Both the position numbers and the translations under genes were made by a program. Of a stretch of DNA of 64,000 nucleotides, positions 1 to 64,000 are shown one piece after another; within the stretch, counting starts at the first letter, position 1, and each line of letters begins with the position of its first letter. The stretch covers positions 62,001-126,000 of IMG/VR virus record IMGVR_UViG_3300027704_000008. One strand, given 5' to 3'. The DNA is from a virus. A model generated the notes under the pieces. That model saw only the letters and a program-made list of their open reading frames with translations. It did not search any database and was not told the DNA's origin.

Positions 1-1
1 T

Positions 2-349
2 GATGGAGAAATTAAATCTGATTTTGATTTTTCTCGAGAGACGTACTATACTCTCGTAGAAAGAGGCCGCGAGGGTATTGACGAGATGATGGAAGTGGCT
101 AAGAGCTCGGAGCACCCTCGCGCATACGAGGTGCTGTCTAAGCTAATTAAAGATACTGGCGATGTAGCCGACAAGTTAATGGACCTCAACAAGAAGAGTG
201 TCGAAATTAAAAAAGCCCAGGAAGGTGGCCCTGCTGCTTTACTTCCGGGGCAAACCACTACCAACGTTTTTGTTGGATCTACTGCTGAACTTCAACGGTT
301 GATCCATCAAGAGCAAGTTAAAGATATAACTCCCCCAAACGAGACATAA
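2..349 (+). CDS. gp16: Terminase small subunit gp16 (5' partial)
   Basis: Small subunit of the DNA-packaging terminase, which recognises phage DNA and regulates the gp17 motor. The frame is open from base 2, so the start lies outside the window and 115 codons plus the stop are visible. FDFSRETYYTLVERG, then SEHPRAYEV, and near the C-terminus NVFVGSTAELQ are segments I recognise from gp16 of T4-like cyanophages. The ATG at 86 is internal, because the family sequence continues upstream of it. Its position just before gp17 fits the T4-like order. Confidence 0.88.
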   Translation, partial: DGEIKSDFDFSRETYYTLVERGREGIDEMMEVAKSSEHPRAYEVLSKLIKDTGDVADKLMDLNKKSVEIKKAQEGGPAALLPGQTTTNVFVGSTAELQRLIHQEQVKDITPPNET

Positions 350-351
350 TC

Positions 352-618
352 ATGAAGTCGTTTAAAAAGTTTACTGAAGCAACGTATCAAGGTAAAAAGG
401 TTGCGCTGAATAAGCCGAGTGCGGGTGACGTCAAAAAGTCTAAAGTGTTTGTTGACCCGGATGGTGATGGTACGGCGCAGAAGGTAAATTTTGGTGATAA
501 AAACATGACCATTAAGAAAAACATCCCCTCAAGAAAAAAATCATTCCACGCAAGACACAAGTGTGATACAGCAAAGGATAAAACTACACCAAGATATTGG
601 AGCTGTAAGGCTTGGTAG
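352..618 (+). CDS. Small basic conserved protein with capsid-targeting-like N-terminus
   Basis: An 88-residue basic protein found between gp16 and gp17, as in many T4-like cyanophages (recognised from memory). The start MKSFKKFTEA resembles the T4 capsid-targeting sequence of internal head proteins (MKTYQEFIAEA type), which the gp21 protease cuts after a Glu. The C-terminal part holds RKKSFHARHKCD and YWSCKAW, with two Cys and two His that could bind metal. It is probably packaged in the prohead. No function is known to me. Confidence 0.7.
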   Translation: MKSFKKFTEATYQGKKVALNKPSAGDVKKSKVFVDPDGDGTAQKVNFGDKNMTIKKNIPSRKKSFHARHKCDTAKDKTTPRYWSCKAW

Positions 619-636
619 CAATACACTATATATTAT

Positions 637-2262
637 ATGCGCAATGATAACAGAAGTGAATCATATAACGGCAATGCCAATATTAAGAAAGAAGGTATAG
701 AGCAATCCTATACTCAATCTCAGCTGACTGAATATCTCAAGTGTTCCAACGATCCCAAGTACTTTGCTCAAACATACATTAAGGTTATACATCCTGATCA
801 CGGATTAGTTCCTTTCGATCTATACGATTATCAGAAAGAAATGTTTGATCATTTCAATAATAATTTATTTAATATTGTATTGGCTTGTCGTCAGTCAGGT
901 AAGTCTATTAGCTCGTGTGCATATCTGTTATGGTATTGCTGCTTTCACTCAGATAAATATGTGGCAATTCTTGCCAACAAGCACGCGACTGCGAAGGAGA
1001 TGTTATCTCGTATAACATTGATGCTCGAAAACTTACCATTCTTTTTGCAACCAGGATGTAAAACTCTCAATAAAAATAGTATTGAGTTTGATAATGAGAC
1101 CACATTAATGGCAGCGGCCACATCCAAGAGTTCCATTCGTGGATTCACAATCAACCTTTTATATCTAGATGAGTTTGCTTTTGTTGAAGACGCAGCTACG
1201 TTCTATACCTCAACGTATCCTGTAATTACAGCCGGCGTGAACTCAAGAGTGATTATTACATCTACGGCCAATGGTATCGGTAATATGTTTCACAGGCTAT
1301 GGACGTCATCGATACAGAAAACCAATACGTATGAACCGTTCAGGGTTGATTGGTGGGATGTTCCTGGGCGAGATGAGGCTTGGAAAGATCGTACAATAGC
1401 CAACACCAGCCAATTACAATTTGACCAAGAATATGGCAATACGTTCTTTGGCACGGGTCATTCGTTGATTAATGCACAGACTCTTATGGGTCTACGAGCC
1501 CAATCCCCAATCGAAGAACGCGAAGGTGGGTTATTTAGAATATATAATCTGCCAACAAGTAATCACGAATATATGCTATTTGCTGATGTCAGCAAAGGAA
1601 GAGGCCAGGACTATTCTACCTTTTCGGTAATCGATATTTCTAGCAGACCCTTTAAACAGGTCGCTGTATATCGCAACAATACTATTTCTCCAATACTCTT
1701 TCCTGATGTTATCTATAAGTATGCGAAATTGTATAATAACGCATATGTGGTAATTGAAGCAAACGATCAAGGAGCTCTAGTGGCAAATGGTTTATATTAC
1801 GATCACGAATATGAAGAATTGCATCAAACTCACAATAAGTCGGGAAAGGCTTCTCACTTGGGTGTGGAGATAAACAGGAAGATTAAGCGCATCGGTTGTT
1901 CTGGGTTTAAGGATGTGTTAGAGTCAGGAAGACTTGATATTGTCGACGAGCACACTATCATGGAGGTGTCTACGTTTGAGGCTAAAGGGCAGTCGTTTGA
2001 GGCTTCTGATAATAACCATGACGACATTGTGATGAACCTTGTGTTGTTTGGATATATAATTACAACAATGAAATTTGCTGAGATGACTGACATCAATATC
2101 AAGGAAGTTATGTATAAGCAGCGTATGGCAGAGATTGAGAATGATGTCCCATCGTGGGGATTCCATAGCGATGGGTTGGAAGACGCTTCCAATCTTGATT
2201 TATCGGACTCGTGGTCGGTCAAAGATGCCGAGGATGTGCCCGGAGGTTGGTGGTCTAAATAA
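637..2262 (+). CDS. gp17: Terminase large subunit gp17, packaging ATPase and nuclease
   Basis: Motor that drives DNA into the prohead and cuts concatemers. It has 541 residues (T4 gp17 has 610). The ATPase domain has a Walker A motif CRQSGKS at about residues 84-90 and Walker B LLYLDEF near 175-181. The RNase-H-like nuclease domain shows LFADVSKGRGQDYS near 316-329, VVIEANDQG and NNHDDIVMNLVL, which supply the acidic metal ligands. No clear ribosome-binding site precedes the ATG (tatattatATG). Confidence 0.97.
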   Translation: MRNDNRSESYNGNANIKKEGIEQSYTQSQLTEYLKCSNDPKYFAQTYIKVIHPDHGLVPFDLYDYQKEMFDHFNNNLFNIVLACRQSGKSISSCAYLLWYCCFHSDKYVAILANKHATAKEMLSRITLMLENLPFFLQPGCKTLNKNSIEFDNETTLMAAATSKSSIRGFTINLLYLDEFAFVEDAATFYTSTYPVITAGVNSRVIITSTANGIGNMFHRLWTSSIQKTNTYEPFRVDWWDVPGRDEAWKDRTIANTSQLQFDQEYGNTFFGTGHSLINAQTLMGLRAQSPIEEREGGLFRIYNLPTSNHEYMLFADVSKGRGQDYSTFSVIDISSRPFKQVAVYRNNTISPILFPDVIYKYAKLYNNAYVVIEANDQGALVANGLYYDHEYEELHQTHNKSGKASHLGVEINRKIKRIGCSGFKDVLESGRLDIVDEHTIMEVSTFEAKGQSFEASDNNHDDIVMNLVLFGYIITTMKFAEMTDINIKEVMYKQRMAEIENDVPSWGFHSDGLEDASNLDLSDSWSVKDAEDVPGGWWSK

Positions 2263-2269
2263 CCTAATT

Positions 2270-2277
2270 TATAAATA
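2270..2277 (+). promoter_or_regulatory. T4-type late promoter TATAAATA upstream of gp18
   Basis: TATAAATA is the T4 late promoter -10 element read by the gp55 sigma factor, which is encoded at 14165. It lies 72 bases before the sheath gene and just after gp17, where late transcription of tail genes is expected. Confidence 0.75.
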
Positions 2278-2288
2278 ATGTTATTGAA

Positions 2289-2304
2289 TATCCGTATACG
2301 GATA
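2289..2304 (+). promoter_or_regulatory. 16-bp perfect palindrome in the gp18 leader
   Basis: TATCCGTATACGGATA is a perfect palindrome just downstream of the late promoter and so within the leader of the gp18 mRNA; a further TCCGTATTATGCG follows. The inner CCGTATACGG recurs at 47849-47858. It could be an operator or an mRNA structure; its function is unknown. Confidence 0.5.
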
Positions 2305-2348
2305 TGTCCGTATTATGCGAATCTTATAATTAGAGAAGGAAAATAAAA

Positions 2349-4139
2349 ATGGCTAAGTCAGCTTCTCCTGCAGTCACCACAACAGAGATAGATCTCACTA
2401 GTGTCGTCCCTAGTGTTCAATCCTCTACTGGTGCCATGGTAGGCAATTTTAGATGGGGGCCTGTTGATCAGCCCATATTAGTGGGTAACGCAGAAACTCT
2501 CGTAGAGACCTTCGGCAACCCAGCAGATGACACATCAGCAGTTGATTTTTTATCTGCTTCGCAATTTCTGCGATATGCAAGTACGTTATACGTAACAAGA
2601 TCAGTAACATCTGCGGCAAAAAACGCGACGGCAAGAACTGATCCTCAAGGCGGGTCGTTTATAATCAAAAACGATGCAGCATATGACCTTTCTTATCCGG
2701 GAGCTTTTGGTGCTGACAGTGCAGACCAATATACTGGTATGTTCTTTGCTAAGCATGCTGGTGCGTTGGGAAATAGTATTAAGGTCTCTATCGGTGCTGC
2801 TTTGGTCGATGCGAGTACCGCTACTGCAGCGAATAATGCTTGGAATTATGGATCTTTATTTCCTGAGGCGCCAGGTACCAGTAAATTTGCGGCCGATCGG
2901 GGTGCATCTCGCGATGAGGTCCACGTCGTAGTTGTAGATGTAGATGGGAAATTTACAGGAACCCTTGGTGCCGTACTAGAGACCTACAGCTTCTTATCTG
3001 TAGCTCCCGGTGCTAAGACCACAGATGGTGGAAATAATTACCTACCTGATGTTATTAATTCAGCTAGTAATTATATCCGATTTGGACATTACGACACAAC
3101 TTTTGCTCCTACAGGAACCTATTGGGGAGTCGAATCCACCGTTGCGGTGCCCCGAAATTACAGTACTGGGTCGGTAGCAGCAGTTTCGACACTCAACGCC
3201 ACTTCATCCCTATCATTTGTTGGTGGAGCCGACAGTGGTGCACTAGAGGATTCAGATCTGGTCGGTGCTAGCGGCTCAAATGCAGTATATACTGATGCCG
3301 AAACAATTACAGTTGATTTTCTAATTGCGCCCGGAATGTCTGCCACAATAGATCATAAAGCAGTTGTGGCCGATTTGTTAGCAATAGCAACCGCTCGTAA
3401 AGACTGTGTTGTTGTAGCATCCCCTAGCCGAGCATCAGTCGTAAATAATTCTGATCCGGTTACTGCTACCATAACAGAGTTTTCAGAGATGTCTTCATCG
3501 TACTTGTTCGTGGAGAATAATTACCTTAAGGTATTTGATGCCCAGAACGATAAATTTATATTCATACCTGCCGCATCTTCCACAGCTGGTATCATGGCCG
3601 CGTCTGATTTGGGTCAGGGTCCATGGTTCTCCCCTGCTGGACAGAAACGGGGCCAGTACCTCAACATAGTTGGTTTGGCTTATAGCGCTACTAAGGTACA
3701 ACGCGACTTGCTTTACAATGCTGGGATTAACCCAGTAGTTAACCTACCTGGCCGTGGGGTTATGTTGTTTGGTGACAAGACTAAAGAAACTCGACCCAGT
3801 GCATTTGACCGCATTAACGTGCGACGATTGTTCTTGGTAGTTGAACGATCAATTAGTCTGGCAGCCCGTAACGTTATGTTTGAATTCAACGACGAGTTTA
3901 CTCGAGCCGAATTCGTAAATATTATAGAACCATTCCTGAGAGAAATCAAAGGACGTCGAGGAATCACTGAGTTTTATGTACAGTGTGATGTGACAAACAA
4001 TACGCCTGCAGTCGTTGACCGCAATGAATTAATCGCCACAGTCTTCATCAAGCCAGCCCGTTCAATTAACTTCATAACACTTAATTTTGTTGCAGTTAGA
4101 ACCGGCGTTGACTTCGAAGAAGTAGTTGGCACAGTATAA
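2349..4139 (+). CDS. gp18: Tail sheath protein gp18
   Basis: Contractile sheath subunit that surrounds the tail tube. It has 596 residues (T4 gp18 has 659). The N-terminal SPAVTTTEIDLT and the C-terminal region with FEFNDEFTRAEFVNIIEPFLREI and FNPARSINFITLNFVAVRTG-like text match the conserved sheath core; the actual residues near the end are FIKPARSINFITLNFVAVR. It is followed after 29 bases by the tube gene. The ribosome-binding site is AGAAGGAAAA before ATG 2349. Confidence 0.95.
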   Translation: MAKSASPAVTTTEIDLTSVVPSVQSSTGAMVGNFRWGPVDQPILVGNAETLVETFGNPADDTSAVDFLSASQFLRYASTLYVTRSVTSAAKNATARTDPQGGSFIIKNDAAYDLSYPGAFGADSADQYTGMFFAKHAGALGNSIKVSIGAALVDASTATAANNAWNYGSLFPEAPGTSKFAADRGASRDEVHVVVVDVDGKFTGTLGAVLETYSFLSVAPGAKTTDGGNNYLPDVINSASNYIRFGHYDTTFAPTGTYWGVESTVAVPRNYSTGSVAAVSTLNATSSLSFVGGADSGALEDSDLVGASGSNAVYTDAETITVDFLIAPGMSATIDHKAVVADLLAIATARKDCVVVASPSRASVVNNSDPVTATITEFSEMSSSYLFVENNYLKVFDAQNDKFIFIPAASSTAGIMAASDLGQGPWFSPAGQKRGQYLNIVGLAYSATKVQRDLLYNAGINPVVNLPGRGVMLFGDKTKETRPSAFDRINVRRLFLVVERSISLAARNVMFEFNDEFTRAEFVNIIEPFLREIKGRRGITEFYVQCDVTNNTPAVVDRNELIATVFIKPARSINFITLNFVAVRTGVDFEEVVGTV

Positions 4140-4168
4140 TTAGCGCTGCTAAAAGGAGAATATAACAA

Positions 4169-4696
4169 ATGGCTATTCTAGGCGTAGATGATTTTAAAGC
4201 TAAACTGAAAGGTGGCGGTGCTAGGCCAACGCTTTTCAAATGCACAATCGGTTTCCCGTTGTATGCTAATGGTGATGTTGAACTAACATCATTCATGTGC
4301 AAGGCTGCAAACCTACCCGCATCAAACTCAAGCTTCATCCCAATCGGATTCCGCGGCCGTCAGCTAAAAATTGCTGGCGATCGCACATTCGATCCATGGA
4401 CCATTACGGTTATCAACGATACAGATTTTTCTGTTCGTGATTCAATGGAACGTTGGATGAACGGTATTAATGCTCACCAAGCAAATACCGGTTTGACTAA
4501 TCCTCAAGATTATATGGCCGACATGCAAGTCGATCAGTATGACAAGGATGAGTCAATTATCAAGAGGTATAATATGCGTGGTGCGTTCCCAACCCAAATT
4601 TCTGAAATTGCTCTGAGTTATGACACTACAGACACAATTGAAGAATTCACGGTTGAGTTCCAGCTGCAGTACTGGGACAGCAACACAACCAGTTAA
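4169..4696 (+). CDS. gp19: Tail tube protein gp19
   Basis: Subunit of the inner tail tube through which DNA passes. It has 175 residues (T4 gp19 has 163). The pattern LFKCTIGFPLYANGD, the central FDPWTITVINDTDFSVRDSMERW and the C-terminal IEEFTVEFQLQYW are typical of gp19. It follows gp18 directly with an AAAGGAGAA ribosome-binding site, and is transcribed with it from the late promoter at 2270. Confidence 0.95.
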   Translation: MAILGVDDFKAKLKGGGARPTLFKCTIGFPLYANGDVELTSFMCKAANLPASNSSFIPIGFRGRQLKIAGDRTFDPWTITVINDTDFSVRDSMERWMNGINAHQANTGLTNPQDYMADMQVDQYDKDESIIKRYNMRGAFPTQISEIALSYDTTDTIEEFTVEFQLQYWDSNTTS

Positions 4697-4722
4697 CCTG
4701 GTGGTTATAAGTGATCTAAATA

Positions 4723-4744
4723 GAAGGGTCCTTCGGGACCCTTC
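4723..4744 (+). terminator. UUCG-tetraloop hairpin after gp19
   Basis: GAAGGGTCC-TTCG-GGACCCTTC forms a perfect 9-bp stem with a UUCG loop between gp19 and gp20. No run of T follows, so it may be a 3'-end stabiliser or a partial terminator rather than a full one. Confidence 0.6.
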
Positions 4745-4765
4745 GTATTAATAATAGGAACATCC

Positions 4766-6373
4766 ATGGCAGAAGAAGAAAAGAAAGCGCTCAACTTGTT
4801 TGGGTTTGAAATTACTCGTTCTAAGAAGTCTATACAGAATGACGACAACCTACCTTCCATAGTTCCTCCTACCGAAGAAGAAGGATCCGGCTTAGTAACA
4901 GCTGCCGGAGCTCACCTGGGCCACTACATCGATGTTGATGGTGGTGCCGCAAATTCAAAGGATAACCGGGCACTGATCAACAGCTACCGCGGTATATCTC
5001 AACACCCCGAAATAGATACAGCAGTCGAAGAGATTGTCAATGAAGCTATTATTGTGGGTGACAATAAGTCTACTGTCGAAATCAATCTTGAAGATATGCA
5101 GATTTCGGCGTCACTCAAGAAGAAGATAACTCTTGAGTTCGAGCATATTAACAACATGCTAAACTTCAACGCTATGGGCCACGACATTTTCAGATCGTGG
5201 TACGTTGACGGTCGCATATTCCATCACCTAGTACTGGATCCTAAGAAGCCTAAAGAAGGCATTAAGGAAATGCGGTATATTGATTCATGTTGTATCCGCA
5301 AGGTAAAACAAGTGAAGTACGACAAAGATCCTCAGTCTGGTGTAAAGACGGTAAAGGGTGTAGATGAGTTCTTTATTTATGAAGAGAAGACAAAGGGTGT
5401 CGGCGTTGGGTCGGCCAACGACTCCGTCAAGCTGACTCCTGAGAGCGTTAGCTATGTTACATCCGGACTGTTGAGTGATGACCGCAAGCAAGTGGTATCA
5501 TACTTGCATAAGGCTTTAAAACCCGTTAATCAGCTACGTATGATGGAAGACAGTCTGGTAATATACAGACTGGCTCGCGCACCAGAACGCCGTATATTCT
5601 ACATTGACGTCGGTTCGCTGCCTAAAGGTAAAGCTGATGCCTATATGAAAGATATCATGTCGCGCTACCGCAACAAGCTGGTGTATGATGCTAACACCGG
5701 ACATCTAAAAGATGATCGCAAGCATATGTCCATGCTCGAAGATTTCTGGTTGCCACGTCGTGAAGGTGGAAGAGGAACTGAGATTACTACCCTCCCCGGA
5801 GGAGAAAATCTTGGACAGATCGATGATATTCTATACTTTCAAAAGCGGTTGTATCGTTCATTGAACGTGCCCATTGGTCGCTTAGAAACAGAAAATCAGT
5901 TTTCTCTTGGTAGATCGTCAGAGATCTCTCGTGAAGAGTTAAATTTCCAAAAATTCGTTGACCGTTTACGCAATCGCTTTGCCGGCATCTTTATCAAGAC
6001 TCTCAAGAAGCAGCTAATCCTAAAGGGTATTTGCACTGAAGAAGACTGGGAAGATTGGAAGAATCATATCCACATAGATTTTATGAAGGACAACCACTTC
6101 ACCGAACTAGCTGAAGCTGAGATGTGGAGAGACCGCTTGTCCACGCTAGATCAGGCATGGAATTACGCCGGGGAGCTGTTTAGTAAAGAATGGATTATGA
6201 AAGAAGTTCTTAAAATGAGCGAGAACGAATACGCTGATATGCAAAAGCAGATGGCTAAGGAAAAGGATGCTGGAGAGGGTACGGAAGAGGATCCCAATTC
6301 ACAAGACCAAGACGTAGCTTCCAGTGACGGTGCACCTGAGCCGGATCAAGAGTCGCCTCCCAAAGACACCTAA
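4766..6373 (+). CDS. gp20: Portal vertex protein gp20
   Basis: Forms the dodecameric portal at one vertex of the head and is the dock for terminase and tail. It has 535 residues (T4 gp20 has 524). Recognisable segments include LINSYRGISQHPEIDTAVEEI near residue 70, RRIFYIDVGSLPKGKADAY, FWLPRREGGRGTEITTLPGG and LNVPIGRLETE. The C-terminus ends in an acidic tail. The ribosome-binding site is AGGAACATCC before ATG 4766. Confidence 0.97.
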   Translation: MAEEEKKALNLFGFEITRSKKSIQNDDNLPSIVPPTEEEGSGLVTAAGAHLGHYIDVDGGAANSKDNRALINSYRGISQHPEIDTAVEEIVNEAIIVGDNKSTVEINLEDMQISASLKKKITLEFEHINNMLNFNAMGHDIFRSWYVDGRIFHHLVLDPKKPKEGIKEMRYIDSCCIRKVKQVKYDKDPQSGVKTVKGVDEFFIYEEKTKGVGVGSANDSVKLTPESVSYVTSGLLSDDRKQVVSYLHKALKPVNQLRMMEDSLVIYRLARAPERRIFYIDVGSLPKGKADAYMKDIMSRYRNKLVYDANTGHLKDDRKHMSMLEDFWLPRREGGRGTEITTLPGGENLGQIDDILYFQKRLYRSLNVPIGRLETENQFSLGRSSEISREELNFQKFVDRLRNRFAGIFIKTLKKQLILKGICTEEDWEDWKNHIHIDFMKDNHFTELAEAEMWRDRLSTLDQAWNYAGELFSKEWIMKEVLKMSENEYADMQKQMAKEKDAGEGTEEDPNSQDQDVASSDGAPEPDQESPPKDT

Positions 6374-6562
6374 TTGTTGGGATTAGACCCCGAGCAATAT
6401 CGGGCTCTAATGATAGCACAACTGAAGCTGCAATTGCTTACCAACTTTCCCAACCGACCAAAATCACCACATACAGCACCCATATATAACTCAGGTGAAA
6501 TGATAACGACTCCGAATAGTGATTCGGATGATAATGAAAGTGCCATTCGGGCACCACAATAG
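6374..6562 (+). CDS. Small unknown protein between portal and prohead core genes
   Basis: A 62-residue frame starting with TTG (MLGLDPEQYRALMIAQLKLQLL) immediately after the gp20 stop. The first half can form an amphipathic helix and the second half is low-complexity and acidic (NSDSDDNES). The place is that of short core genes in T4-like phages, but I do not recognise the family. The start is uncertain because no good ribosome-binding site precedes it. Confidence 0.5.
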   Translation: MLGLDPEQYRALMIAQLKLQLLTNFPNRPKSPHTAPIYNSGEMITTPNSDSDDNESAIRAPQ

Positions 6563-6572
6563 GAGATAGATT

Positions 6573-6818
6573 ATGTCAGGAATTGATGACATTATAGTTA
6601 ACACAATTAATAAAGATTTTGCGCAGGCCAACAATGATTTCAATGATATCATGCTGGATAAAATGAACGATCGCCTTGATGCTCAACGTGCATCGATAGC
6701 TCAGCAGATGGCTGGCCAAGTGTCGCCACCCGACGAATTAGATAATGATGCTTATGAAATCACAAACGATGACATAGAAGATCAATCTGAGGAGCCCGAA
6801 GAAGAGTCTGAAGAATAA
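6573..6818 (+). CDS. Prohead core protein, gp67-like
   Basis: An 81-residue protein with a helical first half and a strongly acidic C-terminus (EDQSEEPEEESEE). Its size, composition and position between portal and prohead protease match T4 gp67, a component of the scaffold core that is degraded on maturation. The AGGAGATAG ribosome-binding site supports ATG 6573. Assigned by position and composition, since gp67 sequences diverge strongly. Confidence 0.6.
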   Translation: MSGIDDIIVNTINKDFAQANNDFNDIMLDKMNDRLDAQRASIAQQMAGQVSPPDELDNDAYEITNDDIEDQSEEPEEESEE

Positions 6819-6841
6819 TGGTCACTCTAAAATATAATCCT

Positions 6842-6849
6842 TATAAATA
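6842..6849 (+). promoter_or_regulatory. Late promoter TATAAATA before the prohead genes
   Basis: TATAAATA lies 15 bases upstream of ATG 6864, so transcription would start about at the ribosome-binding region of the gp68-like gene and run into gp21, gp22 and gp23. Confidence 0.7.
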
Positions 6850-6863
6850 ATCTTAAAACTATT

Positions 6864-7052
6864 ATGAAATCATTTCAAGAAATTAGGGAAGCCGCTTCTT
6901 ACTCCAAGAGAGTGAAAGGTATAGTAACTACCGTCTCTAAGAAGGGTAATAGGTTTGTTGCTACTATTGACGGCGATAGGTTAGACGACTATAAAACCGA
7001 GAAAGAAGCAATAAAGATGATCGACGCTTTTATGAAAAATTACAAAGGGTAA
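6864..7052 (+). CDS. Prohead core protein, gp68-like, with capsid-targeting-like start
   Basis: A 62-residue basic protein. It begins MKSFQEIREAASYSKR, a close match to capsid-targeting sequences cut by gp21 (IRE followed by A). The position directly before the prohead protease is that of T4 gp68, but it is less than half of the T4 length, so the assignment rests on synteny. The remainder, GNRFVATIDGDRLDDYKTEKEA, looks like a small beta-alpha fold. Confidence 0.55.
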   Translation: MKSFQEIREAASYSKRVKGIVTTVSKKGNRFVATIDGDRLDDYKTEKEAIKMIDAFMKNYKG

Positions 7053-7055
7053 ACC

Positions 7056-7718
7056 ATGAAGCTAATTTCAGAATTCAGTGAGACTAATCTAGAAGTTCTA
7101 ACTGAAGCTAAGAAGGACGGTACCAAATCTTACGCTATAGAGGGTGTATTTGCCCAAGCGGAAGCTAAAAACCGTAATGGTAGGATTTACCCTAAAAAAA
7201 TAATGGAATCGGCTGTTCACAAGTATGTAACAGATCAGGTAAAAACAGGACGAGCTGTGGGTGAGTTAAATCATCCAGAAGGACCCACAGTAAATCTTGA
7301 TAAAGTTTCTCACCTTATTACCGACCTTCACTGGGAAGGTAATAATGTAGTAGGAAAGGCATCAATCCTAGGAACTCCTATGGGCGAAATTGTAAAAGGT
7401 TTGCTCGAAGGTGGTGTTAGGTTGGGTGTATCAACTCGTGGTATGGGTAGCCTTGAGCAGCGTGAAAGCGCTATGTATGTAGGAGAAGACTTTGTTCTCA
7501 GTACGATAGATATCGTACAAGATCCATCGGCACATGAAGCATTCGTAAATGGAATTATGGAAGGTGTGGATTGGATTTGGAACAACGGAATCTTACAAGC
7601 TCAAGTCATTGAAAAAATGGAGACTGAAATACGAAACGCTCCTCGCAAAGGCCTTTATGAGGTTCAAACGCGTGAGTTCAAGAATTTCCTCTCGTCGCTT
7701 AAATCTAAAACATTTTAA
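7056..7718 (+). CDS. gp21: Prohead core protease gp21
   Basis: Serine protease that matures the prohead by cutting scaffold and capsid proteins after Glu. It has 220 residues (T4 gp21 has 212). The family motifs are visible: NRNGRIYPKKIM, GELNHPEGPTVNLDKVSH holding the catalytic His, and GVSTRGMGSL holding the nucleophilic Ser. It lies between the core genes and scaffold gp22, as in all T4-like phages. Confidence 0.95.
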   Translation: MKLISEFSETNLEVLTEAKKDGTKSYAIEGVFAQAEAKNRNGRIYPKKIMESAVHKYVTDQVKTGRAVGELNHPEGPTVNLDKVSHLITDLHWEGNNVVGKASILGTPMGEIVKGLLEGGVRLGVSTRGMGSLEQRESAMYVGEDFVLSTIDIVQDPSAHEAFVNGIMEGVDWIWNNGILQAQVIEKMETEIRNAPRKGLYEVQTREFKNFLSSLKSKTF

Positions 7719-7730
7719 CAGGAGTCCTCT

Positions 7731-8777
7731 ATGGATTACGAAAACCAAGAAGAGCTCCACGATGACGAAAACGACATGGTGGAAACAGAAGAAGCATTTG
7801 ACGGCGCTAATGCCGAAGCAGATGCCGTAGCGTCAGTCGCAAAGACTAATAGCACTAAGCAAGCTCCGGCTCGCAAAGGTGACAAGAAGAACGGTGAAGC
7901 ACCCAAAAATGCGGGCGCTAAAATTGGAGCAATGTATGACAAAATGAAGACTCTTTCGAAGGAAGAGTTGGAAGTTGCATACGAATTACTTATGAGAGAA
8001 GATTTCGTTGAAGCTAGCGAAATTGATGAGTCTGAATTTGACGTTGACGTTGATGTTGATTTCACTGAAGACCTTAACGCTCTTGTTGATTCTGAAGCTA
8101 CTCTTTCTGAGGAGTTTAAAGAAAAGACAGCTGTTATCTTTGAAGCTGCTATCAAGTCAAAGGTGAAAGAAGAAATCAATCGCCTTGAAGGAGAATATGA
8201 AACTTTGATTGAAGAAGAGACTCAAGCAATTCGTGAGTCCTTAGTTGATCAGGTAGATGGTTACCTTAATTATGCCGTTGAAACATGGATGCAGGAGAAT
8301 GAATTAGCAATTGCTGGTGGCCTTCGGTCCGAGATCGCAGAAAACTTTATGAAAGGATTCTTTGATCTTTGCCAGGAAAACTACATTGAAGTTCCTGAAT
8401 CTAAAGTCGATCTGGTTGATGAACTTGCAGAGCAAGTTGAAGGACTAGAAAGCCAATTGAGCACTTCAATTGACGAAATGATCGAGATGACTCAAGTTAT
8501 TGAGTCTATGTCCCGAGCAGCTATCGTCAGTGAAGCGTCTTATGACCTTGCCGACACCCAAGCAGAAAAGCTTGCCGGTCTTGTTGAAGAACTGGACTTT
8601 GACGACGCAGAAACTTTCCTTCAGAAAGTTCTCGTATGCAAAGAATCATACTTCGGTAAAAAGATCGTAGAAAGCGATTCTTCAATTGCAGAAGAGATGG
8701 ATTCTGGAGAGCCTGAAAAGGAAGTTTCTCCTTTAATGGATTCATACCTTACTGCAATCCGTAAAACACACAAATAG
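7731..8777 (+). CDS. gp22: Prohead scaffold protein gp22
   Basis: Main internal scaffold on which the capsid assembles and which is digested by gp21. It has 348 residues and is highly acidic and helical, with long Glu/Asp-rich stretches. Internal motifs such as MYDKMKTLSKEEL, YLNYAVETWMQEN and the C-terminal MDSYLTAIRKTHK recall gp22 of T4-like phages. It ends 24 bases before gp23. Confidence 0.9.
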   Translation: MDYENQEELHDDENDMVETEEAFDGANAEADAVASVAKTNSTKQAPARKGDKKNGEAPKNAGAKIGAMYDKMKTLSKEELEVAYELLMREDFVEASEIDESEFDVDVDVDFTEDLNALVDSEATLSEEFKEKTAVIFEAAIKSKVKEEINRLEGEYETLIEEETQAIRESLVDQVDGYLNYAVETWMQENELAIAGGLRSEIAENFMKGFFDLCQENYIEVPESKVDLVDELAEQVEGLESQLSTSIDEMIEMTQVIESMSRAAIVSEASYDLADTQAEKLAGLVEELDFDDAETFLQKVLVCKESYFGKKIVESDSSIAEEMDSGEPEKEVSPLMDSYLTAIRKTHK

Positions 8778-8800
8778 TAAAACAATAAGGAGTTTCCACA

Positions 8801-10156
8801 ATGGAACAATCATACGATCAATTGATCGAAAAATGGAGCCCAGTGCTCAACGAAGAGTCAGCCGGAACTATCACTGACCGTCACCGTAGGTCGGTCACCG
8901 CTGTCCTTCTCGAAAACCAACAAATGGCAATGCAAGCGCAACGTGCTCAAGAGACTGGTTTCTTAACAGAAACTGCCCCCACAAATACTGGTAGCATCGG
9001 TACTTGGGATCCCGTCTTGATCAGCCTTGTTCGTCGTGCAATGCCTAATCTTATGGCATATGACGTTTGTGGCGTTCAGCCAATGACTGGACCTACTGGT
9101 CTGATCTTTGCGATGAAAGCTCGCTACGGCACATCTGCTTCAGCTAATGACGGTACTAACGAAGCTCTGTACGCAGAAGCTGATACATTCCACAGCTCTG
9201 ATTCAGCTGACGGTGTTGGCCAAGCTCTGGGAACTCTCGGTGCTTCAGGTTTATCCGGTGTAACTGATACAGATGGTGACAGCGACATTGGTGACCAACG
9301 AACTGGTCCCGTTTTTGGTAACGGAATGACTACTCCAACCGCTGAAGGCCTTGGCGCTGGAGCAGGTAACGATTTTGCCGAGATGGGTTTCTCAATCGAG
9401 AAGTCTTCTGTAGAAGCTAAGTCTCGTGCCCTGAAAGCTGAGTACTCACTTGAACTGGCACAAGATTTGAAAGCTATCCACGGTCTTGACGCTGAGACTG
9501 AATTGGCCAACATCTTGTCTACTGAGATCCTCGCGGAAATTAACCGTGAAGTTATCCGTACTATCAACAGCCAAGCTAAGACTGGTGCGAGTACAGCTAA
9601 TGTTGTTACAAATGGTATCTTCGACCTCAGCACTGATGCTGATGGCCGTTGGTCTGCTGAGAAGTTCAAAGGTCTTATGGTCCAATTGGATCGTGAATGT
9701 AACGTAGTTGCTAAAGAAACTCGTCGTGGTAAAGGTAACATCGCAATCGTCTCTTCTGACGTTGCTACTGCCTTGGCTGCTTCTGGTGCATTGGACTATG
9801 CTCCTGCTCTTAGCACTAAGTTAGATGTTGATGATACTGGCAACACTTTTGCTGGTGTTCTTAATGGTCGAATCAAGGTTTACATCGATCCCTATTCAAC
9901 TGCTGACTACGTCACTGTTGGTTATAAAGGTACTAACCCTTATGACGCTGGTGTATTCTACTGCCCTTACGTACCTCTTCAGATGGTTCGTGCTGTTGGC
10001 GAGAATGATTTCCAACCACGTATCGGGTTCAAGACTCGTTACGGTATGGCTTCAAACCCATTTGTTGGAACTACACGTCATGATCAGACTGGCTTGGCTG
10101 CTGCCAAGACTAACCAATATTATCGTATTTTTCGTGTGGACAACATCCTCACATAG
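8801..10156 (+). CDS. gp23: Major capsid protein gp23
   Basis: Precursor of the hexameric head subunit. It has 451 residues (T4 gp23 has 521). The N-terminal 65 residues form the propeptide, probably cut by gp21 near FLTETAPT. Diagnostic segments are TGSIGTWDPVLISLVRRAMPNL, DVCGVQPMTGPTGLIFAM, and near the C-terminus YKGTNPYDAGVFYCPYVPLQ and the FKTRYGMASNPF segment. The ribosome-binding site is AAGGAG. A strong terminator follows. Confidence 0.98.
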   Translation: MEQSYDQLIEKWSPVLNEESAGTITDRHRRSVTAVLLENQQMAMQAQRAQETGFLTETAPTNTGSIGTWDPVLISLVRRAMPNLMAYDVCGVQPMTGPTGLIFAMKARYGTSASANDGTNEALYAEADTFHSSDSADGVGQALGTLGASGLSGVTDTDGDSDIGDQRTGPVFGNGMTTPTAEGLGAGAGNDFAEMGFSIEKSSVEAKSRALKAEYSLELAQDLKAIHGLDAETELANILSTEILAEINREVIRTINSQAKTGASTANVVTNGIFDLSTDADGRWSAEKFKGLMVQLDRECNVVAKETRRGKGNIAIVSSDVATALAASGALDYAPALSTKLDVDDTGNTFAGVLNGRIKVYIDPYSTADYVTVGYKGTNPYDAGVFYCPYVPLQMVRAVGENDFQPRIGFKTRYGMASNPFVGTTRHDQTGLAAAKTNQYYRIFRVDNILT

Positions 10157-10214
10157 ATCGATACATGGTTGATTAAGAGCAACACATTATAATAATAATA
10201 GTTGCCTTAGGATT

Positions 10215-10238
10215 GCCCTCTTCGGAGGGCTTTTTTTT
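10215..10238 (+). terminator. Rho-independent terminator after gp23
   Basis: GCCCTC-TTCG-GAGGGC gives a 6-bp GC-rich stem with a UUCG loop, followed by eight T residues. It ends the late structural operon after the major capsid gene and separates it from the inserted porin gene. Confidence 0.92.
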
Positions 10239-10317
10239 GTTCCGGGCAACGGCAAGAAGGTGCTAGATTTTGATGGATTATTACCCCCAATCCATGGTGT
10301 ATTTTACACCACAACTT

Positions 10318-10325
10318 TATAAGTA
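10318..10325 (+). promoter_or_regulatory. Late-promoter-like TATAAGTA upstream of the porin gene
   Basis: TATAAGTA differs from TATAAATA by one base, a change seen in some T4 late promoters. It lies 67 bases before the porin ATG and after the gp23 terminator. No good sigma70 -35/-10 pair was seen here, so late expression of the porin is the likeliest reading. Confidence 0.45.
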
Positions 10326-10392
10326 TACTTACTGTCTCTGAATGCATGCGAGACAATTCTAACACAACCCATTCCCAAAACAGGAAAACATT

Positions 10393-11100
10393 ATGAAGAA
10401 AACTTTAATCTGTGCATCGGTAGCAGCAGCCTTATTTGCCGGCAACGCATTTGCTTCCGACTTATCCCTTGATGGGTCTATGGCTGTAACATCTGACTAT
10501 CGCTTCCGCGGAATCAGTCAATCTAACGATGACGTTGCAGTGCAAGGTTCTATTAACCTTAACCATGTATCTGGTCTACACGCTGGCGTTTGGGGTTCTT
10601 CTATTGACTTCAATGAAGTTGGTAATGAAGATGCTACTCTTGAACTCGACTACACTGCTGGATATGTTTTTGAAGTATCTACTGTTGCCATCGATCTGGG
10701 TTATATCTACTATACTTATCCTAATGACGGTAGTAATGACAACAACGATTATGGTGAAGTTTATGCCGCTGCTGATTGGAACGGCTTTGATGTGGGTGTC
10801 AACTGGACTGACGATGGATATGGTAAGAGTGGAAAAGCTACATATGTCCATGGCGGATATAGTTATGACTTTGGTGTTGTAACTTTGGGAGCTGAAGTTG
10901 GTGAAACCTTCTTAGATACGGCTACATTCGCTAATGGTGATGACAAGTATTTCAACTTTGAAGTATCGGCTACGGTAACTTTGCTCGAAAAGTTAGATGT
11001 GGAAGTCGCTTATGTTGGTACTGACTTGAGCAAGAATGATATTGGTGGGCTGGACTGGGCACAAAACGCTGCGGTAGCCACTATTACTCTTAATCTGTAA
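10393..11100 (+). CDS. TorF-family (Gcw_chp) outer-membrane porin-like protein
   Basis: A 235-residue protein with a classical Sec signal peptide (MKKTLICASVAAALFAGNAFA, cleavage near residue 21-22). After it come alternating beta-strand segments ending in an aliphatic/aromatic C-terminus (ATITLNL), typical of a small beta-barrel. The motif AVTSDYRFRGISQSNDDVAVQG is the signature of the TIGR02001/Gcw_chp family of bacterial porins. It should sit in the host outer membrane. It is flanked on both sides by terminators, so it forms its own transcription unit between gp23 and gp3. A bacterial origin by transfer is likely. Confidence 0.9.
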   Translation: MKKTLICASVAAALFAGNAFASDLSLDGSMAVTSDYRFRGISQSNDDVAVQGSINLNHVSGLHAGVWGSSIDFNEVGNEDATLELDYTAGYVFEVSTVAIDLGYIYYTYPNDGSNDNNDYGEVYAAADWNGFDVGVNWTDDGYGKSGKATYVHGGYSYDFGVVTLGAEVGETFLDTATFANGDDKYFNFEVSATVTLLEKLDVEVAYVGTDLSKNDIGGLDWAQNAAVATITLNL

Positions 11101-11123
11101 CAGCTAATACATCATCTGTATCC

Positions 11124-11148
11124 AAGGCCCGAGAGGGCCTTTTTTTTG
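11124..11148 (+). terminator. Rho-independent terminator after the porin gene
   Basis: AAGGCCC-GAGA-GGGCCTT forms a 7-bp stem followed by a run of T. It isolates the porin transcript from the downstream gp3/uvsY/uvsW unit. Confidence 0.9.
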
Positions 11149-11151
11149 ACT

Positions 11152-11159
11152 TATAAATA
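11152..11159 (+). promoter_or_regulatory. Late promoter TATAAATA before gp3
   Basis: TATAAATA directly follows the porin terminator and lies 37 bases upstream of ATG 11197. An early-type promoter overlaps the same leader, so this unit can be read at both stages. Confidence 0.75.
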
Positions 11160-11162
11160 GTG

Positions 11163-11191
11163 TTGACAACATATAGGATTTATAGGATAAT
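11163..11191 (+). promoter_or_regulatory. Sigma70-type promoter TTGACA-N17-GATAAT
   Basis: The -35 TTGACA (11163-11168) and -10 GATAAT (11186-11191) are 17 bases apart. The -10 ends five bases before the gene 3 ATG, so the start of transcription would coincide with that ATG and this promoter would mainly serve uvsY and uvsW. Confidence 0.65.
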
Positions 11192-11196
11192 ACACC

Positions 11197-11697
11197 ATGG
11201 CTTCCACCTTTAACGACATCAGCTTGTTCCAGCCCACAGGCTTCCAGATTAGCATTGAACGGGCAAACTTCTCAGCTATTACTTTTTTTGCGCAGCAAGT
11301 GATGCACCCCAGTATGGCGACCACCTCAGCCGAGTTAAGTTCGCCTCGGTTGCAGAGCATACCAATGCCGGCAGATACGGTTGTTTTTGGTGAGCTTAGT
11401 ATTAATGCAGTACTTGATGAGAACTTCAAAGCATACAAGGAAATATACACATGGATGCTTAAACTGGTCAATAGTAACTTTTTACCGGCTGGTTCTAGGA
11501 CAGCTACAGAACCACCAAGTCATTGTGATATTACAGTTATAGCACTGACTAGCGCCAACAACCCCAACATCACAATTAAATATAGGGACTGTGTACCCAC
11601 AAGTGTGGGCGACATAACTTTCGATTCAACAATGTCGGATGTTACCGTCATATCCTTCCCCACGACGTTTAAATTTTCACACTTCGAAGTCATATAA
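11197..11697 (+). CDS. gp3: Tail-tube terminator / sheath stabiliser, gp3-like
   Basis: A 166-residue protein of about the length of T4 gp3 (176). The pattern FQISIERANFSAITFFAQ, then FGELSINAVLDENFKAYKEIYTW, is the gp19/gp3-type tube fold, with the typical DEN.xxYxEIYxW stretch. In T4-like cyanophages gp3 lies between gp23 and uvsY, the position seen here once the inserted porin is ignored. It would cap the tail tube and attach to the head-tail connector. Confidence 0.7.
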   Translation: MASTFNDISLFQPTGFQISIERANFSAITFFAQQVMHPSMATTSAELSSPRLQSIPMPADTVVFGELSINAVLDENFKAYKEIYTWMLKLVNSNFLPAGSRTATEPPSHCDITVIALTSANNPNITIKYRDCVPTSVGDITFDSTMSDVTVISFPTTFKFSHFEVI

Positions 11698-11716
11698 CTG
11701 AGGAAACGCTTATATC

Positions 11717-12160
11717 ATGGATATTGATGTTATTATGGAACAGTGGAAGAACGATTGTGTAATTGATCCTTACAAACTCGACGACACATCTCGTAACACA
11801 CCGATGCTTCACGCGAAGTATCTCCATCTCCTTTCTAAAGCTAAATTGCGGCACAAAAACTGCCAACTGCAGCAGAAGACTCTATTGCTAAAGAAATGGA
11901 AATATTACAACGGAAAAATGGATGAGGATGAGATTGTATCTACCGGTTGGGAACTGGATCCTTTGAATGGTCTCAAGGTGCTTAAAGGTGATATGGACCT
12001 ATACTATGATAGCGATAAAGAAATTCAAGGGAGTGAAGCTGATATCGCATACTATAAAATGATGATAGATACATTAACGGATATAGTAGATAGCCTCAAA
12101 TGGCGACATCAAACAATTGGCAACATGATTAAATGGAAGCAATTTGAAGCTGGTGGATAA
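11717..12160 (+). CDS. uvsY: Recombination mediator UvsY
   Basis: Loads the UvsX recombinase onto single-stranded DNA covered by the phage SSB. It has 147 residues (T4 UvsY has 137). It is largely helical and charged, starting MDIDVIMEQWKNDCVID, with KARHKNCQLQQ-type helices in the middle and a C-terminal WRHQTIGNMIKWKQFEAGG that is typical of the family. It overlaps uvsW by 17 bases. Confidence 0.85.
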   Translation: MDIDVIMEQWKNDCVIDPYKLDDTSRNTPMLHAKYLHLLSKAKLRHKNCQLQQKTLLLKKWKYYNGKMDEDEIVSTGWELDPLNGLKVLKGDMDLYYDSDKEIQGSEADIAYYKMMIDTLTDIVDSLKWRHQTIGNMIKWKQFEAGG

Positions 12161-13628
12161 TCAAATAAAAATTACCATGCTGAACCATAGCACCATGCAT
12201 GTGGACGCTGATCGTGGTATCCAACAGGAGTTATCAGAGCATTTCTCATTCTTTGTGGAGGGGTATAAATTTATGCCAACATACCGCAATAGAGTTTGGG
12301 ATGGCAAGATCCGTCTGTTTAATCTTCTGACCAGTGAGTTGCCAGTTGGTTTATATCTCGACGTAGCTAAATTAGCCCAGACACGTGGATACCCGATTAT
12401 ATTGGTTGATACAGTATATGGTATGCCCCTACGCAGAGACTTCGTAGACGCTGAGACGGTTACCGACTTTACAAGGAGCATAGACCTACCTTACCCTGCC
12501 TATGACTATCAGCTCGCCGCTATACATCATATAGCGATGTTTAAACGCGGTATTCTACTATCACCTACAGGTTCCGGTAAGTCGCTGATGATATATGCCT
12601 TGATGAGATGGTACATGAAACACGAGACCGGGGATATTCTTATAGTCGTTCCCACTACAGGTCTTGTTGAGCAAATGCAGGGTGACTTCGAGGACTATGG
12701 ATTCAGTAGAGATAACATCCATACGATATACTCCGGTAAAGATAAAAATACAGATAAACGAATTATCCTGTCAACATGGCAAAGCATATACAAGCTAAGC
12801 CCCGTTTGGTTCAAAAGGTTTGGGTGTATCTTTGGTGATGAGTGTCACGGATTTGCAGCTAAGTCTCTATCGAGCATAATGAATAAAAGCCACAACGCTC
12901 AATATCGTATCGGTACCACCGGAACGTTGGATGGTACCAAGACTCACGAGATGGTGCTCAAAGCACTATATGGTCCGGTTATGAATGTGACCACAACTAA
13001 GAAACTGCAAGATCAAGGCACCTTGGCGGCTCTAGACATTGATATCATCCAGCTACACTATCCCAAGCATGTGCGGGAGAGTTGGGGCAAAAAGAAGTAT
13101 CAGGATGAGATCAAGTTTATTACTCAATATGACCCCCGCAACAAGTTTATATCTAACTTATCGGTTGGACTAAAAGGAAACACCCTTGTACTGTTTCGAC
13201 TGGTTGATCATGGTAAGGTTTTGTTTGACCTCACTAAGCCCCTAATTGATCCTAACCGCAAAATGTATTACATCCATGGTGGTGTAGGAACAAGCGATAG
13301 AGATGCTGTGCGACACATTGTTGAGAAGCAGGACGACGCGATCATATATGCATCCATGGGCACCTTTAGTACAGGTATAAATATACGCAACATACATAAC
13401 ATTGTCTTTGCTTCTCCATCCAAGGGACAAATTAAGGTACTGCAATCAATTGGGAGGGGACTGAGATTAGCCGATAACGGTACAACCACCAAGTTGTACG
13501 ATATTGTTGACGATGCCCGCCATATGGGGTATAATAACTTTGCAGTTAAGCATAGCGGAGTTAGAATAAAGATTTATGAGAATCAACTGTTCAAATTCAA
13601 ATTACATGGAGTAGATCTGTATGAATAA
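12144..13628 (+). CDS. uvsW: Recombination DNA helicase UvsW
   Basis: Superfamily 2 helicase that unwinds R-loops, regresses forks and drives branch migration, helping the switch from origin- to recombination-dependent replication. It has 494 residues (T4 has 502). Motifs: YDYQLAAIHH (Q motif), SPTGSGKS (Walker A, near residue 140), FGDECHGF (DECH-type Walker B), GTTGTLDG (motif III) and QSIGRGLR (motif VI). The UvsW N-terminal domain precedes them. Confidence 0.96.
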   Translation: MKLVDNQIKITMLNHSTMHVDADRGIQQELSEHFSFFVEGYKFMPTYRNRVWDGKIRLFNLLTSELPVGLYLDVAKLAQTRGYPIILVDTVYGMPLRRDFVDAETVTDFTRSIDLPYPAYDYQLAAIHHIAMFKRGILLSPTGSGKSLMIYALMRWYMKHETGDILIVVPTTGLVEQMQGDFEDYGFSRDNIHTIYSGKDKNTDKRIILSTWQSIYKLSPVWFKRFGCIFGDECHGFAAKSLSSIMNKSHNAQYRIGTTGTLDGTKTHEMVLKALYGPVMNVTTTKKLQDQGTLAALDIDIIQLHYPKHVRESWGKKKYQDEIKFITQYDPRNKFISNLSVGLKGNTLVLFRLVDHGKVLFDLTKPLIDPNRKMYYIHGGVGTSDRDAVRHIVEKQDDAIIYASMGTFSTGINIRNIHNIVFASPSKGQIKVLQSIGRGLRLADNGTTTKLYDIVDDARHMGYNNFAVKHSGVRIKIYENQLFKFKLHGVDLYE

Positions 13629-14082
13629 GCTAAAGCAGTACAAACTATCATCCGGTGATGAGATCATATGTGATGTGGTAGATTTCACGGACGATGGTAT
13701 TGTTGCTAGGAGGGTGATACAGATTGATACAATGATACTGGAGGATGGTGTCAGGGCATATGTCATGCGCCCCTGGATGCTATATCAAGACGGAATTGAT
13801 CAATATACTATTATTAATAACGATTGCGTAGCAGCTAGCGCAGTTCCCACCGGTGGTATAATACATCAATACTATACCACCCTGCTGACCACTCTCGAGA
13901 CCTATCACGATCGCGAGACTCACGGGGATATTACGGATAGTGAGTTGCAGGACCTATTGACTGATATAGAATACAACAATCATCACTATGAGACATATGC
14001 GCCACACGATGAACCCCTCGAGGCAGACTCCGATCAACCGAAACGCGGAAACGTACTGTACCTAGATCCAATTATACATTAA
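13621..14082 (+). CDS. Conserved phage protein with Sm-like N-terminal strand pattern
   Basis: A 153-residue protein overlapping uvsW by 8 bases. The N-terminus (LKQYKLSSGDEIICDVVDFTDDGIVAR) has the strand spacing of Lsm/Hfq-like small barrels, and a similar pattern occurs in the protein at 38141. T4-like cyanophages carry a comparable protein after uvsW. The C-terminal third is acidic. An RNA-binding role is possible but unproven. Confidence 0.6.
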   Translation: MNKLKQYKLSSGDEIICDVVDFTDDGIVARRVIQIDTMILEDGVRAYVMRPWMLYQDGIDQYTIINNDCVAASAVPTGGIIHQYYTTLLTTLETYHDRETHGDITDSELQDLLTDIEYNNHHYETYAPHDEPLEADSDQPKRGNVLYLDPIIH

Positions 14083-14164
14083 TCATACCTCTACGGAGCT
14101 TCCCAAACTGCAGGTTTATTATACACTATTTTCAAATAATGTCAACATCAAACAGGAATATATT

Positions 14165-14770
14165 ATGAGCACGCCCAAAGTAAAACCTAAAGACAAGCCA
14201 CACTATGTCAACAATGCACAGTTCAGTGCGGCAGTTGTTGAGTATGTGGCTTCAGCGAATGAGCAGATAGATCAAGATCTCCCAGCTCCTATGATCCCAA
14301 ATTATATCGCTGAATGTTTTCTTAAAATAGCCGAGGGGCTTTCGCATAAGTCTAACTTTGTTCGTTACACATATCGAGAAGAGATGGTGATGGATGCCGT
14401 TGAGAACTGCTTAAAGGCTATCAAGAATTACAACATTGAAGCCGCTACACGAACAGGCAAGCCAAACGCGTTCTCATACTTCACACAGATATCTTGGTTT
14501 GCTTTCCTTCGTCGCATTAAAAAAGAGAAGGATCAGCAAGAAATCAAGCTGAAGTATATGGCTAGCACAGGTTATGAGGAATACATTAGTGATGGAGGTG
14601 AACTTGCCAACGGCCATGTTGCAACCGCCGCATTCGTTGATCAGCTCAAGGATCGTATAGATCAAATCAAGGCTGTTGATATAGGTGTTAAGCACACACC
14701 TCATCCAGCCCCAAGGAAACGCCGAGCAAGAAAAGTAGACAGTGATTTATCTGATTTTATTGTTGACTAA
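14165..14770 (+). CDS. gp55: Late-transcription sigma factor gp55
   Basis: Redirects host RNA polymerase to TATAAATA late promoters together with the sliding clamp gp45. It has 201 residues (T4 has 185). The region MVMDAVENCLKAIKNYNIEAATRTGKPNAFSYFTQISWFAFLRRIKKEKD corresponds to sigma region 2 (abridged here to its ends: MVMDAVENCLKAI and FSYFTQISWFAFLRRI). The C-terminus SDLSDFIVD is the expected clamp-binding tail. The early-type promoter of the next unit overlaps its stop codon. Confidence 0.93.
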   Translation: MSTPKVKPKDKPHYVNNAQFSAAVVEYVASANEQIDQDLPAPMIPNYIAECFLKIAEGLSHKSNFVRYTYREEMVMDAVENCLKAIKNYNIEAATRTGKPNAFSYFTQISWFAFLRRIKKEKDQQEIKLKYMASTGYEEYISDGGELANGHVATAAFVDQLKDRIDQIKAVDIGVKHTPHPAPRKRRARKVDSDLSDFIVD

Positions 14771-14791
14771 ATCCCCATATACAAGTATAAT
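14763..14791 (+). promoter_or_regulatory. Early promoter TTGACT-N17-TATAAT for gp47/gp46
   Basis: TTGACT (14763-14768) overlaps the gp55 stop codon, and TATAAT follows at 14786-14791 with a 17-base spacer. Transcription would start near 14798, just before the 14808-14832 hairpin. Confidence 0.85.
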
Positions 14792-14807
14792 ATCTTATTA
14801 ATTGAAC

Positions 14808-14832
14808 TACCTGATCACACACTGATCAGGTA
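14808..14832 (+). promoter_or_regulatory. Perfect 10-bp hairpin at the 5' end of the gp47 mRNA
   Basis: TACCTGATCA-CACAC-TGATCAGGTA can form a perfect 10-bp stem with a 5-base loop. It lies about 10 bases after the predicted transcription start and about 30 bases before gp47. With no T run it is more likely an mRNA 5' stabiliser or operator than a terminator. Confidence 0.6.
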
Positions 14833-14863
14833 CTACCCTTTATTATATTGAGAGGATAAGATC

Positions 14864-15940
14864 ATACGTATAGCAATCTTAAACGATACACATGCCGGAG
14901 TAAGAAACTCTTCCGAAATCTTTATCGAGTACCAGCGCCGCTTCTATGAAGAGGTATTCTTCCCATACTGTAACGATAATGGAATCAAGCAGATTATTCA
15001 TCTGGGCGACTATTATGAAAACCGCAAGTTTATAAACTTCAAAGCCTTAAAAGCCAATCGCATGATGTTCCTTGAAAGGTTAAGGGAGTATGGTATCACG
15101 ATGGATATCATTGCGGGAAACCATGACTTATTCTGGAAAAACTCTTCTGAGTTGTGTGCTCTCAATGAGCTGCTTGGGCATTATATGAATGAGGTTAACA
15201 TTATCCATAAACCTACCATAATGGATTACGATGGGATGAAGATGGGTCTTGTTCCATGGATCAACGCCAACAACCAAGAAACTTCTTTTAACTTCTTAGA
15301 TAATTGTAAAGCTGATATCATAGGAGCTCATCTTGAGCTAGCTGGCTTTGATGTTACTCCTGGTAGGCCAATGGCTCATGGTATGGGAATAGAGCACTTT
15401 CAAAGGTTTGAAATGGTACTGTCGGGCCACTATCACACAAAAAGTTCTCAGAATGGTATTTATTATCTCGGAAGCCAGATGGAGTTTTTTTGGAATGATG
15501 CCCATGATCCTAAGTACTTTCATGTATTAGATACTGCTACTCGTAAACTGGAACACGTTCTTAATCCTATAACACTGTTTGAGAAGATATATTACGATGA
15601 TAGTCAACTGGCGCTAGAACCAGCAAAGTATTTCAACTGTCCACTCGATCATCTTGACCAAAAATTCGTAAAGATTATTGTTACCAAGAAAACAAATCCA
15701 TATATGTTCGACCAGTTCATTGATCGCATTCAAAACCGATCTATATATGAGTTGAAAATTGCTGAGGACTTCGCTGAGTTTAGAGGAACGGCTGTAGATG
15801 ACGACGACGTCTTGATAGAAGATACATCCTCACTATTAAATAGCTACATCGATTCAGTTGATACCAAACTGGATAAAGAACACATCAAACAACAAGTGCA
15901 CGAACTAATGATTGAAGCCCAGAGCTTAGAAGTATCATAG
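14864..15940 (+). CDS. gp47: Recombination nuclease subunit gp47 (SbcD/Mre11-like), non-AUG start
   Basis: Metallophosphoesterase nuclease that forms a complex with gp46 for end resection. Motifs: LNDTHAG (phosphodiesterase motif I), IHLGDYYE (II), IAGNHDLFW (III), and LSGHYHT (V). The frame is open from the stop at 14849 and motif I lies upstream of the first ATG (15062), which would delete the active site. No ATG, GTG or TTG exists between 14852 and motif I. Only ATC 14861 or ATA 14864 stand at a proper distance from GAGG (14852-14855). I chose ATA; this gives 358 residues (T4 has 339). Confidence 0.85.
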   Translation: MRIAILNDTHAGVRNSSEIFIEYQRRFYEEVFFPYCNDNGIKQIIHLGDYYENRKFINFKALKANRMMFLERLREYGITMDIIAGNHDLFWKNSSELCALNELLGHYMNEVNIIHKPTIMDYDGMKMGLVPWINANNQETSFNFLDNCKADIIGAHLELAGFDVTPGRPMAHGMGIEHFQRFEMVLSGHYHTKSSQNGIYYLGSQMEFFWNDAHDPKYFHVLDTATRKLEHVLNPITLFEKIYYDDSQLALEPAKYFNCPLDHLDQKFVKIIVTKKTNPYMFDQFIDRIQNRSIYELKIAEDFAEFRGTAVDDDDVLIEDTSSLLNSYIDSVDTKLDKEHIKQQVHELMIEAQSLEVS

Positions 15941-17656
15941 ATGATAACATTTGAAAAATTAAGATATCGAAATTTCTTGTCGACAGGTGACGCTTGGAAC
16001 GAGATTAATTTTACTGCCCATAAGACCACGCTGGTGGTTGGTCATAATGGGTCTGGCAAGTCTACAATGCTGGACGCTTTATCGTTTGCTTTATTTGGTA
16101 AGGCACACCGCAATATCAAAAAGGCCCAGCTGGTTAATAGTATCAATAAGAAGGGCACTGTAGTAGAAGTCGAGTTTAAAGTGCATGGGTCTCACTTTCG
16201 AATTCATAGGTCTATTAAACCTAATGCATTTGAGATTTGGAAAGATGATACAATGATCAATCAGGATTCACACGCAAAAGAATATCAAAAAATTCTTGAG
16301 CAAAATATTATTAAGCTCAACCACAAGAGCTTCCACCAGATCGTTGTATTGGGGTCATCCTCATTTGTTCCATTCATGCAGCTAAACAGCTCTAACCGGA
16401 GCGAGGTGATACAAGAGCTGTTGGACATTGGTGTGTTTAGTTCAATGTACCTTATCTTGCGGGAAAAGACCGGCCTTCTAAAAGAAAAGATAAGACAAAA
16501 TGATTATAACATTGATATACTTGAAACAAAGATCGACGCGGCAGTGGATAACATTAGTAAGATCAAACTGATTGGACAAGAGCAGAAGCAATCTAAACAA
16601 GTTCAGATAGATGATTGGAAAGTTAAGATCGATGACCTGCAAGTAGAAAACAATTCATTGCAGGTGGCTGTTGCCTCTGTGCAGGGAGCTGCAACAATGA
16701 GCCAAATTAAGTTTCAGGATCAAATGGCTGGTTATAAGAAGTTCCAGCAACAGTTCTCGCTGGAGATTGCAACTCTCGAAAAGAGCTCTCTATTTTATGA
16801 AGAACATGATGAGTGTCCGACGTGCTCTCAATCAATTGGACCGAAGCTTAAAGAAAAGAAACAACTAGCGGCTTTGGAACGCGATGCTGATCTAAATCGG
16901 GGTATAGTAGAGTTGGATGAAGCTATGAATGTGGCCGGCGCATCACTCATAGAGGCCCAATTATTACTCAAGACGGTTACTGATAACCTGGGAACTATAC
17001 AGCAGAATAACGCAAGTATAGGTCATCTAAACACCAATGTTGCTTCAGCTATGACAGAAATATCTAACATCGGTAAGGGAGCCGGAGATCTCACTGCTGC
17101 CAATAATAATAGGAACGCGCTAACAGAAGAGTTATCTACACTAGAGACAGCCCGCGGGGAGATGAGCTATCAGGCTTTATATAATCGTGTTATAGCCGAG
17201 TTACTAAAGGACACTGGTATCCGCACCAAGATAATTAAGCAATATCTTCCGGTCATTAATCAAGTTGTTAATCAGTACCTACAGACTCTCGACTTCTTCG
17301 TTAGCTTCAACCTTGACGAGAATTTCCAAGAAACTATTCGATCTCGCCACAGGGATGATTTCACATATGACTCGTTTTCAGAAGGGGAGAAGCAACGAAT
17401 CGATTTGGCGTTGTTGTTCACATGGAGGATGATTGCCAAGATGAAGAACAGTGTTAGCACAAACCTTTTGTTATTGGACGAGACATTCGATTCATCTTTA
17501 GACGACGATGGTGTTGACAATCTAATGAAGATACTGTATACTTTTGACACAGATACGAATGTGTTCGTCATAAGTCATAAGGGCGAACTACTTGATGGCA
17601 AGTTCGATAGCAAGATAGAGTTCCATAAACACAAAAACTTTAGTAAAATGAAATAG
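15941..17656 (+). CDS. gp46: Recombination ATPase subunit gp46 (SbcC/Rad50-like)
   Basis: SMC-like partner of gp47. It has 571 residues (T4 has 560). The N-terminal ATPase half carries GHNGSGKST (Walker A, near residue 35). Long coiled coils flank a zinc hook, HDECPTCSQS, near residue 290. The C-terminal half has the signature FSEGEKQRIDLAL and Walker B LLLLDETFDS. It starts immediately after the gp47 stop. Confidence 0.97.
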   Translation: MITFEKLRYRNFLSTGDAWNEINFTAHKTTLVVGHNGSGKSTMLDALSFALFGKAHRNIKKAQLVNSINKKGTVVEVEFKVHGSHFRIHRSIKPNAFEIWKDDTMINQDSHAKEYQKILEQNIIKLNHKSFHQIVVLGSSSFVPFMQLNSSNRSEVIQELLDIGVFSSMYLILREKTGLLKEKIRQNDYNIDILETKIDAAVDNISKIKLIGQEQKQSKQVQIDDWKVKIDDLQVENNSLQVAVASVQGAATMSQIKFQDQMAGYKKFQQQFSLEIATLEKSSLFYEEHDECPTCSQSIGPKLKEKKQLAALERDADLNRGIVELDEAMNVAGASLIEAQLLLKTVTDNLGTIQQNNASIGHLNTNVASAMTEISNIGKGAGDLTAANNNRNALTEELSTLETARGEMSYQALYNRVIAELLKDTGIRTKIIKQYLPVINQVVNQYLQTLDFFVSFNLDENFQETIRSRHRDDFTYDSFSEGEKQRIDLALLFTWRMIAKMKNSVSTNLLLLDETFDSSLDDDGVDNLMKILYTFDTDTNVFVISHKGELLDGKFDSKIEFHKHKNFSKMK

Positions 17657-17663
17657 GTATATT

Positions 17664-18338
17664 ATGCAATTATCATCTGAAACAATTACAGTGCTAAAAA
17701 ACATGGCCAATATTAATCCTAATATTGTTATTCAACCTGGATCTAAACTAACCACAATAGGTGAGTCTCGAACAGTGTTCGCTACCGCCACCGTTCAGGA
17801 AGCATTTCCCATTCAAATGGGCATCTACGATCTCGATGAATTTCTTCGGGCAGTTGCTTTGGTTGATAAGGCAGATCTAACATTTAATGATAAGTATGTT
17901 CAGATAAGTGACCAGAGTAACAGAGCCTCTATTAAGTATTTCTATAGCAGTCCTGATATTTTAACTAGTCCAAAGAAAGACATTGTTATGCCACATGCGG
18001 AAGTTACATTCACTGTCGATAACGACACCATGAATAATGTAATCAAAGCTGCCGGAGTATTTGGACATGATATGTTCACTGTCACTGCAAATAATGGTAC
18101 GTTGAGTCTAGGCGTTGTCGATCCTGAAGACAGCACCTCAAATGCATACTCCATCGACATCGATGGAGAATTCGAAACAGAGGACTTTAAGTTCATTATA
18201 CGTATATCAAACCTTAAAATGTTGCCAGGCACATATGAGGTCAAGTTGTCATCCAAGGAAATATCTCAGTTCACCAACGTTGAAAAAGATATTACTTACT
18301 GGGTGGCTTTAGAAAAGAATTCACAGTATGGTGGATAA
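17664..18338 (+). CDS. gp45: DNA polymerase sliding clamp gp45
   Basis: Trimeric processivity clamp for gp43 that also activates late transcription by contacting gp55. It has 224 residues (T4 has 228). The start LSSETITVLKNMANINPNIVIQPG and the middle FPIQMGIYDLDEFLRAV are typical of gp45. It opens the clamp and clamp-loader group 45-44-62-regA in the T4 order. Confidence 0.95.
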   Translation: MQLSSETITVLKNMANINPNIVIQPGSKLTTIGESRTVFATATVQEAFPIQMGIYDLDEFLRAVALVDKADLTFNDKYVQISDQSNRASIKYFYSSPDILTSPKKDIVMPHAEVTFTVDNDTMNNVIKAAGVFGHDMFTVTANNGTLSLGVVDPEDSTSNAYSIDIDGEFETEDFKFIIRISNLKMLPGTYEVKLSSKEISQFTNVEKDITYWVALEKNSQYGG

Positions 18339-18367
18339 ATTAACCAACAATATTATGGAGGCATATT

Positions 18368-18589
18368 ATGTCTAAAGAAGAAGCATTGCAAAAACAAGAA
18401 GCCAACGACACAACTCACGATGCGGTATATGAGTTGTCTAATCGTTCTGGACGCAGCATGATTGCTGTAATTGATACTATCACAGCCCGTGGCGGATTCC
18501 GTGGAGAAGAGTTATCAACCATCGGTCAGTTACGTGACCAGGCATCACAGTTGGTGCAGATGTCTGAGGAATACCATAGCAAAGGTTGA
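18368..18589 (+). CDS. Small conserved protein between gp45 and gp44
   Basis: A 73-residue, mostly helical protein. T4-like phages often carry a short gene in this place (T4 has 45.2 and rpbA), but it is shorter than RpbA and I do not recognise it as such. The TATGGAGGCATATT ribosome-binding region is strong. Function unknown. Confidence 0.7.
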   Translation: MSKEEALQKQEANDTTHDAVYELSNRSGRSMIAVIDTITARGGFRGEELSTIGQLRDQASQLVQMSEEYHSKG

Positions 18590-18618
18590 TTGAGAATACA
18601 TATATTATGGAGAAGTGA

Positions 18619-19554
18619 ATGTCAAAAGACTTTTTATGGACGGAAAAATTTAGACCGCACACAATTGAGGATACGATACTTCCGGATAATCTTAAACAGG
18701 TTTTTCAGAAGATAGTTGACTCAGGGGAAATTCCTAACATGCTGTTATCCGGAACAGCTGGGCTAGGTAAGACAACCGTTGCTAGGGCTCTATGTGATCA
18801 ACTCGACTTAGACTACATCGTGGTCAACGGATCAGAGGAGGGAAACATAGAGACCTTGCGGGGCAAGATCAAGCAGTTTGCATCGTCAGTTAGCTTGCAT
18901 GGGGGGTACAAGGTTGTTATTCTCGATGAGGCCGACTATCTTAATCCTCAATCGACTCAACCAGCACTCCGTGGGTTCATAGAGCAGTTCAGCGACAACT
19001 GTAGATTTATCTTAACTTGCAACCTCAAAAACAGAATCATTGAACCTCTACACTCCCGGTGTGGGGTATATGAGTTTAATACTCCCCGTAAGGACATGGG
19101 ACAGTTGTGCGCTCAGTTTATGAGACGGTTAGAGTGGATCCTGGGGGAAGAAGGAGTTTCCTACGACCGATCTGTTGTTGCTAATATGATCCAGACACAT
19201 GCCCCCGACTGGAGGCGAATTGTGGTTGAGTGTCAACGTCATAGTACTGTTGGTCTTAGTGACGATAGGGTTGTTATAAGCAACAATACAACCTATGACG
19301 TTTTGTTTGATCACCTTAAAGATAAGCAGTTCGCTAAGATGAGACAGTGGGTGGTTAATAACATCGATGTCGATACATCCACCATCTTTCGTGGCATATA
19401 TGACCGAATGATGGATAGCGTTGAGCCGAATAGCGTTCCTCAGGTAGTTCTTATTCTAGCAGACTACCAATACAAGGCTGCATTCGTGGCTGATGCTGAA
19501 CTCAATACCGTTGCTTGTTTAACTGAGCTGATGGTTAATGTGGAGTTCAAATGA
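18619..19554 (+). CDS. gp44: Clamp loader large subunit gp44
   Basis: AAA+ ATPase that opens and loads the gp45 clamp. It has 311 residues (T4 has 319). The start FLWTEKFRPHTIEDTILP, Walker A GTAGLGKTT near residue 47, Walker B VVILDEADYL near residue 100 and the sensor/arginine finger LHSRC are all present. It overlaps gp62 by 4 bases. Confidence 0.97.
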   Translation: MSKDFLWTEKFRPHTIEDTILPDNLKQVFQKIVDSGEIPNMLLSGTAGLGKTTVARALCDQLDLDYIVVNGSEEGNIETLRGKIKQFASSVSLHGGYKVVILDEADYLNPQSTQPALRGFIEQFSDNCRFILTCNLKNRIIEPLHSRCGVYEFNTPRKDMGQLCAQFMRRLEWILGEEGVSYDRSVVANMIQTHAPDWRRIVVECQRHSTVGLSDDRVVISNNTTYDVLFDHLKDKQFAKMRQWVVNNIDVDTSTIFRGIYDRMMDSVEPNSVPQVVLILADYQYKAAFVADAELNTVACLTELMVNVEFK

Positions 19555-19940
19555 CCGGTAAATTATCTCCGTTTGCCTTCCTCAATGAGATTAACACTGG
19601 CAAGAAGGATATAATGGTCGACGATATTGCAGAGGGACAGTATGTTCCCTTTGTGGTTAATCGAACCTTATCGTACTTCAAAGAGTGTGTTCTAATCGCA
19701 AATGAGATGAACATTCACCACCACCTAGATCACAAACTCCAGTTTGGCTTTTTGATAAATATAACTCGTAAACGCAAGCGTTTTACGAAGTGGTCCAAGC
19801 CCGAAGTGGATAGTGATTTGAGTGTAGTAAAAGAGTATTATGGATACAGCAATACAGATGCTAGTCAAGCTCTTTCTCTATTATCACCTGACCAAATAAA
19901 AACATTAAAAGATAAGGTGAATAAAGGTGGCAGAAGATAA
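19551..19940 (+). CDS. gp62: Clamp loader small subunit gp62
   Basis: Fifth, non-ATPase subunit of the clamp loader. It has 129 residues, clearly shorter than T4 gp62 (187) but of the size seen in T4-like cyanophages. The start KLSPFAFLNEINTGKKDIM and the middle YVPFVVNRTLSYFKECVLIANEMN are recognisable. It overlaps both gp44 (ATGA) and regA. Confidence 0.9.
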   Translation: MTGKLSPFAFLNEINTGKKDIMVDDIAEGQYVPFVVNRTLSYFKECVLIANEMNIHHHLDHKLQFGFLINITRKRKRFTKWSKPEVDSDLSVVKEYYGYSNTDASQALSLLSPDQIKTLKDKVNKGGRR

Positions 19941-20337
19941 TCTTGTACAGTGGACTCCGGCACTCATGCTGGAAATTATACTAAGTGAACCAGACGATTT
20001 CCTCAAGGTGAAGGAGACCCTAACTAGGATAGGAGTAGCTTCCCGCAAGGACAATAAGCTGTTCCAGTCGTGTCATATCCTACACAAACAGGGTAGATAC
20101 TTTATTGTTCACTTTAAAGAGCTATTCATCCTTGACGGGAAGAAGGCTAATCTGGAGCAGTCTGATTTAGACAGACGCAATACAATAGCGCAGTTGTTGG
20201 CCGATTGGGGCCTCGTGGACATATCTGCACCATCCCAGCTAGAAACATTTGCGCCGCTCCGACAGATTAAAATTATTTCCTTTAAGGAGAAGGATCAGTG
20301 GGAGCTGTGTCCTAAATATAATATTGGAAATAAATGA
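19927..20337 (+). CDS. regA: Translational repressor RegA
   Basis: RNA-binding repressor of early mRNAs. It has 136 residues (T4 has 122) and starts with GTG. The segments FLKVKETLTRIGVASRK, LFQSCHILHKQGRYFIVHFKELF and the Asp-rich following helix match RegA. It overlaps the end of gp62 by 14 bases. Confidence 0.93.
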   Translation: MAEDNLVQWTPALMLEIILSEPDDFLKVKETLTRIGVASRKDNKLFQSCHILHKQGRYFIVHFKELFILDGKKANLEQSDLDRRNTIAQLLADWGLVDISAPSQLETFAPLRQIKIISFKEKDQWELCPKYNIGNK

Positions 20338-20489
20338 CCCCAGAAGAACACTATAACAGAATGATGGAGATGTTTGGAGAAGGTATTCCTAACCCCGAAC
20401 ACCACCCAACGAAATTTCAGTACTATGTTAGATTGTATAAACATCTATACCATGGTACTGAAATTCAGGATGCGGATAACCGGTCCTGA
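20334..20489 (+). CDS. 51-residue conserved protein after regA
   Basis: Starts ATG 20334, overlapping the regA stop (ATGA), and ends at TGA 20487-20489. The product contains YNRMMEMFGEGIPNPEHHP and FQYYVRLYKHLYH. I recall a short protein of this kind between regA and gp43 in T4-like marine phages. Translational coupling to regA supports it. Function unknown. Confidence 0.7.
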   Translation: MTPEEHYNRMMEMFGEGIPNPEHHPTKFQYYVRLYKHLYHGTEIQDADNRS

Positions 20490-20519
20490 TAACCTTGCTT
20501 TTAATTAAGGAGGTAGATA

Positions 20520-20930
20520 ATGTCTACAGCAAAAGCAATACCACAATTCCCACACCTTGTGGGTTTCGAGCAACTGTTCGAGCAAATAACTCGCCCGTCG
20601 AGGAAAGTGTGTTATCCACCACACAACATTGTTAAGGTCAACGATACCCAATATGCTATAGAACTAGCTGTGGCTGGTTTTGTTATGAAAGACCTAAACA
20701 TTGAACTACACGATCACGTATTAATTATTACGGGAACTCCTAACGTAGAAAAATCTGTTGAATATATCTACAAGGGATTATCAACTCGCGCGTTCGTTAA
20801 GAAATTTGATATGGCCGACAACGTTGAAGTTGAAGGAGCTACCATTGCACACGGCATCTTAACCATAAACCTGAACGTGGTTAGTCCAAATACTAAATCG
20901 GTACAAATTAATATCAAGGAGGAGATATGA
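20520..20930 (+). CDS. hsp20: Small heat shock protein Hsp20 (IbpA-like)
   Basis: ATP-independent holdase of the alpha-crystallin family, common in T4-like marine phages and thought to help capsid or replication protein folding. It has 136 residues. NDTQYAIELAVAGFVMKDLNIELHDHVLIITG is the first half of the crystallin domain and GILTINLNVV (here AHGILTINLNV) is the conserved C-terminal strand pattern. The ribosome-binding site TAAGGAGGT is perfect. Confidence 0.95.
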   Translation: MSTAKAIPQFPHLVGFEQLFEQITRPSRKVCYPPHNIVKVNDTQYAIELAVAGFVMKDLNIELHDHVLIITGTPNVEKSVEYIYKGLSTRAFVKKFDMADNVEVEGATIAHGILTINLNVVSPNTKSVQINIKEEI

Positions 20931-21046
20931 TTAGGTATATTAAAAACGCTAGAAAACGTGACCTAGGATGGGACATCTTTTCCATAGCAATATTCGTAAG
21001 TATTCCATTCGCTATATCATATAGTCTTGGAGTCGGTATATACTGA
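20927..21046 (+). CDS. 39-residue membrane peptide
   Basis: ATG 20927 overlaps the hsp20 stop and follows AAGGAGGAG. The peptide has a basic N-terminus (MIRYIKNARKRD) and one hydrophobic segment (IFSIAIFVSIPFAISYSLG), so it should be a single-pass inner membrane peptide. No family recognised. Confidence 0.6.
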   Translation: MIRYIKNARKRDLGWDIFSIAIFVSIPFAISYSLGVGIY

Positions 21047-21070
21047 GGTGGTAAATATCGAACACAATAA

Positions 21071-21090
21071 GGGGCCAATGAGCCCCTTTT
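21071..21090 (+). terminator. Rho-independent terminator before the gp43 promoter
   Basis: GGGGC-CAATGA-GCCCC followed by TTTTCTTG ends the clamp-regA-hsp20 unit. Confidence 0.85.
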
Positions 21091-21094
21091 CTTG

Positions 21095-21123
21095 TTGACA
21101 TATCCTTAATAGACGCGTATAAT
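21095..21123 (+). promoter_or_regulatory. Consensus sigma70 promoter for DNA polymerase
   Basis: TTGACA (21095-21100) and TATAAT (21118-21123) with a 17-base spacer: a perfect match to the consensus, placed right after the terminator and 38 bases before the gp43 start. This indicates strong early transcription by unmodified host polymerase. Confidence 0.92.
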
Positions 21124-21160
21124 ATATTATTCACCCGTGAACTAAATTAATAGGCTCAAA

Positions 21161-23653
21161 TTGGATTTTTACACTAGCGTTTCTCGTTACGGCAACAACT
21201 TACTATACAGAGGATATAAAGGAGGTCGGAAGGTATCCAAGCGGATAGCGTTCGAGCCTACTCTGTGGGTCAAGAATACAGAAGGTCGATTTAAAAATAG
21301 TGGTTGGACAACACTGGACAACGAGCCAGTGTCTCCCATGAAGTTTGACTCAATGCGAGAAGCTGGAGACTTCACTAAGACTTACAAGGATGTTGGAGGC
21401 TTCAAGATATATGGTACAACCAACTTCGTTGACCAATACATAGCTAATCGTTTCCCAATAGACCTGAAGTTCGATAGGAATCTGATCAACGTGTCCACCA
21501 TCGATATTGAGGTTTACTCTGACGAAGGTTTCCCACACCCCGAGCAGGCAGCTCATCCTGTAACGGCGATCTGTTTACATAACAATGTAGACAATCGATA
21601 CTATGTGTGGGCTTTTGGAGAATATACAGTACACGATGATGATGTTAAGTTTTTCAAGCACGATACGGAGCTTGAAATGCTATTAGACTTCTTACGCTTC
21701 TGGAATGTGCCCGAGCATACGCCAGACGTCATAACAGGGTGGAACAGTAAAATATTTGATATGCCATACCTGATCAATAGAATGGTTAACCTGATGGGTG
21801 GCGACACTTTCAAGAGATTCTCTCCGTGGTTATCGGTTCAGCCTCGCTCGATTAAAATGATGATGAAAGAAGTGCAAGTGTATGAGATAGGCGGTATTGA
21901 GCAATTAGACTATCTTGATCTATTTAAGAAATTTGGTCTATCGTATGGCCAACAAGAGTCCTATCGACTAGATCATATAGCTCATGTGGTGCTCGGAGAG
22001 AATAAACTGTCATATGAAGAACAGGGAACTCTTCAAAATCTGTATAAAAATGATCACCAAAAATACATTGACTATAATATCCAGGACGTTAGGTTGGTCC
22101 AGCGCTTAGAAGAGAAGATGGGACTGATTACATTAGCCATGACCATGGCTTACCGCGGTGGTGTAAACTACTCACAAACATTTGGCACAACAGCTATATG
22201 GGATGCCATCATTCATAGACAACTACAAGAACGCAACATAGTTGTACCTCCTAGGAAGGAATCCATCAAGGTAAAATATCCTGGAGCATATGTAAAGGAT
22301 CCACAGATTGGTATGCATAATTGGGTAGCATCGTTTGACCTAGCTTCCTTGTATCCCAACCTCATTATTCAATACAATATGAGTCCCGAAACACTACACG
22401 ACGTGTTACCTGGAGTGAATGTTGATACGTTCTTGAATAATAGAGTAATTCCACCTGAGCTGTATAGAGAGGATTTGACTTTATCGGCTTCTGGGTTACG
22501 GTTTACCAACTCTAAGCAGGGAGTTATTCCAGCAATCGTCGAACAGTATTTTAATGAGCGAAAAGAAATTAAAGGAAGGATGATCAAGTGTAAGCAGGAT
22601 TATGAAGAAGCGCCTTCTAAACGACTTGAGAACGAAATCAACTCTCTTGAGAACCAACAGATGTCTTTGAAGATTCTGATGAACAGTTTATACGGTGCTA
22701 TGGGTAATGCTTATTTTAGATACTTTGATAGTAGAGTAGCGGAAGCTATTACTACATCTGGACAGCTATCTATTCGTTACGCTGAGAAAGCTATCAATAA
22801 AGAAATGAATAAGATCCTTCAGAGCGACAAAGACTATGTCATAGCTATCGACACCGATTCATTATACATTGACTTCAGTGGTTTGGTTAAACACATAAAG
22901 CCTCCAGATCCCGTTAAGTTTCTTGATAAGATCTGCCGCGAGCACTTTGAGGGAATACTCAAGAGCAATTATACTCACCTAGCGAAAGTTACTAGCTCTA
23001 GGACTAATCGTATGGAAATGGAACGAGAGGTTATAGCAGATAAGGCTATATGGGTCGCTAAAAAGCGATACATTCTTAATGTTCATAATAATGAGGGTGT
23101 CCAGTATGACGAGCCTAAGCTAAAGATTATGGGCATTGAGGCTATTAAGTCATCCACTCCGCAAGTGTGCCGCAGCAAGTTTAAGGAAGTGTTCAAGGTT
23201 ATAATGAGCGGAAGCGAAAAGGAAACGCAGACATTTATTGCAGGTTTTAAGGCTGAACATAAACACCTGTCGGCCGAAGAAGTTTCGTTCCCTCGAGGTG
23301 TATCAGATGTGTCTAAGTGGTCGAATCAAGTTACCATATACAGTAAGGGTTGCCCAATCCATGTCAGAGGCGCATTGATATATAATCATGCTATCAAAGA
23401 GGCAAAGCTAGATAATCAATATGAGATTATTCATAATGGAGAGAAGATCAAGTTTGTTTATTTGAAGACGCCAAATCCAACTAAAGAGAATGTAATATCT
23501 TATCCGTTGAATCTCCCGAAAGAGCTTGACCTATGCAAATTTATAGACTATAATAAGATGTTTGCTAAGACCTTTGGTGATCCATTGGACAACATACTTA
23601 ATGCTATCGGTTGGACATCTGAGCCGGTATCGAATCTGGACGCTTTCATGTAA
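21161..23653 (+). CDS. gp43: DNA polymerase gp43 (family B)
   Basis: Replicative polymerase with proofreading. It has 830 residues (T4 has 898) and starts with TTG. Exonuclease motifs: STIDIEVYSDEG (Exo I), VITGWNSKIFDMPYL (Exo II) and YIDYNIQDVRLV (Exo III). Polymerase motifs: FDLASLYPNLI (A, near 392), KILMNSLYGAMGN (B) and IDTDSLYIDF (C, near 562). The C-terminal SNLDAFM should contain the clamp-binding peptide. The next gene starts within the stop codon. Confidence 0.97.
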   Translation: MDFYTSVSRYGNNLLYRGYKGGRKVSKRIAFEPTLWVKNTEGRFKNSGWTTLDNEPVSPMKFDSMREAGDFTKTYKDVGGFKIYGTTNFVDQYIANRFPIDLKFDRNLINVSTIDIEVYSDEGFPHPEQAAHPVTAICLHNNVDNRYYVWAFGEYTVHDDDVKFFKHDTELEMLLDFLRFWNVPEHTPDVITGWNSKIFDMPYLINRMVNLMGGDTFKRFSPWLSVQPRSIKMMMKEVQVYEIGGIEQLDYLDLFKKFGLSYGQQESYRLDHIAHVVLGENKLSYEEQGTLQNLYKNDHQKYIDYNIQDVRLVQRLEEKMGLITLAMTMAYRGGVNYSQTFGTTAIWDAIIHRQLQERNIVVPPRKESIKVKYPGAYVKDPQIGMHNWVASFDLASLYPNLIIQYNMSPETLHDVLPGVNVDTFLNNRVIPPELYREDLTLSASGLRFTNSKQGVIPAIVEQYFNERKEIKGRMIKCKQDYEEAPSKRLENEINSLENQQMSLKILMNSLYGAMGNAYFRYFDSRVAEAITTSGQLSIRYAEKAINKEMNKILQSDKDYVIAIDTDSLYIDFSGLVKHIKPPDPVKFLDKICREHFEGILKSNYTHLAKVTSSRTNRMEMEREVIADKAIWVAKKRYILNVHNNEGVQYDEPKLKIMGIEAIKSSTPQVCRSKFKEVFKVIMSGSEKETQTFIAGFKAEHKHLSAEEVSFPRGVSDVSKWSNQVTIYSKGCPIHVRGALIYNHAIKEAKLDNQYEIIHNGEKIKFVYLKTPNPTKENVISYPLNLPKELDLCKFIDYNKMFAKTFGDPLDNILNAIGWTSEPVSNLDAFM

Positions 23654-24606
23654 TGTATACACTGACTATATTTAAAAACCAATACGACAATCAAACTCAT
23701 AGACAAATGGAACTTGAGTCATGGTCTCAGTTCGAGAAGATGTTATGTGGTCTGTCTCAAGAGCCTGGTCAGAAGGGTGGCAAGAACTCTTCACCTCTAA
23801 TCAGCCCAGCTGCATATAATAGAGGTGATACTAGAGGCAATCGTTTTGTTACTAAATGGGGCGGGTGGGCAGCGATCGACGTTGACGAGTTCGTGTTTCA
23901 TAATCCTTCCGGAGGGATTGCTATTGGAGATGATTTACAGAATGCTATTATCGATAAGGTGGGTGACCATTACTTCGTATGTTACAGCACAGCAAGTAGC
24001 ACAATAGAGCATCCAAAGTTCCGCCTTGTGTTTCCTCTCCAGTGCGATGTAGATAAAGACGACATCCAACACTTATGGTTTGCTATGAATAGTGAGATAG
24101 AGGGGTTAGCTGACAAGCAGACTAAAGATTTGGCGAGGATGTTTTATGTGCCCGCGCAATACCCTGATGCTTATAACTTTTTCTTTAACCACATAGCCCC
24201 CGTTATTGATCCCGATGAGTTGATGCAGAAGTGGCCACACTCTGTTCAAACGGGAAACACTTTCATGGACCGACTGCCCGAATCTGTCCGCGGTCAAATG
24301 ATTGAGTACCGCAAGGCTCAGATGCAGAATACAAACATATCGTGGACAACTTATAGTGACTGTCCGTTCTGGCCTCGCGCCTTAGCTAATCAATATAAGA
24401 CCATCAGTGGGACTGGATGGTATCATGCTATGTACAAGATCATGGTGGCCATATCGTTCAATGCAATAGAACGCAATTACCCTATAACCGCTCGTGAGGT
24501 GGCCGAGATGTGTAAACAATTCGATCAAGACACAGGTAGGTGGTATCAAGATCGTCCCCTCGACTTAGAGGCAGACAGAGCAATAGAGTACGCTTACAAA
24601 AACTAA
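23653..24606 (+). CDS. Archaeo-eukaryotic primase (AEP)-like protein
   Basis: A 317-residue protein translationally coupled to gp43. GWAAIDVDEF (D76, D78) matches the DxD metal motif of AEP-type primases/PrimPols, and HYFVCYSTASSTIEHPKFRLVFPL, cited here by its ends HYFVCYSTASS and KFRLVFPL, matches the strand pair that normally holds an S-x-H motif. DLARMFYVPAQYPDA matches the following conserved block. The expected His of the second motif appears replaced (TASST), so catalysis is in doubt. T4 uses the unrelated gp61 primase, which is not in this window. Confidence 0.65.
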   Translation: MYTLTIFKNQYDNQTHRQMELESWSQFEKMLCGLSQEPGQKGGKNSSPLISPAAYNRGDTRGNRFVTKWGGWAAIDVDEFVFHNPSGGIAIGDDLQNAIIDKVGDHYFVCYSTASSTIEHPKFRLVFPLQCDVDKDDIQHLWFAMNSEIEGLADKQTKDLARMFYVPAQYPDAYNFFFNHIAPVIDPDELMQKWPHSVQTGNTFMDRLPESVRGQMIEYRKAQMQNTNISWTTYSDCPFWPRALANQYKTISGTGWYHAMYKIMVAISFNAIERNYPITAREVAEMCKQFDQDTGRWYQDRPLDLEADRAIEYAYKN

Positions 24607-24630
24607 TCCTAAACATAATGGAGTATATTG

Positions 24631-25113
24631 ATGGGTGCAAAGGCTAGTATTATGACACTACAAAAAAGAGATAGTTGGGATCTAAGGTATATGGATCTGG
24701 CTACACATATAGCCGGCTGGTCTAAGGACCCTCGCAAGAAGGTCGGCGCTGTTGTCATTGGAGAATATGGACAAATACTGGCGCAAGGATATAATGGCTT
24801 CCCTCGAGGAATGTTTGATGACCCCAACCTTATGACCCCAGAAACTAAGCTGCTATATACTGTCCATGCCGAAGCCAACTGCATTTTTAATGCCTCCCTG
24901 TCAGGAGTATCTCTGGCGGGGGCTACGATGTATGTTAGTGGATTCCCTCCGTGTTCGTCATGCGCTGGTGGCATTATTCAATCAGGTATAAAGGTGGTAT
25001 ATTGTAATAGTAAAGATAAAAAGGAAATGGAACAGAACGGGGATTGGGCCGAAAGTCTAAAGGCTACGGAACGGATGTTCCTTAGCACAGGGGTACGATT
25101 GAGAACCATATGA
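24631..25113 (+). CDS. cd: Deoxycytidylate (dCMP) deaminase
   Basis: Zinc enzyme converting dCMP to dUMP for thymidylate synthesis. It has 160 residues (T4 Cd has 193). The zinc site is HAEANC with catalytic Glu, followed by PPCSSCAGGII. KDPRKKVGAVVI near the N-terminus is also typical. ATG 24631, with TGGAG 8 bases upstream, is preferred over the overlapping TTG 24628. It works with ThyX at 35651. Confidence 0.95.
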   Translation: MGAKASIMTLQKRDSWDLRYMDLATHIAGWSKDPRKKVGAVVIGEYGQILAQGYNGFPRGMFDDPNLMTPETKLLYTVHAEANCIFNASLSGVSLAGATMYVSGFPPCSSCAGGIIQSGIKVVYCNSKDKKEMEQNGDWAESLKATERMFLSTGVRLRTI

Positions 25114-25115
25114 GG

Positions 25116-25144
25116 TTGACTATACTTGTTTTATACTGTATAAT
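25116..25144 (+). promoter_or_regulatory. Early promoter TTGACT-N17-TATAAT for uvsX
   Basis: TTGACT at 25116-25121 and TATAAT at 25139-25144 with a 17-base spacer, directly behind the dCMP deaminase gene and 36 bases before uvsX. Confidence 0.88.
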
Positions 25145-25180
25145 AGCAGGTCAAATGATGGACAAACACTGAGACAAAAT

Positions 25181-26233
25181 ATGAGCATAATGGATAAACT
25201 AAAACAGAACTCGCGGAGTAAGCATACCGCTATTCTAAATGAATCGCAACTGTTATCGGGGGACACTACGACGACATCTGTCCCCATGATTAATGTTGCG
25301 CTTTCAGGACGGCTAGATGGAGGATTGATTGGAGGTTTAGGAGTTTTAGCTGGACCATCGAAACACTTCAAGACGTCATTCGCGTTATTAATGGTGGGGG
25401 AATATCTCAGATCTAATAAAGATGCTGTGGTCTTATTCTACGACAGCGAGTTTGGTTCACCTCAAGCATACTTCGAAACTTTTGGCGTCGATACTTCTCG
25501 TGTATTGCATACACCGGTAACCAACATTGAAGAGCTCAAGTTTGATATATCCAATCAGCTAGAGAATATGGATCGTAAGGATAAAGTTATTATTCTGATC
25601 GACTCTATAGGTAATCTGGCATCAAAGAAAGAAGTCGAGGATGCTAAGGACGAGAAGAGCGTTGCTGATATGAGCCGCGCTAAGTCTCTCAAGAGCTTAT
25701 TTCGTATGGTAACTCCCCACCTATCAATGAAAGATATACCGCTACTCGCTATCAACCACACCTATAAGGAAATAGGACTATACCCTAAAGATATAGTTGG
25801 CGGTGGAACGGGAATATATTATAGCGCTGACTGGATTTGGATTATTGGCCGCCGCCAAAATAAGAAAGGTACGGAGGTTACTGGTTATGATTTTATCATT
25901 AAAGAAGAAAAATCTAGATTCGTTAAAGAGCAGTCTAAAATCCCTATTACAGTTTCTTGGGACGGTGGTGTTGAGCGCTTTTCTGGCCTGCTTGATGTTG
26001 CTCTTGCTGGCGGGTTTGTTGTTAAGCCGAGTAATGGTTGGTATCAACGAGTTGATCTGGAAACAGGGGAGCTAATTGATCCCAAACAACGTGAAGCTGA
26101 TACGTTGAAAGCTCCCTTTTGGATAGATCTATTAGCATCCAAGAAGTTCCAGGATTTTGTCACGAGTATGTATTGCATAGGTGAGATGGGAGAAGTTAGC
26201 CCCGAATCATTTCTTGAAGGAGAATTAGAATGA
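25181..26233 (+). CDS. uvsX: Recombinase UvsX (RecA-like)
   Basis: Strand-exchange protein for recombination-dependent replication and repair. It has 350 residues (T4 has 390). LAGPSKHFKTSF is the phage-type Walker A (near residue 58), KVIILIDSIGNLA is Walker B, and LLAINHTYKEIG with the following Gly-rich loop is the DNA-binding region. The C-terminus is acidic (ESFLEGELE). It overlaps the next gene by ATGA. Confidence 0.96.
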   Translation: MSIMDKLKQNSRSKHTAILNESQLLSGDTTTTSVPMINVALSGRLDGGLIGGLGVLAGPSKHFKTSFALLMVGEYLRSNKDAVVLFYDSEFGSPQAYFETFGVDTSRVLHTPVTNIEELKFDISNQLENMDRKDKVIILIDSIGNLASKKEVEDAKDEKSVADMSRAKSLKSLFRMVTPHLSMKDIPLLAINHTYKEIGLYPKDIVGGGTGIYYSADWIWIIGRRQNKKGTEVTGYDFIIKEEKSRFVKEQSKIPITVSWDGGVERFSGLLDVALAGGFVVKPSNGWYQRVDLETGELIDPKQREADTLKAPFWIDLLASKKFQDFVTSMYCIGEMGEVSPESFLEGELE

Positions 26234-26547
26234 CCATGGTAGAAAATACAGATTACGCATTAGTGCCAACCGATGAGACTCAAGAGGAGTCTCATTGGAA
26301 TGTGAGATTTATTACAGGACAGTTCTCAGAAACAGTAATAACTTATGGTGCAGTATCTATAAGCGAGGACACGGAATCATTAAATTTTAACTTCTCCATA
26401 ATTTATTCACCAACATCTGACCTATCCGTTGATGATGTAGACCTACAGTTGGCGGCCGGAGATATGTTGTCATCAATTTTAACGGATGCTGTTAGTGCCA
26501 AAGCTCCTGTTTTGAAAGGATCGCGGAAGTCGGAACAAACAAATTGA
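26230..26547 (+). CDS. Conserved small protein between uvsX and gp41
   Basis: A 105-residue acidic protein with beta-strand character (HWNVRFITGQFSETVITYG and FNFSIIYSP). A similar small gene sits between uvsX and gp41 in marine T4-like phages. It overlaps uvsX and gp41 by 4 bases each, so it belongs to the replication operon. Function unknown. Confidence 0.7.
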   Translation: MTMVENTDYALVPTDETQEESHWNVRFITGQFSETVITYGAVSISEDTESLNFNFSIIYSPTSDLSVDDVDLQLAAGDMLSSILTDAVSAKAPVLKGSRKSEQTN

Positions 26548-27929
26548 ATACGGATGATCAAATGCAGGTAGTAATCCTCCGCAGCATTATTAATAATGAT
26601 GACTATATGCGCAAGGTTATACCGTTTGTGGATCCTTCTTACTTTGAAGGAGTGTATCGACCATTATATCTAACTCTGGTTAAATATGTTGCGAAGTACA
26701 ACAAGATTCCAACTCAAGAAACTTTTGGTATATACCTTCCTGAAGCCGGAACCTTTGTTGGCGACATATCGGAAGGTGTATCCGTGATGCCTTCATTGTT
26801 CGAAAACACAATAGTTGACGATGATTGGTTACTGGATGCTACAGAGAAGTGGTGTCAGGACAGGGCACTATTCAACGCTATCATGCAATCAATCCAGATC
26901 ATAGATGGCAAAGATTCTGAGCTAACTAAAAATGCCCTACCAGATATTTTACAGAAAGCTCTATCCGTAACATTCGATACCAACGTTGGTCACGATTATT
27001 TAGAAAACGCTGAACAACGGTATGAGTTTTATCACGAGCAGCAAGAGCGGATACCTTTCGACCTTGACATGTTCAACAAAATAACTAAAGGTGGATTGAT
27101 TCGTAAGACACTCAACATTATCCTTGCTGGAACGGGTGTCGGTAAATCTCTAGCTATGTGCCATATGGCAGCTGGCCATCTAGCGTCAGGTAATAATGTA
27201 TTATACATCACGGCGGAGATGGCCGAGGAGCGGATAGCCGAGAGGATTGATGCTAATATGCTAAATGTTCCAATAGATGAACTGGAGGCGTTATCTAAGA
27301 AAATGTTTAAGGACCGGGTGGGTGATGTTGCCACCCGAACTAACGGCAAGTTGATTATCAAGGAATATCCTACTGGGCAGGCGAACTCTGGACACTTTAG
27401 AGCATTGATACAAGAGCTAAAACTCAAGAAGAATTTTACCCCAGATGTCATCTATATTGACTACCTAAATATATGTTCGAGTAGTCGCATGAAAGCTATG
27501 GGCGGATCTATTAACTCATACACTTATATCAAAGCTATCGCTGAGGAGCTTAGAGGATTAGCTGTAGAGTTTAACGTTCCTATTGTGTCGGCCACTCAGA
27601 CAACTCGTTCGGGATTCACTAACAGTGACCCAGGTTTAGATGATACGTCAGAGTCATTCGGACTCCCCGCTACAGCTGATCTGATGTTTGCCTTGGTCGT
27701 TAATGATGAGCTCGAACAGATGGGACGTATTATGGTTAAGCAGCTAAAGAACAGATATGCTGATCCAAATAAATACAAAAGATTCACTGTTGGCGTTGAC
27801 CGATCGCGCATGAAGCTGTATGATGTAGATCAAGATCAAGAAGAATTGGTCGATGACAGCATTCCGGTATTTGACCGCACTGATGCGTCCCGAGGGCAAG
27901 AAACAGCACACTTGAGATTCGAGGAGTAA
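26544..27929 (+). CDS. gp41: Replicative DNA helicase gp41 (DnaB-like)
   Basis: Hexameric 5'-3' helicase of the replisome. It has 461 residues (T4 has 475) and starts with TTG. Walker A ILAGTGVGKSLA lies near residue 190, followed by ITAEMAEERIAERID, Walker B DVIYIDYLNIC, and the SATQTTR motif. The T4-type C-terminus is acidic. It is translationally coupled to the gene upstream. Confidence 0.96.
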   Translation: MNTDDQMQVVILRSIINNDDYMRKVIPFVDPSYFEGVYRPLYLTLVKYVAKYNKIPTQETFGIYLPEAGTFVGDISEGVSVMPSLFENTIVDDDWLLDATEKWCQDRALFNAIMQSIQIIDGKDSELTKNALPDILQKALSVTFDTNVGHDYLENAEQRYEFYHEQQERIPFDLDMFNKITKGGLIRKTLNIILAGTGVGKSLAMCHMAAGHLASGNNVLYITAEMAEERIAERIDANMLNVPIDELEALSKKMFKDRVGDVATRTNGKLIIKEYPTGQANSGHFRALIQELKLKKNFTPDVIYIDYLNICSSSRMKAMGGSINSYTYIKAIAEELRGLAVEFNVPIVSATQTTRSGFTNSDPGLDDTSESFGLPATADLMFALVVNDELEQMGRIMVKQLKNRYADPNKYKRFTVGVDRSRMKLYDVDQDQEELVDDSIPVFDRTDASRGQETAHLRFEE

Positions 27930-27930
27930 T

Positions 27931-28125
27931 ATGGATCCAATACTTCATACATTTGCAACTCTGGCTATCATGTATGTAACATGGAAAGCCGGGTACTGGT
28001 ACGGTTCATACGTAGAACGAATATATGCATTACAGAGTTTCTTCGATATGTTTAACCGATCTCTGCTGGACCAGGTGGGAGAAGAGAAACGAAAACGAAA
28101 AGATGAGGAGGTAGATGATGTCTAG
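27931..28125 (+). CDS. Small membrane-anchored protein
   Basis: A 64-residue protein with a GAGGAG site 4-9 bases upstream, starting right after gp41. The N-terminal half is hydrophobic (FATLAIMYVTWKAGYWYGSYV) and the C-terminus highly charged (EEKRKRKDEEVDDV), suggesting one transmembrane helix with a cytoplasmic tail. No family recognised. Confidence 0.65.
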   Translation: MDPILHTFATLAIMYVTWKAGYWYGSYVERIYALQSFFDMFNRSLLDQVGEEKRKRKDEEVDDV

Positions 28126-28315
28126 TGTGAATATTGGCACATACTATAGAAACACCGGAAGCTTATGCGAACTAACTTACATAGGTTCAGGAGTATATAA
28201 TTTTACATTCATTGATAAAGATGATATGGTATACGAGCAATGGAACCTACACGACTTCACCCAACAACGGTGTGAAGATTGGTGTGATGATTGGGCTTTA
28301 GAGGAAGAGATATAA
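28115..28315 (+). CDS. Small acidic protein of unknown function
   Basis: A 66-residue protein with two adjacent ATG codons (28115, 28118) behind GAGGAGG. It contains NTGSLCELTYIGSGVYNFTFIDKDD and an acidic C-terminus with CEDWCDDWALEEE, where two Cys and two Trp stand out. It ends at the queD start. No family recognised. Confidence 0.65.
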   Translation: MMSSVNIGTYYRNTGSLCELTYIGSGVYNFTFIDKDDMVYEQWNLHDFTQQRCEDWCDDWALEEEI

Positions 28316-28791
28316 TGAGTAAGAAGAAATATACATCAACCAAAACATACACGAACATCGCTCCTTGTGCATATCGCCAATGGCGAGCTGAGTCCCACTG
28401 TAACGATATACATGGATATGCTTTTTCGTTCCACTTCGAGTTCGAGTCCGATAGTTTGGATGTGCGCAATTGGGTTATGGATTATGGTGGTTTGCGACCC
28501 CTCAAAGAGCAACTAGAAGATTGGTTCGATCACACTCTTCTGCTGGCAGTCGATGACCCACAATATGATGAAATTAAACGCCTTGGAGATATTGGATTAG
28601 CTAAGATTACAGAAGTCGAGGCCACGGGATGCGAAGCTTTGGCGGCGTTCCTGTATGAGTGGGTGAACACAATATTTATTCCAAACTATGGTGAAGCTGA
28701 TCGCGTGTGGTGCTCGAGGGTAGAAGTTAGAGAGACTCCCAGTAACATGGCTTACGTATCTGGTCATAAAGAAGATGGGGAGTTCGAGTGA
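28315..28791 (+). CDS. queD: 6-carboxy-tetrahydropterin synthase QueD
   Basis: T-fold enzyme making 6-carboxy-tetrahydropterin from dihydroneopterin triphosphate, the second step to 7-deazaguanine. It has 158 residues from ATG 28315 (GAGGAAGAG upstream); an upstream TTG lies inside the previous gene. RAESHCNDIHGYAFSFHFEF corresponds to the Cys and His site, with HGY where bacterial enzymes have HGH. WVMDYGG and FDHTLLLAVDDP match the DH block, and EVRETPSNMA the Glu. It works with queE and folE nearby. Confidence 0.88.
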   Translation: MSKKKYTSTKTYTNIAPCAYRQWRAESHCNDIHGYAFSFHFEFESDSLDVRNWVMDYGGLRPLKEQLEDWFDHTLLLAVDDPQYDEIKRLGDIGLAKITEVEATGCEALAAFLYEWVNTIFIPNYGEADRVWCSRVEVRETPSNMAYVSGHKEDGEFE

Positions 28792-28982
28792 TAGTAGCTA
28801 TTTTTATATGCTTGCTATTACTGCCTGCAGGGTGGGTAGCAATAATCGATATACTTCGAAGAGTTGAAATGACAACGCAAGTGGGTCCTAAAATGATGGC
28901 TCTATATTGTACAACGTTTGGGACCGCGTGGGCGTTATTAATATTGATCGCTATAGAAGTTTTATTAGAAATTAACATATGA
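28788..28982 (+). CDS. Small two-helix membrane protein
   Basis: A 64-residue protein starting with GTG that overlaps the queD stop. Two hydrophobic segments (IVAIFICLLLLPAGWVAII and AWALLILIAIEVLLEI) flank a short polar loop. No family recognised. Confidence 0.6.
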   Translation: MIVAIFICLLLLPAGWVAIIDILRRVEMTTQVGPKMMALYCTTFGTAWALLILIAIEVLLEINI

Positions 28983-28984
28983 TG

Positions 28985-29013
28985 TTGACTATATTGGTAT
29001 ATGCCTGTATAAT
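28985..29013 (+). promoter_or_regulatory. Early promoter TTGACT-N17-TATAAT
   Basis: TTGACT at 28985-28990 and TATAAT at 29008-29013 with a 17-base spacer. It would drive the short gene at 29050, queE, the phosphoribosyltransferase and folE. Confidence 0.88.
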
Positions 29014-29049
29014 AGCACCATATCAAACAATTCAAGCCAGGAGTTCATT

Positions 29050-29199
29050 ATGTTTACAATAAGTGAGGAAGTATTAAATCAGGTGCTGAGTATATTAGTT
29101 CAGCTTCCTTATAACCAATCACACGACGCTATCGAAGCACTACAACGAGATGTCAAGAGGATAGAAACCGAAACCCCGCAAAAGGTTGACCCTCAGTAA
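29050..29199 (+). CDS. 49-residue unknown protein
   Basis: ATG 29050 follows AGGAG at a good distance and lies right behind an early promoter. The product is helical and acidic (EEVLNQVLSILVQLP, then DAIEALQRDVKRIE). No family recognised. Confidence 0.6.
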   Translation: MFTISEEVLNQVLSILVQLPYNQSHDAIEALQRDVKRIETETPQKVDPQ

Positions 29200-29213
29200 T
29201 TTGGATAATTGCA

Positions 29214-30116
29214 ATGATGAAAACTTTTAAGTATAGCGAAACATTCTTTTCAGCTCAAGGGGAGGGTCAGTTTACTGGCCGGCCATCTCTGTGGATTAGG
29301 TTCTATCTATGCAACTTACAGTGTGATGGGTTTGGTCAGGACGATCCGACTAACCCCGACAGCTGGGAATTGCCTTATAACGACCTCGACCTCAAGGATA
29401 TTACGACTGTCGAGGAGTTGCCTGTATTTTCTAAAGGCTGCGATAGCTCATATACCTGGTCAAAGAAGTACCGGCATCTAATGAAAGATAAGACGGCATC
29501 AGACATTGTGGATGAGCTAGAAGCTCTTCTTCCCCATGGACTGTTTGTCAATCCCGATACCAAGCAAGATGTTCATATGGTATTCACGGGTGGCGAGCCA
29601 ATGATGAAACATAATCAGGAAGCTATGTGCGCCATTATCAAGGAGTTTGCCAAGCGCAAGAATCTACCCAGCAACGTGACGGTTGAGACCAATGGAACGC
29701 AGAACATTGAAGTGTCGGGTAAACTAGCTGTATCGTGTGTTCAAAGAAATCTTAAGAATGGTAGTTGGGGAAAATGGTTCTGGAGTGTGTCACCTAAGTT
29801 GTGGAGCACTGCCGGAGAAAAGGTGGCGCGCGCTATTAAGCCTGGAGTAGTAGCAGGGTATGCGGCCGAGTCAAAATTAGGTCAACTAAAGTATGTTGTG
29901 AACGGATCGTCTGCTAGTTGGGACGAGGTGAAGGAACACACAGCTTTGTACAGGTTAAATGGAGTTGGATGGGATGTGTGGATAATGGGCGTTGGTGGTA
30001 CGGTTGAAGGTCTCAAATTAACCGAAGCTGATATAGCGGACGAGTCCATTCAACTAGGATATAGTTATACAACACGAGCTCACTGTCACATATATGGGAA
30101 TGCTATAGGAAAATGA
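29214..30116 (+). CDS. queE: 7-carboxy-7-deazaguanine synthase QueE (radical SAM)
   Basis: Radical SAM enzyme forming 7-carboxy-7-deazaguanine from carboxy-tetrahydropterin. It has 300 residues. The start FKYSETFFSAQGEGQFTGRPSLWIRF, here cited by its ends YSETFFSAQGEG and RPSLWIRF, is characteristic. The cluster Cys are in LCNLQCDGF and, farther on, in KGCDSSYTW, a phage-type spacing unlike the usual CX14CX2C. FTGGEPMM is the SAM-binding motif and VETNGTQ follows. It overlaps the next gene by 4 bases. Confidence 0.9.
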   Translation: MMKTFKYSETFFSAQGEGQFTGRPSLWIRFYLCNLQCDGFGQDDPTNPDSWELPYNDLDLKDITTVEELPVFSKGCDSSYTWSKKYRHLMKDKTASDIVDELEALLPHGLFVNPDTKQDVHMVFTGGEPMMKHNQEAMCAIIKEFAKRKNLPSNVTVETNGTQNIEVSGKLAVSCVQRNLKNGSWGKWFWSVSPKLWSTAGEKVARAIKPGVVAGYAAESKLGQLKYVVNGSSASWDEVKEHTALYRLNGVGWDVWIMGVGGTVEGLKLTEADIADESIQLGYSYTTRAHCHIYGNAIGK

Positions 30117-30589
30117 TATTCACTAAAGATAAAATAACTTTGTCCTGGGATTGCGTTGATTCATTATGCTTAACCTTGACTGATAATCTAGTGACGTGTC
30201 CTGATACTGGTCTGCCCAGAGACGATGTTCATATTGTTGGAATCGCCCGCGGTGGATTGATTCCAGCAACTATATTGAGCCATCTAACTGGATTCCGCAT
30301 GACTCCAGTGCACCATAGTAATCGGGATGATGACATCTCTGGCGTGTTTCCTAAGGAGCTGGAAGAGATGTTGCTTCATGGCGATACAACCATTGTATTT
30401 GTTGATGATATATGTGATACTGGTAAGACAAATTTAGAAGTGATTGACCTTGTTACTAAGTTTCGACCCTCATTAGAGAGCGTTGAGTTTGTATGTTTGG
30501 TTGAGAAGTATCTGTCACATTTCACTTGCAATGCTGCAGGATTGACGGTATGTGATAATAGATGGGTTGTGTTCCCATGGGAGGTTTAA
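30113..30589 (+). CDS. Type I phosphoribosyltransferase
   Basis: Joins a base to PRPP or the reverse. It has 158 residues. VGIARGGLIPATILSHLTG is the N-terminal loop region, and TIVFVDDICDTGKT is the PRPP-binding motif, a near-perfect match. It resembles xanthine/hypoxanthine-type enzymes in size. It lies between queE and folE with coupled starts, suggesting it handles a deazapurine or guanine in the same pathway. The substrate cannot be read from sequence. Confidence 0.85.
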   Translation: MIFTKDKITLSWDCVDSLCLTLTDNLVTCPDTGLPRDDVHIVGIARGGLIPATILSHLTGFRMTPVHHSNRDDDISGVFPKELEEMLLHGDTTIVFVDDICDTGKTNLEVIDLVTKFRPSLESVEFVCLVEKYLSHFTCNAAGLTVCDNRWVVFPWEV

Positions 30590-31284
30590 TGAAGAAAAAA
30601 AATATGACTAAAGTGAGAGAGATAACCGAACGTCTTGAGGATCGTGGGGTTAGGTATTGGGCTGGCGATAATATCAGCTCTGTGTTAGAAGATGGAGACA
30701 TCGACGATCTTATTAGTGAAACGGCTATAGCTTTCGAGGATGTCCTCAAGAGCCTGCTGATTGATACAAATAACGATCCCAATAGCATGGACACTGCCAA
30801 GCGATTGGCTAAGATGTACTACAACGAGATCATGGTGGGGCGTTATACTCCAGCGCCCCGAGTAGCAGCGTTCCCAAATGTAGACAAGAAGACTGCTTAT
30901 CATGGTATGATTACTGTTCGAGCAGAGCTCAAGTCTGTCTGTTCACATCACCACCAGCCAGTAACAGGTGTAGCGTATATTGGTCTGATTCCAAAGGCAG
31001 AAGTGATTGGCTTGAGCAAGTATGCCCGCATTGCTCAACATTGCGCTCGGCGAGGAACATTACAAGAAGAGCTATGTCGCCAGATTGCTGAAGAGATTAT
31101 GGAGGCAACTGGATCAGAGGACGTTGGCGTTTATATTCAAGCAACTCATGGATGTATGGAAAACAGAGGGGTTTGTGCGCACAGCTCATTAACTCAGACC
31201 ACGGTCCTCCATGGACAGTTTTACTCGGCTGCTATTAAGGAGGAGTTCTACAACAACATAAAGTTACAGACCATGGGATCCTAA
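30589..31284 (+). CDS. folE: GTP cyclohydrolase I FolE
   Basis: Converts GTP to dihydroneopterin triphosphate, the first step to 7-deazaguanine. It has 231 residues from ATG 30589, with GGGAGGTT upstream; the TAATG junction couples it to the phosphoribosyltransferase. MDTAKRLAKMY, SVCSHHHQPVTG (zinc Cys and His) and ATHGCMENRGVCAHSS are family motifs. GLSKYARIAQHCARRGTLQEEL is also diagnostic. A terminator follows. Confidence 0.96.
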   Translation: MKKKNMTKVREITERLEDRGVRYWAGDNISSVLEDGDIDDLISETAIAFEDVLKSLLIDTNNDPNSMDTAKRLAKMYYNEIMVGRYTPAPRVAAFPNVDKKTAYHGMITVRAELKSVCSHHHQPVTGVAYIGLIPKAEVIGLSKYARIAQHCARRGTLQEELCRQIAEEIMEATGSEDVGVYIQATHGCMENRGVCAHSSLTQTTVLHGQFYSAAIKEEFYNNIKLQTMGS

Positions 31285-31323
31285 TGAATATGTTCACCTT
31301 GATATGGCGTACCCCACTCCTAT

Positions 31324-31347
31324 CCCGCTGATTTTAGCGGGTTTTTT
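31324..31347 (+). terminator. Rho-independent terminator after folE
   Basis: CCCGCT-GATTTT-AGCGGG forms a 6-bp stem followed by six T residues. It ends the queD/queE/folE unit directly before the next early promoter. Confidence 0.92.
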
Positions 31348-31354
31348 ATAGCTG

Positions 31355-31383
31355 TTGACTTCATCTCGTAATAGCTCTATAAT
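31355..31383 (+). promoter_or_regulatory. Early promoter TTGACT-N17-TATAAT with CATTGAAT leader
   Basis: TTGACT at 31355-31360, TATAAT at 31378-31383 and, five bases later, CATTGAAT (31389-31396) at the expected transcription start. The same leader recurs at many promoters downstream. A longer frame that would start at this TTG is ruled out because the promoter occupies it. Confidence 0.9.
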
Positions 31384-31417
31384 GTCTCCATTGAATGAAG
31401 AAACAGAGGAGAACCGT

Positions 31418-31594
31418 ATGATGATATCTGCTTATGGTGGAATGACAGAGTGGGAGGTGTTTGCCGCGGGGTCACAGTACTTGGAATATGATCCACCCAA
31501 CTGGGATGGTTTGATAAAATATCTACGAGAAGTGGGTTGTACATCAAGTGAAATATTTGAGATATGTACAAAGTTTCGCAATGGCGAGCTATGA
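31418..31594 (+). CDS. Small unknown protein
   Basis: 58 residues from ATG 31418, which follows AGAGGAG by 6 bases. It contains YGGMTEWEVFAAGSQYLEYDPPNW and a C-terminal helix CTSSEIFEICTKF. The gene after it starts inside its stop codon. No family recognised. Confidence 0.65.
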   Translation: MMISAYGGMTEWEVFAAGSQYLEYDPPNWDGLIKYLREVGCTSSEIFEICTKFRNGEL

Positions 31595-32145
31595 AAAAGA
31601 TTAATTACATACGTGAGCACGAGCTTGGATTTTTCAATATATATAATCCTGACTACGAATGTTTAGGTATGATGACAGATGGCCTCGCGGTGTTTGTGTA
31701 TAAGGAGGAGGATAGCTATCAGCAGTTCGAAGTTATAGATGTCGCCCGCCCGTTTAAAAATGACCTCACTCAAATGCGCAGAGTATTCGAGCTTGAGGTA
31801 ACACTGTCTGAGTGCAACGCTTGGATTGTAACGATGTCTCGCATCGATAGGGAATATAGAGGCCACGGACTGGCTCCTCACATATATAGATGGTTGCTGC
31901 AGAAGACTGATATGATATTGCAGGCAGGAGATGAGCAGTCAGCTGGAGGGCGTTCTATATGGCACGGGCTAGCCGGAATGGATGACGTGTTGGTATACGG
32001 CAAGACTCATGCTATCGAACTAACTCGTTGTGAGCAAGACGATATTGAAAAAGAAATAGTTGCATGTGATGGGACCGATGTATACAATGGTGTAGATTAC
32101 TTTACAGCTTTTGCGTGTTACAGTCCTCAGAGGAAGCGAGCATGA
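31591..32145 (+). CDS. GNAT-like acetyltransferase, probable
   Basis: 184 residues from ATG 31591, which overlaps the previous stop. The segment VTMSRIDREYRGHGLAPHIYRWLL resembles the acetyl-CoA-binding motif A of GNAT enzymes (RxxGHG/A followed by a helix). The rest is not close to a family I know. A start at 31564 is less likely since it has no ribosome-binding site. Confidence 0.55.
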   Translation: MKKINYIREHELGFFNIYNPDYECLGMMTDGLAVFVYKEEDSYQQFEVIDVARPFKNDLTQMRRVFELEVTLSECNAWIVTMSRIDREYRGHGLAPHIYRWLLQKTDMILQAGDEQSAGGRSIWHGLAGMDDVLVYGKTHAIELTRCEQDDIEKEIVACDGTDVYNGVDYFTAFACYSPQRKRA

Positions 32146-32318
32146 AGACAAAAGAGTATCAACCAGGATCCAGGGTTCAGATTAAGATCAATGATGAGTG
32201 GGTAACAGGAATAGTTGACGATAACTTATCAATACAATATTTTATTACCCTCGATAACTCTCGTGGATCGGCATATATATTTAAACATCAAACCGATATT
32301 ATTAGGGAAGTTCAATAA
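32142..32318 (+). CDS. Small beta-rich unknown protein
   Basis: 58 residues from ATG 32142, coupled to the previous stop. The sequence (YQPGSRVQIKINDEWVTGIVDD, then YFITLDNSRGSAYIF) has the strand pattern of a small SH3-like barrel. An upstream in-frame ATG (32115) has no ribosome-binding site. No family recognised. Confidence 0.6.
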   Translation: MKTKEYQPGSRVQIKINDEWVTGIVDDNLSIQYFITLDNSRGSAYIFKHQTDIIREVQ

Positions 32319-32503
32319 TGAAAGGTCTACTGATAACAAGTTGTGGCGACAGCATGCGTTGGTATGCTGACAAAGTCGGCGAAGTGGTTCCGTTGCTAGG
32401 TGTAGAGCGCACAGAATACAAGTCTCGTGAAGATGCCGGATACATTAACTTTGTGCAAGTGACCGATGCTGAGATAGTTGAAATCCCTCCCCCCGAGCAT
32501 TAA
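32318..32503 (+). CDS. Small unknown protein, possible SH3-like fold
   Basis: 61 residues starting TAATG at the previous stop. It contains MRWYADKVGEVVPLLGVERTEYKSREDAGYINFV, cited by MRWYADKVGEVVP and YINFV, a pattern I have seen in small phage proteins. It ends in PPPEH. Function unknown. Confidence 0.6.
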   Translation: MKGLLITSCGDSMRWYADKVGEVVPLLGVERTEYKSREDAGYINFVQVTDAEIVEIPPPEH

Positions 32504-32509
32504 AAAGTT

Positions 32510-32806
32510 GTGAAAAGAGAAATACATACAATGGAAGATTGGGACAACCTTATTATGGAAAAGGCTGATGAACGTATAATGATAGCTAAAAAATTAATTG
32601 AAGAAATATTAGATCAGTCATTATTGGATGATGGAATTGATAGTTTCGACGAAATGGATTCATTATCTAGGTTGACAACTATTATGGACCTGGAGGATGC
32701 CCTCGACATTAGTATCCCAATCAATGACGTTGATACCATAACATGCCGGGACGAGTTTGTTTCCAAAGTAATTGTGATGTCTGGTTTGTCTGGATCCGCG
32801 GCATGA
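32510..32806 (+). CDS. Acyl carrier protein-like protein
   Basis: 98 residues starting with GTG (an internal ATG at 32531 is an alternative). DEMDSLSRLTTIMDLEDALDISIP aligns with the helix II region of acyl carrier proteins, where DSL carries the Ser that receives phosphopantetheine, and DVDTITCRDEFVSKVI matches helices III-IV. The acidic character also fits. It could carry an acyl or peptidyl group or hijack host holo-ACP synthase. It is coupled to the next gene. Confidence 0.65.
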   Translation: MKREIHTMEDWDNLIMEKADERIMIAKKLIEEILDQSLLDDGIDSFDEMDSLSRLTTIMDLEDALDISIPINDVDTITCRDEFVSKVIVMSGLSGSAA

Positions 32807-33042
32807 CACTGGAGGACGCTATTCGTGTCGTACTGGAGCAAGGTATATATGGTGCCAATACCATCTTCCCCCGAACACAGAGAGATGATAATTTATCACT
32901 TGAACAAATGCGGCTGATTGAAGCAATCGGTGTATTGAAGGAGCATGTAAATAATGAAAACGATGACCGCAGGGATGATGATGTCCGCGGGGGAGCCTAT
33001 CGCGGCACCGTCGTTCTTGGTGCTGAGCGACATCCACAATGA
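32803..33042 (+). CDS. Small unknown protein overlapping the phosphoesterase gene
   Basis: 79 residues from ATG 32803, coupled to the ACP-like gene. It contains TLEDAIRVVLEQGIYGANTIFP and an Asp/Arg-rich end. Its last 89 bases overlap the next gene in another frame, an unusually long overlap for this genome. No family recognised. Confidence 0.6.
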   Translation: MTLEDAIRVVLEQGIYGANTIFPRTQRDDNLSLEQMRLIEAIGVLKEHVNNENDDRRDDDVRGGAYRGTVVLGAERHPQ

Positions 33043-33742
33043 GCACAAGCAGTTTGCTGCAGCGCACTCATACGCATCAGCCAACAACCTACATATTATT
33101 AGCGTGGGCGATGTGGTTGACTACGGCACAAATGCTGCCTCTACCATTACCCTCTCCAACATGCTACTACAACGTAGGGAAGCAACGTTCATAGAAGGTA
33201 ACCACGACAATAAAATATACAGATATCTTAAAGGGAACGATATTAAAGTGTCGTATGGTATGGCCCCTACAGTTGAGGCGCTTCGTGATGACACTATCAA
33301 GAATTCCTTTATCAACTTATACGACCATATGATGACTCATGTTGTTATAGGAAATACCCATATAACTCATGGAGCTTTCACGTCCTCATACTGGACAGAT
33401 GGTCCTGTTGGTAAAAAGTTTAACAGGTCGAGGTTATATGGAGAAGTGGATCCTGATAAGCCCACCATCCAATATAATGGTTTCAACTATCCGGCAAGGA
33501 CATACGATTGGGTTAACGATATACCTAAAGGTAAGACGGTTATTGTCGGACACGACATGAGTCCATTCAGTAGCGGCCACGACAACATAGATGGTGTGTT
33601 AACCACAGTGAACGCTCAAGGCGGCACGTCCATATTCACAGACACTGGGAGCGGTAAAGGTGGTTTTATCAGTGGTGTTGTAATCAATCGGAATGGGGAC
33701 GTGTTGGAAACTGTTAAGTTTAAAGATTGGAGCGATGGTTGA
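32954..33742 (+). CDS. Calcineurin-type metallophosphoesterase
   Basis: 262 residues. The five metal motifs are clear: LSDIHNE, VGDVVDYG, EGNHDNK, THITHGA and VGHDMSP. The order resembles polynucleotide 3'-phosphatases and protein phosphatases of the Pnkp/PrpE kind. AAGGAG lies 10 bases before ATG 32954. It could remove 3'-phosphates from nucleic acid or act on small phosphoesters; the substrate is open. Confidence 0.85.
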   Translation: MKTMTAGMMMSAGEPIAAPSFLVLSDIHNEHKQFAAAHSYASANNLHIISVGDVVDYGTNAASTITLSNMLLQRREATFIEGNHDNKIYRYLKGNDIKVSYGMAPTVEALRDDTIKNSFINLYDHMMTHVVIGNTHITHGAFTSSYWTDGPVGKKFNRSRLYGEVDPDKPTIQYNGFNYPARTYDWVNDIPKGKTVIVGHDMSPFSSGHDNIDGVLTTVNAQGGTSIFTDTGSGKGGFISGVVINRNGDVLETVKFKDWSDG

Positions 33743-33991
33743 ATGGATAGATTTATGATTACCTTTGGGGTTGGCCATAAAAGTAATTCTGGGGAAAACT
33801 TACAGCACGCCTATGTGATAATAGAGGCTAAGGATGACGAAGGTGCCCGCAGGCAAGCGTTCAATCTTAGGGGAGACCGTTGGTCAAACATCTACGCACT
33901 TCACTCATTGCAGTTTCTGGCTAAGAAGTGGAACCTAACTCAACTACAGCTGGACCAGGTGCAGCTAAGCGATAAGGAGCTGCAACGATGA
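33743..33991 (+). CDS. Small unknown protein
   Basis: 82 residues beginning right after the phosphoesterase stop. It contains ENLQHAYVIIEAKDDEGARRQAFNLRGDRWSNIYA, cited by HAYVIIEAKDDEGARRQAF and WSNIYA, a pattern I associate with small phage proteins of unknown role. The C-terminus is helical. Next gene overlaps by ATGA. Confidence 0.6.
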   Translation: MDRFMITFGVGHKSNSGENLQHAYVIIEAKDDEGARRQAFNLRGDRWSNIYALHSLQFLAKKWNLTQLQLDQVQLSDKELQR

Positions 33992-34134
33992 GCGGTTGGT
34001 TGGTAGCTTTGACCGGAGTGATATATTTTTACATATGTGCTGAGCAAGTGTACAAGGATAATGTTCCCATGGCAATATGTTACGCGGGATATGCTTTTGC
34101 TAATATAGGTTTATATCTTGCGGTCAGTAAATGA
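33988..34134 (+). CDS. 48-residue membrane peptide
   Basis: ATG 33988 overlaps the previous stop. Two hydrophobic stretches (WLVALTGVIYFYICA and MAICYAGYAFANIGLYLAV) suggest a small helical hairpin in the inner membrane. No family recognised. Confidence 0.6.
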   Translation: MSGWLVALTGVIYFYICAEQVYKDNVPMAICYAGYAFANIGLYLAVSK

Positions 34135-34138
34135 TATG

Positions 34139-34166
34139 TTGTCTTATTGCTATACTAGTGTATAAT
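34139..34166 (+). promoter_or_regulatory. Early promoter TTGTCT-N16-TATAAT
   Basis: TTGTCT at 34139-34144 and TATAAT at 34161-34166, 40 bases before the nuclease gene at 34206. Confidence 0.75.
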
Positions 34167-34205
34167 ACATAGTATAGATTTAATAAAATGTGCAAGTGAG
34201 TAATT

Positions 34206-34910
34206 ATGACATTTAATCACGTCCAGAAAGTTGAACTGAAACCTCTCGAGCGGGTTGAGGTTCATGGCGTTCGCCACTACTTGTCGGAAGGAACAGATCT
34301 CCAGCTGGCTGTTCCTTCCGTCACCACTGTTCTATCGTCACTGAATACTAGGTGGCTAGAACAATGGAAGAGTCGAGTCGGACATAAAGAAGCCGAACGA
34401 GTATCTCATCACGCGAGTACGCAAGGTACTTTGGTACACGAGGCCATAGAAGCTCATTGTGGTAATCAACCGCTACCTTCCATGATGCCTCTTGTGCAAC
34501 TTATGTTTAAGTCATTGCGGCAAATAGCAGACTCACATATTAATAATATTCACATGATCGAGGGGCAGATGTTGTCCCGCCATCTGAGGGTAGCCGGAAC
34601 AGTTGACATGATTGCCGAGTGGGATGGGATCTTGTCTGTAATCGATTGGAAGACCTCGGGCAAACCGAAGAAAGAAGAATGGGTGCACGATTACTTCAAG
34701 CAAGAAGCCGCCTACGCTGTTATGTATGAAGAAAATGGTGGACCTCCTGTTAGCCAATTAGTCACCGCTATAACTTGTAGTGACGGCAGCTCTCAGGTGT
34801 TCATCCAAAAGAGAGATGATTGGATTGGCGGTTTCATCGAAGCTAGAGACGCGTTTGAACAGCACATCTCGAATACAAATTTAAACACTGAAGCGGGTAT
34901 TATACTATGA
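34206..34910 (+). CDS. PD-(D/E)XK exonuclease (RecB/Cas4-like)
   Basis: 234 residues. GTLVHEAIEAH supplies the His/Glu motif, VAGTVDMIAEWDG the catalytic Asp, VIDWKTSGKPKK the D-x-K motif and YFKQEAAYAVMYEENG the QxxxY motif. These are the RecB/Cas4-type nuclease signatures. T4-like marine phages often have such an exonuclease among replication genes. It probably acts in DNA processing or degradation of host DNA. Confidence 0.88.
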   Translation: MTFNHVQKVELKPLERVEVHGVRHYLSEGTDLQLAVPSVTTVLSSLNTRWLEQWKSRVGHKEAERVSHHASTQGTLVHEAIEAHCGNQPLPSMMPLVQLMFKSLRQIADSHINNIHMIEGQMLSRHLRVAGTVDMIAEWDGILSVIDWKTSGKPKKEEWVHDYFKQEAAYAVMYEENGGPPVSQLVTAITCSDGSSQVFIQKRDDWIGGFIEARDAFEQHISNTNLNTEAGIIL

Positions 34911-35176
34911 GTAGAACATTTATCAAGAACGGATATGTATTTGTATATAGAAGCGATGATTATAGAGTCGAGGCTCTTGCCTCCGCAAGAAGTGGTAGTG
35001 GGTTTGAACTGGTTACAATGGCTGACACTGTTATTGATTTACAGACAGGCAACGTTATCAAAGATATCACTGGCGCCACCGCAGATGATTATCCAGAATC
35101 ATGGATAGATGATATGGAAAAGATACGATATGACGTTGTATCTGCCGCTATACAACAAAGGTTAAGCTCCCTCTGA
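34907..35176 (+). CDS. Small unknown protein after the nuclease
   Basis: 89 residues, coupled to the nuclease by ATGA. It contains RTFIKNGYVFVYRSDDYRVEALASARSG and an acidic second half. No family recognised. Confidence 0.6.
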   Translation: MSRTFIKNGYVFVYRSDDYRVEALASARSGSGFELVTMADTVIDLQTGNVIKDITGATADDYPESWIDDMEKIRYDVVSAAIQQRLSSL

Positions 35177-35233
35177 ACAAGCCACCTCTGATCGACGATG
35201 TAATCCATTGATTCTATTGGAATATATCAACTG

Positions 35234-35262
35234 TTGACTCCCCCAAGGAATTCCTCTATAAT
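35234..35262 (+). promoter_or_regulatory. Early promoter TTGACT-N17-TATAAT with TATTGAAT leader
   Basis: TTGACT at 35234-35239 and TATAAT at 35257-35262; five bases later TATTGAAT (35268-35275), a variant of the common leader. It drives the SWIM protein and thyX. Confidence 0.88.
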
Positions 35263-35294
35263 AGCCCTATTGAATCAATATATGGAGGTGCATT

Positions 35295-35642
35295 ATGGAA
35301 GTCATTCGTGAGATTACAAAGTGGGAAACGGACCAACCGAATCACACTTACCTGGTTGATGGTAATAAGATGTTAGGTTATATCAAGGTTGATACGACCG
35401 AGCCCATAATGATGAAAGCTCCTATCATGTTCGATAAAGCACGTCGTAAGTTCGAGGTCCTAATCACAGCAAAGGGATGTCGTAACAGTATGGCACCGTT
35501 CCCTATGATTAAACAAGAACCGGTGTCAGCCTCTATCAAAGAAGTAATAGGATCAAAGGGTCACACTTATTATGTCGACACTGTGAAAGGAACCTGTACC
35601 TGCCTAGGTAATAAGTTCAAAGGAACATGCAAGCATGTTTGA
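35295..35642 (+). CDS. SWIM zinc-finger protein
   Basis: 115 residues. The C-terminus, YYVDTVKGTCTCLGNKFKGTCKH, has the CxC...CxH pattern of SWIM zinc fingers, which bind nucleic acid or protein. The N-terminal 85 residues (ITKWETDQPNHTYLVDG and IMFDKARRKFEVL) are beta-rich. I have seen similar proteins in T4-like marine phages. The strong site TATGGAGGTGC precedes the ATG. Confidence 0.75.
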   Translation: MEVIREITKWETDQPNHTYLVDGNKMLGYIKVDTTEPIMMKAPIMFDKARRKFEVLITAKGCRNSMAPFPMIKQEPVSASIKEVIGSKGHTYYVDTVKGTCTCLGNKFKGTCKHV

Positions 35643-35650
35643 GGAGTAAT

Positions 35651-36328
35651 ATGATAGTAAGTTTAGTAAGCTATTCCCAGCCACCAAAGTCAACCGCCAC
35701 TCACAATATAGATCATAAGTCTCTCAAAGAGATGATCATATATTGTGCTAGAGTGAGCAATCCATCTAACCAGTCCTCCGCAGATACGGATGATCGTCTG
35801 TTAAAATATCTGGCAAATAATTCCCACTGGAGTCCATTCGAAATGGTCAATGTGTGCCTATACATTGAAACCACCAGGGACATAGCTCGACAGGTATTGC
35901 GGCATAGATCATTCTCATTTCAAGAGTTTTCTCAGCGTTACGCCAATCCCGTTTCCGAGTTTAAGTTTACATATAGGGACGCTAGGTTCCAGGACAAGAC
36001 CAATAGACAGAATAGCATCGAGATGGATCCTTCAGACCCTATTCAAAGAGCGTTGAACGAAACTTTCCGTATGAAACAAGCTGAGCATATTCGTAATGCC
36101 AAAGACATATACAAATGGGCATTGGACAATGGCATAGCTAAGGAACAGGCTCGAGTTGTGCTACCTGAAGGTAATACGACTAGTAGAATGTATATGAATG
36201 GAACATTGCGAAGTTGGCTTCATTACATTGAGCTACGGGAAGGTAATGGTACTCAATTAGAGCACATGATGATAGCGAAACAGTGCGCCAAGGTAATCCA
36301 TGATGTATTTCCGGTTGACTTTATATAA
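35651..36328 (+). CDS. thyX: Flavin-dependent thymidylate synthase ThyX
   Basis: Makes dTMP from dUMP using FAD and methylene-tetrahydrofolate. It has 225 residues from ATG 35651, preceded by GAGGAG at 35641-35646; the ATG at 35627 lies inside the previous gene. The ThyX signature appears as RHRSFSFQEFSQRY. VVLPEGNTTSRMYMNGTLRSWLHYIELR is also typical (cited by VVLPEGNTTS and LRSWLHYIELR). It uses the product of the dCMP deaminase. Confidence 0.96.
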   Translation: MIVSLVSYSQPPKSTATHNIDHKSLKEMIIYCARVSNPSNQSSADTDDRLLKYLANNSHWSPFEMVNVCLYIETTRDIARQVLRHRSFSFQEFSQRYANPVSEFKFTYRDARFQDKTNRQNSIEMDPSDPIQRALNETFRMKQAEHIRNAKDIYKWALDNGIAKEQARVVLPEGNTTSRMYMNGTLRSWLHYIELREGNGTQLEHMMIAKQCAKVIHDVFPVDFI

Positions 36329-36343
36329 TAGCTCATGTATAAT
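36315..36343 (+). promoter_or_regulatory. Early promoter TTGACT-N17-TATAAT overlapping the thyX end
   Basis: TTGACT at 36315-36320 lies in the last codons of thyX and TATAAT at 36338-36343 follows with a 17-base spacer. It would drive the T-fold, HTH and DpdA-like genes. Confidence 0.87.
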
Positions 36344-36370
36344 ATACCATTATTAAGGGATAATTTAGTT

Positions 36371-36742
36371 ATGGAAAAGTCTATTTGGGTTACCTTTCAA
36401 AAAGAAGGCATACATTGCTATCCGGATGCTCCCACTGGAGTGGAGTTCTTGAAGCACCCACACCGTCATATGTTTCACTTCCGTGTTGAAGTTGAGGTAT
36501 TCCATGACGATAGAGATATTGAGTTCATCTTATTCAAGAGAGAACTTGAACAGCAATTCGATGGAGGACAGATGGATCATAAAAGCTGTGAGATGTTGGC
36601 AGTGGATGTGATCAATTATGTCAACCGCGAATATCCATACCGATGGATCACCGCAACGGTATCCGAGGATGGGGAAAATGGAGGAACAGTACGATTCGTT
36701 CCAAAATCACATTATGTAGAAACGAAAGGAAACATTGAATGA
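36371..36742 (+). CDS. T-fold-like protein, possible QueD paralogue
   Basis: 123 residues from ATG 36371 behind AAGGGA; an ATG at 36335 would sit across the promoter. LKHPHRHMFHFRVEVEVFH recalls the His strand of 6-pyruvoyl-tetrahydropterin-synthase-type enzymes, SCEMLAVDVINYV the following helix, and VSEDGENGGTVRF the terminal strand. The family is common in phages, often near thyX. It may be a divergent T-fold enzyme; activity is unknown. Confidence 0.65.
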   Translation: MEKSIWVTFQKEGIHCYPDAPTGVEFLKHPHRHMFHFRVEVEVFHDDRDIEFILFKRELEQQFDGGQMDHKSCEMLAVDVINYVNREYPYRWITATVSEDGENGGTVRFVPKSHYVETKGNIE

Positions 36743-36936
36743 ATATGAAAGATAATATACTCAGCATGCTGAGTCGAGGTACCCTGCGTACAAACTATGA
36801 TATGGCAATCGAGCTGGGAACAACTGAAGCAACCATCCGCGCTCGGATCAGTGATCTTCGTTTAGAAGGCGAGCCGCTACAAGCTGCGAAGATTCGCGAC
36901 GTCACATATCGCAAAGCTTGGATGCTGGCTGCATGA
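36739..36936 (+). CDS. Small winged-helix-like DNA-binding protein
   Basis: 65 residues, coupled to the previous gene. NILSMLSRGTLRTNYDMAIELGTTEATIRARISDLRLEG, cited by ILSMLSRG and TTEATIRARISDLRLEG, is a helix-turn-helix with recognition helix ATIRARISDL, like phage winged-helix proteins. It could bind DNA at its own operon, upstream of the DpdA-like gene. Confidence 0.7.
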   Translation: MNMKDNILSMLSRGTLRTNYDMAIELGTTEATIRARISDLRLEGEPLQAAKIRDVTYRKAWMLAA

Positions 36937-37757
36937 CAGCTTTTTGTCATATTAGCCCAACGGAATTCCTTCCTCTGTTTAGCAGAGGGAGGAAGTCTCA
37001 TCTAATATTAGCGCATCTGGTTGAGCAGGATGATGCATATGCCACTTTCTTTAAAAATGAGACGGGGCTAAAGATTTTAGATAACAGCGCATTTGAAATG
37101 TATAAGCAGGGTCGAGAGATGTACGATCCTTCCAAGCTATTGGAAATGGCTAAACGTGTTGAAGCCAACTACATTGTGATGACGGACTATCCTGGCAAGC
37201 CTTCATCAAAGGGTATCAAGATAGCTCAACAGCAAGCCAGTATCTTCAAGGATGCGGGATTTGGGACATTCTTTGTTCCACAATCGAAGGTCGGTGACCT
37301 CGACGACTTGATATCAGCTTATATGTGGGCAGCTCAAGCACCAGAAGTAGGATACATAGGGTTTAGTATCCTGGGTATCCCTAATGCCTATGGCGTCGAA
37401 AAGAAGAACAAACTACAAAGATTCAATGCCCGCTGGAAGTTCTTGCAAGAGTTGGACAAGACGGAATTCTGGAGATTGGCTAAGGGTAAGAAAATGCATC
37501 TGTTGGGAATGGTAGACGGCCCCAACGAGATTGCTCTATTGCGCCCATGGTTATCCAAATTCCTGACATGGGATAGTAGCGCAGCAATTTGGGCTGGATT
37601 GAACGGTGTATCGTTTGACGAATCCCCAACAGGATTAATCAACGGAAAGTTTGAGACTGAAGTTGACTTCGGGTATAATGTGTGGGATAGTAACATCTCA
37701 ACAGCAATGGATAATGTTAAGGTCATAGATAAATTATGTCGAGAGAACACCGAATAA
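36933..37757 (+). CDS. DpdA-like (TGT-fold) 7-deazaguanine DNA transglycosylase, probable
   Basis: 274 residues from ATG 36933, which overlaps the previous stop. GLKILDNSAFEMYKQG matches the position of the active-site Asp loop in tRNA-guanine transglycosylases, YIVMTDYPGKPSS the next barrel strand, VGYIGFSILGIPNAYG the following, and HLLGMVDGPNE with TWDSSAAIWAGLNG the region with the second Asp. Phage enzymes of this size (DpdA) insert deazaguanine bases into DNA. With queD, queE and folE present this is the likeliest role, though a direct family match needs a search. Confidence 0.65.
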   Translation: MTAFCHISPTEFLPLFSRGRKSHLILAHLVEQDDAYATFFKNETGLKILDNSAFEMYKQGREMYDPSKLLEMAKRVEANYIVMTDYPGKPSSKGIKIAQQQASIFKDAGFGTFFVPQSKVGDLDDLISAYMWAAQAPEVGYIGFSILGIPNAYGVEKKNKLQRFNARWKFLQELDKTEFWRLAKGKKMHLLGMVDGPNEIALLRPWLSKFLTWDSSAAIWAGLNGVSFDESPTGLINGKFETEVDFGYNVWDSNISTAMDNVKVIDKLCRENTE

Positions 37758-38098
37758 GCAAAGAGCACTTTCTTCAGGGTCCCGATAGTACCATGAAACA
37801 AAAGTCCTACAGAGTGACCACTAAGATGAAGTACAAGTATAATGAGGATAAGTATATAGCTGAAGCTCTCGAGTACATATCGTCTACGTATGGGGAGCAT
37901 TATGTCGGAGAGGATCAGAGTAAAACTCAGGTCGTCGATCTGTGGGAGTCTCTAGGAAGTCTTGACACCACAGCACGAGATACTGGAATCAAATACTTAG
38001 CTCGTTACGGGCGCAAGGGTGGCCATAACAAAAAGGACTTAATGAAGGCAATCCATTACACAATATTATTGTGGCATGCAACCGCGGACAAAGAATGA
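37736..38098 (+). CDS. Conserved phage protein, DUF3310-like C-terminus
   Basis: 120 residues if started at ATG 37736, or 101 from ATG 37793, which lies outside the previous gene. TGIKYLARYGRKGGHNKKDLMKAIHYTILLW, cited by IKYLARYGRKGG and KKDLMKAIHYTILL, fits the helical pattern of DUF3310-type phage proteins; QVVDLWESLG is also common in cyanophage versions. Function unknown. Confidence 0.7.
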   Translation: MSREHRISKEHFLQGPDSTMKQKSYRVTTKMKYKYNEDKYIAEALEYISSTYGEHYVGEDQSKTQVVDLWESLGSLDTTARDTGIKYLARYGRKGGHNKKDLMKAIHYTILLWHATADKE

Positions 38099-38140
38099 GT
38101 ATAAAATCCAACCCGAAAGGGTTCATAAAGGAATGAAGTA

Positions 38141-38434
38141 ATGAAAAAAGGTGATGTGGTAACATTAGTGACAATGGCGGGCGAGATTATAGGACGAGTA
38201 GCCGAGTCTGATTACGAGACAATTACTCTGACGAGCCCACGTCTATTCGTGCAAAAAGCAGAGGGTTCAGGTTTTGCAGCAGGCATTTGCATGACCGGTG
38301 TTGGCTATCCGGCAGAGTTGGTCTTTCGCCAGAACCAAATATTGTCTGTAGTACCTACGGATGATGTCCTGATCGAAGATTGGGCGGCGGCGACATCTGA
38401 TGCGGGGCCAGCGATATCAGAGATTGCACTATAA
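38141..38434 (+). CDS. Sm-like small barrel protein, probable
   Basis: 97 residues. The start MKKGDVVTLVTMAGEIIGRVAES and TITLTSPRLFV have the strand layout of Lsm/Hfq-like barrels seen in some T4-like phages, and recall the protein at 13621. The acidic C-terminus follows. A role in RNA binding is an inference. Confidence 0.55.
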   Translation: MKKGDVVTLVTMAGEIIGRVAESDYETITLTSPRLFVQKAEGSGFAAGICMTGVGYPAELVFRQNQILSVVPTDDVLIEDWAAATSDAGPAISEIAL

Positions 38435-38952
38435 TGAGCATGAAACATATAATGGGACCAAACTCAGAATCGTCCTTGACGAATGTTCAAGACGGGGACA
38501 TTCAACCTAACGCATGCGACCTAAGGATTGCTGATGTGTTCAAGATTAATCATCAGGTAACTTTTGTGCTTGATGAAGATGGCAAGCAGCATAGAGGGTC
38601 AGAGAGGGTGTTGGCTGACGACGAAGGATACTATGTGTTCGAGGCCGGACAGTCTTACGAAGTGATTATGGAAAATGTTATCTATGTTGCTCAGGGCGAA
38701 GCCGGATGGGTTATTACTCGAAGCACTCTGAACCGCAATGGTTTATTCTTGACGAGCGGCCTATACGATTCTGGTTATAATGGAATGATGGCTGGCGTGT
38801 TGCACAACACAAGCGGTAAGGCTCGTATCAAGAAGGGAACCCGCATTGGTCAGTATCTGTCGTTTGATGCCGAAGCGTTGCACAACTATGACGGAGATTA
38901 TGGTTTAGCCAAGGACCACGATACCAAATACAAATCAGGGGGTACAATATAG
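38434..38952 (+). CDS. dCTP deaminase/dUTPase-family protein
   Basis: Nucleotide hydrolase of the trimeric dUTPase/Dcd fold. It has 172 residues. GDIQPNACDLRIADVF is the conserved N-terminal block, WVITRSTLNRNGLFLTSGLYDSGYNG the central active-site block (cited by ITRSTLNRNGL and GLYDSGYNG), and KGTRIGQYLSFDA the last one. It likely supplies dUMP for ThyX or removes dUTP. Whether it deaminates dCTP or hydrolyses dUTP cannot be told here. Confidence 0.85.
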   Translation: MSMKHIMGPNSESSLTNVQDGDIQPNACDLRIADVFKINHQVTFVLDEDGKQHRGSERVLADDEGYYVFEAGQSYEVIMENVIYVAQGEAGWVITRSTLNRNGLFLTSGLYDSGYNGMMAGVLHNTSGKARIKKGTRIGQYLSFDAEALHNYDGDYGLAKDHDTKYKSGGTI

Positions 38953-38969
38953 TGTGAGATGAAATAACG

Positions 38970-38998
38970 TTGACTCCCAACTTGATGTATGTGATAAT
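38970..38998 (+). promoter_or_regulatory. Early promoter TTGACT-N17-GATAAT
   Basis: TTGACT at 38970-38975 and GATAAT at 38993-38998 with a 17-base spacer, 29 bases before the start at 39028. Confidence 0.82.
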
Positions 38999-39027
38999 GG
39001 TATCTGAAATTAATAGGAGTGTTCATA

Positions 39028-39318
39028 GTGATATATACCAGCCAATCTCACGACTTCCATGGCCGCAAGCGTAAAAAACCTAAAGTAAAAGGTACATTAT
39101 ACAAGCGGATGGCAACCCCAAGTTTTAATCCGATGACGAAGCCCCTATATAATTATCGTAACGACGACAAACAGTTTCCTTCTGCTCCGGATGGGATTGG
39201 AGCTGTTGCTTCTGCTCCCGAGGCTAAACGGGTGGAAGGATATACCGTTGCTATTGGATATAATAAAGGAGGTTATCAGGTTATCCCTGATAACGAAATA
39301 AAATACATCGGAAAATAG
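39028..39318 (+). CDS. Small basic unknown protein
   Basis: 96 residues from GTG 39028, which is 8 bases behind AGGAG; the GTG at 39019 overlaps that site. The first 35 residues are very basic (FHGRKRKKPKVKGTLYKRM). YTVAIGYNKGGYQVIPDNEIKYIGK, cited by YTVAIGYNKGGYQVI, forms the C-terminus. I recall similar proteins in phages but no function. Confidence 0.6.
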   Translation: MIYTSQSHDFHGRKRKKPKVKGTLYKRMATPSFNPMTKPLYNYRNDDKQFPSAPDGIGAVASAPEAKRVEGYTVAIGYNKGGYQVIPDNEIKYIGK

Positions 39319-39343
39319 ATAGGCGTATGGAGACGCCGGCAAA

Positions 39344-39508
39344 ATGGAAACACCATTCAGGGAAGAATCGATTGATGGCGGCAGTGATTCAGATTGTATG
39401 TTACTACTGTATTCTGTGGTTAGACAAATAACCGATGAATTATTAGACAAGTGCAACACAAGTGTTACTGACGAGCTTGCTAGAGATAAGGAGCGTCATG
39501 AAAATTAG
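39344..39508 (+). CDS. 54-residue acidic protein
   Basis: ATG 39344 to TAG 39508. The product is acidic and helical (ESIDGGSDSDCMLLLYSVVRQITDELL, cited by DSDCMLLLYSVVRQITDEL). It overlaps the next gene by 11 bases. Only a weak ribosome-binding site is seen, so it is tentative. Confidence 0.45.
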   Translation: METPFREESIDGGSDSDCMLLLYSVVRQITDELLDKCNTSVTDELARDKERHEN

Positions 39509-40079
39509 TGTTGTGGGGAACGCCGCGAGTCTATTTGATAAATTTAACGGTCATATCATTGACTCAGCTGACATGGTAGTTAGATTTAATGGAGGTGTTA
39601 TTGATCATCCCCAGTGTCAGGGATCCAAAACCACCCACCTGGCGTTTTCTATGGAGATGTTTCGGAATAAAGCGAATTTCGGTAAGGTGGTTTACTGGAA
39701 TACAAACGATCCAGACCTAGGCTTCCATGATGTGCGGGAAAAGCTACGTGATAAACTTAAAGCAGACCCATCCATTGGTATACTGGTATTGGAAAGAATC
39801 AAAGATGTATATCCCGATGCCATCGTACAACTTTTTGGTTTTGATTGGAAGCAAACTCACAGCTGGTATCCCCACGCCATAAAGATTGAAGAGCGAGGAC
39901 AGCTTCGTATCAGCCAACATACACGGAAGCCAATTCACCGCGACCGGTACGGTAAGGCAATTCCTGGACCATTGGAAAACGATTCCGCCTCTGAGAGGCA
40001 CAGAGGTCACAACTTTATAAGTGAAAAGCGATATTGTTTGGAACTTATCGACACTCATGGGTGGGTGATATATAAATGA
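39498..40079 (+). CDS. Glycosyltransferase family 29 (sialyltransferase-like)
   Basis: 193 residues from ATG 39498, preceded by TAAGGAG; the upstream start at 39462 is inside the previous gene. VVGNAASLFDKFNGHIIDSAD followed by VVRFNGG is the L sialylmotif of GT29, GSKTTHLAFSM follows, and the C-terminal HNFISEKRYCLELIDTHGW fits the VS motif. Typical GT29 enzymes use CMP-sialic acid; phage versions may glycosylate phage or host surface molecules. Confidence 0.8.
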   Translation: MKISVVGNAASLFDKFNGHIIDSADMVVRFNGGVIDHPQCQGSKTTHLAFSMEMFRNKANFGKVVYWNTNDPDLGFHDVREKLRDKLKADPSIGILVLERIKDVYPDAIVQLFGFDWKQTHSWYPHAIKIEERGQLRISQHTRKPIHRDRYGKAIPGPLENDSASERHRGHNFISEKRYCLELIDTHGWVIYK

Positions 40080-40115
40080 CAAGATAATTCCCTGTAAAAT
40101 CAATAAGTTACTCTG

Positions 40116-40144
40116 TTGACTTCATCCCGCAATTATAGTATAAT
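40116..40144 (+). promoter_or_regulatory. Early promoter TTGACT-N17-TATAAT
   Basis: TTGACT at 40116-40121 and TATAAT at 40139-40144, 26 bases before the GTG start of the esterase, with CATTCAAAT at the expected transcription start. Confidence 0.88.
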
Positions 40145-40170
40145 ATACATTCAAATGACGGGAGGTTACA

Positions 40171-40746
40171 GTGAAGATTGGTTATTTACATGGGTATGCT
40201 AGTTACTATGATAGTGAAAACATCAAGGTCAAGTCCCTTTCTAAGTTAGGTGAAGTCGTAGGATTAAACATTAATTATAATGCCGGTAATAATGTTATCG
40301 ACATGGTTTGTAAGTGGTCGATCGAACAACGCCTTGATCTAATAGTCGGATGCTCGATGGGAGGTTGGTTAGCTTCTCATGTTGGTGCCGCTTTGGGTGT
40401 TCCGAGCGTCATGCTCAACCCAGCTTTGTCTCCAAGCGCATGTTTGAGAAAATACCTCGATATTCCTGATGGTCAATTTGACTACGGTGGATATCCCATG
40501 GAATCGATTGATCCTAACGGACTCAGTTCCTACCTGGATATTAATAAAAGTGGTTTCGGACTTGTATTGCTTGAAACTGGTGATCAAGTGTTTTGGTATG
40601 AGGACTCTAAATCAGAACTAGATAAATACTATGAAGTAATTGTGATACCTGGAGGATCTCATAGGTTTGAGAGCCTTGACGATCAACTGGATCACATAAG
40701 CAAACACGTAGAATTATCGGAGCTTATATACGGTGTTGACCCTTAA
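40171..40746 (+). CDS. YqiA-like alpha/beta-hydrolase (esterase)
   Basis: 191 residues starting GTG behind GGGAGG. YLHGYASYYDSENIK is the oxyanion-hole region, VGCSMGGWLAS the nucleophile elbow (Ser near residue 62), LETGDQVFWYEDS contributes the Asp and GGSHRF the His. This is the UPF0227/YqiA esterase type. Substrate unknown. Confidence 0.85.
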   Translation: MKIGYLHGYASYYDSENIKVKSLSKLGEVVGLNINYNAGNNVIDMVCKWSIEQRLDLIVGCSMGGWLASHVGAALGVPSVMLNPALSPSACLRKYLDIPDGQFDYGGYPMESIDPNGLSSYLDINKSGFGLVLLETGDQVFWYEDSKSELDKYYEVIVIPGGSHRFESLDDQLDHISKHVELSELIYGVDP

Positions 40747-41356
40747 AGGATTTATCAGTGAACAACGCCTCGACGAGCGATATGTTAATGCCATTGGTGA
40801 TAGAGACATTGATCTCAAGAATCAATACAAACAGCAGGTGTGGGATCTATTGCAATCATCTTATGCTAAGAACGGTGGGTTGATCGGAAACGGTTTCCAG
40901 TCTATGGAAACCATGGTACAGAAGATTCCCATGTGGAAGATGGTCATCAATAATGGCAAAGTTGAAGCGGTGGTGTTATATAAGGATAAGGGCGGTCGCA
41001 AGTCAGTAGCAATGGGCAGCACTCAAACGCCTTATGCTAGAAAAGCCATATCGAATTTATTCCCAGCAGAACTCCAACGGTCATATGGCGAGAAGTCCAA
41101 GAGTGCGCTTGGAGCGTTAATGAAGATAGTGCCTTGGAGCGTCTTAGAACCATATGTACAGACTCCAGCGCAGGTGAAGAAAGTGTCCAAGGATAGTATT
41201 ACCTCGTTAAAAGATTTTAAAGGAACGTTGCCCGATGATGCCAAGGCAACGATATCTAAGTTTCCAGTACTCCTCCCTTATGGATATTTTAGGGAGATTG
41301 GTGGCAAGCTATCGTTTAAAGTAATGATCGGTACACCAGGCAAGACAATTAAATAA
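40733..41356 (+). CDS. Putative internal head protein with capsid-targeting-like start
   Basis: 207 residues, starting GTG 40733 behind GGAG. The N-terminus MLTLKGFISEQRLDE resembles capsid-targeting sequences (FISE before the cut). The body holds WKMVINNGKVEAVVLYKDKGGRKSVAMGS, cited by INNGKVEAVVLYKDKGGRKS, a pattern I have met in T4-like marine phage proteins with such starts. It might be packaged and injected with the DNA. Function unknown. Confidence 0.6.
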   Translation: MLTLKGFISEQRLDERYVNAIGDRDIDLKNQYKQQVWDLLQSSYAKNGGLIGNGFQSMETMVQKIPMWKMVINNGKVEAVVLYKDKGGRKSVAMGSTQTPYARKAISNLFPAELQRSYGEKSKSALGALMKIVPWSVLEPYVQTPAQVKKVSKDSITSLKDFKGTLPDDAKATISKFPVLLPYGYFREIGGKLSFKVMIGTPGKTIK

Positions 41357-41370
41357 TGGGAGAATGTGTG

Positions 41371-41526
41371 ATGAGTGATATTTTTACAATAATAGTGTTG
41401 GCTATATGGATATCCGGCATTGTAATAGCGCAAGGATTCCTAAGTACGTTCTTTGCTGTTATAATTCCATTCTGGGCGTGGTACCTAGTTGCCGAGAGGG
41501 TACTAACCACATACGGGTTGATATAA
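41371..41526 (+). CDS. 51-residue membrane peptide
   Basis: ATG 41371 behind GGGAGAATG. Two hydrophobic segments (IFTIIVLAIWISGIVIA and STFFAVIIPFWAWYLV) mark a helical hairpin. It ends TAATG, shared with denV. No family recognised. Confidence 0.6.
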   Translation: MSDIFTIIVLAIWISGIVIAQGFLSTFFAVIIPFWAWYLVAERVLTTYGLI

Positions 41527-41939
41527 TGACTAGAATCAATATAATACCAACCCAAGAGTTAGCTGACCAACACCTCGTGGCGGAGTATAGAGAGATGTTT
41601 ATGGTTGGGTCATCTCTGCAACGATCTTTGAAGTCTCCTAATTGGGAAAAGAATAAGAAGACGTGGCCAGAAATGTTTACCCTAAATAGAGGGCACGTTA
41701 AGTTCTTCTATAATAAGGGAATGTATCTACACAAGAGATATGAACAACTTATTACAGAAATGAAGAGCAGGGGAATGAACCCAGACCCCACCAGAGTGTT
41801 TAAAAGACACCAGTGGCCAGACGACTTATATAATGATTGGACGCCCACCGCACCAGAGCAAGATATTGTGCGAGAAAGAATAAGGGAACGAATAGCCATC
41901 AAGCCCACGTGGTATAGATGGACATCTCCTGTCACGTAA
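41526..41939 (+). CDS. denV: Pyrimidine-dimer glycosylase/AP lyase DenV (endonuclease V)
   Basis: Repairs UV dimers by base excision. It has 137 residues (T4 DenV has 138). MTRIN and ELADQHLVAEYREM match T4 closely: Thr2, the Schiff-base nucleophile after Met removal, and the catalytic Glu23 are in place. LNRGHVKFFYNKGMYLHKRYEQLI and the C-terminal IAIKPTWYRW-type end (RIAIKPTWYRW) also match. The upstream ATG at 41406 lies inside the previous gene and would bury Thr2, so ATG 41526 is right. Confidence 0.96.
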   Translation: MTRINIIPTQELADQHLVAEYREMFMVGSSLQRSLKSPNWEKNKKTWPEMFTLNRGHVKFFYNKGMYLHKRYEQLITEMKSRGMNPDPTRVFKRHQWPDDLYNDWTPTAPEQDIVRERIRERIAIKPTWYRWTSPVT

Positions 41940-41962
41940 CAGATAATTAAAGGAATACCAAA

Positions 41963-42943
41963 ATGGCCTGGCTGTTAATACCAAACAACCGCGGTTGGCA
42001 GTATGATAATGCTCCTGCTGATCCTGGTGCAAACAGTCCATACCGACCACTGTGGGAAAAACAAACTGCGGGAGTGCGAACTAACAGTGACGGAACTCAA
42101 GTTTACACTAAAGTCCGCAAGTACGGAAGCACCGTCGATACTGCAGGCGAGATAGCTAGGACATTCTGGAATGTTAAGGGAAACGACCAAAAGTTTCAGA
42201 TGGAGGTGTTGATACCATCTGGCGGAGCAACCTTCACAATACCTTGTCAGGATGTCGGGGTATTTGATGCCACAATTGATTGGGGTGATGGCACAACAAC
42301 AACCACTACTACCTATAACGGGGCTGGACTAGCTCATGCCTATGCTGCTGGCACTTATAAGATAATGATCAGTGGCATTTTCCCGAATATACATTTTAAT
42401 AACGCTGGTGATAAACTCCGTGTAACAAAGGTGCTGAACTTAGGTCATGTTGGTTGGACAAGTTTTTTATCTGCCTTTTATGGATGCGTCAATTTAACTC
42501 AATTTTCAGCTGGTTCTTCAGATACATCAAATGTTACAACATTCGCAGCTGCCTTAGCCGGGTGTACTGGATTTACCACAGGTCATGATGTGGGATTCGA
42601 TACATCATCAGCACAAAGGTTTGATAATTTCTTTTTGTCAAGCACATTTACCGATCTCGATGGAATACAGAATTGGGACATTACTAGTCTAACTACGAGT
42701 CCAGCAAATAATCTGAAAGCATTTATGACCAACGGTGCCAAACTGTCGACATCAACATACGATGAGCTGCTAGTCAATTGGGAAGGGCAAGACCCCACAA
42801 ATACAAACAACATGGGTAATGTTAAGTTTGGTTTGAGTACGTTTACTTCAGGTAGCGCAGCAGAAACTGCTAAAGGTGTTCTTACCACCTCAGTCGCAGA
42901 GGGCGGATATGGTTGGGTTATCACCGATGGGGGTGCAGTATGA
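41963..42943 (+). CDS. Adhesin with PKD-like and BspA/DUF285-type repeats, copy 1
   Basis: 326 residues. N-terminal WQYDNAPADPGANSPYRPLW and a linker (to about residue 75) precede a PKD-like strand (ATIDWGDGTTTTTTTY, AGTYKIMISG). Then come BspA/DUF285-type repeats (FLSAFYGCVNLTQFSAG..DTSNVTTF, and DGIQNWDITSL) and a conserved end WVITDGG. It is about half identical to the gene at 43258. A tail-fibre or virion surface adhesin is likely. Confidence 0.75.
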   Translation: MAWLLIPNNRGWQYDNAPADPGANSPYRPLWEKQTAGVRTNSDGTQVYTKVRKYGSTVDTAGEIARTFWNVKGNDQKFQMEVLIPSGGATFTIPCQDVGVFDATIDWGDGTTTTTTTYNGAGLAHAYAAGTYKIMISGIFPNIHFNNAGDKLRVTKVLNLGHVGWTSFLSAFYGCVNLTQFSAGSSDTSNVTTFAAALAGCTGFTTGHDVGFDTSSAQRFDNFFLSSTFTDLDGIQNWDITSLTTSPANNLKAFMTNGAKLSTSTYDELLVNWEGQDPTNTNNMGNVKFGLSTFTSGSAAETAKGVLTTSVAEGGYGWVITDGGAV

Positions 42944-43134
42944 TAACAAGAACTTCAGGATTTGGAATTATAGGAAAATGGGCATATTTTGCAGATAGTG
43001 ATACTCCTGCGGGTATGTGCGTTTCCTATGCTGACGATACATATGTCCAAGAGTTTGCTAGTAAAGAACTTTTGATGGATGCTCACAAAGAGCAGTTTCC
43101 AGACGAACACAGAGAACAGTTTCCAGAAGAGTAG
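42940..43134 (+). CDS. Small acidic protein, copy 1
   Basis: 64 residues from ATG 42940, overlapping the adhesin stop. It shares the end (VQEFASKELLMDAHKEQFPDEH) with the gene at 44301 (VQEFASEELMLAAHKEQFPDEH). Charged helices alternate with a beta-rich first half. It may be a chaperone or companion of the adhesin; function unknown. Confidence 0.7.
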   Translation: MITRTSGFGIIGKWAYFADSDTPAGMCVSYADDTYVQEFASKELLMDAHKEQFPDEHREQFPEE

Positions 43135-43154
43135 ACTGATTAAAGGAATATATA

Positions 43155-43280
43155 ATTTTTAAAATAGCTACAGCAGAACTTATAGGAAAGCATCTATCTC
43201 AGGTTGAATCTTGGTTAGATAGTATTTCCCCCGAAGATTACACAGGATATAAATCAAATGGCATGGAAAGGTATTCCTAA
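43155..43280 (+). pseudogene. Truncated copy of the 44508 gene
   Basis: The first 34 residues (TAELIGKHLSQVESWLDSISPEDYTG and a few more) match the gene at 44508, then the frame runs into the second adhesin start and stops at 43280. The start would be ATT 43155 behind AAAGGA, as in the full copy. It is the remnant left by the cassette duplication. Confidence 0.7.
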
Positions 43281-44304
43281 CAATCCCCATTGGCAGTACG
43301 ATGATGCTCCAGCAGACCCTGGAGCAAACAGTCCATATAGACCTCTGTGGTTAAAACAAACTGAGGGAATTCGAACGAACAGTGGCGGAAACGAAGTTTA
43401 CACGAAAGTTCGCAAGGTTGGAATCACCGTCGATACTATGGGTGAGCTGAGTAAAACATTCTGGGACGCTCAAGGTGATGAGGTGTTAGGCACAGACGCA
43501 TTTGAACTGCTAATAGAAACCAATGCTGGTAACAAGTCCATGGTGCTGGGCGGCCGCAGTGGATACACTTACAACGCAGTAGTTGATTGGGGCGATGGTA
43601 CCAGTACAACATCTGTAACTCACCATGCTGATGCCGTTCACACTTATGTTACCGCAGGTGAGTATACTATTTCTGTCACAGGTACTTTCCCTGCTATTAA
43701 AATGTACAATGAACCATCAGCAGCATACATCAGGAAAGTATCGAATCTTGGAAAGGTTGGATGGAAAAGTTTTAGGAACGGTTTCTATGCGTGTACTGGT
43801 ATGACCGAATTTACCATGGGAAATACTGATACATCTGGTGTTACAGAAACACAAAATATGTTTCGTGGGTGCTCGGGACTCGTAGGCACCCTCGACCTGA
43901 CCAGTATGATAGGTTCGAATTGTGTCAACACTACCGCTATGATTAGAGAGTGTTCTTCTGTAACGTCCGTGGTTTTTACTGGATGGGACACATCTTCACT
44001 TCCGAGATTTAAAGATATGATGCACAACTGTACTGCGCTAGTGAACGTAACAGGAATAGAAGATTGGAATATTACGGGGGTGAACGTGGCAGATGCCTTT
44101 AGTCAGATACTCACAAACGGTAGAATGACAACAGCACAGTACGATGCCCTGTTGGTTAATTGGGATGCCCAGAGTCCCCTTCCGCAAACCGGAGGGACAT
44201 CGCGATTCGGAAACTCAACATATACATCCGGTAGTGCAGCAGAGACTTCTAGGACCAATCTAATAAATGAGGGTTGGACAATCTCGGATGGGGGTAGTGT
44301 ATGA
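43258..44304 (+). CDS. Adhesin with PKD-like and BspA/DUF285-type repeats, copy 2
   Basis: 348 residues, paralogue of 41963. WQYDDAPADPGANSPYRPLW, the PKD-like AVVDWGDGTSTTSVTHH and AGEYTISVTG, then DUF285-type units (FRNGFYACTGMTEFTMGNTDTS, TQNMFRGCSGLVGTLDL, FKDMMHNCTALVNVTGIEDWNIT) and the end WTISDGG. It differs most from copy 1 in the repeat part, as expected for receptor-binding surfaces. Confidence 0.75.
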   Translation: MAWKGIPNNPHWQYDDAPADPGANSPYRPLWLKQTEGIRTNSGGNEVYTKVRKVGITVDTMGELSKTFWDAQGDEVLGTDAFELLIETNAGNKSMVLGGRSGYTYNAVVDWGDGTSTTSVTHHADAVHTYVTAGEYTISVTGTFPAIKMYNEPSAAYIRKVSNLGKVGWKSFRNGFYACTGMTEFTMGNTDTSGVTETQNMFRGCSGLVGTLDLTSMIGSNCVNTTAMIRECSSVTSVVFTGWDTSSLPRFKDMMHNCTALVNVTGIEDWNITGVNVADAFSQILTNGRMTTAQYDALLVNWDAQSPLPQTGGTSRFGNSTYTSGSAAETSRTNLINEGWTISDGGSV

Positions 44305-44495
44305 TAATCACACAGGAGAACGGGTACTGGATTATAAACAGCGGAACAATTGCGTTAGACGAAAATATAGTTGTTTCCTACCGTGACGATGCTATTGTGC
44401 AAGAGTTTGCCAGTGAGGAACTTATGCTGGCTGCTCACAAAGAGCAGTTTCCAGACGAACACAGAAAACAGTTTCCCGAAGAGTACACCGATTAA
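44301..44495 (+). CDS. Small acidic protein, copy 2
   Basis: 64 residues overlapping the second adhesin stop. It starts IITQENGYWIINSG and ends VQEFASEELMLAAHKEQFPDEH followed by an acidic tail, parallel to the gene at 42940. Function unknown. Confidence 0.7.
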   Translation: MIITQENGYWIINSGTIALDENIVVSYRDDAIVQEFASEELMLAAHKEQFPDEHRKQFPEEYTD

Positions 44496-44507
44496 AAGGA
44501 AGATAGG

Positions 44508-44900
44508 ATTTTTATAATACCTACAGCAGAACTCATAGGAAGGCATCTCTCTCAGGTTGAATCTTGGTTGGATAGTATTTCCCCAGAATATTATACAGGA
44601 TTAGAAATAGCATTACATCTGAAATCTAAAAAAGTTGAAATGTATTTTGTATATTCAGACTCAGACAATAGTCTGATGGGAATAGTAATAGTCTCCAATG
44701 AATATGATAATACTCTAGTCGTCGTAGGTGCTGCCGGAAATGTTGATAATGAATGGGAAATGTTAGATAAAGACTACACACAACTAGCGAAGTCGAAAGG
44801 ATGTACATCTTACGAGTTTCGAGCACGTAGAGGATTTTTGCGAACATTTAAAAAATATGGAATAGTTGAGAAGTACACGGTCATGCGTAAAACATTTTGA
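44508..44900 (+). CDS. Third cassette protein, possible GNAT-like fold, AUU start
   Basis: 130 residues if started at ATT 44508. The first usual start in frame (TTG 44568) would remove TAELIGRHLSQVESWL, a stretch conserved in the truncated copy at 43155, so translation must begin upstream. AAGGAAG lies 7 bases before ATT 44508, and copy 1 has an ATT at the same place. The C-terminal SYEFRARRGFLRTFKKYGI and VMRKTF resemble the end of GNAT proteins. Function unknown. Confidence 0.65.
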   Translation: MFIIPTAELIGRHLSQVESWLDSISPEYYTGLEIALHLKSKKVEMYFVYSDSDNSLMGIVIVSNEYDNTLVVVGAAGNVDNEWEMLDKDYTQLAKSKGCTSYEFRARRGFLRTFKKYGIVEKYTVMRKTF

Positions 44901-44970
44901 CGCGCAACCAACATCTCACCAAATTGGTGCGAGCACGTATACAAACAGTAATAACGGCGGTATCACATAT
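44901..44970 (+). other. Leader of the tmRNA region with an inverted repeat
   Basis: CACCAA-A-TTGGTG (44917-44929) is a perfect 6-bp inverted repeat upstream of the tmRNA acceptor piece. No clear promoter pair is seen. It may be a hairpin in the precursor. Confidence 0.4.
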
Positions 44971-45255
44971 GGAGGCACCGCATAAAGAATTCGTTGACGT
45001 AACATTGAGGCTAGGCAAACACTGGGGTTCGAAACCCCACGCTTCCACCTATAATCATTCCTAGAGTGTTTATAGGGGGAGCGATTTGGATTCGACTTGC
45101 TAGTAATAGGTGTTGCTAGAATAGGTGATGTAAGCTACCTTAAACGCGAACAAACAATATAAATGCAAATGATGCGTTTTATGGTGAGCAAGCTATAGCA
45201 GCTTAACCCACCTGAGGTTGTGGCCCTTCCTTATAATCCAATAGGGCTCCTGTCA
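44971..45255 (+). ncRNA. ssrA: Circularly permuted (two-piece) tmRNA
   Basis: The acceptor piece comes first: T-arm TGGGG-TTCGAAA-CCCCA (45023-45039), then CGCTTCC-ACC (45040-45049). After a spacer, the coding piece starts GGGAGCG at 45077, which pairs with CGCTTCC over 7 bp (one G-U) to make the acceptor stem. GGATTCGAC, the tmRNA D-loop signature, follows at 45088. Helix P2 forms between TTGCTAG (45097-45103) and CTAGGCAA (45011-45018) with one bulge. The tag frame 45165-45206 encodes ANDAFYGEQAIAA then stop. CC is encoded at the 3' end but the last A is not. Outer ends are approximate. Confidence 0.92.
45165..45206 (+). other. tmRNA tag reading frame
   Basis: GCA resume codon, then codons for ANDAFYGEQAIAA and TAA. 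The start AND and the end AA are typical of proteobacterial tags; the hydrophobic C-terminal IAA should be seen by ClpXP-like proteases. Confidence 0.88.
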
Positions 45256-45273
45256 AATTAAACCCAGGAGCAT

Positions 45274-45726
45274 ATGATGAAAGTTAAAATAGGCAACTAT
45301 CCTAAGCATAGATTTTACCACAATTGGTTATATGCACTTGGCTGGACTAATGATGCTAAGGTCAGTGTCCGTATTGACCCTTGGGATACATGGTCAATGG
45401 ACTCCACCCTGGCGTACATCGTTGTGCCTATGCTACAACAACTTCGAGATACTACGCACGGAGCGCCTGTAGTATCTGACGATGACCGCCCCGAACATTT
45501 GATTGGTACTGTAGTGGATGCCAGCAAGGGAGATATTGATGAGTTTCACTTTGAAGCGTGGGACTGGGTACTAACCGAAATGTTGTTTGCTTTTGAGAGT
45601 AAGCACAGTGGTTGGGAAGGCGAGGACTGGGAAAGCGATGATTGGAGAAGAAGTGAAGCGTGGCAGCCGCGTATCACCAATGGCTTTCGTTTGTTTGGAA
45701 AGTATTACGAGAATTTATGGGATTAA
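45274..45726 (+). CDS. Conserved phage protein of unknown function
   Basis: 150 residues with two ATG at 45274 and 45277 behind CAGGAG. VSVRIDPWDTWSMDSTLAYIVVPMLQQLRDTTHGAPVV, cited by RIDPWDTWSMDSTLA and PMLQQLRDTTHGAP, is a well conserved core I know from many large phages. The end is rich in Trp and acid residues. Function unknown. Confidence 0.8.
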   Translation: MMKVKIGNYPKHRFYHNWLYALGWTNDAKVSVRIDPWDTWSMDSTLAYIVVPMLQQLRDTTHGAPVVSDDDRPEHLIGTVVDASKGDIDEFHFEAWDWVLTEMLFAFESKHSGWEGEDWESDDWRRSEAWQPRITNGFRLFGKYYENLWD

Positions 45727-45731
45727 ATATT

Positions 45732-46946
45732 ATGAATATCAGCAATGCAATGCTGGTTAGTATTATAGTTTTGTTAGGACTGTTAACAGGTTGCGGCGGT
45801 GGAGGAGGTGGTTCTGAGTCACCTCCATTAGAGGTAATACAACCTCCATTGGAGGTAATACAACCTCCTGTAGTTGTAGAACCTCCAGTGATCGTAGAGC
45901 CTCCAGTAGTTGTAGAACCTCCTGTAGTTGTAGAGCCTCCAGTGATAGAGATATCGCAGATGAGCAAACCTGAAGATTGTTTGACTGAAGCAACTGACAC
46001 AGGCAATGACATTTACGAGTACATGACGTGTGATGGCATCCTTGTGCGATCAGACATCGACTTTCCGTATGATCAATTCAATACCGAAATAGCTTTGATT
46101 GATATACTCGCAGTGGTAGACACTAAACTAGATGAAGAGCTCGATGGTGGAACTTACGAACAGTTCGCCCAGAGAGAAGTAGACCTTGCCAATAAGCTAT
46201 TTGAGGACTCGCAAGTATACATAATGCTTCGCTTGGTACACGTGCAGCTTGTCGAGGTCGCCGAGGGAGACCTGTATAAACAGATAAACAATTTTACTCA
46301 AAGCAAACGTGAATTCTCCGACCTAGATCAATGGCAGAAAGACGCAGGCGCAGATATAGCATTCTTGTTCAAGAAGATAGAACAAGAACCAATTGCATGT
46401 GGTGTAGCAATATACAACGATCTCACTCAACAATATAGGTATCGTAGAGGAGTGTCACAGTGTCACATCAACACAGTCTTTCAGCAAACTACGGTCACTC
46501 GATATTACGAACGTGCCCATGAAACATTTACTCACGAAATCGGTCACATCCTTGGCATGGACCACAACATCGAAGCAGCGGGTGCACCAAGCACATTATT
46601 TCCGTTCTCATATGGATACCTGATTCCTGGGTATGACCGAGACCTGAGCGATGAGTATAACGGATATGGTACAGTTATGAGTTATTCTGATTTAGCGACA
46701 GGACGATTCTCTGACCGCTCTGAACGATTTATCATACCAGAGACGGGAACATCTCAACGATTAGGAACAGATCGACAAAACTCTAACTATGTTGGGGGTG
46801 ATGCGATTCCAGCAACAGATGCAGTTGATCATCTCAATCGTGTGCGATACTACATGAGTCAACTACATGAGAACTTCAATGAACAGCAAGACGCCGCGGT
46901 TATGTTCAATGGCCTCCCACATACCTCCGCGCGCTGCTACTTCTAG
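45732..46946 (+). CDS. Lipoprotein metzincin metalloprotease
   Basis: 404 residues from ATG 45732. The N-terminus is a lipoprotein signal ending LLTGC (Cys21), so the protein should be exported and anchored to a membrane. Residues 22-70 are a Gly-rich then Pro-Val-rich linker of repeated PPVVVE/PPVIVE units. The zinc motif HEIGHILGMDH is at about 268-278, with HETFT just before it, and the metzincin Met-turn VMSYSD lies near 315-320. Cys residues suggest disulphides. Peptide bonds of host surface or neighbouring proteins may be its substrate. A longer upstream start would spoil the signal. Confidence 0.88.
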   Translation: MNISNAMLVSIIVLLGLLTGCGGGGGGSESPPLEVIQPPLEVIQPPVVVEPPVIVEPPVVVEPPVVVEPPVIEISQMSKPEDCLTEATDTGNDIYEYMTCDGILVRSDIDFPYDQFNTEIALIDILAVVDTKLDEELDGGTYEQFAQREVDLANKLFEDSQVYIMLRLVHVQLVEVAEGDLYKQINNFTQSKREFSDLDQWQKDAGADIAFLFKKIEQEPIACGVAIYNDLTQQYRYRRGVSQCHINTVFQQTTVTRYYERAHETFTHEIGHILGMDHNIEAAGAPSTLFPFSYGYLIPGYDRDLSDEYNGYGTVMSYSDLATGRFSDRSERFIIPETGTSQRLGTDRQNSNYVGGDAIPATDAVDHLNRVRYYMSQLHENFNEQQDAAVMFNGLPHTSARCYF

Positions 46947-47066
46947 CCGCACGACGTCTATAAACACAGATAGTACAATCCCTCATAAAAAAGTAATTCC
47001 GGCTCTCCATTGGTTGAACCGCAATATTGCATATATAATGGTATACTTTATCGGAATCACATTAGT
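46947..47066 (+). other. Gap before the lipase gene, with a possible promoter
   Basis: TTGGTT (47010-47015) and TATAAT (47034-47039) with an 18-base spacer may form a promoter for the lipase. Nothing else is seen. Confidence 0.45.
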
Positions 47067-47786
47067 ATGCAACCCAAACTATGTCTATCAGCAACAGAAC
47101 CATTGCGCGCCGTTAAAGATGTCGCAAACCTGGCAACCAGAGCAAACCATCTATTAAATCAGCCAAACGGAAAAGGTGGAGTAATGGTGCTACCAGGTTT
47201 CTGTGGTGACGATCATTATAATATTCTATTCAGAGAGTATCTAATACATCTCGGGTATGATGTTATAGGATGGGGACAAGGACGTAACAGAGGCCACACA
47301 CATCTTAATCGCGAAGCACTATACGAACGAGTCACCGACCACTGCCACAAGACGGGATCCAGTATTACGTTAGTGGGACATTCCCTGGGAGGAATCTTTG
47401 CCAGGCACATCGCTCACATAATGCCAGACACTGTTAACCAGGTTATCACATTGGGATCTCCTTTTATGGTTCCAGTACATGATGATGGATTCAGTCCAGC
47501 TTCTCCAGTACGTGATGTATACCTCAAGCTCAATCCTGTAGCCGATGACGAAGAGATGTTATCCCTGGTTAGAGTACCACCACCTTGTCCTACGACAGCC
47601 ATCTATAGTAAGGGAGATGGAGTAGTGCGTTGGGACTTGACACTACAGCCAGGTGATGATCATAACGTACACAACATAGAGGTTGATGGAAGCCATATGG
47701 CGATGACACTCAATGCTGAGGTATGGCAACTGTGTGCGTCTAAGCTGCGTCAACATATGCCTCAGGCTTCCGTACAGGCGATCTAA
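47067..47786 (+). CDS. Lipase/esterase-like alpha/beta-hydrolase
   Basis: 239 residues from ATG 47067; an in-frame TTG at 47010 coincides with the promoter. GVMVLPGFCGDDHYN is the oxyanion region, TLVGHSLGGIFARHIA the nucleophile elbow (Ser near residue 106), and AIYSKGDGVVRW and DGSHMAMTLNAEVW hold candidates for Asp and His. It resembles bacterial triacylglycerol lipases or acyl-transfer esterases. No signal peptide is seen, so it acts inside the cell unless released at lysis. Confidence 0.8.
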   Translation: MQPKLCLSATEPLRAVKDVANLATRANHLLNQPNGKGGVMVLPGFCGDDHYNILFREYLIHLGYDVIGWGQGRNRGHTHLNREALYERVTDHCHKTGSSITLVGHSLGGIFARHIAHIMPDTVNQVITLGSPFMVPVHDDGFSPASPVRDVYLKLNPVADDEEMLSLVRVPPPCPTTAIYSKGDGVVRWDLTLQPGDDHNVHNIEVDGSHMAMTLNAEVWQLCASKLRQHMPQASVQAI

Positions 47787-47848
47787 CGCCGGTAACTGCA
47801 CTACCCCTCATCCTTACCCCCCCAACCGTATTCCGCGTAGTAAATGCG

Positions 47849-47858
47849 CCGTATACGG
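47849..47858 (+). promoter_or_regulatory. CCGTATACGG palindrome
   Basis: A perfect 10-bp palindrome just upstream of module A that matches the centre of the 16-bp palindrome in the gp18 leader (2292-2301). Confidence 0.4.
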
Positions 47859-47975
47859 TAACCCATTGATTTATAACGCAAACTGAGATAGTTACCGAAC
47901 TATGCGGGCTCCGTATAATGACCTGTTGTCTTCAGCCTGACAATCGTGGATAATGGCTACATTGAATGAAGAAAT
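47859..47975 (+). promoter_or_regulatory. Promoter/operator module A
   Basis: First of six similar modules: TAACCCATTGATTTA start, imperfect palindrome AGTTACCGAACT (47890-47901), ATGCGGG, promoter TTGTCT (47926-47931) N17 GATAAT (47949-47954), and leader CATTGAAT (47960-47967). It drives the gene at 47987. Confidence 0.85.
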
Positions 47976-47986
47976 GGGGAAAGATT

Positions 47987-48133
47987 ATGAGTGATAACTG
48001 GTTAGTGAAGCAACAGCATGAGGATATCAAACTACTCACGGCTGAGAACAAGAGACTCGAAGCGAAAGTCAAACGGATGGAGAACTTCGTCAACGAGCTG
48101 ATCGAGATGATTGGAAAGCAATCGCAGAGATGA
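47987..48133 (+). CDS. 48-residue coiled-coil peptide
   Basis: ATG 47987 behind GGGGAAAG and promoter module A. The product is a charged amphipathic helix (HEDIKLLTAENKRLEAKVKRM) fit for a coiled coil. Function unknown. Confidence 0.65.
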   Translation: MSDNWLVKQQHEDIKLLTAENKRLEAKVKRMENFVNELIEMIGKQSQR

Positions 48134-48176
48134 ATTCAGATATCATTGACAATCTCCGTAAAGAAACCAAAGGAAT

Positions 48177-48371
48177 ATGATTATGACAAACGAACAGATA
48201 GTGATAGAGCTCAAAGCAGTATGCGCCCTGATAACGCACGGTAAGGCAACCGGCCAGGATAAGGGCCGCTGGATGGAGAACCTTGTCAAAGAGCGACTCG
48301 CATTGCTTGATGCGTATAACCTCGAAGACACCGCTGCTGTTGATGCCTGGTGTGCAGAGCTGCTGAAGTAA
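48177..48371 (+). CDS. Small helical protein
   Basis: 64 residues with ATG 48177 or 48183 behind AAAGGAATATG. TNEQIVIELKAVCALITHGKATGQDKGRWMENLVKERLALLD, cited by MTNEQIVIELKAVCALI and RWMENLVKERLALLDAY, is helical. No family recognised. Confidence 0.6.
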   Translation: MIMTNEQIVIELKAVCALITHGKATGQDKGRWMENLVKERLALLDAYNLEDTAAVDAWCAELLK

Positions 48372-48450
48372 TAACGCAACTATGCGGGATCCGTATAATG
48401 ACCTGTTGTCTTCAGCCTGACAATCATGGATAATGGGTACATTGAATAGG
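48369..48450 (+). promoter_or_regulatory. Promoter/operator module B (5'-shortened)
   Basis: TAATAACGCAACTATGCGGG replaces the full palindrome, then TTGTCT (48406-48411) N17 GATAAT (48429-48434) and CATTGAAT (48440-48447), over 70 bases nearly identical to module A. Confidence 0.82.
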
Positions 48451-48469
48451 GAAAGCGGGGAAGAAAGTT

Positions 48470-48616
48470 ATGAAATGGTTTGAATGTTCTGGCGAGAAGG
48501 TTGAGATGATTTACCAACCCATTAAAGCAAAGAACGCTGAGTCTGCTGAGAAAAAGTTTCGCAAGATGTACTCCGGTGTTCTCAATGTAAGAGTCAAAGA
48601 ATTCGACAAAAGTTAA
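48470..48616 (+). CDS. 48-residue basic protein
   Basis: ATG 48470 behind GGGGAAGAAAG and module B. It contains KWFECSGEKVEMIYQPIKAKNAESAEKKF, cited by MKWFECSGEKVEMIY and AESAEKKFRKMY. Function unknown. Confidence 0.6.
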   Translation: MKWFECSGEKVEMIYQPIKAKNAESAEKKFRKMYSGVLNVRVKEFDKS

Positions 48617-48637
48617 AATAGAAACCACCGTGGATAG

Positions 48638-48841
48638 ATGATTATGAATTTATTTGAATTGTATGCACTGATCAGAGAGTTTGCTTCTGACGATGAGAAT
48701 CAGCGACCCGAGGACGATTCAGTTATCTGGGACTTTGTTGCCGCTGACGTCCATATGGATGAGAGGTTCAAGGCGTCACAGTTTAATGCGAAAGATGTTG
48801 ACCTTGCTATGGATGACATATCTTCCAGATGGGGATACTAG
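48638..48841 (+). CDS. Small acidic protein, WDFV family 1
   Basis: 67 residues (ATG 48638 or 48644). It contains FELYALIREFASDDENQRPEDDSVIWDFVAADVHM, cited by LIREFASDDENQRP and VIWDFVAADVHMD, and is similar in layout to the next gene, which has VNWDFVGADIFLY. Likely a tandem duplicate. Confidence 0.6.
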   Translation: MIMNLFELYALIREFASDDENQRPEDDSVIWDFVAADVHMDERFKASQFNAKDVDLAMDDISSRWGY

Positions 48842-48845
48842 TAAC

Positions 48846-49049
48846 ATGAATACAGAACAGTTATTAGACTTAGCATTAGACTTCGCCAAAGATCCAGTGA
48901 ACATCGAGAATGGTCTCGTGAACTGGGACTTCGTCGGTGCAGACATCTTCCTGTACACTCAAAGCAAAACAGACCCAGAGATGGTGGAGATAGCACTCGC
49001 TGCTGCTGCGTCACTCGTTGAACCCACACGTGGAATGGTGCAAATATAA
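48846..49049 (+). CDS. Small acidic protein, WDFV family 2
   Basis: 67 residues from ATG 48846. LLDLALDFAKDPVNIENGLVNWDFVGAD parallels the previous gene (LIREFASDD.. VIWDFVAAD). An upstream in-frame start would lie inside that gene. Function unknown. Confidence 0.6.
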   Translation: MNTEQLLDLALDFAKDPVNIENGLVNWDFVGADIFLYTQSKTDPEMVEIALAAAASLVEPTRGMVQI

Positions 49050-49318
49050 TGTGGGTAACATTACCCTGTGGAGACATCCTCGAGATGGGCATCTCCAAAA
49101 CACCTCCCCGTAGCAATCAGATAGTCTATGTGACTGTTCGAAAGGGTGGACACATCCAGAAAATCAGCAACACTGCATGTGCTTCGAAGGTGCTTGCCCA
49201 TGAGTTGCTGAACGATGTTGCTGAGGAACTTCGTGCTGGTCTCTGGGTCATCGGTACATCGAATGGACAACCTATCCTGGTGTCTAAGTGGGGAGAGATC
49301 ATTGACAATGAAGACTAA
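49049..49318 (+). CDS. Small unknown protein
   Basis: 89 residues starting TAATG at the previous stop. It has beta strands (MWVTLPCGDILEMG and IVYVTVRKGGHIQKI) and a central helix (KVLAHELLNDVAEEL). It overlaps the next gene. No family recognised. Confidence 0.6.
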   Translation: MWVTLPCGDILEMGISKTPPRSNQIVYVTVRKGGHIQKISNTACASKVLAHELLNDVAEELRAGLWVIGTSNGQPILVSKWGEIIDNED

Positions 49319-49523
49319 TCCCCAAGTGACTTCCGAAGAGAAATGGCAGGAACTCGATCTGTTGTGGTACAGGTATCGTGAAAGATTGGAGAAGAGACAG
49401 ATGGAACTTATGGAGGCAACGAGGCAGTTTGATCGCGAGTTAGCACGAGGTGCGAAGATCGAAGAGGAGATGCGAGTACTGAACAACATCGATGTCTATG
49501 GGTCCATAGACCTGTCCTTGTAA
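49308..49523 (+). CDS. Small coiled-coil protein
   Basis: 71 residues from ATG 49308. Highly charged helix (KWQELDLLWYRYRERLEKRQ, then ATRQFDRELARGAKIEEEM). It overlaps the previous gene by 11 bases. Function unknown. Confidence 0.6.
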   Translation: MKTNPQVTSEEKWQELDLLWYRYRERLEKRQMELMEATRQFDRELARGAKIEEEMRVLNNIDVYGSIDLSL

Positions 49524-49551
49524 CTTATTGATTTGTATAGAGTTTCAGGGG

Positions 49552-49580
49552 TTGTATTTGACCCAATTGTACGCTATAAT
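49552..49580 (+). promoter_or_regulatory. Promoter TTGTAT-N17-TATAAT with a partial module start
   Basis: TTGTAT (49552-49557) and TATAAT (49575-49580) 17 bases apart. Upstream, TAACTTATTGATTTG (from 49521) matches the beginning of the modules, but the palindrome is missing. Confidence 0.7.
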
Positions 49581-49611
49581 AGTTGTAAGAATTAAGTAAA
49601 GGAAGAAAGTT

Positions 49612-49863
49612 ATGTCAAACGAAGAATTCGAAATTTTAGCAGCAAAAGCGGTCAAAGCAGACCAAGCAGCGATGGCAAAGATCGAAATGCACGAGTCTAA
49701 TATCGACTCACTGTACAACAGTCTGGTTGCCAACCAAACAATTCAAGCAGTGAGCATCGACCTGAAAGCAGAGATGGCAAAGATCAAAATGCACGAGTCT
49801 AATATCGACTCACTGTACAACAGTCTGGTCGCAGAACTGTCACCACTAATCAAGGGAGAATGA
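49612..49863 (+). CDS. Small protein with an internal 20-residue duplication
   Basis: 83 residues behind AAAGGAAGAAAG. MAKIEMHESNIDSLYNSLVA (about 23-42) recurs as MAKIKMHESNIDSLYNSLVA (about 55-74), nearly identical in DNA too. Each unit is a helix, so the protein should be a short helical repeat. Function unknown. Confidence 0.65.
   Translation: MSNEEFEILAAKAVKADQAAMAKIEMHESNIDSLYNSLVANQTIQAVSIDLKAEMAKIKMHESNIDSLYNSLVAELSPLIKGE
49678..49832 (+). repeat. Direct repeat of about 60 bases within the 49612 gene
   Basis: The two copies (about 49674-49732 and 49773-49831) differ at few bases and keep frame, so the duplication is recent. Confidence 0.7.
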
Positions 49864-49864
49864 C

Positions 49865-49981
49865 ATGCCAATGAGAAACGAAGTAACCACATACGGTGGC
49901 AGCTATCAGATCCCGCAGGATCTGCGGATAGAGGCAGACTACTTAAACGTGGAGATAAAGATGCTATCTGTAACTGCTTGA
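49865..49981 (+). CDS. 38-residue unknown peptide
   Basis: ATG 49865 just after the previous stop, with GGGAGAA upstream, to TGA 49981. It contains EVTTYGGSYQIPQDLRIEAD. Its stop lies within the first bases of module C. Tentative. Confidence 0.45.
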   Translation: MPMRNEVTTYGGSYQIPQDLRIEADYLNVEIKMLSVTA

Positions 49982-50090
49982 TTTACCTGGAGAACTCAGA
50001 AAGTTACGTAACTATGCGGGATGGGGTTAAACTAGTTGTTGTCTTCACTCCGACAATCCTGGATAATGGCTACATTGAATAGGGAAACAG
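49971..50090 (+). promoter_or_regulatory. Promoter/operator module C
   Basis: TAACTGCTTGATTTA, perfect palindrome AGTTACGTAACT (50002-50013), ATGCGGG, TTGTCT (50039-50044) N17 GATAAT (50062-50067), leader CATTGAAT (50073-50080). Confidence 0.88.
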
Positions 50091-50109
50091 AGAAGGCGAG
50101 GAGAAGCAT

Positions 50110-50214
50110 ATGAAGAAGATTAAAGAACTGTGGTGGGACTTGAAATACCACGTGGTTATCGCTGTTGTGTTAGCACCAGTCCTTCTCCTCCTGTGGGCAG
50201 GGTATGTAAGTTAA
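50110..50214 (+). CDS. 34-residue membrane peptide, copy 1
   Basis: ATG 50110 behind GAGGAGAAG and module C. KKIKELWWDLKYHV is followed by a transmembrane helix (VIAVVLAPVLLLLWAGYVS). Nearly the same peptide is encoded at 52977, also right behind an early promoter. Confidence 0.7.
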   Translation: MKKIKELWWDLKYHVVIAVVLAPVLLLLWAGYVS

Positions 50215-50223
50215 GGGAGCGTA

Positions 50224-50409
50224 ATGAAAGTATATATTGTACATGGTGTGTGGGACTACGACGGATCTGAGATCGTTGGAGCGTTTACCACTCGCGAGAA
50301 GGCAGACGCAGGTATCGCTGATGACCAGTTGACTAGTGGACAGGAGATCCAAGGTGAGTGGTATCCTCGGTTCGATTCATATAGTGTTATAATGGAAGAG
50401 GTACAGTAA
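50224..50409 (+). CDS. Small protein, KVYIV family 1
   Basis: 61 residues behind GGGAGCGTA. KVYIVHGVWDYDGSEIVGAF with a following helix resembles KVYIVMGRDEYGSYQS in the gene at 51536. The pattern is common in short phage proteins. Function unknown. Confidence 0.62.
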   Translation: MKVYIVHGVWDYDGSEIVGAFTTREKADAGIADDQLTSGQEIQGEWYPRFDSYSVIMEEVQ

Positions 50410-50410
50410 G

Positions 50411-50566
50411 ATGCATCCTTTAAAGTATAAAGTTGTGTTCCAAGATTTTTGTAGCGTCCTCCATTTTGTAAACATTTCTGCTTGGGGACAAGAGGATGCA
50501 GAGAATAGTGTATACCGGAAGTTCGATGAGTGTGCTATTGTCCTGAGTGTTAGGAGTGTTGCATGA
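50411..50566 (+). CDS. 51-residue unknown protein
   Basis: ATG 50411 to TGA 50566. LKYKVVFQDFCSVLHFVNISAWGQEDAENSVYRKF, cited by YKVVFQDFCSVLHFVNISAW, shows a beta strand then a helix, like a ferredoxin-like half. It overlaps the next gene by ATGA. Confidence 0.55.
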   Translation: MHPLKYKVVFQDFCSVLHFVNISAWGQEDAENSVYRKFDECAIVLSVRSVA

Positions 50567-50757
50567 CTTTTAAGGAAAGTGAAGTATTAAGAAAACGAGA
50601 GAAGCATGCCGGCGCTGACTCGTTGGAAGCAATGCGAATTGAAGCCATTGAACGTCTCGCGGCTGCCAACTTGGCAGAAGCAGACAGGCATGCCCGAGTG
50701 ATTCATACCATTGTCCTTGTGTGCGTGCTGGTATTCATCGCAGCGGTTGTTTCGTAA
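50563..50757 (+). CDS. Small tail-anchored membrane protein
   Basis: 64 residues behind TTAGGAGTGTTGC. A charged helical N-part (ESEVLRKREKHAGADSLEAM) precedes a C-terminal transmembrane helix (VIHTIVLVCVLVFIAAVV). No family recognised. Confidence 0.62.
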   Translation: MTFKESEVLRKREKHAGADSLEAMRIEAIERLAAANLAEADRHARVIHTIVLVCVLVFIAAVVS

Positions 50758-50948
50758 TGGCATCGCCACGCGTAGGACAAGAGAAGGCATCGTATCTGAT
50801 GGACGAGGGTATAGTGTCGGCAGAGCAGATGGTGTCGATGGCTTTGAAATATATGAGCAACCAAGATATCCTGGATATGCTTGAACACAATGAGTTAGTT
50901 GATCTTGTATGGGTTAGTTGTGATTGGGAGTATGTTGATCGATGTTGA
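50757..50948 (+). CDS. Small helical protein
   Basis: 63 residues starting TAATG. ALKYMSNQDILDMLEHNEL is a helical motif I have seen in short phage proteins. An upstream in-frame start would be inside the previous gene. Function unknown. Confidence 0.6.
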   Translation: MASPRVGQEKASYLMDEGIVSAEQMVSMALKYMSNQDILDMLEHNELVDLVWVSCDWEYVDRC

Positions 50949-51286
50949 AAGTTGAAGATGTAATGAAGTCGTACACCGGTGGGTTAGGATGTATGTGTGG
51001 ATGTCAAGGATCGTATCGCGTTGCGGCAGATCATTTCCAGGCTGCATGCCGAGAGCGAGGATACGATTACGATCCGGAAGACGTTAGTGATCGATCAGTG
51101 AAGATGGCTGTCAACAAACTCAATAAGATGATCGATTGGGATGATGCCGAGTGCGTTGAGAAGCATGTCCGTGATGACTACGCATACTATGAGACGGACA
51201 CCCGCCAGACCGTGGTGTACTTCGTCAAGTCGCCCCAGATTGACTTGTTCAGCCACACGAATCGTGTGGATTCTGTAACCCCTTGA
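50942..51286 (+). CDS. Small Cys-containing phage protein
   Basis: 114 residues. GGLGCMCGCQGSYRV near the N-terminus (three Cys) is a motif I know from hypothetical phage proteins. DVSDRSVKMAVNKLNKMIDW and YYETDTRQTVVYFV follow. It might bind metal. Function unknown. Confidence 0.65.
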   Translation: MLKVEDVMKSYTGGLGCMCGCQGSYRVAADHFQAACRERGYDYDPEDVSDRSVKMAVNKLNKMIDWDDAECVEKHVRDDYAYYETDTRQTVVYFVKSPQIDLFSHTNRVDSVTP

Positions 51287-51395
51287 TTTATAACGGGAAG
51301 TGAGAAAGTTACGTAACTATGCGGGAACCGTATAATGACCTGTTGTCTTTAGGACAACAAAGCCGTATAATATCTTCATTGAATCGAGAAACCAA
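51276..51395 (+). promoter_or_regulatory. Promoter/operator module D
   Basis: TAACCCCTTGATTTA, palindrome AGTTACGTAACT (51307-51318), ATGCGGG, inverted repeat TGTTGTC-TTTAG-GACAACA over the -35 (51341-51359), TTGTCT (51343-51348) N17 TATAAT (51366-51371), CATTGAAT (51377-51384). Confidence 0.9.
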
Positions 51396-51407
51396 AGAGA
51401 GAGTGAT

Positions 51408-51536
51408 ATGAACATAGTAAGAATTATCAAAGATGCAGACGCTGCCCCTTTCGAGAAGTTGATGTTGATCGTGATTAGCGTAAACGCTGTTGCCCTTGTC
51501 GCCTGTGTTGCCCTTATGCTCTCGTGGGTGATATAA
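51408..51536 (+). CDS. 42-residue membrane peptide
   Basis: ATG 51408 behind AGAGAGAG and module D. One transmembrane helix (LIVISVNAVALVACVALML). It shares TAATG with the next gene. Function unknown. Confidence 0.6.
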   Translation: MNIVRIIKDADAAPFEKLMLIVISVNAVALVACVALMLSWVI

Positions 51537-51748
51537 TGGAAAAGCAAAAAGTATCTAAAGTCTACATTGTCATGGGTCGCGATGAATATGGTTCATACCA
51601 GTCTTCTGTTGGGGAGTGGAGTATCGTTGAAGTCGCTGACAACGAAGTAGCAGGAATGCTGTTGGTTAAAAAATTGAAGGAAGACGATGAATACAGTAGT
51701 TATAAACTGGTCGAGAAGGTCGTCGCAATTGTATTGGGAGCATCATAA
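51536..51748 (+). CDS. Small protein, KVYIV family 2
   Basis: 70 residues from ATG 51536. KVYIVMGRDEYGSYQSSVGEWSIVEVADNE and a helix; related in pattern to the gene at 50224. Function unknown. Confidence 0.6.
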   Translation: MEKQKVSKVYIVMGRDEYGSYQSSVGEWSIVEVADNEVAGMLLVKKLKEDDEYSSYKLVEKVVAIVLGAS

Positions 51749-52002
51749 TGGACACAATCGAGAAGTGCTTTGTAGGCGCGTTTGCCTGTATCTTCGCCCT
51801 GATCATCGCTGTGGTATGTAATGCCCTGATGGATGGTCCAGACCCCTCTCTTCCTCCAGCGGACGTCCTCGAGTCGGTAGTCGTCGAGGGAAGTAGTGGA
51901 GCAGGGGATGTCACGGTCCAGTTAGTCGAGATGTCTGATGGCACGACCTGTGCTGTCCTGATCGGATACAAGAAGTCTGGCATCGACTGTAACTTTCGAT
52001 AG
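51748..52002 (+). CDS. Small membrane-anchored periplasmic-type protein
   Basis: 84 residues starting TAATG. A transmembrane or signal-anchor helix (FVGAFACIFALIIAVVCNALM) is followed by a soluble part with VQLVEMSDGTTCAVLIGYKKSGIDCNF, cited by EMSDGTTCAVLIGYKKSGIDC, holding two Cys. No family recognised. Confidence 0.62.
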   Translation: MDTIEKCFVGAFACIFALIIAVVCNALMDGPDPSLPPADVLESVVVEGSSGAGDVTVQLVEMSDGTTCAVLIGYKKSGIDCNFR

Positions 52003-52015
52003 GGGAATAGGGAAT

Positions 52016-52234
52016 ATGGGAAACCGATACGGCAGCAAGAAGAGCACCATGATACTGGTTCCGTTACATAGCGCAGGATGCTTTGTTGACATCTTGACCA
52101 ACATCACCTATCCTATGATGGGAAACGGCAAACCTGACCTCTGCTATCACGCGAGCTTACACGTTGATGACTGTTGCTCAGAGTGGGTTGAAGATCTTGA
52201 AGATGGTGAGAAAATGACCATCGGAATATACTAA
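52016..52234 (+). CDS. Small unknown Cys-containing protein
   Basis: 72 residues behind AGGGGAATAGGG. It contains TMILVPLHSAGCFVDILTNITYP and HVDDCCSEWVEDLED. No family recognised. Confidence 0.58.
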   Translation: MGNRYGSKKSTMILVPLHSAGCFVDILTNITYPMMGNGKPDLCYHASLHVDDCCSEWVEDLEDGEKMTIGIY

Positions 52235-52273
52235 GAACAACTGTCCCACTAATCAATGTGAGGGAAAGGATAG

Positions 52274-52465
52274 ATGATTATGGAAAGCGATATGACACAA
52301 CAAGACGAAGCCAACAAGCTGTTTGACACCCTGCGGGAGAATGGGGAGCATAATATGTTTGGCGTTGCACCGATAGCCGAACAAGTGTTTGGTGTATCAG
52401 CCCGCCAGGCAAGAGGATTGCTTGCTGAATGGATGGAGACCTTTGAAGCTAGGAATAGCGCATGA
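52274..52465 (+). CDS. Small helix-turn-helix-like protein
   Basis: 63 residues (ATG 52274 or 52280). NMFGVAPIAEQVFGVSARQARGLLAEWMETF is helix-turn-helix-like, with VSARQARGLLAEW as possible recognition helix (cited in parts: GVAPIAEQVFGVS and ARQARGLLAEWM). It overlaps the next gene. Could bind DNA. Confidence 0.58.
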   Translation: MIMESDMTQQDEANKLFDTLRENGEHNMFGVAPIAEQVFGVSARQARGLLAEWMETFEARNSA

Positions 52466-52662
52466 ACCAGAGAATAGAGGATCTCACGTTGGGTGTGGAG
52501 TTGTCGAAGGAACGTCTCTCGAAGAGGAATGAGGAACTTATCTTGGCACAGAAAGAGGTCGATCTCGAGATGGAACGACTCGAGGCAATCGAAGAGTCCT
52601 TGAAGTGGATGGAGAATAAGCGATGGCATCACCCAGCGAGAATGGAATTCTCGCCTCGATGA
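52462..52662 (+). CDS. Small coiled-coil protein
   Basis: 66 residues, almost all charged helix (LTLGVELSKERLSKRNEELI and EVDLEMERLEAIEESL). Overlaps the previous stop. Function unknown. Confidence 0.6.
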   Translation: MNQRIEDLTLGVELSKERLSKRNEELILAQKEVDLEMERLEAIEESLKWMENKRWHHPARMEFSPR

Positions 52663-52709
52663 TGTACCTGATCCCAAATGAGCAATGAGAAACAGAAGGA
52701 GTGTGTATA

Positions 52710-52925
52710 ATGGACGGATTATCTGATCAGATGTTTCGAAACATGCGTATGGCATCTCTGGTGGACTCCATAGAGAAGTCACTCAGTGAGGAAGTAGATC
52801 TCTTGGAAGAGATCGAGGCACTGGAGAAGAAGAACTACTCTGTGATGGAACTCGAGCGTGGGAAGAGAGAAGCGTTCAAGGAAGAGTTGAGTCGCTTGGC
52901 ATGGGAGAGTGATAAGGGGTGTTGA
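52710..52925 (+). CDS. Small acidic helical protein
   Basis: 71 residues from ATG 52710 behind AAGGAG. Helical and acidic (IEKSLSEEVDLLEEIEALEK, then RGKREAFKEELSRLAWES). Its 3' end overlaps the -35 of the next promoter. Function unknown. Confidence 0.6.
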   Translation: MDGLSDQMFRNMRMASLVDSIEKSLSEEVDLLEEIEALEKKNYSVMELERGKREAFKEELSRLAWESDKGC

Positions 52926-52950
52926 CTTTACTTGAACCAGGCTGTATAAT
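52922..52950 (+). promoter_or_regulatory. Early promoter TTGACT-N17-TATAAT with CATTGAAT leader
   Basis: TTGACT (52922-52927), TATAAT (52945-52950), CATTGAAT (52956-52963). No palindrome upstream, so it is a plain early promoter sharing only the leader with the modules. Confidence 0.88.
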
Positions 52951-52976
52951 ATCCCCATTGAATTGAGGAGAAAGAT

Positions 52977-53084
52977 ATGAAGAAGATTAAAGAACTGTGG
53001 TTTGACTTGAAATACCACGTGTTTACCGCTGCTATGTTAGCACTATTCCTTCTGTTCCTGTGGGCAGGGTATGTGAGTTATTGA
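52977..53084 (+). CDS. 35-residue membrane peptide, copy 2
   Basis: ATG 52977 behind GAGGAGAAAG. KKIKELWFDLKYHV then a transmembrane helix (AMLALFLLFLWAGYVSY). Paralogue of 50110, with the first 14 codons almost identical in DNA. Confidence 0.7.
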   Translation: MKKIKELWFDLKYHVFTAAMLALFLLFLWAGYVSY

Positions 53085-53094
53085 GGAGAAATAT

Positions 53095-53316
53095 ATGAAA
53101 GTATCCAACGTCAGATCTATTAAAGAACTGCAAGCAATGAAGGCGAATGCTCTTGCTGCATATCATGCATATGCTGGCCAGTGCGATGAACGTATCGAAG
53201 AAATTCGAAATGATCGAGGACAGGAACTCAAAGCACCCGAATACAGTCCGTATTATGAACAGGGTCGAACCCGCGCACGTAGCAACCCCTACACACTCGA
53301 AGGAGATATGCAGTAA
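53095..53316 (+). CDS. Small helical protein
   Basis: 73 residues behind GAGGAGAA. SIKELQAMKANALAAYHAYAGQCDERIEEIRNDRG, cited by KELQAMKANALAAYHAYAG, is helical; the end is basic and Tyr-rich. Function unknown. Confidence 0.6.
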   Translation: MKVSNVRSIKELQAMKANALAAYHAYAGQCDERIEEIRNDRGQELKAPEYSPYYEQGRTRARSNPYTLEGDMQ

Positions 53317-53433
53317 CCCATTGATTCTACAGGGGAAGTGAGATAGTTACGTAACTATGCGGGTGCCTGGAAATGACCTGTTGTCTTTAGGACAACAAAG
53401 CCGTATAATATCTTCATTGAATCGATAAACCAA
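53314..53433 (+). promoter_or_regulatory. Promoter/operator module E
   Basis: TAACCCATTGATTCT, palindrome AGTTACGTAACT (53345-53356), ATGCGGG, TTGTCT (53381-53386) N17 TATAAT (53404-53409) with the same TTGTC/GACAA inverted repeat as module D, CATTGAAT (53415-53422). Confidence 0.9.
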
Positions 53434-53446
53434 GAGAGAAGATATT

Positions 53447-53593
53447 ATGAAAGAGTCAACCGCAGACAAGATGAGCCGAGCATACCGGCTGGGCGCTGAC
53501 GACGCTAACGCCGTATCCGCAAAAGAGATTGCAGCCCTGAAACAACAGGTCAAAGACCTGGAACAGATGGTCAAGCGCGGAGGTAAGTTATAA
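53447..53593 (+). CDS. 48-residue helical peptide
   Basis: ATG 53447 behind AGAGAGAAG and module E. Charged helix (SAKEIAALKQQVKDLEQMVK) suited for a coiled coil. Shares TAATG with the next gene. Confidence 0.62.
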   Translation: MKESTADKMSRAYRLGADDANAVSAKEIAALKQQVKDLEQMVKRGGKL

Positions 53594-53922
53594 TGGACAT
53601 GCTACAAAAGACCAAGTATGATATCGGAGATGAGTTGTACCTCATCGAGTATGATACGTATGCATTTGTCACTGACATTGCTCTTGCCCGTAACAAAAAC
53701 GAAAAGGCAGAGTATGCTGTTATGCAGAGTCGTAAACAGAAAGTGTTGAACGATGATGTTAACCGTCCGAAAAGTGCATGGTACTCAGAGAGTGAAGTGC
53801 AGCCTGTATCAAAGCAACGTCTATTGGATAATCATTTCGCTCGGATGTATGATGCTGAGTTGAAAACGGAATTTGGTTACTACTCCCGCAACCGGCCTCA
53901 GGAAAAGATAGGAGAAGTATAA
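53593..53922 (+). CDS. Small unknown protein
   Basis: 109 residues. KYDIGDELYLIEYDTYAFVTDIALARNKNEKAEYAV, cited by YDIGDELYLIEYDTYAFV, is beta-rich, followed by basic and aromatic stretches (RPKSAWYSESEVQP). No family recognised. Confidence 0.6.
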   Translation: MDMLQKTKYDIGDELYLIEYDTYAFVTDIALARNKNEKAEYAVMQSRKQKVLNDDVNRPKSAWYSESEVQPVSKQRLLDNHFARMYDAELKTEFGYYSRNRPQEKIGEV

Positions 53923-54191
53923 TGGCTGAACAATTATATAAACTGCTTGAAGGAGAATCCAACGGAGACTATGGTTCGCGATGCGAATTCTCTGTAGTTG
54001 GATATGTCAATGTCAAGGACTTTGATGCTGAAGATTGGAAGAAGAATGTTCCAAACGGATTCGTGGAACGCAAGTATAGCATGGTGGAGAAAGTTGCCGT
54101 TGAAGGTATCCCCGGTGCTTGGAACTATGAAGAGGAACTCATTGAAAGCGCGAGCTTCCTTGAGTTGTTCGAAGAGAATCCCTTCAGATGA
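53922..54191 (+). CDS. Small acidic unknown protein
   Basis: 89 residues starting TAATG behind AGGAGAAG. EFSVVGYVNVKDFDAEDWKK and FVERKYSMVEKVAVEGIP are visible; the end is acidic. No family recognised. Confidence 0.6.
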   Translation: MAEQLYKLLEGESNGDYGSRCEFSVVGYVNVKDFDAEDWKKNVPNGFVERKYSMVEKVAVEGIPGAWNYEEELIESASFLELFEENPFR

Positions 54192-54215
54192 GTATTTCTT
54201 CGAGGAGGAATTATA

Positions 54216-54629
54216 ATGGAATGGAATGACATTGAAGACATCAAACCACCAGAAGGACAGAAGGTGGTGTTCTATTACAAAGAGAGCGAATATTCTCGCA
54301 ATTGGATCTCTTTCCATGGTGTGTATGAAGGAAATAGATGGAAGCGCGAGATCCAACACCACGATGGTTGTTTGTGGGCAATGCCCCCAGTCTTTGAGAA
54401 GATGTCTGATGAGGGTGCAGCAGATCAAAAGCGAAGACTTGCGAAAGAGATTAACGCGCAAGAGAACGAAGTCAAGCAGCAGCGTCAGGAACTCGAAGAA
54501 CTGAAGCAAGAGAATGAAGAGCTTCAATCCCTTTTACTGCAATCGCGGGAAATGCAGCATGCATACAAAAACATTGCTGCGATAAACGCCGAAGTAATTG
54601 ACTCCCTAACAAGTAATCCTCGGAGGTAA
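54216..54629 (+). CDS. DUF551-like N-terminus with coiled-coil tail
   Basis: 137 residues behind GGAGGAATT. EWNDIEDIKPPEGQKVVFYY and HDGCLWAMPPVFEKM recall the short DUF551-type phage domain (W..P.p.g...v......W..lP). Residues 75-125 are a charged coiled coil (AKEINAQENEVKQQRQELEEL). Function unknown. Confidence 0.6.
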   Translation: MEWNDIEDIKPPEGQKVVFYYKESEYSRNWISFHGVYEGNRWKREIQHHDGCLWAMPPVFEKMSDEGAADQKRRLAKEINAQENEVKQQRQELEELKQENEELQSLLLQSREMQHAYKNIAAINAEVIDSLTSNPRR

Positions 54630-54727
54630 TGATGATGGATCAAGTTGCGATTAACGTCACCATTATACTCGGCGCAATCTGTTTGTGGATGTTGGTATTA
54701 CCAACGTTGCATACGTGGGGATTATAG
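54629..54727 (+). CDS. 32-residue membrane peptide
   Basis: Starts at ATG 54629 (three ATG in a row) behind CGGAGG. One transmembrane helix (NVTIILGAICLWMLVLPTL). No family recognised. Confidence 0.55.
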   Translation: MMMDQVAINVTIILGAICLWMLVLPTLHTWGL

Positions 54728-54746
54728 TGATGATGCGCCGCGCGCG

Positions 54747-54872
54747 TAACCTGTTGATATCTAAGGGAAACTGAGAAAGTTACGTAACTATGCGGGATCG
54801 GGTGAAATCAGTCGTTGTCATATATACAAACATAGTGGATAATGTCCCTATCAAATCGAGAAATGAGAAGGA
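54747..54872 (+). promoter_or_regulatory. Promoter/operator module F
   Basis: TAACCTGTTGATATC, palindrome AGTTACGTAACT (54778-54789), ATGCGGG, TTGTCA (54815-54820) N17 GATAAT (54838-54843), leader TATCAAATCGAGAAA in place of CATTGAATCGAGAAA. Confidence 0.86.
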
Positions 54873-54880
54873 AGTACATA

Positions 54881-55228
54881 ATGGAACGTGAATATAAAAT
54901 GATCAACACTATCGATGACGGCGCTGCTGTTGTAGCGAAAGACTTCATCAGCAAGTATCGCTCTAGCAAGAAGCCTGCATTGTCTGATGATGCGATTGCT
55001 GAGATTGGTACTCAGATCGTTAAGAGGGCCAGGATCCAAAAGCCTGCTGTTGCCAAGAAGAGTCCTACTGCTTCTAAGAAGTCACAGGCTCGTGCGTTGT
55101 TCGTTGCTAAGCATACTGCTGCTGAGGTTGCTAGCATCCTTGAGATTACTTACGCTAATGCTCATTATCACTTACGAGCTTTTCGTAAGGCTGGTGGTGA
55201 TATTGGCTTTCCGATTGGAGGAATATAA
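54881..55228 (+). CDS. Protein with C-terminal ANAHY helix-turn-helix-like motif (1)
   Basis: 115 residues from ATG 54881; the upstream start is in the promoter leader. The N-part is helical (AAVVAKDFISKYRSSKK) and the middle Lys/Ser-rich. The C-terminus ALFVAKHTAAEVASILEITYANAHYHLRAFRKAGG, cited by AAEVASILEITYANAHYHLR, is a helix-turn-helix pattern shared with proteins at 55228 and 59633. Likely DNA-binding. Confidence 0.65.
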   Translation: MEREYKMINTIDDGAAVVAKDFISKYRSSKKPALSDDAIAEIGTQIVKRARIQKPAVAKKSPTASKKSQARALFVAKHTAAEVASILEITYANAHYHLRAFRKAGGDIGFPIGGI

Positions 55229-55671
55229 TGATTGAATATTTTGTGTGTGAGAATCGCGTACGTGGTGGCAAGGTGGTTCAAGTGTGTGTGCCTGAGGCTA
55301 AGTATAACTCTACCATGGATGTGTTTCGAAACTGCGTGACAATGGATGAATCGGCGTGGGTGCGCAAGCAGATCGAGGAACATAAGATTGATGCTCAGAC
55401 AGCAGCTGATAGTGTTATCTATATGGAGAAGCCGTTTCCTGTAAAGACGGTTGGTGATGTTATCGAGGCTAAAGTAAAAGCTAAGTCATCCAAGGCTGCT
55501 AAGAAGAAAGCGAAGTCTTCTCTCAAGAAAGATGTGTTAGCGTACTTGGACAAGTTGGATTATCTCGCTGTTAATAATAACGCGGCGATGGTTAATATGG
55601 TATCGGATGAGTTCAGCATTACTAAGGCTAATGCACGTTACTATATTACGAGGGTGTGGAAAGGAGTATAG
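55228..55671 (+). CDS. Protein with C-terminal ANARY helix-turn-helix-like motif (2)
   Basis: 147 residues starting TAATG behind GGAGG. The middle is a Lys/Ala-rich linker (EAKVKAKSSKAAKKKAKSS), and the C-terminus (AMVNMVSDEFSITKANARYYITRVW) is related to those of the 54881 and 59633 proteins. The N-part (FVCENRVRGGKVVQVCVPEAK) is different, so the motif is a shared C-terminal module. Confidence 0.65.
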   Translation: MIEYFVCENRVRGGKVVQVCVPEAKYNSTMDVFRNCVTMDESAWVRKQIEEHKIDAQTAADSVIYMEKPFPVKTVGDVIEAKVKAKSSKAAKKKAKSSLKKDVLAYLDKLDYLAVNNNAAMVNMVSDEFSITKANARYYITRVWKGV

Positions 55672-55673
55672 AG

Positions 55674-55844
55674 ATGAATATGGAAGAAGCGATTGCGTTG
55701 GGTGTAGATCTGGACTGTGTCAAGACTCCAACAGAAGAAGAGAATGCGTTACGTGAATTCCTTCAGCTACGTAAGAAGTATGGTGCGTTTGAGGATGACC
55801 GCAGAGTGGTTAACCGTATCGCTGAAATCGTAGACAGGTTGTAA
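55674..55844 (+). CDS. Small acidic helical protein
   Basis: 56 residues from ATG 55674 behind AAGGAG. EEENALREFLQLRKKYGAFE is helical. No family recognised. Confidence 0.58.
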   Translation: MNMEEAIALGVDLDCVKTPTEEENALREFLQLRKKYGAFEDDRRVVNRIAEIVDRL

Positions 55845-55867
55845 CGTACCAGAGAATGGAGGTTGCT

Positions 55868-56341
55868 ATGGAAACATTTAAAATTGGTATAACAGGAACG
55901 CGGAATGGTATGAATGTCGATCAACTCGAATCATTCCAAGAACGTATGAAGACCATATACGACATCAGCAGCGAGCGACATCCAGGCGTACGCCGCCGAC
56001 CAATAGAATTACATCATGGTGATTGTGTTGGTGTTGACGTAGAGACAGCACAGATAGCAACAGGGTTGGGCATCAAAACGGTATGTCATCCTCCAGTTGA
56101 CCAGAGACTCCGCGCACACCACAAGAGTGATGTTATACTGGAACAGAAAACCCACTTTGCCCGTAACAGGGACATCGTAGACAGTGTTGATATTCTTTTT
56201 GTTTTGCCTTTGCAAGACAAGTGGCAGAGTCGTGGCGGCACATGGTACACGCATGACTACGCCAAGAAGAAAGGTGTGCCATTCGAAATATTCTTCCCAA
56301 TGTCGAGCATTATAGAACAATTAATGAAGCAAGGTAGATAA
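55868..56341 (+). CDS. SLOG/DprA-like Rossmann-fold protein
   Basis: 157 residues from ATG 55868 behind TGGAGG. KIGITGTRNGM, LHHGDCVGVDVETAQIATGLG, VCHPPVDQ, RNRDIVDSVDILFVLPL and RGGTWYTHDYAKKKGVP are the successive motifs of SLOG proteins that bind nucleotides or nucleotide-derived ligands. Known relatives take part in nucleotide hydrolysis or signalling. Its ligand here is unknown. Confidence 0.8.
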   Translation: METFKIGITGTRNGMNVDQLESFQERMKTIYDISSERHPGVRRRPIELHHGDCVGVDVETAQIATGLGIKTVCHPPVDQRLRAHHKSDVILEQKTHFARNRDIVDSVDILFVLPLQDKWQSRGGTWYTHDYAKKKGVPFEIFFPMSSIIEQLMKQGR

Positions 56342-56620
56342 ATGATCAAGAAGCAGTTTGTGCGAGTGTTCGGCGGAATCAATGGAGATGTTGATGCTGA
56401 AGGTCATCTGGTTGATAATGGCGCACACGATACATGGGTGTTTTGGTCATACGCCGGGGTTGCTGTATACACGTTTGTGGAAGCAGTGCCTAACACCAAC
56501 GGCAAGTACACATCATTCTTCTTTGATCTGGACTTGTTGCAGTTTGAAGCATTGGACAATGCACCATCCGCGCCCCATGGATACAGGCGACCCAGGCAAT
56601 TTGAATCCACTACGTTGTAG
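56342..56620 (+). CDS. Small unknown protein
   Basis: 92 residues directly after the previous stop. It contains FVRVFGGINGDVDAEGHLVD and VAVYTFVEAVPNTNGKYTSFF with a final RRPRQFESTTL. Beta-rich. No family recognised. Confidence 0.6.
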   Translation: MIKKQFVRVFGGINGDVDAEGHLVDNGAHDTWVFWSYAGVAVYTFVEAVPNTNGKYTSFFFDLDLLQFEALDNAPSAPHGYRRPRQFESTTL

Positions 56621-56650
56621 TTGTAATAAATAGACCGGAGTATTATAATT

Positions 56651-56830
56651 ATGTCTGCTACTTTGCTATGCGCTATGTTAATTAATCAAGTGCTGTTCGG
56701 ACCATTGCAACATATACCAATGGATTCAATATCTACTTGCTCTAGTACCCAATGCGTAATATACTGGGTGGAAAAGGATGAGTGTGAGACTGTAGCGGTC
56801 AATAAACAAACTAGAATTAGGAGAGATTAA
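56651..56830 (+). CDS. Small protein with N-terminal hydrophobic segment
   Basis: 59 residues from ATG 56651 to TAA 56830. A short hydrophobic start (SATLLCAMLINQVLFG) may be a signal sequence, followed by four Cys in a short stretch (CSSTQC and DECE). It shares TAATG with the LRR gene and could be exported. Confidence 0.55.
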   Translation: MSATLLCAMLINQVLFGPLQHIPMDSISTCSSTQCVIYWVEKDECETVAVNKQTRIRRD

Positions 56831-57900
56831 TGAGTATATTTGACAGCGGAGGCTTGAAATATGAAACGGTTAACGGACAAGAAGTAACTGCATTGGGATT
56901 GGCTACAGGCAGTAGTGCCACTACCGTATCCATGCCTGCCACAGCGCCGCGGGATGGAACGACATATAGCGTCACACGCATTGCTGATGGCGCTTTCCGT
57001 TATAAAGGAATCACTAGTGTGAATATCGGCAGCCGAGTTACCACCATTGGCAATTCAGCTTTTGCTTATAACGCCATCACTAGCGTTACAATTGACAATA
57101 GCGTTACTACGATTGGAGATGAGGCTTTTAGACATAACGCCATCACCAGCTTGACTATAGGAACTGGTGTGAAAACTATCGGGGGTAATGCTTTCGGTAA
57201 CAACCTCCTTACCAACGTAACCATTCCAGGCAACGTTACAACCATTGGAGCAGTTGCTTTTCGATACAACTTACTGACCGCCGCGACTATACAAAACGGT
57301 GTTACAACTATTGGTGTGGGTGCTTTTCAAAACAATCTGCTGACCAGCGTTAGTATTCCAAGTAGCGTTACCAGTATTGGGGGTGAGGCTTTCCGCTCCA
57401 ACCGCCTCACCAGTGTGTCTATTCCAAGTAGCGTGACAGACATTGGAGTGGGTGCTTTTCGAAGCAACCTGCTCACTAGTGTTTCTATTCCAAACAGCGT
57501 GACGACCATTGGAGGGTCTGCTTTTGCTGACAACATCACCGACAGTGACATCAACACCCTCATCAGTGTAACTATTGGAAACGGCGTGACAACCATTGGG
57601 TCTGGTGCCTTTGCGCGCAACGCGATCACCGGCGTGACAATTCCAAACAGCGTTACTGCGATTGAGTTTGGTGCTTTCAGTAATAACCGCCTGTCTAGTG
57701 TGACCATTGGAAATAGCGTCACAACAATTGGTGGGGGTGCTTTCCGACGTAACTTACTGACCGGCGTGACTATTCCTACCAGCGTCACTAGTATTGGAGA
57801 GGGTGCTTTCCGAGACAATCAGATCGGTGGCACCGGCGTTAATATTCCAAGTAGCGTTACGTCTCTTGGTGAGTATGCTTTTGCTGATAGCGACGAGTAG
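56830..57900 (+). CDS. BspA-type leucine-rich-repeat protein
   Basis: 356 residues. From about residue 45 to the end there are about a dozen 23-residue LRR_5 repeats of the form SVTIPNSVTTIGxGAFxxNLLT. The first 44 residues are a beta-rich cap. LRR_5 proteins of bacteria bind surfaces, and phage versions act as adhesins or are injected or secreted. No signal peptide is present. One repeat is longer (DNITDSDINTLISVTIGNGV). Confidence 0.85.
   Translation: MSIFDSGGLKYETVNGQEVTALGLATGSSATTVSMPATAPRDGTTYSVTRIADGAFRYKGITSVNIGSRVTTIGNSAFAYNAITSVTIDNSVTTIGDEAFRHNAITSLTIGTGVKTIGGNAFGNNLLTNVTIPGNVTTIGAVAFRYNLLTAATIQNGVTTIGVGAFQNNLLTSVSIPSSVTSIGGEAFRSNRLTSVSIPSSVTDIGVGAFRSNLLTSVSIPNSVTTIGGSAFADNITDSDINTLISVTIGNGVTTIGSGAFARNAITGVTIPNSVTAIEFGAFSNNRLSSVTIGNSVTTIGGGAFRRNLLTGVTIPTSVTSIGEGAFRDNQIGGTGVNIPSSVTSLGEYAFADSDE
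56990..57890 (+). repeat. Tandem 69-base repeats coding LRR_5 units
   Basis: About 12 imperfect 69-base units, each encoding one 23-residue LRR, with conserved AATAGCGTTACCACCATTGG-like cores. They may vary in number by recombination. Confidence 0.8.
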
Positions 57901-57911
57901 GTTTTGTACCT

Positions 57912-58076
57912 ATGATGTTTTGGAAAATGTGGGCAAAAGCCCTTGGCGAAAAGGTTGGCGGATCTGATCACGAGGCAGATAAGATAGCGTGGATCAGAAC
58001 CTTCTTAATCACCCAGGCTATAGTAACCAATATGTTTATCATAGCTAACTGCATACGTCATTGGGGGTATATATGA
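57912..58076 (+). CDS. 54-residue membrane peptide
   Basis: ATG 57912 or 57915 to TGA 58076. WKMWAKALGEKVGGSDHEAD is followed by IAWIRTFLITQAIVTNMFIIANCIRHW with one transmembrane helix (cited by FLITQAIVTNMFIIANCI). Similar short proteins occur in T4-like and other phages. Function unknown. Confidence 0.62.
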   Translation: MMFWKMWAKALGEKVGGSDHEADKIAWIRTFLITQAIVTNMFIIANCIRHWGYI

Positions 58077-58279
58077 AGCTGGTTTTGAACTTGAACTTAC
58101 AGCAGATAAACGACTTGTCTGAGTGCTTGCTAGCACATGAATTTATGATAGCCGATGACCGTGACACATACGGTGCATTGTATCCTATATTTGTGGCGTT
58201 ACACGATCGTGACCCGATGCTGTTTTCTGAAGATGATTTGGCCAGGAACATGGTGCCGGCAGAAATATGGAAAAAATAA
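58073..58279 (+). CDS. Small helical protein
   Basis: 68 residues from ATG 58073, overlapping the previous stop. LQQINDLSECLLAHEFMIAD and an acidic end. An upstream in-frame start lies in the previous gene. Function unknown. Confidence 0.58.
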   Translation: MKLVLNLNLQQINDLSECLLAHEFMIADDRDTYGALYPIFVALHDRDPMLFSEDDLARNMVPAEIWKK

Positions 58280-58309
58280 TGAAGTATAATTTTGAGGGGG
58301 AGAATATAG

Positions 58310-58561
58310 ATGAATGATTTAAACAATGGAATATGGATTCTTCAAGAGCGATTTCAATCGCTGAGTGCCTGGGAGACATATGGAGTGATGGATGGAAAGG
58401 ATATATCCGAAGGCGGCGCTTCACATTGGATAGACGAACGACCCAATGCCCGTAGGATAGCGTGGGTTCCATTAATACAGAGCCCAGCGTGTCCTCGGCA
58501 TACACAGGCTTCTAGAGACCGCGGAATGTTATCAGCATCACAATATTACGCTAACTTATAA
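58310..58561 (+). CDS. Small unknown protein
   Basis: 83 residues behind GAGGGGGAG. GIWILQERFQSLSAWETYGVM, NARRIAWVPLIQ and a Ser/Arg-rich end. No family recognised. Confidence 0.55.
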   Translation: MNDLNNGIWILQERFQSLSAWETYGVMDGKDISEGGASHWIDERPNARRIAWVPLIQSPACPRHTQASRDRGMLSASQYYANL

Positions 58562-58572
58562 GGGGAAATATA

Positions 58573-58671
58573 ATGGTATTATTGAGCGTTGGATTGCTTA
58601 TTATTGCTGTGATCATCATAGCGGTTGCTGTATCATTCAGGAACGTTAATACCCACCATGATCGGTGTTGA
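58573..58671 (+). CDS. 32-residue membrane peptide
   Basis: ATG 58573 behind AAGGGGAAA. Almost all hydrophobic (LLSVGLLIIAVIIIAVAVSF). It overlaps the next gene. Tentative because so short. Confidence 0.5.
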   Translation: MVLLSVGLLIIAVIIIAVAVSFRNVNTHHDRC

Positions 58672-59011
58672 GCCGATGAAGTATCCTACCAACAATGCCC
58701 AGAGGCTTGAGGCAATGATGAGTGAGTCCCCTGAACCGGCCCCACAAATAATTGTTGAGGTCAAGGTTACCTCAATACGGAAACACAAGCTGCACACCGA
58801 TGAGGAATGTATTACATTCGATGGTCAATGGGCAGCACACAACGCTCATAGCTGGTTGGACAATAAAAAGTGTGTATGGGGCCACGAGATTGTGGCGTAT
58901 GAAATATTCACCCAATCCCAAGCAGGGCACTTGAACCAGATCAATTACTTTGAATTGTGCTGGGAGATGCGATACGCCAAAGAGGCGCAATTGAGGCGTA
59001 TCGGCACCTGA
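58658..59011 (+). CDS. Small unknown protein
   Basis: 117 residues from ATG 58658 (ATG 58676 is an alternative). ITFDGQWAAHNAHSWLDNKKC and YEIFTQSQAGHLNQINYFELCWEM show several Trp, His and Cys. No family recognised. Confidence 0.55.
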   Translation: MIGVEPMKYPTNNAQRLEAMMSESPEPAPQIIVEVKVTSIRKHKLHTDEECITFDGQWAAHNAHSWLDNKKCVWGHEIVAYEIFTQSQAGHLNQINYFELCWEMRYAKEAQLRRIGT

Positions 59012-59208
59012 TCAAGGTGTATCAAAAAAAGTTATAAGAATCCCATGTCTTATGCCAAAATACTCTAAGAAAGATCAATTATTTCACCATATTGCCCCTT
59101 GCAAATCAAGGGGTTACAAACCCGCGCGTCCCGTGGTCTTCAAGCTAGCACATTTCCAGGATCTGGTGTATAATACCCTCATTGAATAGAGAAACCAAGA
59201 GAGATCGG
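59012..59208 (+). promoter_or_regulatory. Gene-free gap with hairpin, -10 box and CATTGAAT leader
   Basis: CCCCTTG-CAAAT-CAAGGGG (59095-59113) is a perfect 7-bp hairpin without T run. TATAAT (59169-59174) is followed after five bases by CATTGAAT (59180-59187) and GAGAAACCAAGAGAG as at module D/E leaders. The -35 is poor (TAGCAC at 59146), so this promoter may need an activator. No palindrome AGTTACGTAACT is present. Confidence 0.7.
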
Positions 59209-59493
59209 ATGAAGAATGTGATTGAGTTGAAGAGAGAGTTTGAAGCATGTGTGGTCAAGCAGCAGGCAGATATGCAAGTACAAGTTGATGCAATTGACCA
59301 GTGGTGGCTGTTACAAGAGTCGCAACAAGACATGCTAGCTGACGCTATGTTACGTAAGCAGGTTAAACTCGATCAGCTGATCGATATGTCACAGCAGATG
59401 GTCGATGAAGGGATCTCGGCCTTCCCAGAGTTCGAGAAGGAGATCGCGGAGTTGGAGATTGAGATTGAAATGATAGGAAACCGAATTATATGA
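59209..59493 (+). CDS. Coiled-coil protein
   Basis: 94 residues from ATG 59209 behind AGAGAG. Long charged helices (KNVIELKREFEACVVKQQAD and FEKEIAELEIEIEMIG). Overlaps the next gene by ATGA. Function unknown. Confidence 0.62.
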   Translation: MKNVIELKREFEACVVKQQADMQVQVDAIDQWWLLQESQQDMLADAMLRKQVKLDQLIDMSQQMVDEGISAFPEFEKEIAELEIEIEMIGNRII

Positions 59494-59633
59494 TGTATTT
59501 TTGCCAAGAGTGTGATACTCGCAAGAACAGCGATTTTGATGTCGCTACTTTCACCCCAGACGATAAGCCGGTGTGTTCCGAATGCTGGTACGAGAATCTG
59601 GAGTCTGAACAGGAACAGGAGCAGTCTGCTTAA
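59490..59633 (+). CDS. 47-residue zinc-ribbon-like protein
   Basis: Starts ATG 59490 (or 59493) to TAA 59633. FCQECDTRK and PVCSECWYE give two CxxC pairs 25 residues apart, typical for a small zinc ribbon; the end is Glu/Gln-rich. It may bind nucleic acid or protein. Shares TAATG with the next gene. Confidence 0.65.
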   Translation: MMYFCQECDTRKNSDFDVATFTPDDKPVCSECWYENLESEQEQEQSA

Positions 59634-60214
59634 TGGAACAGTTTACACAACAAGTGGCTTTAATGCCCAACAATGATAGACGATACTGTGTTCCAGTGGC
59701 CCTCGCCATCGTGTCTGACAAGTCGGCAGCCGACATCAGCGCTGATATGATTGGCAAGGGTATCCGTAAACCTCGCCAGGGAGTGTATGAAAGCAATTGG
59801 GCCGCATACGCCAAACAGACATTGGGTCTGACCCTCAATCCTGTCACACAGGAAGTTAGACGAGCTGGTGGCAAGACTGTCCGCTCAGTCGAGAGGGTGC
59901 TCAACCCCAGTTACAAATACTTGATCGTTGTCCGTGGACACGTTTTGGCATATAGCGATGGCAAGATACAAGATTGGAGTGCCATGCGTAAGAATAGGCT
60001 ACAGACAGTTTACCAGGTTATGTGTGGATCCGAAGTAGACTCGAGTGAACCGATAATTCCCAAGGTAAAAAATGTGCGGGGCACCCTCAAGCAAGATTGC
60101 TTTATTCGGTTCTCATCAAACACATCTGTAGCCGATGTAGCAAAACGAGTTGGTATCACATACGCTAATGCACATTATTATTACCGGTGCTGGAAAAAGG
60201 AGAACGATCAATGA
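59633..60214 (+). CDS. Papain-fold-like domain fused to C-terminal ANAHY motif
   Basis: 193 residues. The N-terminal domain shows RRYCVPVALAIVSD (Cys19), GVYESNWAAYAKQTLGL, and VVRGHVLAYSDGKIQDWSA (His103, Asp114), the Cys-His-Asp order of C39/papain-like peptidases. The C-terminal 40 residues carry VADVAKRVGITYANAHYYYR, shared with the proteins at 54881 and 55228. A protease or inactive papain-fold protein linked to DNA binding is likely. Confidence 0.65.
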   Translation: MEQFTQQVALMPNNDRRYCVPVALAIVSDKSAADISADMIGKGIRKPRQGVYESNWAAYAKQTLGLTLNPVTQEVRRAGGKTVRSVERVLNPSYKYLIVVRGHVLAYSDGKIQDWSAMRKNRLQTVYQVMCGSEVDSSEPIIPKVKNVRGTLKQDCFIRFSSNTSVADVAKRVGITYANAHYYYRCWKKENDQ

Positions 60215-60429
60215 GCAGCAATGAAGATGTGTCCAAGCGAGTGGGATACGGCCTGAGAGAAGTAGACCCAAAGAATACTCCCGACATGCTGAAATGGTTA
60301 GAGAAGGCAGCCGGTACTATGATGAGTGTTGGGCAGGGGCCCGAGGCATCAATACTTCTGGCGTGTTATAAACATATCGAACGGCAGCAGAAAGAAATCG
60401 ACGAATTAACGAGGGGAAATAATGATTAG
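60211..60429 (+). CDS. Small helical protein
   Basis: 72 residues from ATG 60211 behind AAAGGAGAA. NTPDMLKWLEKAAGTMMSVG and ILLACYKHIERQQKEIDELT are helical. Function unknown. Confidence 0.6.
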   Translation: MSSNEDVSKRVGYGLREVDPKNTPDMLKWLEKAAGTMMSVGQGPEASILLACYKHIERQQKEIDELTRGNND

Positions 60430-60691
60430 GTGTACATTTATATTGATGGGGTACACCATACTTGCATATGTATCATGCGATCCATTTGCACCGATACAGA
60501 TGATTGCGAATAATATATCTGATCCTGCGGCGCTGTTTGTTATGTTACTCATTATTGTAGCATATTTAATAATCCCGTTGATCGTAGCATACGGTTTGGT
60601 GGCTTTGTTCCTAGGAAGGTTCACACCGCATTTCTGGTTGATCTTCTCAGCGGCCACGTTGGTATATACCGCTGCAGGACAGTGTGGATGA
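60422..60691 (+). CDS. Small polytopic membrane protein
   Basis: 89 residues behind GAGGGGAA. Three hydrophobic segments (FILMGYTILAYVSC; LFVMLLIIVAYLIIPLIVAYG; FWLIFSAATLVYTAAG). Holin-like in size and topology, but no holin family is recognised. Confidence 0.6.
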   Translation: MIRCTFILMGYTILAYVSCDPFAPIQMIANNISDPAALFVMLLIIVAYLIIPLIVAYGLVALFLGRFTPHFWLIFSAATLVYTAAGQCG

Positions 60692-60783
60692 AAATAACGA
60701 AATGGTTTGTTGCCTTCTACATCGAATGTAGGGATAATGGGCCCATAAGTGAGCGAAGAAGTGTTCACTTCAACATTAACTAA
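60688..60783 (+). CDS. 31-residue peptide overlapping a promoter (tentative)
   Basis: ATG 60688 overlaps the previous stop, and the frame ends at TAA 60783 (KWFVAFYIECRDNGPISE). The promoter at 60710 lies inside it, so it may not be a real gene. Confidence 0.3.
   Translation: MKITKWFVAFYIECRDNGPISERRSVHFNIN
60710..60738 (+). promoter_or_regulatory. Promoter TTGCCT-N17-GATAAT for the DUF932 gene
   Basis: TTGCCT (60710-60715) and GATAAT (60733-60738) with a 17-base spacer, 66 bases before ATG 60805. Confidence 0.7.
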
Positions 60784-60804
60784 AACTGAAAGAGTATTTT
60801 GATT

Positions 60805-61755
60805 ATGGCACATGAAGTAGAAACAATGGCTTACGCAGGACAGGTCCCTTGGCATGGTTTGGGAGTATCTGTTGCTAACGATCTTTCCCCAGCTCAGATG
60901 ATGGATAAGGCTGGCTTAGATTGGTCTGTCGATGAAGTAGAATCATTTATTGACTACAAGGGCGAAGTTATTCCAACAGGCCAGAAGTCGCTGGTCCGTT
61001 CTTCGGATAACAAGATCCTCACCAATGTGGGTGAAGGTTGGAATCCTGTACAGAACCATGAAGCGTTCGAGTTCTTCCATGAGTACTGCCTCGCTGGTGA
61101 CATGGAAATGCATACAGCTGGTTCTCTGGACGGTGGTAGGCGTGTATGGGCTCTTGCCAAGGTCAACGAGTCGTTTGACATCCTGGATGGCGATCAGGTG
61201 GACAGCTATCTATTGTTCTCCAATCCTCACAAGTATGGCTGCGCCATTGACGTTCGGTTCACTCCGATCCGAGTTGTGTGTAACAACACCTTGACCTTAT
61301 CTTTGGCATCTAACAGCAAGAACCAGGTCAAGTTGAATCACCGCACTAAGTTCGATGCGGATACGGTCAAGACTACGTTGGGTATTGCTCACGACAAGTT
61401 TGCCCAGTATAAAGACATGGCCGACTTCCTTGGTGGCAAGCGATTCACTCAGGATACATTGGTTGAGTATTACAACACTGTATTTCCTCATACTTACCGC
61501 AAGGACGTCGAGGTTAAGTCTGCTGACGATTTGACCAAGAATGGTAAGGCCGCAATGGCTGTCCTAAACACTCAGCCTGGCGCCCACTTCGGCGAAGGTT
61601 CATGGTGGCAGGCGCTTAACAGCATCACCTACCTCACGGATCACCAGATGGGTCGTTCTCAAGACTCTCGCCTCAACAGCGCCTGGTTCGGACAGAACCA
61701 AGCTCGTAAGGTGAAAGCAATCAACAGCGCCGTTGTATTCGCTAACGCCGCTTAA
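60805..61755 (+). CDS. DUF932 / phage-plasmid-like protein (TIGR03299 type)
   Basis: 316 residues from ATG 60805. AHEVETMAYAGQVPWHGLG is the diagnostic start, and FTPIRVVCNNTLTLSL and YLTDHQMGRSQDSRLNSAWFG are the other conserved blocks. The family is found in phages and plasmids; its role is unknown. It has its own promoter and terminator, so it is a single-gene unit, probably highly expressed. Confidence 0.92.
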   Translation: MAHEVETMAYAGQVPWHGLGVSVANDLSPAQMMDKAGLDWSVDEVESFIDYKGEVIPTGQKSLVRSSDNKILTNVGEGWNPVQNHEAFEFFHEYCLAGDMEMHTAGSLDGGRRVWALAKVNESFDILDGDQVDSYLLFSNPHKYGCAIDVRFTPIRVVCNNTLTLSLASNSKNQVKLNHRTKFDADTVKTTLGIAHDKFAQYKDMADFLGGKRFTQDTLVEYYNTVFPHTYRKDVEVKSADDLTKNGKAAMAVLNTQPGAHFGEGSWWQALNSITYLTDHQMGRSQDSRLNSAWFGQNQARKVKAINSAVVFANAA

Positions 61756-61770
61756 TAATACATCCAGGTT

Positions 61771-61792
61771 GCCCCTACGGGGGCTTTTTTTT
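61771..61792 (+). terminator. Rho-independent terminator after the DUF932 gene
   Basis: GCCCC-TACG-GGGGC followed by eight T residues, 15 bases after the stop codon. Confidence 0.92.
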
Positions 61793-61816
61793 GGTGAGAT
61801 TGGAGAATGAAGATAT

Positions 61817-61963
61817 ATGATGTATGATGATTTTTGGAGCCTGACATACCTGGCTTCTTTACACTCAGGTAAGCCTGTATCGGAAGCACGTAAGATTGCT
61901 GATGCTGCTTTGCGGGATTTCAAGAAGAGGGTAGCAGCTGGAGATTTCAATGAACAGGTTTGA
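61817..61963 (+). CDS. 48-residue helical protein
   Basis: ATG 61817 or 61820 to TGA 61963. FWSLTYLASLHSGKPVSEARKIADAALRDFKKR, cited by SLHSGKPVSEARKIADAALR, is a helical pattern typical of short phage proteins. It overlaps the ligase start by 14 bases. Confidence 0.6.
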   Translation: MMYDDFWSLTYLASLHSGKPVSEARKIADAALRDFKKRVAAGDFNEQV

Positions 61964-63113
61964 GACGCTATACAAATATGATAGTAAGCAGCGCCAACGT
62001 GAGTGGGGGGTGTTTACTGAGGGTCCAAGAGTTACGGTTATACATGGTTTGGTCCTTGGCAAGAAAACTGTTAAGCGTACTATCAGCAAAGCTAAGAACA
62101 CAGGTAAGGCAAACGCTACCACAGCTGAAGAGCAGGCCATTAAGGATGCTCAGTCAAAGTGGAACGCTCAGGTTCTTCGCGACGATTATAACGTTGACAT
62201 AGAGAAGTCAGGCCGCCAGATGCGCCCAATGCTTGCTCTCGATTATAAGAATGTTCCCCATCGAGTTGAATGGAGCATGCCGACATTGCTTCAGGCAAAG
62301 CTGGACGGTTTGCGTTTGACTACCGGACAACGTGATGTGGGTGATAGAGAATATGATCCATCGCAGCCTATCGAGATGTTGAGCCGCAAGGGTGAGACAT
62401 ATGAGTTACCTCATCTAACAAAGCACTGTGGTGAGCTGCTTGCACACATCAACGATAAGTATGCCAACTGTCTTGCCCTGGATGGTGAGGTTTATATCCA
62501 CGGCATGCCACTTGGACAGATAGTATCCAGGGCCCGTAAGTATCAACAAGGGGTGACAGAGGAGCTGGAGTATTACATATTTGACTTGGTGATACCTGGT
62601 ATGGGATTTGGTGAACGATCAGAGATACTTTTGAAGGCAATGCAGGATTTGAATTCTCAGTACCCATTCACTCTTGTTACCACTTGCCCTTGCACCTCCG
62701 AACAGGACATGAAGGAATACCACGCCCAATATATTGGGGAGGGTTACGAAGGTGTTATGATCCGGCCGGCCGATGGTCCATATACGATAGGCAATCGAAG
62801 CGATTATCTGTTTAAGTATAAAGAGTTCTTTGACAAGGAATGTAAGATTGTTGGCATGCAAGAGGACGCTAACGGTAACGCAGTGCTGACGTGCTTGTGG
62901 AATTCAACGGATCCAACTTCTGAGTTCCGCTGCACACCCAAGCGTACTCATAGTGAACGAGCGGCGATGTTACTGGACTCTACCTTGGTCGGAAAGTGGA
63001 TCACAGTCAAGTACCAAGATGTATCATACGCAACTCACTCTGGTGGTCTTCCGACTTTTAACACTGGCCTGGATATCAGGGAATGTGATGATAACGGAGA
63101 GCCTATTGTATGA
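61950..63113 (+). CDS. ATP-dependent DNA ligase
   Basis: Seals nicks in replication and repair. It has 387 residues. LQAKLDGLRL holds the AMP-binding Lys (near residue 117), ALDGEVYIHG is motif III, EYYIFDLV motif IIIa, GYEGVMIRPADGPY motif IV and LFKYKEFFD motif V. The nucleotidyltransferase domain is followed by an OB-fold (KWITVKYQDVSY). The first 100 residues are a phage-specific extension. It fills the role of T4 gp30. Confidence 0.93.
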   Translation: MNRFETLYKYDSKQRQREWGVFTEGPRVTVIHGLVLGKKTVKRTISKAKNTGKANATTAEEQAIKDAQSKWNAQVLRDDYNVDIEKSGRQMRPMLALDYKNVPHRVEWSMPTLLQAKLDGLRLTTGQRDVGDREYDPSQPIEMLSRKGETYELPHLTKHCGELLAHINDKYANCLALDGEVYIHGMPLGQIVSRARKYQQGVTEELEYYIFDLVIPGMGFGERSEILLKAMQDLNSQYPFTLVTTCPCTSEQDMKEYHAQYIGEGYEGVMIRPADGPYTIGNRSDYLFKYKEFFDKECKIVGMQEDANGNAVLTCLWNSTDPTSEFRCTPKRTHSERAAMLLDSTLVGKWITVKYQDVSYATHSGGLPTFNTGLDIRECDDNGEPIV

Positions 63114-63448
63114 GCCCCAAGGAACATTATGTGAATCACTTATATGGTGTGCTGCAAGAGGAATGCGCTGAGTTGATTATGGCAATCAGTAAGCGCAAAC
63201 GGTTTGGAGGCAACGATGAAAATATTAACCACGAGATAAACGACATCATGGCGGTGGTCGAGATGCTGACCCAGGAAGGAGAGAAAGTGTACGACGACTT
63301 TAGCTTGCAGATAGCTAAAGTCGACAAGGTAAACAAATACTACATTGATACTTTTAACAAGGATTTTCCTATTCCCCCTGACAGGCCATTACGATACTTG
63401 CCCAGCAAAATGGGATACGAATTTAACCCGGAGGAAGATGAACAATGA
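63110..63448 (+). CDS. MazG-like nucleotide pyrophosphohydrolase
   Basis: 112 residues, coupled to the ligase. LQEECAELIMAISKRKRFG carries the EExxE half of the MazG metal site and INHEINDIMAVVEML the ExxD half. It may lower ppGpp or hydrolyse aberrant dNTPs. Phage MazG proteins of this size are common in T4-like marine phages. Confidence 0.85.
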   Translation: MSPKEHYVNHLYGVLQEECAELIMAISKRKRFGGNDENINHEINDIMAVVEMLTQEGEKVYDDFSLQIAKVDKVNKYYIDTFNKDFPIPPDRPLRYLPSKMGYEFNPEEDEQ

Positions 63449-63639
63449 ATTTATGGATACTGTTAATACTGCTGGACGGCGGCCATGGCCGAGCAGTGGC
63501 TATTGAAACAATAGAATTCTATAGCGAATCGAGTTGCTCAATGGCCCGCACGCAGATTGCATATATGGAGAAGACCAATACCCCTGGATCAAGCATGCGG
63601 ACAAGCTCCGTGTGTATACGTAAAGGACAAAAGCATTGA
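63445..63639 (+). CDS. Small protein with N-terminal hydrophobic segment
   Basis: 64 residues overlapping the MazG stop. MNLWILLILLDGGHGRAVA could be a short signal peptide; the rest has two Cys (SSCSMARTQ and SSVCIRKG) that could pair in the periplasm, with a pattern (FYSESSCSMARTQIAYME) known from small exported phage proteins. Confidence 0.6.
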   Translation: MNLWILLILLDGGHGRAVAIETIEFYSESSCSMARTQIAYMEKTNTPGSSMRTSSVCIRKGQKH

Positions 63640-64000
63640 AACTTATTGATGGTTTGTTAGACTATCAGACAGCTTGGAGCTTGCCTGATGTGAAATTGTT
63701 CACGGGCAACAAAACAATAACCAAGGACGGTAGGTTGGTCATGGGCCGCGGTGCAGCAAAAGCTGTCCGCGATTTCTATCCTGGGATTGATAAGAGGATA
63801 GATACAGGCTGTCCAGTCTCATTCACTCAAATTACCGGCAATCAGTTTGTAGGATACTTTTGTGTTAAGGATCACTTTGCTGAATCAGCTGATTTGTCGT
63901 TAATCGCCGAGTCCGTTGCTGAGTTATCAATCGTAGCAAGAGATGTGCAAGCAGTAACCTTTCACCTCAATTATCCTGGAATCGGTGCGGGCGGGTTAGA
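63636..64000 (+). CDS. Macro-domain-like protein (3' partial)
   Basis: Starts TTG 63636, overlapping the previous stop (TTGA), and is open to the window end (121 codons seen). GNKTITKDGRLVMGRGAAKAVRDFYPGI, cited by LVMGRGAAKAVRDFYPG, is the ADP-ribose-binding loop of macro domains, and NYPGIGAGGL near the end of the window is the second loop. Related phage proteins bind or hydrolyse ADP-ribose compounds. Confidence 0.8.
   Translation, partial: MKLIDGLLDYQTAWSLPDVKLFTGNKTITKDGRLVMGRGAAKAVRDFYPGIDKRIDTGCPVSFTQITGNQFVGYFCVKDHFAESADLSLIAESVAELSIVARDVQAVTFHLNYPGIGAGGL

Follow-up and report, generated by a model that had tools for sequence, protein, structure and literature searches.

A circularly permuted tmRNA gene in a T4-like phage and its putatively phage-restricted ANDAFYG tag class

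Why would a phage carry a tmRNA gene, and is the tag that it encodes one of its own? These questions are raised by a locus in a 64,000-nt stretch of DNA (the window), positions 62001–126000 of a 138,622-base IMG/VR virus record. The phage is T4-like, as seen from its terminase, sheath, portal, head protein, DNA polymerase, and primase. Its head protein is nearest to those of Phage C48C1 (66%), Stenotrophomonas phage DLP_6 (59%), Melnitz (58%), and Pelagibacter phage HTVC008M (58%). DLP_6, Melnitz, HTVC008M, and a further related isolate, Mosig, each have a permuted tmRNA, with tags other than the window's, and a structure pattern that ignores the tag matches 62 viral contigs. Surveys have reported tmRNA in 402 of 18,146 phage genomes, including 53 two-piece forms (PMC9004378), and 79 unique bacteriophage tmRNA sequences (PMC11915505). 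Phage-borne permuted tmRNA is thus established as a known kind, and the new part is a tag class that appears restricted to phages.

Our analysis revealed that positions 44984–45262 of the window are a complete circularly permuted tmRNA gene. The only RNA gene that ARAGORN called in the window lies at 44955–45297 and is a permuted tmRNA with the tag ANDAFYGEQAIAA; the Rfam model RF04321 (tmRNA_permuted) matched 44988–45206 over model positions 1–213 of 213 with 87.2 bits (E 2.4e-15), above its gathering score of 47 bits. The best lineage model, beta_tmRNA (RF01850), aligned at full length over 44949–45255 and scored 59.8 bits against a cut-off of 84, which places the gene outside the betaproteobacterial family as that cut-off defines it. 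A motif of 72 bases that covers the two halves of the tRNA-like domain matched once in the window and in none of 100 shuffled sequences. The first-pass annotation, which had proposed a phage gene for a permuted tmRNA with this very tag and a covariance-model hit above threshold, is confirmed by these results. Comparison with the nearest relatives, the viral contigs L123, L159, and L164, set the best-conserved limits of the gene: a block of 279 bases is 91% conserved in them, and its immediate flanks are unlike those of the window in two of the three. A nucleotide search of 50,697 phage records with the window tmRNA returned short, chance-like matches only.

The gene order is permuted, since the 3′ half of the acceptor stem (45040–45049) precedes the 5′ half with an intervening segment between them (Table 1). 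The acceptor stem consists of seven pairs and carries the alanine signal, G3.U70 with a discriminator A, and the tag frame ends in AA-stop (ANDAFYGEQAIAA-TAA); both are features of RF04321. P2 is a long bulged helix of −16.5 kcal/mol, a value reached by 0.27% of shuffles, and the fold of the whole tmRNA has a z score of −3.0 against 200 shuffles. The seven-pair stem and the P2 helix were thus found as the earlier reading had them, and its predicted RNA ends at 45049 and 45077 fit the sequence. That reading would have been undermined by loss of the acceptor and P2 pairings in relatives; in the acceptor stem, pairs 4, 5, and 6 instead show compensatory changes (e.g., GGGGATG/CATCTCC) with G3.U70 kept. 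Read in a fixed register, pair 3 is G.U in 16 of the 20 distinct relatives that share the ANDAFYG core of the tag, and the full stem is missing in a few relatives, which is probably a register problem. The T-stem remains paired in every distinct relative, its pairs being of several types, and the intervening segment is self-complementary in relatives too, despite a different sequence. The window and L123/L159/L164 encode CCT, whereas 18 of the 20 distinct ANDAFYG relatives encode CCA; the terminal A is also absent from most of the bacterial permuted genes that we found. No promoter-like site upstream of the tmRNA and no terminator-like site were found, and the T4 late promoter TATAAATA was rejected as a candidate, as it occurs at chance frequency only.

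Table 1. Features of the permuted tmRNA gene and its downstream border (window positions).
Feature	Position	Strand	Basis or remark
Acceptor piece, 3′ half of the tRNA-like domain	44984–45049	+	RF04321 match; start of the 91% block at 44984; 5′ end approximate
P2 strand in acceptor piece, GTAACATTGAGGCTAGGCAA	44999–45018	+	Duplex with 45097–45117; minimum-energy fold
T-arm, TGGGG-TTCGAAA-CCCCA	45023–45039	+	Sequence
Acceptor stem 3′ strand, CGCTTCC	45040–45046	+	Pairs with 45077–45083; compensatory changes in relatives
Discriminator A (45047), encoded CC (45048–45049), and a T where CCA would have its last A	45047–45050	+	Sequence
Intervening segment, self-complementary; removal expected in the mature RNA	45050–45076	+	Fold
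5′ strand of the acceptor stem (GGGAGCG, G3.U70 present); coding piece predicted to start here (RNase P site)	45077–45083	+	Sequence
D-domain equivalent, ATTTGGATTCGAC	45084–45096	+	RF04321 alignment
P2 strand in coding piece	45097–45117	+	Duplex with 44999–45018
Tag reading frame, ANDAFYGEQAIAA and TAA	45165–45206	+	ARAGORN, RF04321
3′ part of coding piece	45207–45262	+	End of the 91% block at 45262; beta_tmRNA match to 45255
Perfect 7-bp hairpin, GCTCCTG/CAGGAGC	45246–45271	+	Sequence; 3′ arm holds AGGAG (ribosome-binding site) of the next gene
phrog_11543 gene, 150 aa, no assigned function, directly downstream of the tmRNA	45274–45726	+	phrog match

The tag recurs among viruses. AAATGC followed by any coding of ANDAFYG occurs in 67 viral contigs besides the window and in none of 84,980 bacterial and archaeal species genomes, a negative result that the prefix restricts to tmRNAs with AAATGC; without the AAAT prefix, the ANDAFYG pattern was absent from the 369 genomes of one class (that of G055). 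In all matches ANDAFYG is followed by three or four residues and then LAA or IAA (the residue before AA was counted as L or I), EDRLAA and EERLAA being the commonest ends, and the tags have 13 residues (14 in one contig). Residues 1–7 were imposed by the search pattern, from which only the tag-blind scan is free. The pattern left the remainder free, where residue 8 is always E or D, residue 11 is L or I, and the last two are alanines; codons 1–7, 8, 12, and 13 vary synonymously. The tag-blind scan gave 202 viral pairs with less than 50% backbone identity, of which 12 share all first seven tag residues; all 12 are ANDAFYG pairs, linking the group of the window with those of EDRLAA and EMRLAA. 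ANDAFYG phages include two deeply split head-protein lineages, 59–61% and 34% identical to the head protein of this phage. We define the phage ANDAFYG group as permuted tmRNAs on viral contigs with a tag ANDAFYG-x(3-4)-[LI]AA, to which the window's gene belongs. These comparisons support, but do not prove, that ANDAFYGxxx[LI]AA is a phage-restricted tag class, and it looks selected at the peptide level. Its presence on diverged backbones would be explained by either peptide selection or exchange of the tag region, and the tmRNA tree is too noisy to tell one from several origins of the tag.

Known systems share parts of this arrangement. Melnitz and the pelagimyophages (PMC9004378) likewise have a permuted tmRNA in T4-like (Kyanoviridae) phages, and their major head proteins are 57–58% identical to that of this phage; however, their tags (ANDNYVPVDYALAA, GEDNFALAA, and ANFNEYALAA) differ from the window's, and the glutamine riboswitch reported with the Melnitz tmRNA (PMC9004378) was not found here. 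The T4-like Stenotrophomonas phage vB_SmaS-DLP_6 also carries a permuted tmRNA (136.8 bits) with a 13-residue tag ending in IAA, but the core of that tag (ANDDSFAPMAIAA) is unlike the window's, and the gene lies inside a tRNA cluster, whereas no tRNA gene or further tmRNA was found in the 138.6-kb record. The betaproteobacterial permuted tmRNAs (RF01850; Rhodocyclaceae and relatives) have the same gene order and the same layout of acceptor, T-arm, and P2. Their tags, such as ANDERFALAA and ANDEQFAIAA, share the AND start and the [LIV]AA end; in contrast to the 13-residue window tag, they have 10 residues and lack ANDAFYG. The viral contigs L123/L159/L164 and the EDRLAA, EERLAA, and EMRLAA groups have both the permuted gene and the ANDAFYG core. 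The backbones of the latter three groups are approximately 45–50% identical to the window's, and most of them encode the full CCA, in contrast to CCT in the window.

The first-pass annotation took the permuted form as a clue to the host, and this did not hold. Among the phages with a permuted tmRNA are some whose recorded hosts are Stenotrophomonas, Acinetobacter, Pseudomonas, and Xanthomonas, while a standard tmRNA, scoring more than 190 bits, is present in both Stenotrophomonas genomes tested (S. chelatiphaga and S. rhizophila). Host assignment by the permuted form was therefore rejected, and a permuted tmRNA in a phage is unsuitable for guessing the host. Assignment by a shared tag was likewise rejected, as the ANDAFYG motif is in no prokaryote genome searched, and no evidence naming the host was found. 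The absence of the motif from the 84,980 genomes favors a further suggestion of that annotation, that the tag may differ from the host's. As separate observations, contigs of S. chelatiphaga and S. rhizophila (L274 and L300) also hold permuted tmRNAs, with the tags ANQVDYHQARIAA and ANADYYDQDEEVILRVA, which we suspect to be prophage-borne, and the Pandoraea plasmid pPO70-1 has two permuted tmRNA matches, for one of which ARAGORN gives the odd tag GKNDAFYYEAA.

Of the 42 distinct ANDAFYG tmRNAs whose available sequence is long enough, 26 are followed by the phrog_11543 gene, compared with 2 of 37 further viral tmRNAs and none of the 75 from bacteria; in the closest tmRNA relatives of the window, the gene is missing from this place. 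Phages of Sinorhizobium, Agrobacterium, Nitrincola, and Limnohabitans have the gene but no permuted tmRNA, and a tmRNA lies near only 4 of the best 80 viral copies. The link is one-way, and the copies without a tmRNA make a functional pair of the two genes a weak candidate. The predicted model of the protein (pLDDT 76) had no structural match in the PDB. The hairpin between the two genes is not conserved in the alignment with L164/L123/L159. On the other side, two similar DUF285-like genes stand in tandem just upstream of the tmRNA (41963–44600), each followed by one of two similar short segments (43140–43250 and 44500–44600). The product predicted at 45660–46946 is a lipoprotein-like metallopeptidase (reprolysin type, M12B), and homologues lie approximately 1 kb downstream of tmRNAs tagged ANDDSYYGDYALAA or ANDDNYYGDYALAA in other viral contigs.

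How would such a tmRNA work? The best explanation, which we consider likely, is a complete permuted tmRNA of a T4-like phage that is processed in two, uses host SmpB, and adds a phage-class tag. From what is established for tmRNA, tRNA-processing enzymes of the host would cleave the transcript to yield two pieces, an acceptor RNA that ends near 45049 and a coding RNA that begins at 45077, with the acceptor stem and P2 holding them together. Because the CCA end is incompletely encoded, a host CCA-adding enzyme would be needed to complete it, and alanine would then be charged through G3.U70. Neither SmpB nor SspB was found in the phage record; thus, host SmpB would take the tmRNA to stalled ribosomes, where (A)ANDAFYGEQAIAA would be added. 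Ribosome rescue or retagging during infection may be the result.

With the charged alanine, the tag reads AANDAFYGEQAIAA. Compared with E. coli AANDENYALAA it keeps A-A-N-D-x-x-Y and ends in IAA, most relatives ending in LAA. The E. coli tag is composed of an SspB-side half and a ClpX-side half (PMC8138137), and the phage tag may be built likewise: AANDxxY would be its SspB-like N-terminal half, and [LI]AA its ClpX-type C-terminus. Relative to the common 10-residue bacterial tags, it has three extra residues between Y7 and the end. Engineered tags become SspB-dependent when they carry a DAS end and four additional residues separating the SspB site from the ClpX site (PMC8138137), and together with the longer spacing here they make adaptor routing a testable idea; ANDAFYGEQAIAA, ANDAFYGEDRLAA, and E. 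coli AANDENYALAA are the tags named for a comparison of degradation.

Several other explanations deserve weighing against the likely one of a working two-piece tmRNA with a phage-class tag. Under a bolder extension of it, tentative in our judgment, phages have selected ANDAFYGxxx[LI]AA as a degradation tag, which was retained by or moved between backbones differing at half of their bases and distantly related T4-like phages. The tag would then send stalled products down a protease or adaptor pathway suited to infection, possibly with the phrog_11543 protein. Somewhat less probable is that the tag serves mainly to redirect its product, its length changing the choice of protease or adaptor, for example toward greater SspB dependence. 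The 13 residues, against 10 in 68 of the 76 bacterial permuted tags found, and the resemblance of the three extra residues between Y7 and LAA to DAS+4 tags (PMC8138137) speak for this; however, the C-terminus of DAS+4 was also changed, and LAA or IAA alone should suit ClpX. It is improbable that the phage tmRNA is a decoy that sequesters SmpB or ribosomes of the host and inhibits trans-translation by the host rather than tagging proteins, a role suggested for the tRNA-like-only tmRNA of phage DS6A (PMC4131195). No phage SmpB was found, so there would be competition for the host's, and a molecule with the tRNA domain only inhibits tmRNA in E. coli, but the intact tag frame with its stop and a tag conserved through synonymous changes would be needless for a decoy. 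Very improbable is accidental carriage of a transduced or mis-assembled host gene without phage function: contact of phages and islands with tmRNA genes is frequent, and the betaproteobacterial permuted type is the nearest lineage model to this backbone, but the same block is 91% identical in other viral contigs, no searched prokaryote genome has the ANDAFYG motif, and the gene sits in a phage gene array with related T4-like phages carrying permuted tmRNAs.

On the favored explanation, a two-piece tmRNA that works with host SmpB and adds the phage's tag, its likely use would be to safeguard the supply of ribosomes and amino acids in the infected cell by means of a tmRNA and a degradation tag that the phage controls. 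Phage-tagged and host-tagged proteins would be distinguishable in one infected cell by mass spectrometry. A tag that recurs among phages and is absent from the searched prokaryotes provides a handle on why phages carry tmRNA.
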